From positions 1 through 41,023 of the forward strand of contig JAOASL010000045.1 of the NCBI GenBank assembly GCA_030158675.1: DNA of 41,023 nucleotides. Direction: 5' to 3'. This stretch comes from Burkholderiaceae bacterium. Lineage in GTDB: Bacteria > Pseudomonadota > Gammaproteobacteria > Burkholderiales > Burkholderiaceae_D. Position numbers and translations under genes: made by a program. The notes under the pieces were generated by a model. That model did no database searches. It saw nothing but the letters and a program-made list of their open reading frames with translations, and was not told where the DNA came from. Within the stretch, counting starts at the first letter, position 1; each line of letters begins with the position of its first letter. Positions 1 through 41,023 of the stretch are shown in pieces.

Positions 1-28
1 GCGAGTTCGAATCCCGCCGCCCCGACCA
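1..28 (+). tRNA. 3' end of a tRNA gene, probably tRNA-Pro (partial)
   Basis: The window opens inside a tRNA. The T-loop TTCGAAT is at 6-12, followed by the T-stem 3' side, an acceptor strand CGCCCCG at 18-24, discriminator A25 and an encoded CCA at 26-28. A C1-G72 pair with A73 and a 5' strand CGGGGCG would fit betaproteobacterial proline tRNAs. The anticodon lies outside the window, so the amino-acid identity is inference. One T-stem position (A4/C14) would be mispaired. Confidence 0.75.
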
Positions 29-40
29 ATTGAATCAAGC

Positions 41-70
41 AAAAAGGCCACTCCTCGGAGTGGCCTTTTT
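41..70 (+). terminator. Intrinsic terminator after the tRNA
   Basis: A perfect inverted repeat has arms at 41-54 and 57-70. The outer part is A5 on the left and T5 on the right, around a GGCCACTCC/GGAGTGGCC stem. The U-tract directly follows the GC stem, and the element lies 12 bases after the tRNA CCA, so it should end the tRNA transcript. It is symmetrical and could also stop leftward transcripts. Confidence 0.9.
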
Positions 71-137
71 GCGATATGAGTTGCTAGCACAAGGACGCTT
101 AGCAGAGTCCCGACAAATCTTCACGCTATGTTCTTAA

Positions 138-158
138 TTGCGATGTTTAACATCGCAA
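138..158. repeat. 21-bp perfect palindrome in the 29-328 gene-free stretch
   Basis: Arms TTGCGATGTT (138-147) and AACATCGCAA (149-158) flank a single T at 148. It could be an operator for a dimeric regulator, or an RNA hairpin with an 8-bp stem and a 5-base loop. No T-run follows on either strand, so it is not a standard terminator. The rest of 71-328 has no convincing gene. A short G5/C5 hairpin at 292-307 lies just past the stop of the transporter gene and may slow transcription there, but it also lacks a U-tract. Confidence 0.5.
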
Positions 159-328
159 CAATGACATCAAACACCCTGGCGCCAATTTCGCCGTAAGGCG
201 ACACGACAGAGGCATGCCTTATTTCTACCTTCGGCCACCGCCAACCATCGAAGCACTGGCAAGCCGGCCCGGGATGCGGGTGACCATGACTGGGGGTCGC
301 TGCCCCCGCCGTTCCGACCGACAGCCCA

Positions 329-1675
329 TCACTTCAGAGAGCCGGGAATATGGTTCTTCACGCATGCCAGCGCAGCCAGACTCACCAGCATGGAAAACCC
401 AAGCAGGTTCAGATAGGCAGCGGAACCACCGGCCGTGATCACGCCGGCGCCGACGAACGAGCTGAGAATCGCGCCTAGCCGCCCGACGGTCAACGCTGCG
501 GAAATGCCAGTCACACGCATCTCGGTCGGATACAGGTGCGCGCACAACGCGTAGGTCGTGCATTGCACCGCATTCGTGAACATGCCGTGCACGCCCAGCC
601 CGAGCAGGAAAGCCTGCGTGTGCTGCGTGATATCGATCGTCTTTAGCAGCAGCGCGCTGAGCGCTGCCAGCGAGCAGAAAAAAATCATTGGCCAGCGCGA
701 ACCGAAGCGCGTGATGGCCACAGCGCAAATGGTTGCGCCGACCACACCGCCGAGGTTGTAAGCAGTCAGGCCGAGGCTGGCCTGGCTCGGCTGCAGGCCT
801 TCGGTTGTCAGCATCGACGGCAGCCAGCTGAACGCACTGTAAATTGACAGCAAGGTCATGAAGAAACACACGCAAACACTCAGCGTGTCGCGCGCACGCC
901 CTTCGGTGAACAGCGCGGAAAAACCGGGCCGCTTCACCATGCCCTGCTCTTTGCTGTCGATGAACACGGCGTCATGCGGTACCGGATGTCGCATGCGATC
1001 AAGCAGCCGGCGCAACTCGGGCCAGCGTGCCGCCTTGCGCGACAGATAGCGTGGCGATTCGCACAGCGTGAAATACAGCAGCACTGCATACGCCGCCGGC
1101 AGCAGCCCGCCGGCCCAGAACAAGTAGCGCCAGCCGAGCGAGGGCAAAATCTGCGAAGCGAATAACCCGGCCAGCATGCCACCGAGCGGATAGCAAATGA
1201 TGGTGGTAGTGACCGCCACCGTACGGAAGCGCTGCGGTGTGTATTCGGCCGTCAGCGCCGAAGCGCTGGGCAGCGCGGCGCCGATGCCGAGCCCGGCGAA
1301 GAAGCGAATGATGGCAACGGTGTGTAAATCATTCGAAAACCCGATCAGGAAAGTGCAGGCGCCGAACACAAACACGCTGGTGACCAGCACAATGCGCCGG
1401 CCGATGCGGTCGCCCAGCAAGCCCGAGAAAATGCCGCCGATGGTCATGCCAAACAAACCTGATGCGACGGCGACTGAAAACGCGTCGCGGGTAACACCCC
1501 ATTCTTTGATCAGCGCCGGTATGGCAAAACCGATCATCTGGCCATCGAAGCCATCGAGGATCATGGCCAGCGCAGCCAGCAGATACATCGTTTTTTGGGT
1601 CCGGCTGAAAGGGCCATGATCGAGCGCATGGCCGATATCGAATGGCTTCGTGATGTGCATTGGCTGCTCTGCCAC
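329..1675 (-). CDS. MFS transporter, aromatic acid:H+ symporter (AAHS) type
   Basis: A 448-residue inner-membrane permease with about 12 hydrophobic segments. Family signs are the DGFDGQ motif in helix 1, the loop 2-3 signature GLLGDRIGRR (about residues 85-94), and the second-half signature around FGSRWP. DGFD in helix 1 is typical of benzoate, 4-hydroxybenzoate and related carriers (PcaK/BenK group), so proton-coupled uptake of an aromatic or similar organic acid is likely. The substrate cannot be read from sequence. The start is GTG at 1675, preceded by GGAGAAG at a good distance; ATG at residue 6 is the alternative. It follows the BLUF gene on the same strand, separated by an unusual inverted-repeat element. 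Nothing ties it to photosynthesis. Confidence 0.85.
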   Translation of the reverse strand: MAEQPMHITKPFDIGHALDHGPFSRTQKTMYLLAALAMILDGFDGQMIGFAIPALIKEWGVTRDAFSVAVASGLFGMTIGGIFSGLLGDRIGRRIVLVTSVFVFGACTFLIGFSNDLHTVAIIRFFAGLGIGAALPSASALTAEYTPQRFRTVAVTTTIICYPLGGMLAGLFASQILPSLGWRYLFWAGGLLPAAYAVLLYFTLCESPRYLSRKAARWPELRRLLDRMRHPVPHDAVFIDSKEQGMVKRPGFSALFTEGRARDTLSVCVCFFMTLLSIYSAFSWLPSMLTTEGLQPSQASLGLTAYNLGGVVGATICAVAITRFGSRWPMIFFCSLAALSALLLKTIDITQHTQAFLLGLGVHGMFTNAVQCTTYALCAHLYPTEMRVTGISAALTVGRLGAILSSFVGAGVITAGGSAAYLNLLGFSMLVSLAALACVKNHIPGSLK

Positions 1676-1695
1676 ATTCTTCTCCGTGGATTTTT

Positions 1696-1799
1696 AGTGC
1701 CTCTGACAAAACGGTGGTGACCAGGCGCACCGTCGCAGACAGGTCAACCGGGTCGGCAAGACGGTGCAACGACGCCAGCGGCGTTTTGTCAGAGGCACT
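1696..1799. repeat. 104-bp element with 18-bp perfect terminal inverted repeats and a nested 8-bp repeat
   Basis: The segment 1696-1713 is the exact reverse complement of 1782-1799. Inside, 1727-1734 (GCACCGTC) is the exact reverse complement of 1760-1767. The element sits 20 bases upstream of the transporter start. It could be a MITE-like remnant, although no target-site duplication is visible (flanks TTTTT and TATTG). It could instead be a long structured leader or operator for the transporter. A separate 7-bp hairpin, CGGAAGG/CCTTCCG, lies at 1813-1833. Confidence 0.7.
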
Positions 1800-1938
1800 T
1801 ATTGGCGGTGTACGGAAGGGTCTCGTCCTTCCGGCCTGATGAAAACAAGCGTCGGGATTTTTTCACAGAACCCCGGCGACCGGGATGAAAAAAATGGCCG
1901 CAATGAGGCAGACAGCACCGCGATACTGGTAACTGCAG

Positions 1939-2355
1939 TTAAAACTGGGGCTTGAACAGCGCCAGCATCTCAAGGCAGCCGTTCGGATCGCCAGCAAAGC
2001 GCTCGGCCGACAACGGCCTGTTCATGAACTGGGAAAACCCGGGGGTGGCCTGCACCGCCGGATCGGACAAATCCCGAAAACCCATGGACCAGTCAGAAAA
2101 CAGCCGCTGCTCGATCTCACCCTCGACCAGCACGATGGTTCCCGCATGACGCGGGTCTTTGCTGATGGTCGTGAACAGCGCCTGAACCTCAGTGCGCTCA
2201 CCTTCGATCAGCTGGATGAAATCGCCATCTTTATAAAGCAGCAACCCGGTAATGCTGCGGCGCTGATTCCTTTCCCGCGCCTTCTGCAGCAATTCCATTA
2301 ATGCGGACTTGCTGAAGGGCTCGACCGCTGCGCTCACGTACACAATGTAGTACAC
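1939..2355 (-). CDS. BLUF-domain blue-light sensor protein
   Basis: A short 138-residue protein that is essentially a single BLUF domain (residues 2-95) plus about 40 C-terminal residues. BLUF domains bind FAD and sense blue light by rewiring hydrogen bonds around flavin. The key residues are all present with AppA spacing: Tyr6, Asn30, Gln48, Trp89 and Met91 (AppA Y21, N45, Q63, W104, M106). No output domain is fused, so it must signal by protein contact. The start is GTG at 2355 with AAGGG upstream. Its position 2.3 kb from the cluster is suggestive because AppA, another BLUF protein, antagonises PpsR in Rhodobacter. That role here is inference only. It diverges from the M23 peptidase gene. 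Confidence 0.92.
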   Translation of the reverse strand: MYYIVYVSAAVEPFSKSALMELLQKARERNQRRSITGLLLYKDGDFIQLIEGERTEVQALFTTISKDPRHAGTIVLVEGEIEQRLFSDWSMGFRDLSDPAVQATPGFSQFMNRPLSAERFAGDPNGCLEMLALFKPQF

Positions 2356-2527
2356 GACAAGAGCCCTTATTTATTAGCAGGAAGCCGATTCTAGATTTTT
2401 GCCAGCCGATTTTCCATTAACTTTTTTCATCAAAATCTTTGATGCCCACTCCCTCCATTCGGTCGACTGCGCGTCCGCCGGACGGGCATTGCATTCTGGC
2501 CGAAGCATCTTACTCGCGAGTCAGTCA

Positions 2528-2533
2528 TATAAT
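2528..2533 (+). promoter_or_regulatory. Possible -10 box for the M23 peptidase gene
   Basis: A consensus TATAAT lies 49 bases before the peptidase ATG, which has AAGGA at 2571-2575. No good -35 box is seen at the expected distance, so the promoter may be weak or activated. Confidence 0.35.
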
Positions 2534-2582
2534 CTGGAACTTTTCATCGCAATTCTCATAACAAAAAAACAAGGATGCAGCA

Positions 2583-3512
2583 ATGCAGTTGATGTGGGTT
2601 TCGGGTCCGACGGGCGCGGTCAAGACGATTTCCATCACCGCCCGCAAAGTGGTCGCCGGCGCCGCCATGCTGTCGCTCGTGCTGCTGGCAGCCGGGAGCC
2701 TGCTGTATCTGGTCGGCTTCAAGATCGCCATCGAGGTGCGCCCCGAACTCGCGCGCAGCCTGGGCGGCGTCACCACCGAAGCCGAGCAGCAGCGGGTTGA
2801 ATCCGTCTATCGCGATCGGCTCGCGCAGCTGCAAGGCGTGCTGGACGCCACCACACGCGAAATTCGGCAACTGCAGCAGATGAAGAATCACTTCATGGAG
2901 ATGGCGACACCGGCGTCACTACGAGAAAAAAGCGCCTCCGGGGAACGTGGACGCGGCGGTCCGCTGCTGACCAGCCATCGCAGGGATGTCGGTCAGGGCC
3001 AGCCGCTGGAACACTCGCTGGAACAGGCAATGAATGAATTCGGCGAAATCGACAGGGCTGTGCGCAGCATGCGTGCAGACTGGGGAGCCCAGCTCGCATG
3101 GCTGCAGGCGCTGCCGACCGGGCTGCCGATCGGCGGCGACTTCAGCGTCAGTAGCGGCTGGGGCATGCGCTTTGACCCGTTCACAAGCCAGCTCGCACGG
3201 CATGAAGGACTCGACTTCACCGCGACCGACGGAACACCAATACTTGCCGCCGCCGGCGGCCTTGTGACCCGTTCCGGCTGGGAGGCCACTTACGGCAATA
3301 TCGTCGAGATCACGCACGCCGAAGGCTTCATGACGCGCTATGCGCACATCAGCCAACGCCGAGTGACCGAGGGACAGCGTGTGACACGCGGACAGCACAT
3401 TGCGGATGTGGGCAGCACGGGCCGATCTACCGGGCCACATCTGCATTTCGAGGTATTCCGGCACGGGCGGGTTCTGAATCCCGCGCAGGTCCTGCCAGGC
3501 CAGCGGATCTGA
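2583..3512 (+). CDS. Membrane-anchored M23 (LytM-type) metallopeptidase
   Basis: A 309-residue cell-wall endopeptidase of the periplasm. One N-terminal transmembrane helix (about 24-46) is followed by a probable coiled coil (about 65-105) and a C-terminal M23 domain (about 185-300). The zinc ligands and catalytic residues are visible: His207 and Asp211 in HEGLDF, His255 in YAHIS, and the HLH motif 286-288. All are intact, so it should be an active peptidoglycan hydrolase rather than an EnvC/NlpD-like inactive activator. ATG at 2583 has AAGGA seven bases upstream. The next gene encodes a bactofilin, a common partner of M23 peptidases in shaping the cell wall. This is a housekeeping flank gene, not a photosynthesis gene. 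Confidence 0.9.
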   Translation: MQLMWVSGPTGAVKTISITARKVVAGAAMLSLVLLAAGSLLYLVGFKIAIEVRPELARSLGGVTTEAEQQRVESVYRDRLAQLQGVLDATTREIRQLQQMKNHFMEMATPASLREKSASGERGRGGPLLTSHRRDVGQGQPLEHSLEQAMNEFGEIDRAVRSMRADWGAQLAWLQALPTGLPIGGDFSVSSGWGMRFDPFTSQLARHEGLDFTATDGTPILAAAGGLVTRSGWEATYGNIVEITHAEGFMTRYAHISQRRVTEGQRVTRGQHIADVGSTGRSTGPHLHFEVFRHGRVLNPAQVLPGQRI

Positions 3513-3650
3513 GCGTCTTTTTAGAAGTTGGCACGCACAAGCCTGCTCGCCTTCAAGCGCAAACTCCCCCGCATTGACGCCACATCAACCGCGGCCGGCA
3601 ACGACGTCTTGTATATTTTGCTTAGGCAAGCTGAGGAAGTGGAGATAAAA

Positions 3651-4085
3651 ATGTTCAAAAAAATGAAACAAAACAAACTCATGCCGACCCAGGAAAAATT
3701 CGACACGCTGATCGGCAGCACGACCGAGATCTACGGCCGGCTCGTCTTGCTCGACAGCGTGCGCATTGATGGCAAGGTCGTCGGCAACATCGAATCGGCG
3801 AAGGACAAGAAGGTGACCGTGGCGATTGGCCGCGGTGGCATCGTGTGCGGCGACATTTCCGCGCATCGCGTAGTGGTCGCAGGCAAGGTCGAAGGCAATA
3901 TCTGCGCAACAGAGCGCGTCGAGTTCTACAAAGACTCGGAAATCCGCGGCGACATCACCTATGGCACGATCGGTGTCGAACACGGCGCGCGGCTGCTGGG
4001 TCTGGTCATCCAGGCACAGGACGATCCTGCGGCCGCCGGCGCAGATGCGCATTCGGTCATCAGGAAGGCGCAGGAACCCAACTGA
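3651..4085 (+). CDS. Bactofilin family cytoskeletal protein
   Basis: A 144-residue bactofilin. A short Lys-rich N-terminal tail is followed by the beta-helical core from about residue 15 (FDTLIGSTTEIYG) to about 125, with the typical repeated G-x-V/I turns (IDGKVVGNI, GDISAHRVVVAGKVEGNI). Bactofilins polymerise without nucleotide at the membrane and often position cell-wall enzymes. The frame is open further upstream, but ATG at 3651 with GGAG at 3640-3643 is the right start because the fold begins soon after it and the upstream part is unrelated. A possible -10 (TATATT, 3612-3617) suggests its own promoter. Pairing with the preceding M23 peptidase matches known bactofilin neighbourhoods. Confidence 0.88.
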   Translation: MFKKMKQNKLMPTQEKFDTLIGSTTEIYGRLVLLDSVRIDGKVVGNIESAKDKKVTVAIGRGGIVCGDISAHRVVVAGKVEGNICATERVEFYKDSEIRGDITYGTIGVEHGARLLGLVIQAQDDPAAAGADAHSVIRKAQEPN

Positions 4086-4116
4086 TCGCCTACCCTGCCG
4101 CGCGAGCGCCTCAACG

Positions 4117-4145
4117 AAAGCCTGGCTGCCGGTCAGGCTTTTGTC
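4117..4145 (+). terminator. Likely terminator of the bactofilin gene
   Basis: Arms AAAGCCTG (4117-4124) and CAGGCTTT (4134-4141) flank a 9-base loop, and T-rich sequence follows. It lies 31 bases past the bactofilin stop. Confidence 0.65.
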
Positions 4146-4266
4146 ATTTTCATACCAATCCGCTTGCGCCGGCGGCTATGTAATGAAAAGACAAGCCGCG
4201 ATTACATCGGCAGTGTCTGCTCACCTGATATATAAAAAATTTATCGCCACTATTTATAATTAAAAT

Positions 4267-4366
4267 TATCTTTATATTTTGCAGGGCAGCATACTTCGTT
4301 TCGTCTCCTCTATGTCTTCTCCTCAGATATAGATTCAGCCCGCTCTCCCGAGCGGGCTTTTTTTTT
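4267..4366 (+). ncRNA. Candidate small RNA with two CUCCUC motifs
   Basis: A consensus -10 (TATAAT, 4255-4260) in an AT-rich stretch is followed about 80 bases later by a very strong intrinsic terminator, with no open reading frame between. Two exposed CTCCTC motifs (4305-4310 and 4319-4324) are complementary to Shine-Dalgarno sequences. This resembles trans-acting sRNAs such as the CCUCCUCCC-bearing RNAs of Rhodobacter (family knowledge). The 5' end is approximate. A second possible -10, TATATT at 4273-4278, would give a shorter RNA. The -35 region is poor. Confidence 0.5.
4337..4366 (+). terminator. Strong intrinsic terminator (candidate sRNA 3' end)
   Basis: Stem AGCCCGCTC (4337-4345) pairs with GAGCGGGCT (4350-4358) around a TCCC loop, followed by an unbroken T-run to 4366. 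The bactofilin gene already has a terminator at 4117-4145, so this one most likely ends a separate short transcript. Confidence 0.9.
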
Positions 4367-4456
4367 GTTCATCGCAACAGACTTGCCAAGGCCACTGACA
4401 GCGACAGCGATCTGTGCGCTTCCACCGATCACCATCGACTGCCTTTTGAGGCGCAC

Positions 4457-4490
4457 AAAAAAAGAGGGCGCCGACTTGAAGTCGCGCCCC
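4457..4490 (-). terminator. Strong leftward terminator with no assigned gene
   Basis: Read on the minus strand, a long stem (GGGCG plus CGACTT against AAGTCG plus CGCCC, 4466-4489) is followed by a run of T (complement of A 4457-4463). It stops transcription coming from the right, but no protein gene on the minus strand precedes it. The only start-to-stop frame close by is an 11-codon one at 4512-4547. The source transcript would begin somewhere in 4500-4610, next to the lhaA operators. Confidence 0.8.
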
Positions 4491-4565
4491 TGGAGATTTG
4501 GCATTGGCGTGTTACGCGTATGTCCATGAAACCCACGCAACCAGCATGAACAAAAACCGCGCAAA

Positions 4566-4583
4566 TGTAAATATTAATTTACA
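4566..4583. promoter_or_regulatory. CrtJ/PpsR-type operator, upstream site of lhaA
   Basis: An exact TGT-N12-ACA palindrome with an AT-only core, the consensus for the redox- and light-responsive repressor CrtJ/PpsR. It is the first of two sites, with 7 bases to the second (4591-4608). Confidence 0.85.
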
Positions 4584-4590
4584 TAGCATG

Positions 4591-4608
4591 TGTACTGTTT
4601 TGTTGACA
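4591..4608. promoter_or_regulatory. CrtJ/PpsR-type operator, second site of lhaA
   Basis: An exact TGT-N12-ACA sequence whose last six bases, TTGACA (4603-4608), are also the -35 box of the lhaA promoter, so a bound repressor would block RNA polymerase. Confidence 0.85.
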
Positions 4609-4631
4609 TATGGCCGGCACAGCAATACAGT
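4603..4631 (+). promoter_or_regulatory. Sigma70-type promoter of the lhaA-puhABC-crtIB run
   Basis: A perfect -35 TTGACA (4603-4608), a 17-base spacer and a -10 TACAGT (4626-4631). It lies about 50 bases before the lhaA ATG and overlaps the second CrtJ/PpsR site. Confidence 0.7.
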
Positions 4632-4679
4632 GCGCTGAGAAGTCCGGGATCCCGTTCCGGCCGGAGACGGCATAGCACG

Positions 4680-6113
4680 ATGAAGCAGCTGAGGAAACTT
4701 GTGGTGAGACTGGCGTCATCGCTGGATGCGCGCTGGATGCCGTTCGCCGACGCCGCCACGCCCGATCTGCCGCTGGCGCGCCTGCTGCGCCTGTCCCTGT
4801 TCCAGTTTTCCATCGGTCTGGCGACCGCGCTATTGGTCGGCACCCTGAATCGCGTGATGATCGTCGAGCTGGGCGTGCCGGCCTGGTGGGTCGCGCTATC
4901 AGTTGCGCTGCCGCTGGTGTCCGCCCCCCTGCGCGCGCTGATCGGGTTTCGCTCCGACACCCATCGTTCCGCACTCGGCCTGCGGCGCCTGCCCTATCTG
5001 TGGGTCGGCACGCTTCTGCTGTTCGGCGGGCTGGCGATCATGCCCTTCGGTCTGCTCGCACTGTCCGAACCGCAGCCGGGCATGCTGTGGGTCAGCCGCA
5101 TCGGTGCGGCACTCGCCTTCCTGCTGGTCGGCATGGGCATGCAGGTCACGCAAACGGCCGGACTGGCGCTCGCGACCGATCTTGCAAGGCCCGATACCCG
5201 CCCGCGCGTGGTCGCGCTGATGTACACGATGCTGCTGCTCGGCCTGGTCTGCAGCGGCACGCTGTTCGGCTGGCTGCTGGCCGATTTCACGCCGCTGCGG
5301 CTGGTGCAGGTGATACAAGGCTCGGCGCTCGCCGTCGCGCTGCTAAACCTGAACGCACTGTGGAAGCAGGAAGCGCTGAACCGTCAGCGGGCCGCGCAGC
5401 CAGTGGCGCAACAGGAATTTCGTGTCGAGTGGCGCGCCTATGCGAGCCGGCCCGGCGTCCTTCGCTTCCTCTGGACCGTGGGCCTGGGCACCTGCGCGTT
5501 CAACATGCAGGACATCATCCTCGAGCCCTATGGCGGACAAGTGTTGCAGCTCAGCGTAGGCGCCACCAGCCTGCTGACAGCGCTGACCGCCGCCGGCGCG
5601 CTGCTGTCCTTCGCGCTGGCCGCGGCGGCACTGTCACGCGGCGTCGATGCGACACGGCTGGCCGCACTGGGCGCGCTGGCCGGCATGCCGGCATTTGCCT
5701 TGGTGATTTTTTCCGCACCGATGGGTGCGCCGCATTTGTTCCGCGCCGGCGCTTTCCTGATCGGTGTCGGCAGCGGGCTGTTCTCGGTGGGCACGCTGAC
5801 AATGGCGATGAACCTGCAGCGTGACGGCGACGCCGGGCTCGCGCTCGGCGCCTGGGGCGCGGTACAGGCGACTGCGGCTGGCGCATCGGTCGCCGCTGGA
5901 GGAATGCTGAAGGATGTCGTCGGCACACTCGCCTCGGCCGGCTGGCTGGGCGACAGCCTCAGCTCGCCCGTCACCGGCTACAGCTTTGTTTATCACATCG
6001 AAATGTTCCTGTTGTTCGCCGTGCTGATCGCGATCGGCCCACTGGCCGGCCGCGCCGGCATCAGCCGGCCACGGCAGGAACAAAAATTCGGACTGGCAGA
6101 GTTCCCGGGCTGA
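4680..6113 (+). CDS. lhaA: LhaA, LH1 assembly / bacteriochlorophyll-delivery protein (PUCC-type MFS)
   Basis: A 477-residue integral membrane protein of the PucC/LhaA group, a major-facilitator-like family with about 12 hydrophobic segments. Members assist light-harvesting complex assembly, probably by holding newly made bacteriochlorophyll. Typical stretches are FQFSIGLATALLVGTLNRVM near residue 40, PLRALIGFRSD near residue 85 and FNMQDIILEPYGG in the second half. The ATG at 4680 fits the family start; the open frame continues upstream into the promoter, which cannot be coding. It is the first gene of the lhaA-puhABC-crtIB run and lies behind two CrtJ/PpsR sites. In many PGCs lhaA instead follows bchM directly. 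PucC (LH2) is the alternative name, but the puhA neighbour favours LhaA. Confidence 0.9.
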   Translation: MKQLRKLVVRLASSLDARWMPFADAATPDLPLARLLRLSLFQFSIGLATALLVGTLNRVMIVELGVPAWWVALSVALPLVSAPLRALIGFRSDTHRSALGLRRLPYLWVGTLLLFGGLAIMPFGLLALSEPQPGMLWVSRIGAALAFLLVGMGMQVTQTAGLALATDLARPDTRPRVVALMYTMLLLGLVCSGTLFGWLLADFTPLRLVQVIQGSALAVALLNLNALWKQEALNRQRAAQPVAQQEFRVEWRAYASRPGVLRFLWTVGLGTCAFNMQDIILEPYGGQVLQLSVGATSLLTALTAAGALLSFALAAAALSRGVDATRLAALGALAGMPAFALVIFSAPMGAPHLFRAGAFLIGVGSGLFSVGTLTMAMNLQRDGDAGLALGAWGAVQATAAGASVAAGGMLKDVVGTLASAGWLGDSLSSPVTGYSFVYHIEMFLLFAVLIAIGPLAGRAGISRPRQEQKFGLAEFPG

Positions 6114-6147
6114 AGCCGGCCTGTCAGTAAAGATTTTCGGACACTAC

Positions 6148-6163
6148 GCCGGAAGCGTCCGGC
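6148..6163 (+). other. Small hairpin between lhaA and puhA
   Basis: GCCGGA (6148-6153) pairs with TCCGGC (6158-6163). The 106-base spacer contains no gene. Segmental mRNA stabilisation before puhA is possible but unproven. Confidence 0.35.
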
Positions 6164-6219
6164 ACACGCGCTGCGCGGCTCATCCGGACCGCAGGCACAA
6201 CTAGGGAAGGAGAAGCACC

Positions 6220-6984
6220 ATGCAAACTGGCGCGATCACGCAATACGTCGATGTGGCACAGCTCGTGCTGTACATGTTCTGGATTTTCTTCGCCGGGCTG
6301 ATCTACTACCTGCTGCAGGAAAATCACCGCGACGGTTACCCGCTCGACCCGGGCAATGGCCGCGACACGCAGATCGGCGGCTGGCCGCCGGTGCCCAAGC
6401 CTAAGACCTACTTGCTGGCCAATGGCGAGCAAGTCACCATGCCCTATCCGCTGAAGCCGCCGCAGGCGCTGAATGCCGAACCGCGCCACCGCTGGACCGG
6501 CGCCCCGCTCGAGCCGACCGGCAACCCGCTGCTTGCCGGCGTCGGCCCCGGTTCGTGGAGCGAGCGCGCCGATCATCCGGACCTGACGCTGCACGGCGAC
6601 CCGAAAATCTCGCCGCTGCGCGCCAATCCCGAACATGGCGTGGCCGCACAAGACGCCGATCCGCGCGGCTTGCCCGTAACGGGAGCCGACGGTGAAGTCG
6701 CCGGCAGCGTGCACGATCTGTGGCTGGATCGTTCCGAAATGCTGTTCCGTTACATCGAGGTGAAGCTGGCAGACAGCGGCAAAACCGTACTCTTGCCAAT
6801 ACCGTTTGCGCGCATTGGCAACGACGGCGTGAAGGTCAACGCCATCCTCGCCAGCCAGTTCGCCGATGTACCCGGCCACCGCGAAGCGGACCAGGTGACG
6901 ATGCTGGAAGAAGAAAAGATCGCCGCCTACTATGGCGCCGGCACGCTGTATGCGACACCGGCACGACAGGAACCGCTGGTATGA
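6220..6984 (+). CDS. puhA: Photosynthetic reaction centre H subunit
   Basis: A 254-residue PuhA. A short periplasmic N-terminus (MQTGAITQYVD) leads into a single transmembrane helix at about 12-32 (LVLYMFWIFFAGLIYYL), then a cytoplasmic PRC-barrel domain. The barrel is recognisable around PRGLPVTGADGEVAGSV and VKLADSGKTVLLPIPF. The H subunit caps the L/M core on the cytoplasmic face and guides proton uptake to quinone QB. ATG at 6220 follows GGGAAGGAG, a strong ribosome site suited to a stoichiometric structural subunit. Length is normal for the family. The gene lies between lhaA and puhB, the usual puh order. Confidence 0.97.
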   Translation: MQTGAITQYVDVAQLVLYMFWIFFAGLIYYLLQENHRDGYPLDPGNGRDTQIGGWPPVPKPKTYLLANGEQVTMPYPLKPPQALNAEPRHRWTGAPLEPTGNPLLAGVGPGSWSERADHPDLTLHGDPKISPLRANPEHGVAAQDADPRGLPVTGADGEVAGSVHDLWLDRSEMLFRYIEVKLADSGKTVLLPIPFARIGNDGVKVNAILASQFADVPGHREADQVTMLEEEKIAAYYGAGTLYATPARQEPLV

Positions 6985-6991
6985 GCCGCAC

Positions 6992-7648
6992 ATGAAAATC
7001 TACCCTGAGCATGAACTGGAAGCGGCCCCCGGCCTGCCCGAGCCGCTGCCATCGGGCGAGCGCATCCTGTGGCAGGGCCGACCGGACTGGCGCCGGCTGG
7101 CCGGCGAAGCCTTCCATGTCGATGCGCTCGCCATCTATTTCGCATTGATGATCCTGCTGCAGGGACTGCTGTCGTGGCAGACCGGCGACGCGCTGACGGC
7201 CAACCTGCTGCCATTGCTGTGGTCAGCTGCGCTGGCGCTGGTGGCCCTCGGACTGCTCACATTGTCGGCCTGGTGGTCGGCACGCACGACGATGTACACG
7301 CTGACGAACAAACGCATGGTCATGCGTGTGGGCATCGTGCTGACCGTCAGCTTTAACCTGCCGCTGCGCTGGATTGCGGCTGCGCACGTCAAGCCCGGCC
7401 AGCGCGGCAGCGGCGACATCGCGCTCGAACTGAAAGGCTCGGACCGCATTGCCTACCTGCACCTGTGGCCGCATGCACGCGCAGGCTATCTGCGCAAGCC
7501 GCAACCGGCGCTGCGCTGCCTACCGGATGTGGCGCACGCAAGCGCGCTGCTGCAGCAGGCATGGCGTGAACGCCTCGCGCAGACCGGCGAGTTCGACCAG
7601 AGCGAGCGCATACCGGTGCGCATGCCTGCCGCCGCGATGGCGCGCTGA
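6992..7648 (+). CDS. puhB: Photosynthetic complex assembly protein PuhB
   Basis: A 218-residue membrane protein. A soluble N-terminus with the family stretch LPSGERILWQGRPDW (about 20-33) is followed by hydrophobic segments at about 45-61 and 72-95, then a PH-like domain (TTMYTLTNKRMVMRVG, from about 99). PuhB is known in Rhodobacter to help reaction-centre assembly and can bind Bchl. The frame is open upstream, but the start at 6992 lies seven bases past the puhA stop and fits family N-termini; the ribosome site is weak, suggesting coupling to puhA translation. Confidence 0.92.
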   Translation: MKIYPEHELEAAPGLPEPLPSGERILWQGRPDWRRLAGEAFHVDALAIYFALMILLQGLLSWQTGDALTANLLPLLWSAALALVALGLLTLSAWWSARTTMYTLTNKRMVMRVGIVLTVSFNLPLRWIAAAHVKPGQRGSGDIALELKGSDRIAYLHLWPHARAGYLRKPQPALRCLPDVAHASALLQQAWRERLAQTGEFDQSERIPVRMPAAAMAR

Positions 7649-7660
7649 AGCGCATCAGCA

Positions 7661-8104
7661 ATGCCCATCCTGCCGCCGCCCCCACGAACGCTACTGCGCT
7701 GGCTCAGCCCCGGTCTGCTGATCGGTCTGCTGATGGCGGCTGCGCTAACCGTGACCGGTATCGCACGCAACACAGCGCCCGCCCCTACCCCGGCCGCTGA
7801 CGATCAAGTGCAGATGCGTACGCTGCGCTTCGCCGACCAGCCGGACGGATCGGTGGTCGCCACCGACGACAGCAACGGACACATCGTGCAGCGCTTCGAA
7901 GGCGAGCAGGGCTTCTTGCGCGGCACCCTGCGCGCGCTGGTGCGGGAGCGCCGCATGCGCGGCATCGGCGCCGAACTGCCATTTGAACTCATCCTTCATC
8001 GCGACGGCCGGCTGACACTGCATGATCCGTCGGCCGGCACGCGCATCGCGCTGGAATCGTTCGGCGCGACCAACACACGCGTGTTCGCACGCCTGCTGAA
8101 TTGA
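7661..8104 (+). CDS. puhC: Photosynthetic complex assembly protein PuhC
   Basis: A 147-residue protein with one N-terminal transmembrane helix (about 15-36) and a periplasmic domain. It carries the conserved run from RTLRFADQPDGSV through GEQGFLRGTLRALVRERR to a DGRLTLHDPSAGTRIAL-like stretch and a final SFGATN. PuhC is needed for normal RC-LH1 organisation in Rhodobacter; its biochemical activity is unknown. It lies 12 bases after puhB, and its stop overlaps the TTG start of crtI by four bases (TTGA), so the two are probably translationally coupled, an unusual puh-crt junction. Confidence 0.9.
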   Translation: MPILPPPPRTLLRWLSPGLLIGLLMAAALTVTGIARNTAPAPTPAADDQVQMRTLRFADQPDGSVVATDDSNGHIVQRFEGEQGFLRGTLRALVRERRMRGIGAELPFELILHRDGRLTLHDPSAGTRIALESFGATNTRVFARLLN

Positions 8105-9588
8105 CTGCCGCCCTGCCAGCGCCGACTGCGATCGTGATTGGCAGCGGCTTCGGCGGTCTCGCCGCCGCCATCCGGCTGTCCTGCAAGGGTTATCGCGTGC
8201 AAGTGCTGGAAAAGCTCGATGCGCCCGGCGGCCGCGCCTATGTCCACCGGCAAGACGGCTTCACCTTCGACGCCGGCCCCACCATCATTACCGCGCCGCA
8301 GTTGCTGGAAGAGCTCTGGACGCTGTGCGGAAAACGCTTCGCCGACGATGTCACGCTCAAGCCGATAGAGCCCTTCTACCGTCTGCGCTTCGATGATGGC
8401 AGCTGGTTCGACTACAGCGGCGACGACGCGGCCATGCGACGCGAGATCGCCCGCTTCAACGCGGCCGACCTGCCTGGCTACGAGCGCTTCGTCGCCGAAG
8501 CCGACCAGGCTTACCGGCTCGGCTTCGAGGAACTCGGACACAAAGCCTTCAACAGTATCGGCGACCTGTTCGCGGCCCTGCCGAACATGCTGCGCATGCG
8601 CGCGTGGCAGACGCTGTATGGCATGGTCGCGCGCCATATCCGCGACCCGAAGCTGCGCATCGTGTTCAGTTTTCATCCGCTGCTGATCGGCGGCAATCCG
8701 TTCTCGGTCACACGCGTGTACAGCCTGATCAACACACTGGAACGACGCTTCGGCGTGCACTGGGCCATGGGTGGCACCGGCACGCTGGTGCGCGGGCTGG
8801 TGAAGCTGCTCGAAGAGCGCGGTGTCAATGTGCGCTGCAATGCGCCGGTCGTGCGCATCAACGTTCGCGACGGCCGCGCCACTGGCGTCACGCTCGATAA
8901 CGGCGAAATACTCGCGGCCGACGTCGTCGTATCCAACGGTGATGCCGCGTGGACCTACCATCACCTGATCGACGCCAGCCATCGCCGGCACTGGACCGAC
9001 CGGCGCATCGCTGCGCAGCGTTACTCGATGAGCCTGTTCGTCTGGTACTTTGGCACCGACCGCCGCTGGGAAGACGTGCCGCACCACATGATCATGCTGG
9101 GCCCGCGCTACAAGGGGCTGCTGCATGACCTGTTTAAGCGGCTGCATCTGGCCGACGACTTCAGCCTCTATCTGCATCGTCCGAGCGCGAGCGACCCCGA
9201 CGTCGCGCCGCCCGGCTGCGATGGCTTCTACGTGCTCTCGCCAGTACCGCATCTTGGCAGCGGCACCGACTGGGAGAGCGAGGCCGAGGCCTACCGTCAG
9301 AAAATACAGCGCCACCTTGAGGCGACCGTGCTGCCCGGTCTCGGCCAGCACATCGTCAGCAGCCGGCTGATGACGCCACAGCATTTTCACGACCGCCTGT
9401 GGTCGTGGCAGGGCGCGGCCTTCGGCATGGAACCGCTCCTGCTGCAAAGCGCCTGGTTTCGTCCGCATAACCGCAACGAAGACATACGCAACCTCTACAT
9501 GGTCGGTGCCAGCACCCATCCCGGCGCCGGCGTTCCCGGCGTACTGATGTCGGCGAAGGCCATGGCCTCGACGCTTCCCGATGTCTGA
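8101..9588 (+). CDS. crtI: Phytoene desaturase CrtI
   Basis: A 495-residue FAD-dependent carotenoid desaturase. The N-terminal dinucleotide-binding motif is GSGFGG (14-19). The C-terminus carries the family signature around LYMVGASTHPGAGVPGVLMS. It converts phytoene to neurosporene or lycopene; the number of steps cannot be read from sequence, although the following CrtC/CrtD/CrtF/CrtA set implies spheroidene-type products. The start is TTG at 8101, overlapping the puhC stop; there is no strong ribosome site, consistent with coupling. crtB overlaps its 3' end by eight bases, the usual crtIB pair. CrtD (523 aa) is the related desaturase encoded at 11603-13174 on the other strand. The assignment as CrtI rather than CrtD rests on the pairing with crtB. 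Confidence 0.93.
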   Translation: MTAALPAPTAIVIGSGFGGLAAAIRLSCKGYRVQVLEKLDAPGGRAYVHRQDGFTFDAGPTIITAPQLLEELWTLCGKRFADDVTLKPIEPFYRLRFDDGSWFDYSGDDAAMRREIARFNAADLPGYERFVAEADQAYRLGFEELGHKAFNSIGDLFAALPNMLRMRAWQTLYGMVARHIRDPKLRIVFSFHPLLIGGNPFSVTRVYSLINTLERRFGVHWAMGGTGTLVRGLVKLLEERGVNVRCNAPVVRINVRDGRATGVTLDNGEILAADVVVSNGDAAWTYHHLIDASHRRHWTDRRIAAQRYSMSLFVWYFGTDRRWEDVPHHMIMLGPRYKGLLHDLFKRLHLADDFSLYLHRPSASDPDVAPPGCDGFYVLSPVPHLGSGTDWESEAEAYRQKIQRHLEATVLPGLGQHIVSSRLMTPQHFHDRLWSWQGAAFGMEPLLLQSAWFRPHNRNEDIRNLYMVGASTHPGAGVPGVLMSAKAMASTLPDV

Positions 9589-10606
9589 ATCCCCGGCTCG
9601 CATCGACCTGGCCGCCTGCGAAGCGCTGATGCGTGGCGGATCGAAGTCTTTTTTTGCCGCGTCCGGCCTGCTGCCGCAACGGGTGCGCATTCCGGCAATC
9701 GCGCTGTATGCGTTCTGCCGCATGGCCGACGATGCCATCGACGAAGGCACAGAGGACCCGCAGGCACTCGCCAAACTGCAACGGCGGCTGGACGCAATCT
9801 ATGCGGGCGTACCCGGGGATGCGGTCGAAGACCGCGCCATGGCAATGGTCGCGCATCGCTACCACATCCCGCGCGCGCTGCCTGATGCGCTGCTTGAAGG
9901 CTTCGCCTGGGATGCCGCCGGACGAAGTTATGACACCCCGGGCGAACTGCACGACTACTGTGCGCGTGTCGCCGGCAGCGTCGGCGCCATGATGGCCATG
10001 ATGATGGGCGTACAAGGCCGGCATGCACTGGCGCGTGCCTGTGAGCTAGGCAATGCGATGCAGCTGACCAATATCGCGCGCGATGTCGGCGAAGATGCGC
10101 GGCGTGGCCGTCTGTACCTGCCGCGACAATGGCTGCGCGATGCGGGTGTCGATCCGGACGAATGGCTACAGCGCCCGGTATTCAATGAAGCGCTGGCGCA
10201 AGTCATCGGCCGGCTGCTGCTGGAAGCCGACGCGCTGTACCGGCGCGGCAGCACCGGCATCGCCCATCTGCCGCGCGACTGCCGCAGCGCGATACTGGCC
10301 GCAGCCACCATCTATGCCGACATCGGGCGGGTCATATCGGACAGCGGCATGGACTCGATCAATCAGCGCGCGGTAGTCAGCAGCCCGCGCAAGCTCACCC
10401 TGCTTTGCCTGGCCAAGGCGCGCGCGCAATTGCCGCAACGCTGCGACACGACCGCGCCGCTGCCGGCCATCGGTTTTCTGGTAGATGCCTGCGAACAGGC
10501 GCAAGCACTCTCCGCCGGCGCTCGCCCGGCGCGCAACTTCGACGAGCGCTGCGAATGGCTGATCGACTTGTTTGAACGGCTGTCCGCACCGGGACGTCCG
10601 ATGTAA
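9581..10606 (+). CDS. crtB: 15-cis-phytoene synthase CrtB
   Basis: A 341-residue squalene/phytoene synthase family enzyme that condenses two geranylgeranyl diphosphates into phytoene, the first committed carotenoid step. Both Asp-rich Mg2+-diphosphate motifs are intact: DDAID (50-54) and DVGED (168-172, within NIARDVGED), and the downstream GRLYLP signature is present. ATG at 9581 lies inside the crtI 3' end (8-base overlap). It is the last gene of the rightward run and faces crtC tail to tail. Confidence 0.95.
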   Translation: MSESPARIDLAACEALMRGGSKSFFAASGLLPQRVRIPAIALYAFCRMADDAIDEGTEDPQALAKLQRRLDAIYAGVPGDAVEDRAMAMVAHRYHIPRALPDALLEGFAWDAAGRSYDTPGELHDYCARVAGSVGAMMAMMMGVQGRHALARACELGNAMQLTNIARDVGEDARRGRLYLPRQWLRDAGVDPDEWLQRPVFNEALAQVIGRLLLEADALYRRGSTGIAHLPRDCRSAILAAATIYADIGRVISDSGMDSINQRAVVSSPRKLTLLCLAKARAQLPQRCDTTAPLPAIGFLVDACEQAQALSAGARPARNFDERCEWLIDLFERLSAPGRPM

Positions 10607-10763
10607 TCGGAAATACCCGTTACGGGCTCAGGCAATCCGAGTACCTGTTTGACACTTTGTACTGTATGACGTGATTGCCATCACGACGAACCAGGACGCC
10701 GATGATCCGGTCGGCGTGATGATCGTGGCGGTCGTATGCGTCGTCATCTGACTCGCAGTCAGT
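10607..10763. other. Convergent spacer between crtB and crtC with several hairpins
   Basis: Holds CCCG/CGGG (about 10615-10627), CGTGAT/ATCACG (10670-10685) and ACGCCGA/TCGGCGT (10696-10717) stems. None has a T-run, so no classic intrinsic terminator is visible for either gene. A near-consensus CrtJ/PpsR half-arrangement (TGT-N12-ACT, 10646-10663) contains a TTGACA at 10649-10654. A 26-codon frame (GTG at 10671) with a hydrophobic tail lacks a ribosome site and is not called. Confidence 0.5.
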
Positions 10764-11693
10764 TCATGTCCAGCGCGGCATCCTGAACGGCAGCATGTAC
10801 TGCACGATGGGCGACTGCAACCGTGGCACGTTCAGCGTCTCGTGCACACTGATCACGTCCTCGCCGAACAAGCGGCTCTTGAGCACGGAGCGCTGATAGA
10901 AGGGTGTGTCTTCCAGCATGGCGATCACCTGCACCGGCGCGTCGCCCTCGCTGCGCATGCGGCGCGGGATGCGCCAGCAGGTCAGGCCAATCGACTGGCG
11001 TGGCGGCGGCGCAAATTCATCCATACGTCCGTCGGGCAGGAAGCGCAGCCCCAGCAGGCGATCGCTCCCCTGCTTCGGTTGCACGTCATAGATCACCGCC
11101 GTCGAACCATCAGACAACAGCGTGCGCGACCAGTCCCATTCACGAAACGCGCTGCCGACCGGTTCATCGCCTTCATTCGAATCAAGATACGCGTGGCCGC
11201 TCCAGCGTTGTGCCGGATGCTGCATCTCGACCTCGACGCGCGCGCACGCCGCCAGCGGCCCCCAGCGATGGCGCCCCGCGTCATCGAGCGCGGTGCTGAA
11301 AGGAGATAGTGATGCAGGATAAACCCGCACCTTGCCGCGCACCGGAAATGGAATCGGCACGCCGATCTCGCAGATATCAATCTCCAGATGATCGTGATGC
11401 CAGTACAGGCTGCTGGGTCCGATCGTGAAATTCTGTGCCTCGCGCTGTATGCTGCGACTGCCGCGCTCCGTCATCGTCCAGCGACGCTGGCGGCCGTACA
11501 GCGCCACGTTCAGCGCGCAGTGATTTTCCGGATTGGCGGCACCGCGTCCGAGCGCCTTGCGGTAATACGGCGAGAACACGCTGCCGACGAACGCAATGAT
11601 GCTCAGTCCGTACTGGCCGTCATCGCTGAGTGCGTCGACGTACCACCAGAGATAAGCACCCGGTGCGACCGGCTGGTCGAATCGAGGTGCGCC
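10764..11693 (-). CDS. crtC: Carotenoid 1,2-hydratase (hydroxyneurosporene synthase) CrtC; start not identified
   Basis: Adds water to the C-1,2 double bond of neurosporene or lycopene-type carotenoids, the step before CrtD and CrtF. The family signature is strong: RFDQPVAPGAYLWWYVD, SDDG, IIAFVGSVFSPYY, NHCALNVALYG and RRWTMTER. The given right end marks where recognisable CrtC sequence begins, not a start codon. In this frame there is no ATG, GTG or TTG between 11973 and 11579; the ATG at 11975 would place about 95 unrelated residues on the protein, and the GTG at 11579 would cut off the conserved YLWWYVD region. A CTG at 11606 overlaps the crtD stop. Homology overlaps crtD by about 85 bases. 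The function is secure, the start is not. Confidence 0.88.
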   Translation of the reverse strand, partial: GAPRFDQPVAPGAYLWWYVDALSDDGQYGLSIIAFVGSVFSPYYRKALGRGAANPENHCALNVALYGRQRRWTMTERGSRSIQREAQNFTIGPSSLYWHHDHLEIDICEIGVPIPFPVRGKVRVYPASLSPFSTALDDAGRHRWGPLAACARVEVEMQHPAQRWSGHAYLDSNEGDEPVGSAFREWDWSRTLLSDGSTAVIYDVQPKQGSDRLLGLRFLPDGRMDEFAPPPRQSIGLTCWRIPRRMRSEGDAPVQVIAMLEDTPFYQRSVLKSRLFGEDVISVHETLNVPRLQSPIVQYMLPFRMPRWT

Positions 11694-13174
11694 ATCAGCG
11701 TCGCGGCCGCCAGCTGGCCGGACATTGCCGCCATCGGCACCCCCGGCCCCGGATGCACGCTGCCCCCGGCCAGATACAAGCCCGCTATCCGGCTCTGCGC
11801 CCCCGGGCGCCGGAAAGCCGACATCCAGCCGTGGGTCGCCATCCCGTACAGCGCGCCCGCGCTGCCGGGAAACATCCGGTGAAAGTCCGACGGCGTGGCG
11901 CGCAGCGAGTTCTGCGGCGTGCGCCTGATAGTCAGGCCGTAGCGGGCCAGTAGGGAAAAGGAATGGCTCTCGCATGCTTCGATCTCCGGTTCGGTAAGGA
12001 CGCGCCGGGCTTCGGCAGGCGCATTCACCAGCATCAGCAGGCGGTCGCGCGCCGGTGCCGGCACGCCGGGACAGCCGCGATCCTGCGCGCAGACATAGAC
12101 GGTGGGCGTGGCGGGCAGGCGCCCGCGCGCAAAGATATCGTCGAACTCGCTCCGGTAGTCCGACTGAAAAAACACGTTGTGCCGCTCAAGCGGAAAACCT
12201 TCCGTCGCAGCGTGCATGCTCCAGGTCAGCGCCGACAACGAACGCTGGGACGGCGGCAGCGGCGCAACGGCGACGCCGGCCGCATCGCCCAGCAGCCCCT
12301 GCCCGAGCGCCGAGCGGTCGCCGTTGAACACGACACTGTCGGCATCAAGGTACTCACCGCTGGCCAGCCGCACGCCGGTGGTGTGCCCGTTCTTTACGTC
12401 GATCGCATCAACCCGTGCGCCGTAGCGCAAGGTTACCCCTGCGCGCGCGGCCAGACCGGCCAGCGAGGCCGCCAGCGCATGCATGCCGCCGCGCACCGAC
12501 CACACGCCGTCCAGCTCGACCTGCGTGACCAGCATCAGCGTGGCCGGCGCCTGCCAGGGCGACGAGCCGCAATAGGTCGCATAGCGTGCGAACAGCTGGC
12601 GCAGGCGCGGATCATGGAAATGTTTGCCCAGCGCGCCCCACAGGCTGCGCATCGGCCCGAGCGAGGCCAGCACCGCCAGTCCGCGCAAGCCGAGGTCGCC
12701 ATGCATGCGCAGCAGGGTCGGCGCCTGCGAGCGGATGAAAGGTCCTTCGAGCGTGTCGTAGACCGTGCGCGCCTGTCGGCAAAACTGTCCGAAGCGGTTC
12801 GCCTCGGCCGCGCCGGCGAAGCGCGCAATAGCGTCGCGCGACTGCGCGGGATCGGCGAACAGATCGAGCCGTTCATCCGCGCTCCACGCGTGGCGGGCCA
12901 GCACTGGCAGCGCCGTCAGTTCGAGCTCGTCCTGCAGACGCACACCGGCCGATGCGTAGATCTGCTCGAAGACCCAGCGCATCGTAAAGACGGTCGGGCC
13001 GCTGTCGATGGCCGCGCCGTCGACCAGCGGCTGGCGCAGCTTGCCGCCGGGCGCATCGGCGGCCTCGAGCAGTGTCACTGCCAGGCCCTGCCTTGCCAGC
13101 TGCAGCGCCGCCACCAACCCGCCAACACCGGCGCCGATCACCACCACCCGATGCTCGCGCAGCGCGCTAACCAT
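11603..13174 (-). CDS. crtD: Hydroxyneurosporene/methoxyneurosporene desaturase CrtD
   Basis: A 523-residue CrtI-family desaturase with FAD motif GAGVGG (14-19) and the C-terminal signature LYLAGGSVHPGPGVPMA. CrtD introduces the C-3,4 double bond into hydroxylated carotenoids after CrtC. It differs from the CrtI at 8101-9588 and sits in the crtA-crtD-crtC string, which favours CrtD. ATG at 13174 overlaps the crtA stop by eight bases; the frame is open further upstream but overlaps crtA there. The last 15 or so residues after MAHLDSTSR look unconserved and overlap the beginning of crtC. Confidence 0.9.
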   Translation of the reverse strand: MVSALREHRVVVIGAGVGGLVAALQLARQGLAVTLLEAADAPGGKLRQPLVDGAAIDSGPTVFTMRWVFEQIYASAGVRLQDELELTALPVLARHAWSADERLDLFADPAQSRDAIARFAGAAEANRFGQFCRQARTVYDTLEGPFIRSQAPTLLRMHGDLGLRGLAVLASLGPMRSLWGALGKHFHDPRLRQLFARYATYCGSSPWQAPATLMLVTQVELDGVWSVRGGMHALAASLAGLAARAGVTLRYGARVDAIDVKNGHTTGVRLASGEYLDADSVVFNGDRSALGQGLLGDAAGVAVAPLPPSQRSLSALTWSMHAATEGFPLERHNVFFQSDYRSEFDDIFARGRLPATPTVYVCAQDRGCPGVPAPARDRLLMLVNAPAEARRVLTEPEIEACESHSFSLLARYGLTIRRTPQNSLRATPSDFHRMFPGSAGALYGMATHGWMSAFRRPGAQSRIAGLYLAGGSVHPGPGVPMAAMSGQLAAATLMAHLDSTSRSHRVLISGGTSTHSAMTASTD

Positions 13175-13865
13175 AGTCGCGCCCCTTCCAGCGCCCGCGC
13201 AGCGAGAGCGGCGCAAAGCGCACGAACATCGATTCGGAAAAAAAACGCTGCTGCCATGCCGCGCGGATCGCCTGCTGGTGCGCGCCGCTGCGCGCATAAG
13301 CATCCATCGCGTCGGCGTCACGCCACAGGCTGAAGGTCGCTTGCCGCAACAGCGGCGCTTCGCCGAGGCCGATCGCCAGTTCGCAGCCGGGCGCGCCCGA
13401 CAGGCTGGCCTGCGCGGCCGGCGCGTACCGCCAGAAATTTGCCGCTGCCAGTGGACGAATCGATGCGCGGGTCAGCGCCGCGACCGGTGCGCCGGCAGCA
13501 ACGGATGGGCCGGGGGCAATGGCAATGCGGTCCCAGGAACCGCGTGCGGTCGAAGGTCGCAAGGTCAGCAGCAGGCAGTCGTCGCTGGATTGGCGGTAGC
13601 GGTCGACCAGCGTAGAAGAAACAATGAATTCATTCGCGCTGTCGTCATTGTCGAACAGGCAGAACAGGCCCTGATGCGACGGACTGGGCAGCAGACCAAA
13701 GCCGCCGTCGCGACCGCTGCCCAGTGTCTTGATGAATCGCAGGCCGCGTGCTGGCTGCGGCAGCCAGCGGGAAAAGGCGATCCTGCCCCAGCCCCAGGGC
13801 CAGTGCGCGATGCGCAGGTCGGCCAGCAGGACCATGGCAGTGCCGGCGACACCGGCCGGCACCAT
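13167..13865 (-). CDS. crtA: Spheroidene monooxygenase CrtA
   Basis: A 232-residue protein of the CrtA family, which converts spheroidene to the keto carotenoid spheroidenone (and spirilloxanthin-type analogues) with O2. Recognisable stretches are FIKTLGSGRDGGFGLLPS near residue 45, ATFSLWRDADAMDAYA near residue 176, and FFSESMFVRFAPL toward the C-terminus. ATG at 13865 is preceded by GGGAGG six bases away, and the gene starts 12 bases after the pufC stop, so it belongs to the puf transcript. Its presence indicates that the cell makes ketolated carotenoids under oxygen. Confidence 0.9.
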   Translation of the reverse strand: MVPAGVAGTAMVLLADLRIAHWPWGWGRIAFSRWLPQPARGLRFIKTLGSGRDGGFGLLPSPSHQGLFCLFDNDDSANEFIVSSTLVDRYRQSSDDCLLLTLRPSTARGSWDRIAIAPGPSVAAGAPVAALTRASIRPLAAANFWRYAPAAQASLSGAPGCELAIGLGEAPLLRQATFSLWRDADAMDAYARSGAHQQAIRAAWQQRFFSESMFVRFAPLSLRGRWKGRDYG

Positions 13866-13877
13866 TTCCCGCCTCCC

Positions 13878-14951
13878 TTACTTCACCGCCCCTGCGCTGG
13901 CGACCACCGGCGTTGTCGCCGGCGCAGCCGTGGCAGTCTCGGCGCCCACGATGGCCGCCAGCTCCGGATAGCTCTTCAGCATCGGGAAGCCGTACAGCGG
14001 CTTGTAAGCGCCCTGGTGGCAGGTCGCGCAGCTGATCTTTGCGACATCGCCGCCGGCCCCTTTGCGCTCCGGCGGGAAGGTACCCGTCAGTGGCACCATG
14101 TACGCATTGTTCACGTCACGCGACATGCGGATGCCGTGATACGCGGTCATGCGCTGCGGCGGGCTGGTTTCCCAGTTCTGGAACGCGCGGGTGTTGTGGC
14201 AGTAGGTGCAGTTCACGCCCAGCGAATTCGACATGTGCGTCATCAGTCCGTAAGTCCACTCCGCCTGCTTGACCGAAGCACGGTTCCCGGACGGCAGCGC
14301 CGTCGGTCCGTTGACGCGGATCGGCTTGTCTTCCAGCAGGAAAGGCGTCAGCGGATCGGTCGGCAGCGACGACAGCCCAACCAGCTTGCCCGGCTGGTTC
14401 TGCCCGGCCAGGTCGCCGAGGAAGTCGGCCTTCTTGTCCTGTTCCTTGGGCGTGAACCAGACCTGCTGCGGCACCGGATTGCCGCGGTGGCAGGTGTAGC
14501 AGGTCACGCCCGTATTGGCCACGTGCGACTGCCAGTTGCCATTGATGTGACGGGTCATCTCGATCATCTTGCGGGCGACGGTCTTGGTGTACTTGCTGTC
14601 GTCCGCGAAATTCTGCGGATTGTGGCAGTACGCACAGCCTTCTTTCGGCGATACCCAGGCCGTCATTGCCGTCATCAGGCCAATGAACTGCGCCGACGAC
14701 ACATCGCCCAGCACCTTCACGTTCTGGAACGAGTCTTTTGCGCGCGGACCGTCGGCTGATGCCGGCGGCGGTGCGGCCGGCGCGGTGTTCAGCGCATCCT
14801 GTTTGGCCAGCTGGCGCGGGTTGTATACCTCCACCATGCCGGTGCCGCGGAAGCCATGCTGCACGCTCTCCATCGGCGGCCGCTCGCAACCGGCCAGCAG
14901 TGTGCCGCCGAGTAGGAGCAGCGCGGCGGTTTTCAGGATTCGGCGGTTCAT
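13878..14951 (-). CDS. pufC: Tetraheme cytochrome c subunit of the reaction centre, PufC
   Basis: A 357-residue periplasmic lipoprotein. The signal peptide ends in a lipobox LLAGC (lipid-modified Cys22). Four c-type heme sites are present: CAYCH (106-110), CYTCH (151-155), CTYCH (248-252) and CATCH (308-312). PufC re-reduces the photo-oxidised special pair with electrons from soluble carriers. The Ala/Thr/Val-rich tail after residue 335 is likely flexible. The start overlaps the pufM stop (ATGA). A longer upstream frame is excluded because the lipoprotein signal begins at 14951. Confidence 0.97.
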
Positions 14952-15925
14952 GGCTTGGCTCCCTGCAGGGTGGCGGGGTCGATCACATCGCCCCACACAT
15001 GCGGATAAGGGGGGGCAACGCCATGCTTGACGGCCCACAGATACCAGTTATCGACCACCGTGCCGGTCAGCAGGATGCCGATGCCGCCCACCAGCGGGCA
15101 CAGCACGGCGAACCACCAGGCCCAGCGGTGAATCGATTCCATGGTCGCGTTGAATCCCATTGTCCAGCGCCAGAACAGTGCGGCACGCTCGGTCGCGGTG
15201 CCGCGGTCGACGATCTGCTCGATCTCGCGCTCGCCGCCGTAACGGCCCACCGCCAGAATGGTCGCGCCGTGCATCGCGAACAGCAGCGCCGAGCCATACA
15301 GGAAGGCGATCGACAGTGCATGGAAGGGGTTGTAGAACAGGTTGCCGTAACGCAGAGAGAACGCCGCGGTCCAGTCCAGGTGCGAGAAAATTCCGAACGG
15401 TACGGCCTCGGCCCAGCTGCCCATCAGCACCGGCCGGATCAGGCCGAGCACCAGGAACAGCCAGATCGCCGCAGCGAACGCCCACGCCACATGCGTGCCC
15501 ATCTTCAGCGCGCGCGCGCGCCGGTACACGTTGGCCCACCACAGCAGCACTGAAATGGTCAGGAACAGACCACAAATTTGCCACCAGCCGCCCTGATTCA
15601 AGGGCGCGAATTTCAGGCCATTGCCCGGCGCCGGCGGATCGAGCGACAGCCAGAACAGCAGGCGCACGAACTGCACCGGATCCCAGTTCACCGACGCCAG
15701 CATGTTCATGCCGATGATGGTGAAGGCGAAGGTGCCGAACATCAGCGACATCGTGCCCAGCACGCCAAGGTAGATCGGCCCGATCTGCGCGTTGCCGATG
15801 CGGCCGGCGAGATGCCACAAAAAGGGCTGGCCACTGCGCGACAGCGCCGGACGGTGCTGCGGCACACCGTCGTGCACGGGACCGACGACCTGCACGCTGG
15901 TGAAGAGGTTTTGGTATTCAGCCAT
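14948..15925 (-). CDS. pufM: Photosynthetic reaction centre M subunit
   Basis: A 325-residue, five-helix core subunit. Ligands match the Rhodobacter sphaeroides numbering exactly: His182 (accessory Bchl region), His202 (special pair), and His219, Glu234 and His266 (non-heme iron); Trp252 lies at the QA site. The C-terminal extension beyond residue 305 ([13 protein letters not shown]) is typical of species with a PufC cytochrome. ATG at 15925 follows AAGGAG, ten bases past pufL. Confidence 0.98.
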
Positions 15926-15935
15926 CGTGCGCTCC

Positions 15936-16763
15936 TTAACGGTTCCAGATCGGCATGTTCAGCCACCAGCTCCACCACTCCGGCCAGCCACGACTCCAGA
16001 AGGGCCCGGACAGCACGATGCAAAGCGCAGAGAACAGTACTGCCGCCAGGGCAAGAAACAGGCCGAGGCGGTGAATGCCAAGCGTGCCGACCGAGTAGCC
16101 GATCAGGTCACGGAAATAGGTGTCTTCATGGTCCGGCGTCTTCACCGTCTCGCCCTTCGGCGGATTGGTGGCCGACAGCACCAGGCCGCCGTGCATCGAC
16201 AGCGCCAGAGCGGTCGCGAAGAAGAACGAGATCGCGATCATGTGCGCCGGGTTGTAGTGGAAGTGCAGGTACTGGTAGCCGACGTTCGACACCCAGTCGA
16301 GGTGGCTAAAGATCCCGTACGGGAAGCCGTGGCCCCAGGCGCCCATCAGCACCGGTCGCACCACATTCAGCGTCACATACGCCAGGATCGCGACTGAGAA
16401 CGCGAACGGCACATGCAACCCCATACCCAGCTTGCGGCAGATCTCTACTTCGCGCAGCGCCCACGAACCAAAGGCGCCGATCGCGCAGACCGTGATCAGC
16501 TGCCACAACCCGCCCTGCAACAGCGGCGCCATGCGCAGGCCGTATGACAGATCCGGCGGCGCGATGCTGATCTGCCAGAGGTTCCAGGTTGGCCCCTGCG
16601 AAGCGCCCCACAAAATAAGTGCGGTGCCGAGGAAGCTGAAGAAGATAGTGGTAACGCCGAAAAAACCAACGTAGAACGGACCGATCCAGAAATCGAACAG
16701 GTCCCCTCCGAGCAGAGTGCCCCCACGTACACGGTATTTTTTTTCAAAACTCAACATGGCCAT
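15936..16763 (-). CDS. pufL: Photosynthetic reaction centre L subunit
   Basis: A 275-residue, five-helix subunit. It has His154 and His174 (Bchl ligands), His191 and His231 (iron ligands), and Glu213/Asp214 of the QB proton pathway, each one residue later than in Rhodobacter sphaeroides. The N-terminus, [20 protein letters not shown], is typical. ATG at 16763 has AGGAGG upstream; a second ATG two codons later is possible. It follows pufA after a 107-base spacer containing hairpins. Confidence 0.98.
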
Positions 16764-16806
16764 GATCGAGCCCTCCTGCGGGAATGAACGGCGTCATCCC
16801 TGTGTT

Positions 16807-16865
16807 GTCCTTGTGAGGACGGGCACGCGACCAGCACGTGCTCCCGCCCACCACCGCGAAGGTGG
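16807..16865 (-). other. Cluster of hairpins between pufA and pufL
   Basis: Three stems follow each other: GTCCT/AGGAC (16807-16820), GGG-CACG/CGTG-CCC (16821-16845, containing the 10-bp palindrome AGCACGTGCT) and CCACC/GGTGG with a GCGAA loop (16851-16865). In Rhodobacter, stems in this position protect the pufBA mRNA from 3' decay and so give more LH1 than RC. The same role here is inference. Confidence 0.6.
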
Positions 16866-16870
16866 ATTGC

Positions 16871-17044
16871 TTACTTTGGCATCGGTGCGTTCTGTGCCGT
16901 CGGTGCGCCGTGCGGGCCGTCGAGCCAATTGAACTTGTTCGTCGACAGCAGGATGAGGTGAATCATCGCCGCGAGGCCGAACAGAAAAATCCCCTGAACC
17001 ACCATGGCTCGCAAAGGATCGTAAAGGCGCCATATTCTCCACAT
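16871..17044 (-). CDS. pufA: LH1 antenna alpha polypeptide
   Basis: A 57-residue single-helix light-harvesting protein. The N-terminus, [13 protein letters not shown], is classic LH1 alpha. The Bchl ligand is His29 within [11 protein letters not shown], with Trp40 eleven residues after it (FNWLDG). The Pro/Ala-rich tail is cytosol-distal and short. ATG at 17044 has GGAG eight bases upstream, and the frame is open further back but unrelated there. Unusually, it is separated from pufB by a 73-codon gene. Confidence 0.96.
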
Positions 17045-17055
17045 GGTCCTGTCTC

Positions 17056-17277
17056 CTAAAGTGTGTGCGACATGAATGAATACACTGCGGCCTGCACGCT
17101 TCCGAACAGGGAACGGCAGTTCTCGGTGCCTGGCAGCCAGCTGCGCCAAGGCATTCGGGTCAGCGAACCGACCAGCGCAATGGCGAGCACGACCGTAAAG
17201 CCGAGCACATAGATGAGCCGGAAGGTGACAGTTTCGTCAGCCCACTGGCGTTCCTGCTTCAGTTGAATGTTGACCAT
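17056..17277 (-). CDS. Unrecognised 73-residue single-helix protein between pufB and pufA
   Basis: A small basic-acidic N-terminus ([17 protein letters not shown]) leads into one predicted membrane helix at about 19-40 ([19 protein letters not shown]), then a region rich in Trp, Arg and Gly with PWRSWLPG, and a mildly hydrophobic end ([13 protein letters not shown]). No His occurs in the helix, so it is not an antenna polypeptide. A strong ribosome site (AAAGGAA, six bases before ATG 17277) and tight spacing to pufA (11 bases) argue that it is translated. It might be a diverged PufQ-like factor or an LH1-associated subunit with PufX-like architecture; neither is shown by sequence. I do not recognise the family. 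Confidence 0.8.
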
Positions 17278-17308
17278 AGCGATTCCTTTCGTTAACGGCT
17301 ATCCGAGA

Positions 17309-17455
17309 TCAGGTAATCCAGGGACGCCATGCCCATACAAGAATGTGGGCCACCACGGCGATTGCCGTGAAGCCGACCAATCCCTGCATGTAGTACGCAT
17401 GGAATTCCTGAGCCTCATCATCGGACAGGCCGGAAATGCTTTTCCTATCAGCCAT
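17309..17455 (-). CDS. pufB: LH1 antenna beta polypeptide
   Basis: A 48-residue antenna protein. It has the acidic N-terminus, [13 protein letters not shown] with His19, then the Bchl ligand His37 in [12 protein letters not shown], ending WIT. The His-18 residues-His spacing and C-terminal WRPW are LH1 beta hallmarks. ATG at 17455 has AAGGAG eight bases upstream. It is the first gene of the puf set and is preceded by a hairpin; transcription probably also reads in from bchCXYZ. Confidence 0.96.
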
Positions 17456-17474
17456 GAGAACGCTCCTTCAAAAT

Positions 17475-17502
17475 GGCTTTGCAGCCAGTGGTGCGCAAAG
17501 CC
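17475..17502 (-). other. Hairpin just upstream of pufB
   Basis: An 8-bp stem, GGCTTTGC/GCAAAGCC (17475-17482 with 17495-17502), lies in the 110-base bchZ-pufB spacer, 20 bases before the pufB start, and is followed on the minus strand by ATTTT. It may mark a 5' end, act as an attenuator, or stabilise processed puf mRNA. No clear puf promoter or CrtJ/PpsR site is seen in the spacer. Confidence 0.5.
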
Positions 17503-17565
17503 CCGCAACCTTGGGCGTCCGCAGCGAGATGCCACGACATTCTTTTTTTGTTTGGGCGCGCGATG

Positions 17566-19038
17566 TCATGCGGCCTCCCCCATGCGCAGCGATGCGCGTG
17601 CTTTCGTCACCCGCTCCGCCGACACGCTGTCTTCACCGGCGCGGCGCGCCTCGCGCTCGGCGCGGTCGCGAATCTGCTTGGCCGCACTGATCTGCACCAG
17701 CACCGGCTCGGCGGCGACCAGGTCGGTCAGCAGCTCGCTGGCGGCGTCATCCCAGGCCACCTGCGCCAGCGCGCGGGCCGGCGTCGGGTCGACGCGATCC
17801 ATCTCCGTGCCCAGTGGCAGAATGTTGAACAGCGCATCGAACAGGCAGTTGCAAAATTCCTGGATCAGGTAGGTCGCACCCGCATAGCCCATGAAGGGCG
17901 TGCCGGTATGGCGGCGAATGATCGCGCCCGGGAACGACGCCGGAATGAATGAAGCCTTCATCGGTGAGGCCGCGCCACCCTCGGCCAGATACATGCGCTC
18001 GTTGTAGCTGCCGTACATCACCAGCGGCGGCTTCTCGCGCAGCAGCGTACGGATCGCCTCGCTGTCGGTCTTTTCGCCGGGCTTGCGCGCAATCGCGAAA
18101 TTGCATGGCAGCCCCATCTCGTCCTCGAGGAAGTTACGCAGGCCACGGGTATAGGTTTCGCTGGCCACCACCGCAAAGGTCGCCGTGCCGAAGAAATCTT
18201 GCGTGACCGAGCGCCACAAGTCCCACACCGGCTTGATGGTGGTGTGCTTCTCGCGCTCGATAAAGGGCTCGGGGTCGAGCTGCAGCAGCTCGCCGAGCTT
18301 GCGCAGGAATTTGGTCGTGCTGTGCAGGCCGATCGGCGCCTGCAGCCAGGGCCGCTCGAGCGCCTCGCACAGCAGCTGGCCGAACTCGCGATACAGACAG
18401 ATGTTCACATCGGCGTCGGCCAGCTTCTGTACGTCGGCCAGATGGCTGCCCAGCGGGAACACCATATTTACTTCGGCACCGATGCCCTCGACCAGCCGGC
18501 GAATCTCGGCCAGGTCGCTCGGCATGTTGAAGGTGCCGTAACAGGGACCAATCAGGTTCACGCGCGGCTTCTCGCCGGGCGCGCGGTCGGCGAACGGCTT
18601 GCGCTCGGGCACATGGCGCAGACCGTATTCACTCCACAGCCACAGCATTGCGCGGTTCGCGCACTGCCACTGGTCTTCGTCGATGGTACGCGGCAAAAAG
18701 CGCAGGATGCCGGTACCCTCGGGCGTCACGCCGCCGCCGATCATCTCGGCGATCGAGCCGGTGACGACCACCGCCGGCAGGTCCGGATCGAGCGTACCGT
18801 GCGCGCGCTTCATCGCACCTTCAGTGCCTTCGCGGCCCAGCTGTTCTTCGGCCAGGCCGGTGACCACGATCGGCAATTCATGCGGCGGCAAGGCATCGGT
18901 GTAATGCAGTACCGAGGTGACTGGCAGGTTCTCGCAGCCGACCGGGCCGTCGATGATGACCTGCAGTCCCTTGACCGCGGTGAAGACATACACCGCACCC
19001 CAATAGCCACCCGCGCGGTCGTGGTCGATGACGTTCAT
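17566..19038 (-). CDS. bchZ: Chlorophyllide a reductase subunit Z
   Basis: A 490-residue nitrogenase-like catalytic subunit. With BchY it binds the chlorin and, powered by BchX, reduces the ring B C7-C8 bond to make the bacteriochlorin. The N-terminal [12 protein letters not shown] and the stretch [15 protein letters not shown] are family marks. A Cys-bearing FCNCLF motif lies near residue 425. Overlap with bchY is four bases (ATGA). The C-terminal 50 residues are charged, as in other BchZ proteins. Confidence 0.97.
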
Positions 19039-20579
19039 ACCATCTCCTCCGCCTTGCGCTTCTTCGCCGCCTTCTCCAGCCGGCGGCGCACCTCGGCGCG
19101 GAATTCCGGCCGCGGCTGTGGCACGCTTTCCCAGACACCGGCGCGATCGCCTTCGCCGGCGTCGCCGAAGAAATCCTTCATCGCATCCATGCGCGGCTTG
19201 TTGGCGATGGCCGCATTGATCACGGTGGCCAGCGAGCCGGCGCCGGCCGCGCCCATCAGCGGACGGGCGGAAATCAGGTTAGTGAAGTACAGCGCCGGGC
19301 GCGACAGCTGCTTGGCTGCCTGCACCACCGGCGTGGTGCCGATGGCAAGATCCGGCTTGAATTCATTGACGGCGGCAATGTCCTGCTCGAGCGACGCGCG
19401 ATACTGCACATGCACGCCACGCGCCTGCAGCCAGTCGCGGTCGGCTTCGCTGGCCGGCGTGCGCGGACAGGCGGTGCCGACATAGCGCAGGTCGGCGCCC
19501 GATTCAACCAGCAGCCGCCCGACCAGCAATTCAGAACCTTCGTAGCCGGACAGGGTGATGCGTCCCCTGATCGGCATGGCCGCCATCGCGCCGCGTATCG
19601 CCGGCAGGAAGCGGTTCTTCGCATTGTCGATCAGATTCTGGCCGACATTGCAGGCCTCGCCTATCGCTTGCAGCCAGGCTTCGGTGCCGTCATGACCGAC
19701 CGGCGCTGAACCGACCGACACGCGACCGGCCGCTTCAAATTCGCGCAGGCTGGCGGTATAGAAAGGATGAATCGCGGCCACGGCCGCACAGTCGAGCGCC
19801 GCATACAGTTCGCGCCATTCGCGCGTCGGCACCACGGGTCCGGCCGACAGGCCGAGCATCTCGAGCATGCCGCCGATGATCATCGGATCGGCCGGGAACA
19901 TCTCGCCCAGCAGCGTAACGGTTGGCTTCTCGCTGATGCCCGTGCGCGGCGCAGCCACCGGGCCGGCGCCGATCTCGGCACGCGCATAGCGCAGCATCGC
20001 CGCGGCCAGCACGTCTTTCGCCTCCGCATGCGTGGGCACGCCAAAGCCGGGCACATCGATGCCGATGATGCGCACGCCATTGATTTCTTTTGGCAGAATC
20101 TGCAGCGGCACACCCGAGGCCGTCGGCACGCACAGATTGATCACGACCAACGCGTCATAGCGCGCCGGGTCGGCTTCCTTGTGCACGGTGTCGCGAATGT
20201 CCTCGAACAATTTGCCCGTCACCAGCGATTCGGAATTAAACGGCACATAGCCGACACTGCGGCGCGCACCGTAGAAATGCGAGGTGAAGGTCAGGCCATA
20301 CACGCAGCAGGCCGAGCCGGACAGGATGGTCGCGGTACGACGCATGCGCAGCCCGACGCGCAATGCGCCGAAGGCCGGGCACATGCTCTGTGGCTGATCG
20401 TGCGGACCCTTCGGATAATCGGCCGCGTACTGGTCGAGCACGTCGTTCTTGCCGGCGGCACGCGCGGCGGCCAGCATCTGCCCGGCGCCCGCATGGCAGC
20501 CGGCGCCATCGCCCTGCAGCCCATTGGGGTTGCTGACGGCAGGACTGCTGAGGATGGGGATGACGGTGTGCTCGCTCAT
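19035..20579 (-). CDS. bchY: Chlorophyllide a reductase subunit Y
   Basis: A 514-residue partner of BchZ in the catalytic heterotetramer. Conserved Cys occur at 28 (GAGCHAGAG), 67 ([10 protein letters not shown]), 91-92 (GSACCVYGL) and in [12 protein letters not shown], the expected setting for the iron-sulfur cluster ligands. It starts four bases after bchX. Length is normal for BchY. Confidence 0.97.
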
Positions 20580-20583
20580 GGCC

Positions 20584-21600
20584 TCAGGCCTCGTCGTAGA
20601 TCACTTCGAGCGACGGCCTGGCGACGATGTCGCGGCCCATCATGTCGGCCACCGTGGCCGGCTCCAGCACCACATCGCGGCCGACGGTGTCGGCGGAAAA
20701 CAGTCCGAGCAGCTCGTCTTGCGACAGCGGTTTGGGCCGCACCGGCGGCGCGTCGGCGACGTTTTGCGCGAGTTCGGCGAACAGCGCGCCCCACTCGCCT
20801 TCGGGACGGCCGATGATTTCGTAACTGGCGCTTTTCCTGCGGATATCTTCATTGGCCGGAATCGCCGACAGCACCGGTATGCCGGCATGCGTGGCGAAGG
20901 CCTGCGCTTCGCCGGTGCCGTCATCCTTGTTGATGACCATGCCGGCCACGCCGACATTGCCACCGAGCTTGCGGAAATATTCGACCGCCGAGCAGACATT
21001 GTTGGCCACGTACAGCGACTGCAAGTCATTGCTGGCCACCACGATCACCTTCTGGCACATGTCGCGGGCAATCGGCAGGCCGAAGCCGCCGCAGACCACG
21101 TCGCCGAGGAAATCGAGCAGCACGTAGTCGAAGCCCCAGTCGTGGAAGCCCAGCTTCTCGAGCAGTTCGAAGCCGTGGATGATGCCGCGCCCGCCGCAGC
21201 CGCGACCGACTTCGGGGCCGCCCAGCTCCATGGCATAAACGCCGTCGCGCTTGAAGCAGACGTCGCCGATGGCGACGGGTTCGCCGGCCAGTTTTTTCTT
21301 CGATGAGGTTTCAATGATGGTCGGGCAGGCACGGCCGCCGAACAGCAGCGAGGTGGTGTCGCTCTTCGGATCGCAACCGATCAGCAGCACCTTCTTGCCC
21401 TGCTGGGCCATCATGTAGGACAGGTTGGCCAGCGTGAAGCTCTTGCCGATGCCCCCCTTGCCATAGATCGCGATGATCTGCGCTTCCTTCTTCACGCTGC
21501 CGGTGTGCACCGGTTCCGGTTCGATGGCGGCTTCCGCACGCAGCCGTTCCTTCTGCATGAAATGCACAGGCGCAGGTTGTAATCCGTCGGGCTTGCTCAT
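20584..21600 (-). CDS. bchX: Chlorophyllide a reductase iron protein BchX
   Basis: A 338-residue NifH-like ATPase. The Walker A motif GKGGIGKS lies at 47-54 and the 4Fe-4S cluster Cys are 135 (GRGCGGRG) and 170 (GDVVCGG). The homodimer passes electrons to BchYZ on ATP hydrolysis. The 40-residue N-terminal extension separates it from BchL. ATG at 21600 overlaps the bchC stop by four bases. Confidence 0.97.
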   Translation of the reverse strand: MSKPDGLQPAPVHFMQKERLRAEAAIEPEPVHTGSVKKEAQIIAIYGKGGIGKSFTLANLSYMMAQQGKKVLLIGCDPKSDTTSLLFGGRACPTIIETSSKKKLAGEPVAIGDVCFKRDGVYAMELGGPEVGRGCGGRGIIHGFELLEKLGFHDWGFDYVLLDFLGDVVCGGFGLPIARDMCQKVIVVASNDLQSLYVANNVCSAVEYFRKLGGNVGVAGMVINKDDGTGEAQAFATHAGIPVLSAIPANEDIRRKSASYEIIGRPEGEWGALFAELAQNVADAPPVRPKPLSQDELLGLFSADTVGRDVVLEPATVADMMGRDIVARPSLEVIYDEA

Positions 21601-22532
21601 GGTGAAGTTCTCCAGTCGAGGATCATCTTCAGGCAGCCCGGATCGCTGAATGCGGTGCGGTAGGCCTGTTCGGCGTGTTCGGGTGAGCTGCGGTGCGTGA
21701 TCAGGCCGTCGAGCGACAGGCGGCCGCTTTCGGCCAGGTCGCGCACGGCCAGCAATTCAGCCGGCTTCCATTGCGCAGCAACGCGGATGCGTACCTCGCG
21801 CATAAAGGCCGGCGCAAATGAGAAGCGCATGGTGTCGTCGTAAAAACCGGCCAGCACGATCTCGCCGCCCGGCGCTGTGCGCGCAATCAACTGGTCCAGC
21901 ACGGAGGCATCGCCGCTGACGTCGCAGATGCTGCGGTAATTCGAGCGCGTATCGTCTTGCGGGTCGATGACGGCGTAGCCTTCTGCGCCGTCGCGGCGGA
22001 TCGGGTTGGTCTCCCAGACCACCGGATTGCCGCCGGCAATCACGGCCAGCCGCGCGATCATGCGACCCAGCACGCCATGACCGACGATCAGCTCCGGCGG
22101 CGTGACGCCGCCGGCGTTGGCGTGATAAGCCGTGGCGGCCAGCGCCAGCAGCGTGCCGTGCTCGCCGAGTTCTTCCGGCAGGCGCAGCGCGCGCAGCGCC
22201 GGTATCACGACGCGCGATGCGGCGCCGCCGAACAGGCCCTTGACATCGCCGAAGCAGGCCGCGCCAGGCACGAACACGAGTTCGCCGATTTCATAATTGG
22301 TGTTGGCACCCGCCTGCGCGACCCGGCCGACAGATTCGTAGCCCGGCACCAGCGGATAACCCATGCCCGGAAAAACCGGCATGCGGCCGGACCAGAGCAG
22401 TTTTTCGGTGCCGGTAGAGATACCGGACCAGCAGATATCGACCACCAGGTCATTCTCGGTGGGCTCGATCAGCGCAAGTTCCCTTACCCGCAGCGTCAGT
22501 GGCTGTTCGACGACGACTGCCTGCGCATTCAA
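21597..22532 (-). CDS. bchC: 3-hydroxyethyl bacteriochlorophyllide a dehydrogenase BchC
   Basis: A 311-residue MDR-type dehydrogenase that oxidises the C3 hydroxyethyl group to acetyl, late in Bchl a synthesis. Features are an N-terminal GroES-like fold with GYPLVPGYESVGRV and the Rossmann region GHGVLGRMIARLAV. I chose TTG at 22532 because GGAGG lies five bases before it and the resulting N-terminus (M-NAQAVVVEQP) matches the family; ATG at 22550 is the alternative but its AGGAG is 17 bases away. It is the first gene of the bchCXYZ-puf-crtADC string behind two CrtJ/PpsR sites. Confidence 0.92.
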   Translation of the reverse strand: MNAQAVVVEQPLTLRVRELALIEPTENDLVVDICWSGISTGTEKLLWSGRMPVFPGMGYPLVPGYESVGRVAQAGANTNYEIGELVFVPGAACFGDVKGLFGGAASRVVIPALRALRLPEELGEHGTLLALAATAYHANAGGVTPPELIVGHGVLGRMIARLAVIAGGNPVVWETNPIRRDGAEGYAVIDPQDDTRSNYRSICDVSGDASVLDQLIARTAPGGEIVLAGFYDDTMRFSFAPAFMREVRIRVAAQWKPAELLAVRDLAESGRLSLDGLITHRSSPEHAEQAYRTAFSDPGCLKMILDWRTSP

Positions 22533-22613
22533 GCGCGCCTCCGCAGGCATGGGTACAACTTGGGGTTCTCCTGGTGCCGCTGGATCATCTTGTCCGCCTG
22601 GCTTGTGGTTTTA

Positions 22614-22631
22614 TGTATTCTTATCTTTACA
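22614..22631. promoter_or_regulatory. CrtJ/PpsR-type operator, downstream site of bchC
   Basis: An exact TGT-N12-ACA, separated by exactly 8 bases from the next site, the classical paired arrangement. It covers the -10 region of the bchC promoter. Confidence 0.88.
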
Positions 22632-22645
22632 CTTTAATGTGTCAA
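22617..22645 (-). promoter_or_regulatory. Sigma70-type promoter of bchC
   Basis: On the minus strand: TTGACA (22645-22640), a 17-base spacer and AAGAAT (22622-22617). Both boxes are embedded in the CrtJ/PpsR pair. The -10 matches only four of six consensus bases. Confidence 0.6.
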
Positions 22646-22657
22646 TATTTATTTACA
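22640..22657. promoter_or_regulatory. CrtJ/PpsR-type operator, upstream site of bchC
   Basis: An exact TGT-N12-ACA with an AT-rich core. On the minus strand its end forms the TTGACA -35 box (complement of 22640-22645). Confidence 0.88.
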
Positions 22658-22668
22658 TTGATTTGCGC

Positions 22669-23868
22669 TTATCCGGTTCGATCGCCACCTGCCGATCGTC
22701 GCGCCAGCAGCACGCGCACCTGTAGCGGAATGCGCGTGCCGAGCTGCCGCACGCTGTCAAACCCGGCGGCCTGCAGCAACTGCATCAGGTTGTCCGCCGT
22801 GCGCGCCCTGCCCCGGCCCATGGCCAGCAGGTAGAAACCGAAATACGCATCGCCCATCGCCTCGGCACCCGGGGTGCCGGCCATGGGTTCGGCCAGCAGC
22901 AAGCTGCCGCCCGGCGGCAGTACGTGCCACGCCTTGCGCAGAATCGCCAGTGCGCGTTCATCGTCATGGTCATGAATGACGCGCACCAGGGTCACGATGT
23001 CGGCACCTGCCGGCAGCGGATCGGAGAGGAAATTGCCACCAACGGCCTGTGCGCGATCGGCCATGCCGGCGGCGGCGAACCGCTCACGCGCGCGCTCGGC
23101 TACGGCGGGCAGGTCGAACAGGGTCATCTGCAGCTGGGGCGCACGCACGGCCACGCTGCACAAAAAGCGCCCTTCACCACCGCCGACATCGAGCAGGCGG
23201 CGATGGCTGGCAAAGGAATAGGCATCAAGGATTTCGGCAGCGACCAGCGGCTGCGACGCGGCCATCAGCTGCGAATAGCTGCCGACCTGCTCGGGCGCGA
23301 GTGCCGCCGCGCTTGCGGGCGCATCATCGGCCGTATAAGGATAAAAGCCCGAGAGCGTCGGCGGCGGTCCGTCGCCGCGCAACAGCGCGACCGGATCGGC
23401 CAGGTCGGCGTACAGCGTATCGTGATGCAGGATCATGGCCTTCACGGCCTCATTGCCGACCAGCGGCGCGCCAAGCATGCCGAGGCCGTAGCGCGCCGAG
23501 CCGGCCGCATCGCTGCCGCGCCGCTCGACCAGCCGCAAGGATGCGGCGGCTGCCAGCAGCCGACCTGCGGCCTCGTCACTCATGCCAAAGCGCAGCGCGA
23601 GCGCGGATTGTGTCTGCGGCCCGGCGGCGAGGATCTCGAATAATTCCAGCTTCACGCAGGCCGACAGCACTTGCGAATAGACGAACCCGGCCACCAGATC
23701 AAAGAGTTCGCGCGCGCTGCGCTGCGCGATCGGACGGGTCAGCAGAAAGCCGGAGGCAAAGCGATGGAAAGCGGGATTGGCCAGCAGGCGATTGCGCCAG
23801 CCCAGCAAACGGTCCGTGATTGAGAGCGCTGCGGCACGCGCTGCAGTGGTTGATCCCCTGACACTCAT
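22669..23868 (-). CDS. crtF: Hydroxyneurosporene (demethylspheroidene) O-methyltransferase CrtF
   Basis: A 399-residue SAM-dependent O-methyltransferase that methylates the C-1 hydroxyl made by CrtC. The N-terminal helical dimerisation region includes FVYSQVLSACVKLELFEIL, and the C-terminal Rossmann fold has LLDVGGGEGRFL near residue 226. The catalytic His region is RVIHDHDDERAL. It starts 40 bases after crtE. No clear ribosome site precedes ATG 23868. Its stop lies just before the bchC operators. Confidence 0.93.
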   Translation of the reverse strand: MSVRGSTTAARAAALSITDRLLGWRNRLLANPAFHRFASGFLLTRPIAQRSARELFDLVAGFVYSQVLSACVKLELFEILAAGPQTQSALALRFGMSDEAAGRLLAAAASLRLVERRGSDAAGSARYGLGMLGAPLVGNEAVKAMILHHDTLYADLADPVALLRGDGPPPTLSGFYPYTADDAPASAAALAPEQVGSYSQLMAASQPLVAAEILDAYSFASHRRLLDVGGGEGRFLCSVAVRAPQLQMTLFDLPAVAERARERFAAAGMADRAQAVGGNFLSDPLPAGADIVTLVRVIHDHDDERALAILRKAWHVLPPGGSLLLAEPMAGTPGAEAMGDAYFGFYLLAMGRGRARTADNLMQLLQAAGFDSVRQLGTRIPLQVRVLLARRSAGGDRTG

Positions 23869-23908
23869 CGCATGCTGTCCGTTCTGCCTGATCGGCGGGT
23901 CACGCGAT

Positions 23909-24802
23909 CTACGCTGCCACGCGCGCCATCGACGGCGCGAGCTTGCGGGTCAGCGATACGGGCACCAGCCGCTTCGATTCCAGCCTGACTAAGGTGCGCA
24001 ACTGCGCCGATCCGCGGCAGCTGGGAATGGCGGTGCTGGCATAGGCAATCAGGCGATCAAACAGCTGGATCGCACCACACAGGCCGAGTTCCGCCGCCGA
24101 GCTGGGCCGGCCGAGCGCGGCATCCTGGCCGGCCGGCTTGCCGAGCGCTTCGGCGTCCAGCGCCACATCGCGGATATCGTCGGCCACCTGATAGGCCTCG
24201 CCCAGACATTCGCCGAGCGAGCGCCACGGGTCGGATGCGACACCGGCCGCCTGCGCACCGGCGACCGTGGCCGCAACGAACAAAGCGCCGGTCTTGGCGC
24301 GCTGGTATTCCGTCAGGGCCACACGCGGCTCACACTCCCACGCCTGTCCGGCGATGATGCCGGACGGCGCGGCAACGCCGGTCGAGATCGTCTGGATCAG
24401 CGGCGCCAGCCGTTGTGGATGAGCGCTTCCGCCGGCCAATAGCGACTGATAGGCGGCGACAATCAGCGCATCGCCAGCCAGTACGGCCAGCCGCTCACCA
24501 TGTGCGGCGAATACCGACGGGCGACCGCGACGCGTGAGGGCGTTGTCAAAGCAAGGCAAATCGTCATGGACGAGCGATGCGCAATGCATCAGCTCGATGG
24601 CAGCCGCAGCACCGGCCGCCAGCTCAAGGTCTTCAGCACCGCAAGCCTGCGCGACAGCCAATGTCAGGTTCGGGCGTATGCGTGCGCCGCCAGGAAATAC
24701 CGCATCGCGCATTGCTGCGGCCAGCCGGGGCGGTCCGCTGGCATCGCGCTGTACGGCCAGTGCGGCTTCAAGCGCCGCTTCGATGCGTTCGTTATTTTCC
24801 AT
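23909..24802 (-). CDS. crtE: Geranylgeranyl diphosphate synthase CrtE
   Basis: A 297-residue trans-prenyltransferase supplying GGPP for carotenoids and the Bchl tail. The first Asp-rich motif, DDLPCFD (80-86), is followed by ALTRRG, and the second motif is VADDIRD. ATG at 24802 has GGAGG five bases upstream; the frame is open back to 24859, but that part overlaps the promoter. It is first in the crtE-crtF pair. Confidence 0.95.
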   Translation of the reverse strand: MENNERIEAALEAALAVQRDASGPPRLAAAMRDAVFPGGARIRPNLTLAVAQACGAEDLELAAGAAAAIELMHCASLVHDDLPCFDNALTRRGRPSVFAAHGERLAVLAGDALIVAAYQSLLAGGSAHPQRLAPLIQTISTGVAAPSGIIAGQAWECEPRVALTEYQRAKTGALFVAATVAGAQAAGVASDPWRSLGECLGEAYQVADDIRDVALDAEALGKPAGQDAALGRPSSAAELGLCGAIQLFDRLIAYASTAIPSCRGSAQLRTLVRLESKRLVPVSLTRKLAPSMARVAA

Positions 24803-24840
24803 GACGCCTCCATGCCAGCTGCCCAATGACAGCCCCGATG

Positions 24841-24884
24841 TGTAAATTATGGGCGTCACGCCATTATGTCAACATTTATTTACA
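24841..24884. promoter_or_regulatory. crtE promoter with CrtJ/PpsR operator pair
   Basis: An exact TGT-N12-ACA lies at 24867-24884. A degenerate partner (TGT-N12-TCA) at 24841-24858 keeps the 8-base spacing. On the minus strand TTGACA (24872-24867) and CATAAT (24851-24846) form a promoter with a short 15-base spacer. The spacer also holds an 11-base palindrome, GGCGTCACGCC (24852-24862). Confidence 0.8.
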
Positions 24885-24936
24885 CAAATGATCGTCAGAC
24901 AATACTGACATGACAGCAGAAAGATCGCGAAAAGTG

Positions 24937-25074
24937 TCAGGAAGGAGGAGAGCCGGCATCGTCAGCACCATGGCGCGGACGCCGGCGCCGCGCACGTCGA
25001 ACGTCATGCAACTGCCAGAGCGCGAAAGCGATCGGCAGTACGCCAAAGAAGATGAGCTCGATGATCAGGGCCAT
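24937..25074 (-). CDS. Small 45-residue single-helix membrane protein after bchO
   Basis: An N-terminal hydrophobic helix (residues 2-21, ALIIELIFFGVLPIAFALW) is followed by an Arg-rich juxtamembrane stretch (about 26-34) and a polar tail ending in AGSPPS. ATG at 25074 follows the bchO stop by nine bases, with GAGG overlapping that stop, so it is probably coupled to bchO. The positive-inside rule places the tail in the cytoplasm. It is the last gene of the long bchF-led run. I do not recognise a named family; comparable small helices occur in other PGCs, from memory only. Confidence 0.6.
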   Translation of the reverse strand: MALIIELIFFGVLPIAFALWQLHDVRRARRRRPRHGADDAGSPPS

Positions 25075-25083
25075 GCGGCGGCC

Positions 25084-25980
25084 TCAGCGCGGCGCAACGA
25101 CATCCAGCACCTGCCGCAACAGCGCGACACACTGCGCGGGATGCTCTTCGTGCGCGAGATGCCCCAGTAGCGGCCACAGCACCTGCCTGGCCTGTGGCAG
25201 CAGCGCGGCCACCTGCGCCACCTGCGTTGCCGGCACCGTCAGGTCATTGCCTGCGCCCACCAGCCAGACCGGCAATTGCAGCTGCGGCAGTGCACGTTCC
25301 AGCGCGGCCAGATCCCAGTGCGCCATCATCGCCAGTGCAGCGCGCACATGGGCCGGACATTGCAGCAGGCGTGCGTAGAGGCGTTCGCCGGTCTCGTCCA
25401 GTATCGAACCCGTGCCGCGCACCAGCCGCCCGACAAAGGCTTCGTCCTGCGCCTGCCGCGCGAACAGGCGCGCGGCCATGGTTCCGGTGGCCAGCAATTT
25501 GGCCAGCGGGGAAAACAAGGCGCCGGCCAGTCCGCCGAAGCCGACGAAGGCGCCGTTCAGGCTCACCAGCGCGGCGGCGCGCACACGGCCATCGAGCAGC
25601 ATGCGCGCACCAATCGCCGCACCGGCCGAATGGCCGACGATCAGTGTCGGCGCCACCTGCAGTCCTTCAAGCAATTGCTCGACGCGCCGCGCCATGCCGG
25701 GCAGCGATTGCTCGGATGACGGCGACGGCATGGCGGTGAAGGCATGACCGGGCAAGTCGGGCACCAGCACGCGGTAGTGTTGCGCCAGCAGCGGTGCCAC
25801 GTCGCGCCATGAATGACTGGACGAACCGGTGCCGTGCAACAGCAAAATCAGCGGCGCATCGTCGCCGGCATCGAGGAATTGCTGCACATGCCAGACCAGG
25901 CCGGCGGCCTGAATGAAACGGCTGGTCTGACGATTCGGCCAGTCGCGGCCATCACTGCCCCAGTCCAGCCGCTCGCGCAA
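25084..25980 (-). CDS. bchO: Alpha/beta hydrolase BchO (putative Mg-chelatase accessory protein)
   Basis: A 298-residue alpha/beta hydrolase. The start is TTG at 25980, one base after the bchD stop, giving the typical BchO N-terminus (RLDWGSDGRDWPNR). Motifs are the oxyanion stretch LLLHGTGSSSHSW and the nucleophile elbow GHSAGAAIG. BchO is always linked to bchID but its reaction is unsettled. The frame is open upstream only because it shadows bchD. Confidence 0.9.
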   Translation of the reverse strand: MRERLDWGSDGRDWPNRQTSRFIQAAGLVWHVQQFLDAGDDAPLILLLHGTGSSSHSWRDVAPLLAQHYRVLVPDLPGHAFTAMPSPSSEQSLPGMARRVEQLLEGLQVAPTLIVGHSAGAAIGARMLLDGRVRAAALVSLNGAFVGFGGLAGALFSPLAKLLATGTMAARLFARQAQDEAFVGRLVRGTGSILDETGERLYARLLQCPAHVRAALAMMAHWDLAALERALPQLQLPVWLVGAGNDLTVPATQVAQVAALLPQARQVLWPLLGHLAHEEHPAQCVALLRQVLDVVAPR

Positions 25981-25981
25981 T

Positions 25982-27916
25982 TCAGCGCGCTCCCGCCCGC
26001 AGGCGCGCCTGTACTGCGCTGACCGACTGAGCCATCTGTACCGCGCCGGCATGCGGCAACGGCAGATAATTCGCGCGCATCGCCTGCGCCAGATCGGCAG
26101 CCTCGCGCTGCGCTTTCGGTGAGGTATCAATCACCAGCAGCGGCGCGCCCAGGGCCGCCAGCAGCCGGCCCGACTGCATCGCGTCTTCTTGCGCGCGTTC
26201 GCGTCCGCCGCTGCCGTCGCGCGCGACATTCGCGCGACCGTCGGTCAGCAGCACCACGGTGGGCGATTGCCCTTTCCGCAGCAGCGCATCGACCAGCGCG
26301 GCGGTGGCGTCCAGCGCGGTGGCCAGCGGCGTGCCGCCGCCACCGGGCAGGCCAGACAGGCGGCGCTTGGCGCACACCAGCGAGCGCGTCGGCGGCAGCA
26401 ATAATTCGGCTTGCCGGCCGCGAAAGGCAATCACCGCCACCTGATCGCGCCGCACATAGCAATCATTGAGCAAGAGTTCGACAGCGCCTTTGGCCTCGGC
26501 CAGCCGGTGCAGCGCAGAAGAACCCGAGGCATCGACGACGAAAACAGTGGTGGTGGCGGTTTTCTGGCGAATGCGCGCGATATGGAAATCGTCTGCGCGC
26601 ACCAGCACGCGCGCGATGTGGGGTGCTGTGGGCGGCACGGAGGGTATGGACTGCGCGGCCGGCACGGCCTGTGCCGGTTCGGCAACCAGGTTCGCCTGGC
26701 CGGCGCGACGTAGCCGCTGCCACGGCGCGGCCGCACGCAGCGTGTCGACCAGATGCAGCCGCGCGCCGCGCAGCGCGGTGGCACGGCGCGATCCGATCGG
26801 CCGGCCACGCAGTCCGCCATTGGCCGTAGCGCCCGACTTGCCGAGCGTGCCGCGTTGGCGATTGGCGCCGCCAAGCAGCGCCGTCAGCAACCCGGCCGGT
26901 ATCGCTGCCTGCGCCGCGTCGAGCACGCGTTCTTCCAGCGCTTGCTGTGCGTCGGCCGGGTTGGCGCTGGTCATGTCGTCTGCTGAATCGGCGGGCGCCT
27001 GCGGCGGCGTCGCTTGCTCCGCTTCGCCCTGGGTTGCAGCCGGCTCTGGCTCTGCCTGCTGTTCGGGTGTGTGCGGATCCTTATTGTCAGCTTCTGCGGC
27101 CGGCGGCAACCGGGTGGCGCGCGGCGCCAGCACCAGCGACGCGGCGATATGCGCATCGTCGTCACTGGCTTCGTCATTACCGTCCAGCGCGGCGCTGGCG
27201 CGCGCAGCCGACAGCGCCAGCAAGGGCGCACGCAGTGACGACACGCCCAGCGCCAGCGCCACAGCGCACAGCGCGTCGATCACTTGCGGCGGCATCTCGA
27301 TGATGCCCACGCGTTCGCGCGCCGCATCCAGGTCAGTGCTGCCACTGGTCATCATCTGCAGGTCGTCGTTCAGCGCAATCCTGGGCGACACCGCGCGCAG
27401 GTCGATGTCGAATGCCAGCCGGTCGCACAGCAAGGACGGCACGCCGTCCTCTTCGGCCAGGCCTTCGTCCAGCGCCACCACGCCAAAGCGGGCCGGATTG
27501 CGCTCGCACAGTCCGTCACGCTCCAGCCTCACCTCGCGCCGGTCGATGGCCTGCGCAATCTGTGCCGCGTGCGACAGCGGCAAGCGTTCGGCCATGGCCA
27601 GCAACAGCACGCCGCCATCGGCATCGGCCAGCAGACCGCGCTGCGCGACCGGCCGACCGGTCGCCAGTGTCGCCGGCAAGTCGAGCCCGCCCAGCAAACG
27701 TTCATCCGTCACCGACAACGGCACGCGCAACAGCTGCCGGCCCGGCAGCAGGCCGCGCAGCAAAGCCAGCCAGGCATCGCGCACCGGACCGGCATGCGCG
27801 CGCACGCGCACGCCGCCCAGCCCTGCCGGATCAATCGCAAACAGCACCGCCACTTGCACTGCGTGCTGCCACGCGCGCTCGGACGGATCAGGCTCGCGGT
27901 CGGACGGTGCCAGCAT
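25982..27916 (-). CDS. bchD: Magnesium chelatase subunit D
   Basis: A 644-residue AAA+ subunit that pairs with BchI hexamers and links them to BchH. The N-terminal half is AAA-like without an intact Walker A. The middle (about 275-330) is rich in Pro, Ala, Glu and Asp. The C-terminal von Willebrand A domain has the MIDAS motif DASGSS starting at Asp462. ATG at 27916 shares bases with the bchI stop (TGATG). Confidence 0.96.
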   Translation of the reverse strand: MLAPSDREPDPSERAWQHAVQVAVLFAIDPAGLGGVRVRAHAGPVRDAWLALLRGLLPGRQLLRVPLSVTDERLLGGLDLPATLATGRPVAQRGLLADADGGVLLLAMAERLPLSHAAQIAQAIDRREVRLERDGLCERNPARFGVVALDEGLAEEDGVPSLLCDRLAFDIDLRAVSPRIALNDDLQMMTSGSTDLDAARERVGIIEMPPQVIDALCAVALALGVSSLRAPLLALSAARASAALDGNDEASDDDAHIAASLVLAPRATRLPPAAEADNKDPHTPEQQAEPEPAATQGEAEQATPPQAPADSADDMTSANPADAQQALEERVLDAAQAAIPAGLLTALLGGANRQRGTLGKSGATANGGLRGRPIGSRRATALRGARLHLVDTLRAAAPWQRLRRAGQANLVAEPAQAVPAAQSIPSVPPTAPHIARVLVRADDFHIARIRQKTATTTVFVVDASGSSALHRLAEAKGAVELLLNDCYVRRDQVAVIAFRGRQAELLLPPTRSLVCAKRRLSGLPGGGGTPLATALDATAALVDALLRKGQSPTVVLLTDGRANVARDGSGGRERAQEDAMQSGRLLAALGAPLLVIDTSPKAQREAADLAQAMRANYLPLPHAGAVQMAQSVSAVQARLRAGAR

Positions 27917-28944
27917 CAGGCAGCCTGAACGAACACTTCGCTGACGGCGCGCTCGACGCGCGTGCCGGAGCCGGCATCATCGAGCGGATTGCGACGCAGC
28001 CGGTGGCGCAGTGCAGGGGGCGCCATGCGGCGCAAATGATCGTCGCTGACTTCGGACTTGCCTTCGTAGGCCGCCAGCGCGCGCGCTGCGCGCATCAGCG
28101 CCAGCTCGCCACGCAGGCCGTCGGTGCCGAGCGCCATGCACAGCTGCGCGGTGCGTTCAAGCGCCTCATCGGACAGCGTGACTGCGGGCAGCCGCTTGCG
28201 CGCGGCCACCAGACGGCGGCGGATCTTGTCATCTTCCGGTTGCCATTGCGCGATGAAAGCGTCGGGCGCGCGCTCAAAGGCATCGCGCCGCTTCACGACC
28301 TCGACGCGCAGCTTCAGGTCAGAGGGCGTACTGACATCGACCGCAAGGCCGAAGCGGTCGAGCAGCTGCGGGCGCAACTCGCCCTCTTCCGGATTGCCGC
28401 TGCCGACCAGCACGAAGCGCGCCGGATGGCGGATCGACAGACCTTCGCGCTCAACCCTGTTTTCGCCGGAGGCGGCAACGTCGATCAGCAGATCGACCAG
28501 ATGGTCCTCCAGCAGGTTCACTTCATCGATATACAGAAAGCCACGGTTGGCGCGCGCCAGCAGGCCGGGCTCGAACGCCTTCACCCCCTGCGACAGCGCG
28601 CGCTCGAGGTCAAGCGCGCCGACGACGCGATCTTCGGTGGCGCCCAGCGGCAAATCAACCACTGGTACCGCGCGCGACACGCCCTTCAGCTTGCCGGCGG
28701 CCTTCAGCGGCGCGCAGTGTTCGCACGACGGCGTACCGGCGGCGGGATCACAACCATACGGACAACCGTCGACCACCTTGATCTGCGGCAGCAAAGCGGC
28801 CAGTGCGCGCACGACGGTCGATTTGCCGGTGCCGCGATCGCCGAGCACCAGCACGCCGCCAATGCCGGGATCAACCGCGGCAACCAGGATCGCGAGTTTC
28901 ATTTCTTCCTGCCCGACGATTGCGGAAAAGGGAAAGGCAGCCAT
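27916..28944 (-). CDS. bchI: Magnesium chelatase ATPase subunit I
   Basis: A 342-residue AAA+ ATPase. It has Walker A GDRGTGKST (35-43), a Cys-containing insertion CPYGCDPAAG, and Walker B around FLYIDEVNLL. The BchI ring hydrolyses ATP to drive Mg2+ insertion into protoporphyrin by BchH. ATG at 28944 has GGAG eight bases upstream. Confidence 0.97.
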   Translation of the reverse strand: MAAFPFSAIVGQEEMKLAILVAAVDPGIGGVLVLGDRGTGKSTVVRALAALLPQIKVVDGCPYGCDPAAGTPSCEHCAPLKAAGKLKGVSRAVPVVDLPLGATEDRVVGALDLERALSQGVKAFEPGLLARANRGFLYIDEVNLLEDHLVDLLIDVAASGENRVEREGLSIRHPARFVLVGSGNPEEGELRPQLLDRFGLAVDVSTPSDLKLRVEVVKRRDAFERAPDAFIAQWQPEDDKIRRRLVAARKRLPAVTLSDEALERTAQLCMALGTDGLRGELALMRAARALAAYEGKSEVSDDHLRRMAPPALRHRLRRNPLDDAGSGTRVERAVSEVFVQAA

Positions 28945-28990
28945 CGCTTGTTCTCCAGTGTTATCGGCAGCGTGACAAGACGCTGCCCGT

Positions 28991-29257
28991 TCAATCTTTC
29001 CAACGGCGGCGCAAATCGGCCAGATGCGCCATGCCAGCCAGTGTCAGCAACAGCGCCAGCCAGTACCACGGCGCGCCGACGATCACGCTGCGCACAGCCA
29101 GCATCAGACATAGCCCGGGCAGCAGCATCGCATTCAGCATGCCCGGCGCGACGCCGCGTCCACTGCTGCGCCACAACCAGACCAGCGCGGCCCATTCGAC
29201 CAGGGTCACGACAATTACCAGATCGATCAGGTGGGTACCGCTCGGCAGTGTTTCCAT
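28991..29257 (-). CDS. 88-residue membrane protein between puhE and bchI
   Basis: Three hydrophobic segments are predicted at about 9-28 (LIDLVIVVTLVEWAALVWLW), 39-54 and 60-78, with a basic C-terminus (LRRRWKD). ATG at 29257 lies 17 bases after the puhE stop; the frame is open upstream within puhE. The ribosome site is weak. Location inside the photosynthetic operon and tight spacing suggest a role in membrane assembly or pigment handling, but no function can be assigned. Confidence 0.75.
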   Translation of the reverse strand: METLPSGTHLIDLVIVVTLVEWAALVWLWRSSGRGVAPGMLNAMLLPGLCLMLAVRSVIVGAPWYWLALLLTLAGMAHLADLRRRWKD

Positions 29258-29274
29258 GTCGCTGGTCAGGCGGT

Positions 29275-30045
29275 TCAGGCCTGGCGGGCTTTGGCCCGCA
29301 TGCCCCATTTCCACAGCCAACCGGTGGGCAGCGGCACGATCATGAACAGATGCTCAATCACGGCCAGCGTCAGGAGACCGGCCACCAGACACAGGCTGGC
29401 TGCCGCAAAGCCATCGGCCGGCTGCATCGACACCGCCATCCACAACGGTACCGCCACCGCGGTGGCCGCCGACAGCGACAGCGGCATCAACCAGTTCCAG
29501 GCACGGCGCGTGAAGTAACTTTGCAGGTAAGCCAGATGCGACGGCAGGAAATTCTCTGACAGGTTGCGTACGCCAAGAAAGAGGTTCAGCTTGGCCGACA
29601 GCCGCATGCTCCACAGCACCAGATAAGTCCACCAGCCAGTCTGGTTCGGCTGGTTCCAGCTGGCGGCAAACACCAGCAGCGCCAGCACGACCAGCGCAAA
29701 TTCGTGATGCAGGATGGCTTCGGCCGCATGCCATGCCCGACGCCAGCCGTAGCTGTCCGGCGGGCAGGCGGTGCGGCGTGCGCCGGTCACGTAGCCCAGC
29801 AGGAAAGCGATTTCCTGCCAGCCCCAGACCAGCACCGCGCAAGTGAACGCGCAGTAGGCCGACGCCACCGTGGTCTGCGCGGCCGACATGGACATGCCCG
29901 CGAGGGCGAAGCCGAGCACGACCGTCGAGCCCAGCATCGTCCAGCGAAAGCTCGCGCGCGGCAGGCGGCCCAGCCACAGGATCGCACCGGTGGAAAACCA
30001 CCAGACAAAGATCGTGAACAGCACGGGCAGCAGGTACTGGGACAT
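29275..30045 (-). CDS. puhE: Photosynthetic complex assembly protein PuhE
   Basis: A 256-residue polytopic membrane protein (about seven hydrophobic segments). The family stretch LWSMRLSAKLNLFLGVRNLSEN lies near residue 150, with LLGYVTGARRTACP before it. In Rhodobacter PuhE modulates Bchl production and RC assembly. ATG at 30045 lies 19 bases after acsF, with a weak ribosome site. Confidence 0.9.
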   Translation of the reverse strand: MSQYLLPVLFTIFVWWFSTGAILWLGRLPRASFRWTMLGSTVVLGFALAGMSMSAAQTTVASAYCAFTCAVLVWGWQEIAFLLGYVTGARRTACPPDSYGWRRAWHAAEAILHHEFALVVLALLVFAASWNQPNQTGWWTYLVLWSMRLSAKLNLFLGVRNLSENFLPSHLAYLQSYFTRRAWNWLMPLSLSAATAVAVPLWMAVSMQPADGFAAASLCLVAGLLTLAVIEHLFMIVPLPTGWLWKWGMRAKARQA

Positions 30046-30064
30046 CGTGCTCGCCTGTGCCCGC

Positions 30065-31144
30065 TTACCAGCGCGGCTGCAGGCGCGTGGTCGCCGGCAG
30101 CGGGTTGGACAGCACGGGAATGAAGTACATGCGCGCGAAGACCGCCGCACCGGCCACATTCCAGAATGCGCGCCTGAGCGTGCCGGTCAGACCGCCCTCG
30201 GCTTTGGCTGCATCGGCCTTCTGCACACAGGTCGCCAGCCGCTCCAGCCCGGCATGAAAGGCCGGATGATCGATGTCGAGCAGGAAGGGAAACACCTGCT
30301 GCGTGATCTCATTGCAGATGCGGAAGACGTCGAAATCGTAGTCGGTCGGCTCCAGTCCCATCGCCTGCTTCAGCGCCGGTCGCGTATGGTCGCGCACGTA
30401 CATGGTGGCATAGACCGCGAGCAGGAAGAAGCGTATCCACAGCCGGTTATGGCCGCGCAGCAGCTGCGGATTGGCGCGCATGATCAGCGCGAAAGATTCG
30501 CCATGGCGGAATTCGTCATTGCACCAGCGCTGGAACCAGCGAAAGATCGGATGAAAGCGCTTCTCCGGATACTGCTCGAGCTGGCGGAAGATGCGGATAT
30601 AGCGCGCATAACCGATCTTCTCCGAGAGGTAAGTCGCGTAGATGATGTATTTCGGCTTGAAGTACGTGTAGTGCTTGCTGCGCTTCAGGTTGCCCAGATC
30701 AATGCCCAGGCCGTAGTCCTTCAGCGAGGAATTGATGAAGCCGGCATGGCGCGATTCGTCGCGTGCCATGTACTCCATCAGCTGCTTGATGTCCGGGTTG
30801 TCGACGTTGCGCTTGATCTCGTTGTAGAGCACGCAGCCGGAAAATTCGGAGGTCAGCGAGCTGACCAGGAAATCAAGGAATTCCTGCCGCAGTGCCGGCG
30901 ACATCTTCGCCGACAATTCGATCGCCTCGGCGGCAAAGGCAGCGTCGCGCTGGAAATGGTCGTGGTTGTTGTCGCCTTCATATTCGGCCATCATCGCATC
31001 CCACTCGGCACGCACCGGCTCGATGCTGATCGCATTCATCGCCGCATAGTCGGTCTTGTAGAAGCGCGGCGCGAACAGCGTATCGGTGACGGCCTTGCGG
31101 GCAGCGTCCTCGACCGAATTTATTTCAGGGGCTGCGTGGTGCAT
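30065..31144 (-). CDS. acsF: Mg-protoporphyrin IX monomethyl ester oxidative (aerobic) cyclase AcsF
   Basis: A 359-residue diiron monooxygenase that forms ring E of the chlorin using O2. Diiron ligands are visible: Glu100, the E130-x-x-H133 pair in [10 protein letters not shown], and the E211-x-x-H214 pair in NDEFRHGES. The O2-independent BchE is absent from the window, so ring closure here depends on oxygen, consistent with an aerobic phototroph. ATG at 31144 lies inside the 3' end of a 50-codon gene. In alphaproteobacteria AcsF needs the small subunit BciE, while betaproteobacterial AcsF is reported to work alone. Confidence 0.97.
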
Positions 31145-31272
31145 GAGCTGTCTCCCTGGCGAATGTCGATGGTCGCGGATGCGTCATTGGCCGGCAAGCG
31201 CAGCAGGCGCCACATCAGCGCCACATAGCCGGTCCAGAACAGCGCAAGCGAAATTTCGATAAGTGTGGTCAT
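31120..31272 (-). CDS. 50-residue single-helix protein overlapping acsF
   Basis: A short N-terminus (MTTLIE) leads directly into a hydrophobic helix (about 4-24, [18 protein letters not shown]), then a polar tail with one Cys (residue 44). ATG at 31272 overlaps the bchM stop (ATGA) and has GGAG eight bases upstream, so it is very likely translated. Its 3' end overlaps acsF by 25 bases in another frame, implying coupling of the two. Position directly before acsF recalls bciE of Rhodobacter, but I see no clear sequence resemblance. Confidence 0.7.
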
Positions 31273-31967
31273 GGCTGTATCTCCATCGCCTGGGAAGTGT
31301 AGAAACCGCTGGATATTTTTTCAGTACGGCCGACCTGCCAGTCGGCCATGCCGGGCGCGGCAGCAATCGCCCTGCGTACGACCGGCTCGGGCACGGGTTC
31401 GATGAAGGGTGCGCGGTCGCCGCGCGGGAACAGGCGGCCAACGCGAATCATCGTCGCCAGAACAGGGTTGCTCGGCGCAAAGGTGAACAGCAGCGAATGC
31501 GCGGTGCGTTCGGCCAGACCGGACAGGCAGGCGACCATGTCGCCCAGTTCGTAATGAATCATCGAGTCCATCGCGACCACATGATCGAACTTGCCGAGGG
31601 CGGTCGACAGCATGTCGCCAGAAATGAACTGCAGCCGGCCGGCGTGCAGATCGTTCGGATTGCGCTCGCGCGCCAACTGCACCAGCGTCGGCGACAGATC
31701 GACCGCAACGACTTGCGCGCCGCGGCGCGCCAGTTCGCAGGCCAGCGCACCGGTGCCGCAGCCGGCGTCGAGTATCCGGCGGCCGCGCAGGTCATCCGGC
31801 AACCATGACAGCAGCGTCGCGCGCATGCGGTCGCGCCCGGCGCGCACCGTCTTGCGGATGCCGGATACCGGCGCGTCCGACGTCAGCCGGGCCCACTGGT
31901 CGGCCGCGGTGCGGTCGAAATATTCTTCCAGTCGGTCGCGTTTTTGCAGGTAGCGTGCTTGTTCCAA
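31269..31967 (-). CDS. bchM: Mg-protoporphyrin IX methyltransferase BchM
   Basis: A 232-residue SAM methyltransferase that esterifies the ring C propionate before AcsF acts. SAM motif I is DAGCGTG (67-73), followed by ALACELARRGA; a VVAMDSMIHYE stretch is typical of the family. The start is TTG at 31967 with AGGGAGAT seven bases upstream, 22 bases after the bchL stop. An earlier in-frame TTG overlaps bchL and has no ribosome site. Confidence 0.95.
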   Translation of the reverse strand: MEQARYLQKRDRLEEYFDRTAADQWARLTSDAPVSGIRKTVRAGRDRMRATLLSWLPDDLRGRRILDAGCGTGALACELARRGAQVVAVDLSPTLVQLARERNPNDLHAGRLQFISGDMLSTALGKFDHVVAMDSMIHYELGDMVACLSGLAERTAHSLLFTFAPSNPVLATMIRVGRLFPRGDRAPFIEPVPEPVVRRAIAAAPGMADWQVGRTEKISSGFYTSQAMEIQP

Positions 31968-31989
31968 TCGATATCTCCCTTGCGTCCTG

Positions 31990-40128
<8,139 letters not shown>

Positions 40129-40166
40129 CAAGCGTAGGGTTCGGGCATTTTTCGCCTTACGTTTTT

Positions 40167-40195
40167 TTGACACATTCGCTTACAAAGCGTACAAA
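40167..40195 (+). promoter_or_regulatory. Sigma70-type promoter of aerR
   Basis: TTGACA (40167-40172), a 17-base spacer and TACAAA (40190-40195). The start of transcription would fall at about 40201-40203, at the foot of a hairpin. Confidence 0.65.
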
Positions 40196-40200
40196 GCAAG

Positions 40201-40226
40201 AACGGGTTGTGAAAATGCAACCCGTT
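40201..40226 (+). other. Hairpin at the predicted 5' end of the aerR mRNA
   Basis: A 9-bp perfect stem, AACGGGTTG/CAACCCGTT (40201-40209 with 40218-40226), has an 8-base loop and is followed by TT. It may stabilise the message, or, if a transcript starts further up at 40123, act as a weak attenuator. Confidence 0.55.
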
Positions 40227-40325
40227 TTCAATTTCATGAGCCATTCAATCGCCGCAACAGAGGATCCGTCCGGCGCCGAGCTAGTTTTCGGCGCAGCCCA
40301 AATCCCGTGCGTAGAAGGAGACACC

Positions 40326-41023
40326 ATGGGAAAGACCTCGAGAGCACCTAGCGCCAAACCTCCTCCATCAGCCGCCGGTTCGCCCGGCGGCAAGCGTTTT
40401 CTGTCGCTGGTGGAAGCGGAAATCATTCCGCGACTGATTCATGCGCACCGCACGCGCGGCGACGCACCGGGCAGCGATGCGGCCATTGCACAGGGAGATG
40501 TCGATCTGTTCGCGCAGATGTTGCTGGACCCGTCGCGCGACCCGGCCGAGGCACTGCTCGAACGCCATTGCGAGCGTGGCGTGCCGCTCGATGTCATCTA
40601 CCTCGAATTGTTCACCCCGGCTGCGCGCCTGCTCGGCGATATGTGGCTGGTCGATACATGCAGTTTTTCGCAGGTGACGCTGGGCCTGTGGCGCATTCGC
40701 GGCATGATCCATGAACTCAGTCCGTCGTTCCATGTATCGGCCGGCGACATCCGGCCGCAGCGCGCCGCCGAACGACGCATTCTGATGGTCAGCCTGTCCG
40801 GCCAGCAGCACACGCTGGGACTCTCCCTGCTGTCGGAATTTTTCCGGCGCGATGGCTGGATCGCACTGTGCATACCGTCGCCTGAACCTGGGCTGACGCA
40901 GTCGACGCTGTCATCCCACTGGTTCGACGTGCTCGGGCTGTCGGCCAGCATGGACAGCGAGGTGGCCGATCTCGAGAAAACCATCAAGGCGGCACGCAAG
41001 ACTTCGCAAAACCCGCGCCTTAC
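40326..41023 (+). CDS. aerR: AerR/PpaA family regulator with SCHIC (cobalamin/heme-binding) domain, 3' end cut by window
   Basis: The first 232 codons are in the window with no stop reached. A Pro/Ser/Lys-rich N-terminus (about 1-22) is followed by a B12-binding-like region: helices with GDMWLVDTCSFSQVTLGLWRI (about 104-124) and the Rossmann part SLSGQQHTLGLSLLSEFFRRDGW (155-178), in which His162 is the likely cofactor ligand. AerR/PpaA proteins bind cobalamin and modulate CrtJ/PpsR in light and oxygen. The name aerR versus ppaA is a matter of usage. ATG at 40326 has AAGGAG five bases upstream. ppsR usually follows and is probably just outside the window. Confidence 0.9.
   Translation, partial: MGKTSRAPSAKPPPSAAGSPGGKRFLSLVEAEIIPRLIHAHRTRGDAPGSDAAIAQGDVDLFAQMLLDPSRDPAEALLERHCERGVPLDVIYLELFTPAARLLGDMWLVDTCSFSQVTLGLWRIRGMIHELSPSFHVSAGDIRPQRAAERRILMVSLSGQQHTLGLSLLSEFFRRDGWIALCIPSPEPGLTQSTLSSHWFDVLGLSASMDSEVADLEKTIKAARKTSQNPRL

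Follow-up and report, generated by a model that had tools for sequence, protein, structure and literature searches.

A ligand-less LH1 beta paralogue between pufB and pufA in Burkholderiales and its possible kinship with PufQ

What is the 73-codon gene that separates pufB from pufA in the puf operon of a Burkholderiaceae bacterium? On the minus strand of the window, that is, the whole 41,023-nucleotide stretch that was analysed, the genes run in the order bchZ, pufB, the 73-codon gene (hereafter the gap gene), pufA, pufL, pufM and pufC. The original prediction described a gene dividing pufB and pufA, 31 bases after the former and 11 before the latter, with an AAAGGAA ribosome-binding site, and these details were all recovered. 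The features of the locus are as follows.

17566–19038, minus strand: bchZ, called from its ORF and a match of the stretch to annotated bchZ on named plasmids
17309–17455, minus strand: pufB, a short LH1 beta with the ligand His (PF00556; NF040862, E 1e-23)
17283–17289, minus strand: ribosome-binding site AAAGGAA of the gap gene, called from sequence (anti-SD energy −5.6 kcal/mol)
17056–17277, minus strand: gap gene, ATG start, 73 codons plus stop, a very probable LH1 beta paralogue, His-less at the ligand site (basis: ORF, homology, conserved place and selection)
17161–17217, minus strand: predicted transmembrane helix of the gap protein, residues 21–39 (hydropathy window)
17059–17148, minus strand: C-terminal part of the gap protein from W44 (WRSWLPG plus tail), the most constrained part (dN/dS 0.061 in residues 43–73)
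16871–17044, minus strand: pufA, LH1 alpha (PF00556; NF040861, E 4.9e-18)
15936–16763, minus strand: pufL (PF00124, E 6.3e-99)
14948–15925, minus strand: pufM (PF00124 match at 15017–15775)
13878–14951, minus strand: pufC, tetrahaem cytochrome (PF02276, E 1.9e-141 for the longer ORF that runs from 15038)

The interval between bchZ and pufB measures 110 bases, so that a pufQ-like gene cannot fit there. The pufC start was chosen by visual inspection, at a signal resembling that of a lipoprotein (LLAGC); if pufC begins at this site, its ATG and the pufM stop overlap by four bases (14948–14951). The gap gene is single-copy in its own genome, where the second, weak match (E 0.2) was pufB; only pufB and pufA (16871–17455) matched PF00556 in this genome, so no LH2 pair was found. 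Searches of Pfam and NCBIfam gave no match for the gap protein at E up to 10. RNA structures predicted for the pufB–gap gene interval, the region upstream of pufB and the pufA–pufL interval were no better than those of shuffled sequences. The anti-SD energies of pufB and pufA were −8.6 and −7.3 kcal/mol, versus −5.6 kcal/mol for the gap gene, and across loci the gap-gene site was weaker than that of pufB in 51 of 78 and than that of pufA in 47 of 78, with overlapping ranges; ribosome-site strength was thus rejected as a guide to stoichiometry.

Sixteen of 20 congeners have a clear match to the gap gene (41–79% identity, E at most 6.2e-18), and the median dN/dS over the 16 congeneric genes was 0.158 (89 usable of 120 pairs, after dropping those whose dS reached 2 or could not be computed), bearing out the claim that the gene is real and not a chance ORF. 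The ratio was 0.442 in the N-terminus (54 usable pairs), 0.189 in the helix (87) and 0.061 in the C-terminal part, residues 43–73 (91). The gap gene is under purifying selection, which is strongest on the tail. Among the 21 genomes of the genus, including the one under study, a reaction-centre match was obtained in 17 and both reaction-centre genes in 16, and all these 16 carried the gap gene, while the seventeenth (G011) was left unjudged because its contig stops within pufM. Two genomes of the genus showed unusual arrangements. In G016 (L009/L036), one of the 16 genomes with both reaction-centre genes, the assembled pufB is missing its middle, either truly or by an assembly fault, alongside the bchZ end and an intact gap gene and pufA. 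G013 (L018/L258), which is 71% complete and without a reaction-centre match, carries on contig G013:C45 a diverged gene of the gap type. Its ribosome site is good, neither pufB nor pufA adjoins it, and its neighbours look by eye like acsF and phytoene synthase.

The distribution of the gap gene in the order was assessed in 399 genomes, 47 of which had reaction-centre genes. Stretches upstream of pufL were obtained for 44 of these (pufL was missing or at a contig edge in G178, G212 and G332), and one stretch (G083) stops in pufA, leaving 43 readable phototroph loci, whose arrangement was counted by stop-codon order. Relatives sharing the position, which the original prediction had proposed to look for, were found in 35 of the 43, as well as in Rubrivivax gelatinosus; three other loci had a different ORF at the pufQ position, between bchZ and pufB, and no gap gene, and five had a tailed pufB directly before pufA. 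The gap gene and a pufQ-position ORF co-occurred in none of the 43. A tailed pufB without the gap gene was also present in a genome of the same family as the window (G029, L022). In L153, L154, L158, L162, L164 and L022, pufB has both its His and a gap-like C-terminal tail, with neither the gap gene nor a pufQ-position ORF in the stretch.

A collection of named genomes, which overlaps with the order sample, gave 186 relatives, and in 77 of the best 80 of them the gap gene lay between pufB and pufA; of the remaining three loci, L083 and L036 show only a partial pufB, with its end ahead of the gap gene, and the L054 stretch stops short of pufB. These best 80 included Rubrivivax gelatinosus (L063 and L064, whose gap genes are 52% and 51% identical in the aligned region), R. 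benzoatilyticus, Piscinibacter aquaticus and Aquincola tertiaricarbonis. In five named loci with an apparent double gap gene before pufA, the first gene was pufB; in one of them, L050, the end of this pufB reads disrupted. None of 44 pattern-matched stretches of viral contigs encoded a relative of the gap gene, and of 11 plasmid records matching the pufL–bchZ region none was betaproteobacterial by name.

Genes at this place have been noticed before. For ORF1 and ORF2 of R. gelatinosus, PMC12817894 cites Nagashima et al. 1994. Excerpts of PMC12817894 place ORF1 before pufB and ORF2 before pufA in this operon, both of unknown function, and describe ORF2 as being without His and 10.1–14.5% identical to PufA2, with the conclusion that pufA2 is not derived from ORF2. 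In Roseateles depolymerans, according to the excerpted text of PMC10037100, ORF74 (RS05155) lies between pufB (RS05150) and pufA (RS05160), the three are co-transcribed as the major 1-kb puf RNA, and the strongest reductions in a sigma-factor mutant fall on these three genes. ORF74 is equated with the gap gene by position and length alone, and at that level its reported co-transcription agrees with the co-expression with the antenna genes claimed in the original prediction. An excerpted table of the same paper (PMC10037100, Table 2) also lists a small ORF77, RD2015_RS05175, whose tag falls between the pufM and pufC tags; in the window these two genes abut. In the open-licence literature, no title or abstract start was found that relates the ORF to beta or to PufQ; the beta paralogy of the gap gene and its link to pufQ-position ORFs and PufQ are new here.

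To identify the origin of the gap protein, single-sequence and profile searches were performed. With an E limit of 10, a phmmer search of the PDB with the single protein yielded 11 matches, every one an antenna chain, the best being the tailed LH1 beta chains 8z81, 9m8m and 7xxf (E 5.7e-5 to 1.7e-3). With an E limit of 1, a profile of 60 gap proteins retrieved 40 PDB sequences, again all antenna chains, with a best E of 1.8e-16. With hhalign, the gap profile matched tailed beta at 99.6% (E 4.8e-24) and short beta at 96.5%; an alpha-like origin was rejected, the profile probability to alpha being only 0.70%. The curated PF00556 model did not match the gap protein of the window; with an E limit of 1 it matched seven of 60 relatives, the best value being 0.002. 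Based on these matches, the gap protein is almost certainly an LH1 beta paralogue.

Gap-protein residue 38 aligns with the beta position that we take to be the His ligating the ring bacteriochlorophyll, and by motif alignment it is Ser in the window. None of the 85 tallied loci had His at this position (Q 47, T 14, S 12, A 5, K 3, E 2, I 1, F 1), in accord with the earlier claim that the product has no antenna ligand His; the −18 position was His in three of the 85. As a replacement pigment ligand, Gln was rejected as not general, since it occurs in 47 of 85 loci. The alignments show that the ligand His, as read from the beta register, has been lost and that a conserved C-terminal tail is carried by the gap protein. 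The description of one helix without any His applies to the predicted helix but not to the whole protein, whose sole His stands at position 71, in the C-terminal SHTL. Similarly, the statement that the protein is not an antenna was right about the ligand His but missed the homology to LH1 beta found in the PDB and hhalign searches, and the Trp/Arg-rich PWRSWLPG is present but had not been recognized as the beta WRPW motif plus tail.

A relation to PufQ was evaluated through the small ORFs that occupy the pufQ position. When 369 genomes of the class were searched with the gap profile, such bchZ–pufB ORFs came up beyond the order as well, among them WP_100923003.1 of Candidatus Thiodictyon syntrophicum; PufQ is named in Thiodictyon in the excerpted text of PMC5944118, with a tag that could not be matched to this accession. 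Sixteen pufB stretches of the window's class from outside the order, Thiodictyon included, comprised six with a bchZ–pufB ORF and 10 with none. Alphaproteobacteria were taken as the class of PufQ carriers, in which 16 of 240 genomes had reaction-centre genes and 14 stretches were read, seven with a bchZ–pufB ORF, one with PufQ and six with neither; these counts cover about 2–3 kb around the operon in each stretch, so that genes elsewhere would escape them. The small bchZ–pufB ORFs are mostly unannotated (L185, L186, L191, L195, L236, L239, L244, L245, L247, L251, L253, L254, L257, L144, L152 and L155) and match the profiles of beta, gap or PufQ to different extents; two of them, L245 and L253, match all three.

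For a profile of six pufQ-position ORFs, the match probability was 95% with the gap profile, 97% with tailed beta and 94% with PufQ. The direct match of gap to PufQ was 59%, and that of tailed or short beta to PufQ only about 1%, so the link between beta and PufQ runs via intermediates. Reversed-alignment nulls stayed below 1% for the gap–pufQ-position, pufQ-position–PufQ and gap–PufQ pairs, and below 3% in all pairs but short versus tailed beta, whose 41% means that the null is not clean; the other controls, 38 reaction-centre helix windows and alpha, gave less than 4% and less than 5%, respectively. Further, a PufQ HMM was searched over 11,219 ORFs from the fetched loci and the window, 13 of the 14 PufQ sequences having been in the model. 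At E<0.1 it picked the 14 PufQ, 11 of 117 gap proteins, 5 of 16 pufQ-position ORFs, 0 of 129 beta and 0 of 10,394 others, and at E<1 the corresponding numbers were 14, 27, 7, 0 and 4. Among ORFs from loci fetched as weak PufQ matches, 5 of 549 were picked at E<0.1 and 7 of 549 at E<1.

The curated Pfam model of PufQ (PF05398) did not match the gap protein of the window, nor anything in its genome at E up to 0.01. Below the curated cut-off, it matched one of 60 gap relatives (E 0.015) and two of 10 pufQ-position ORFs (0.02–0.04); it was over the cut-off in 13 of the 398 genomes of a phylum sample, 12 of them from one family. The PufQ relation suggested by the original prediction is therefore supported at profile level through intermediates, but not by the Pfam model, and directly only at 59%.

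The same groups were placed in trees. In a quick tree of 109 rows, the gap proteins formed one clade (SH-aLRT 96), PufQ another (96), and the beta sequences came together (89). For a second tree, six LH2 beta were added, the rows were thinned to 85 over 75 columns, and five pufQ-position rows were left out, for long branches or odd make-up or, in two cases, for greater divergence. In this tree, which has long branches and an unsettled bootstrap, the gap proteins, pufQ-position ORFs and PufQ stood together opposite all pigment-binding beta (94/90), with the gap clade at 99/93 and the pufQ-position ORFs joined with PufQ at 100/96. The AU test rejected none of the alternatives, namely gap with LH1 beta (p 0.236), gap with Burkholderiales tailed beta (p 0.286) and gap with PufQ alone (p 0.134). 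One origin for the gap family, the pufQ-position ORFs and PufQ is the favoured reading of the trees, and a common origin of the gap protein and PufQ is, in our estimation, somewhat probable.

PufQ binds ferrochelatase and controls the haem/bacteriochlorophyll branchpoint, and its tail is predicted to be cytoplasmic, as stated in excerpts of PMC5725709. It is given as absent from Halieaceae/NOR5 and Sphingomonadales in the excerpted texts of PMC3176799 and PMC12654162, and from Rhodothalassium in that of PMC11762602. The best reading of the gap protein, to which we assign about an even chance, is a cryptic PufQ-type, ligand-less beta paralogue that couples pigment supply or assembly to LH1 synthesis. 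The beta-like helix would allow the protein a position next to alpha or beta within the membrane, with no pigment taken at the His site, and the constrained tail would recruit a partner of pigment supply or assembly. The gap protein would act as a PufQ-type coupling factor, matching bacteriochlorophyll delivery to LH1 synthesis where PufQ is said to be absent. In Burkholderiales the gap gene lies between pufB and pufA and would therefore be on the antenna transcript, as reported for Roseateles ORF74. That the protein has a PufQ-type function is itself an evenly balanced proposition. Against it, a beta topology would place the tail in the periplasm, whereas the PufQ tail is predicted to be cytoplasmic, and direct contact with ferrochelatase would require the tail to be cytoplasmic; charge counts did not decide the membrane topology of the gap protein. 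Further, five of the 43 phototrophs of the order, six of the 14 alphaproteobacterial stretches and 10 of the 16 other stretches of the same class showed neither gene, indicating that the function would not be universal.

On a wider scale, and with slightly less than even confidence, PufQ, the gap protein and the bchZ–pufB ORFs may constitute one family that arose from LH1 beta by loss of the pigment ligand, with a cryptic PufQ form in bacteria thought to be PufQ-less, including Rubrivivax gelatinosus, and with the same kind of tail on the antenna beta itself in some Burkholderiales. If this is true, PufQ gains an origin, in a beta antenna that ceased to take pigment at its His site, and an ORF that has had no explanation since 1994 gains a role. 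A conserved PufQ-linked protein within the puf operon of the culturable Rubrivivax would make the point of Chidgey et al. testable.

PufX, PufW, gamma and protein-U are small membrane subunits of RC-LH1. The main rival to the PufQ-type reading is that the gap protein is likewise a structural subunit, its ligand-less beta-like helix ending or interrupting the ring and keeping a quinone gate open as PufX or PufW does, or standing gamma-like beside each alpha/beta pair; gamma and PufX are described as such small subunits in the excerpted text of PMC9640540. The beta homology, the place between pufB and pufA, ribosome sites within the range of those of pufB and pufA, and the presence of ORF74 on the antenna transcript (PMC10037100, excerpts) are all consistent with a ring subunit. 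However, PufX, PufW, gamma and protein-U are all missing among the 11 single-sequence and 40 profile matches in the PDB, one congener has a copy outside the puf operon, and this explanation, which we consider rather unlikely, does not predict the closer tie of the gap protein with pufQ-position ORFs and PufQ. The specific kinship with PufX was rejected for lack of sequence support, as there was neither a Pfam match nor a PufX chain among the PDB matches, and the PufX option of the original prediction gains no support from these searches.

Alternatively, the gap gene could be unrelated to PufQ in origin: a duplication of a tailed pufB specific to Burkholderiales would have produced it, its His would have been lost independently, and it could serve, for example, as an alpha/beta assembly chaperone. 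Tailed beta is the closest profile (99.6%), relatives without the gap gene have a tailed beta, and the AU tests fail to reject such groupings (p 0.236 and 0.286). The tree support of 94/90 for gap proteins with pufQ-position ORFs and PufQ, and the PufQ HMM, which picks gap proteins but none of the 129 beta at E<1, argue against a separate duplicate and make it improbable. A chance ORF or a decaying, functionless pufB copy, for which the small size and the absence of a curated family match could speak, is scarcely credible, as it is already contradicted by the place and length kept across the order and the dN/dS of 0.158.

Compared with known systems, the gap gene occupies the same place as R. 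gelatinosus ORF2 and Roseateles ORF74, with no difference in kind. The gap protein shares length class, helix, WRxW motif and tail register with the tailed LH1 beta chains 8z81, 9m8m and 7xxf, but these have the ligand His where the gap protein has Ser. Similar to PufX, PufW, gamma and protein-U, it is a small membrane protein, and none of these is among its PDB matches; pufX lies downstream of pufM (excerpts of PMC9640540), whereas the gap gene lies between pufB and pufA. The bchZ–pufB ORFs such as WP_100923003.1 resemble the gap protein in their beta-like helix and tail, whereas they are placed before pufB and are much more divergent from beta. PufQ and the gap protein are alike in length, the single helix, the conserved C-terminus and membership of the puf operon, but the PufQ gene precedes pufB while the gap gene comes after it.
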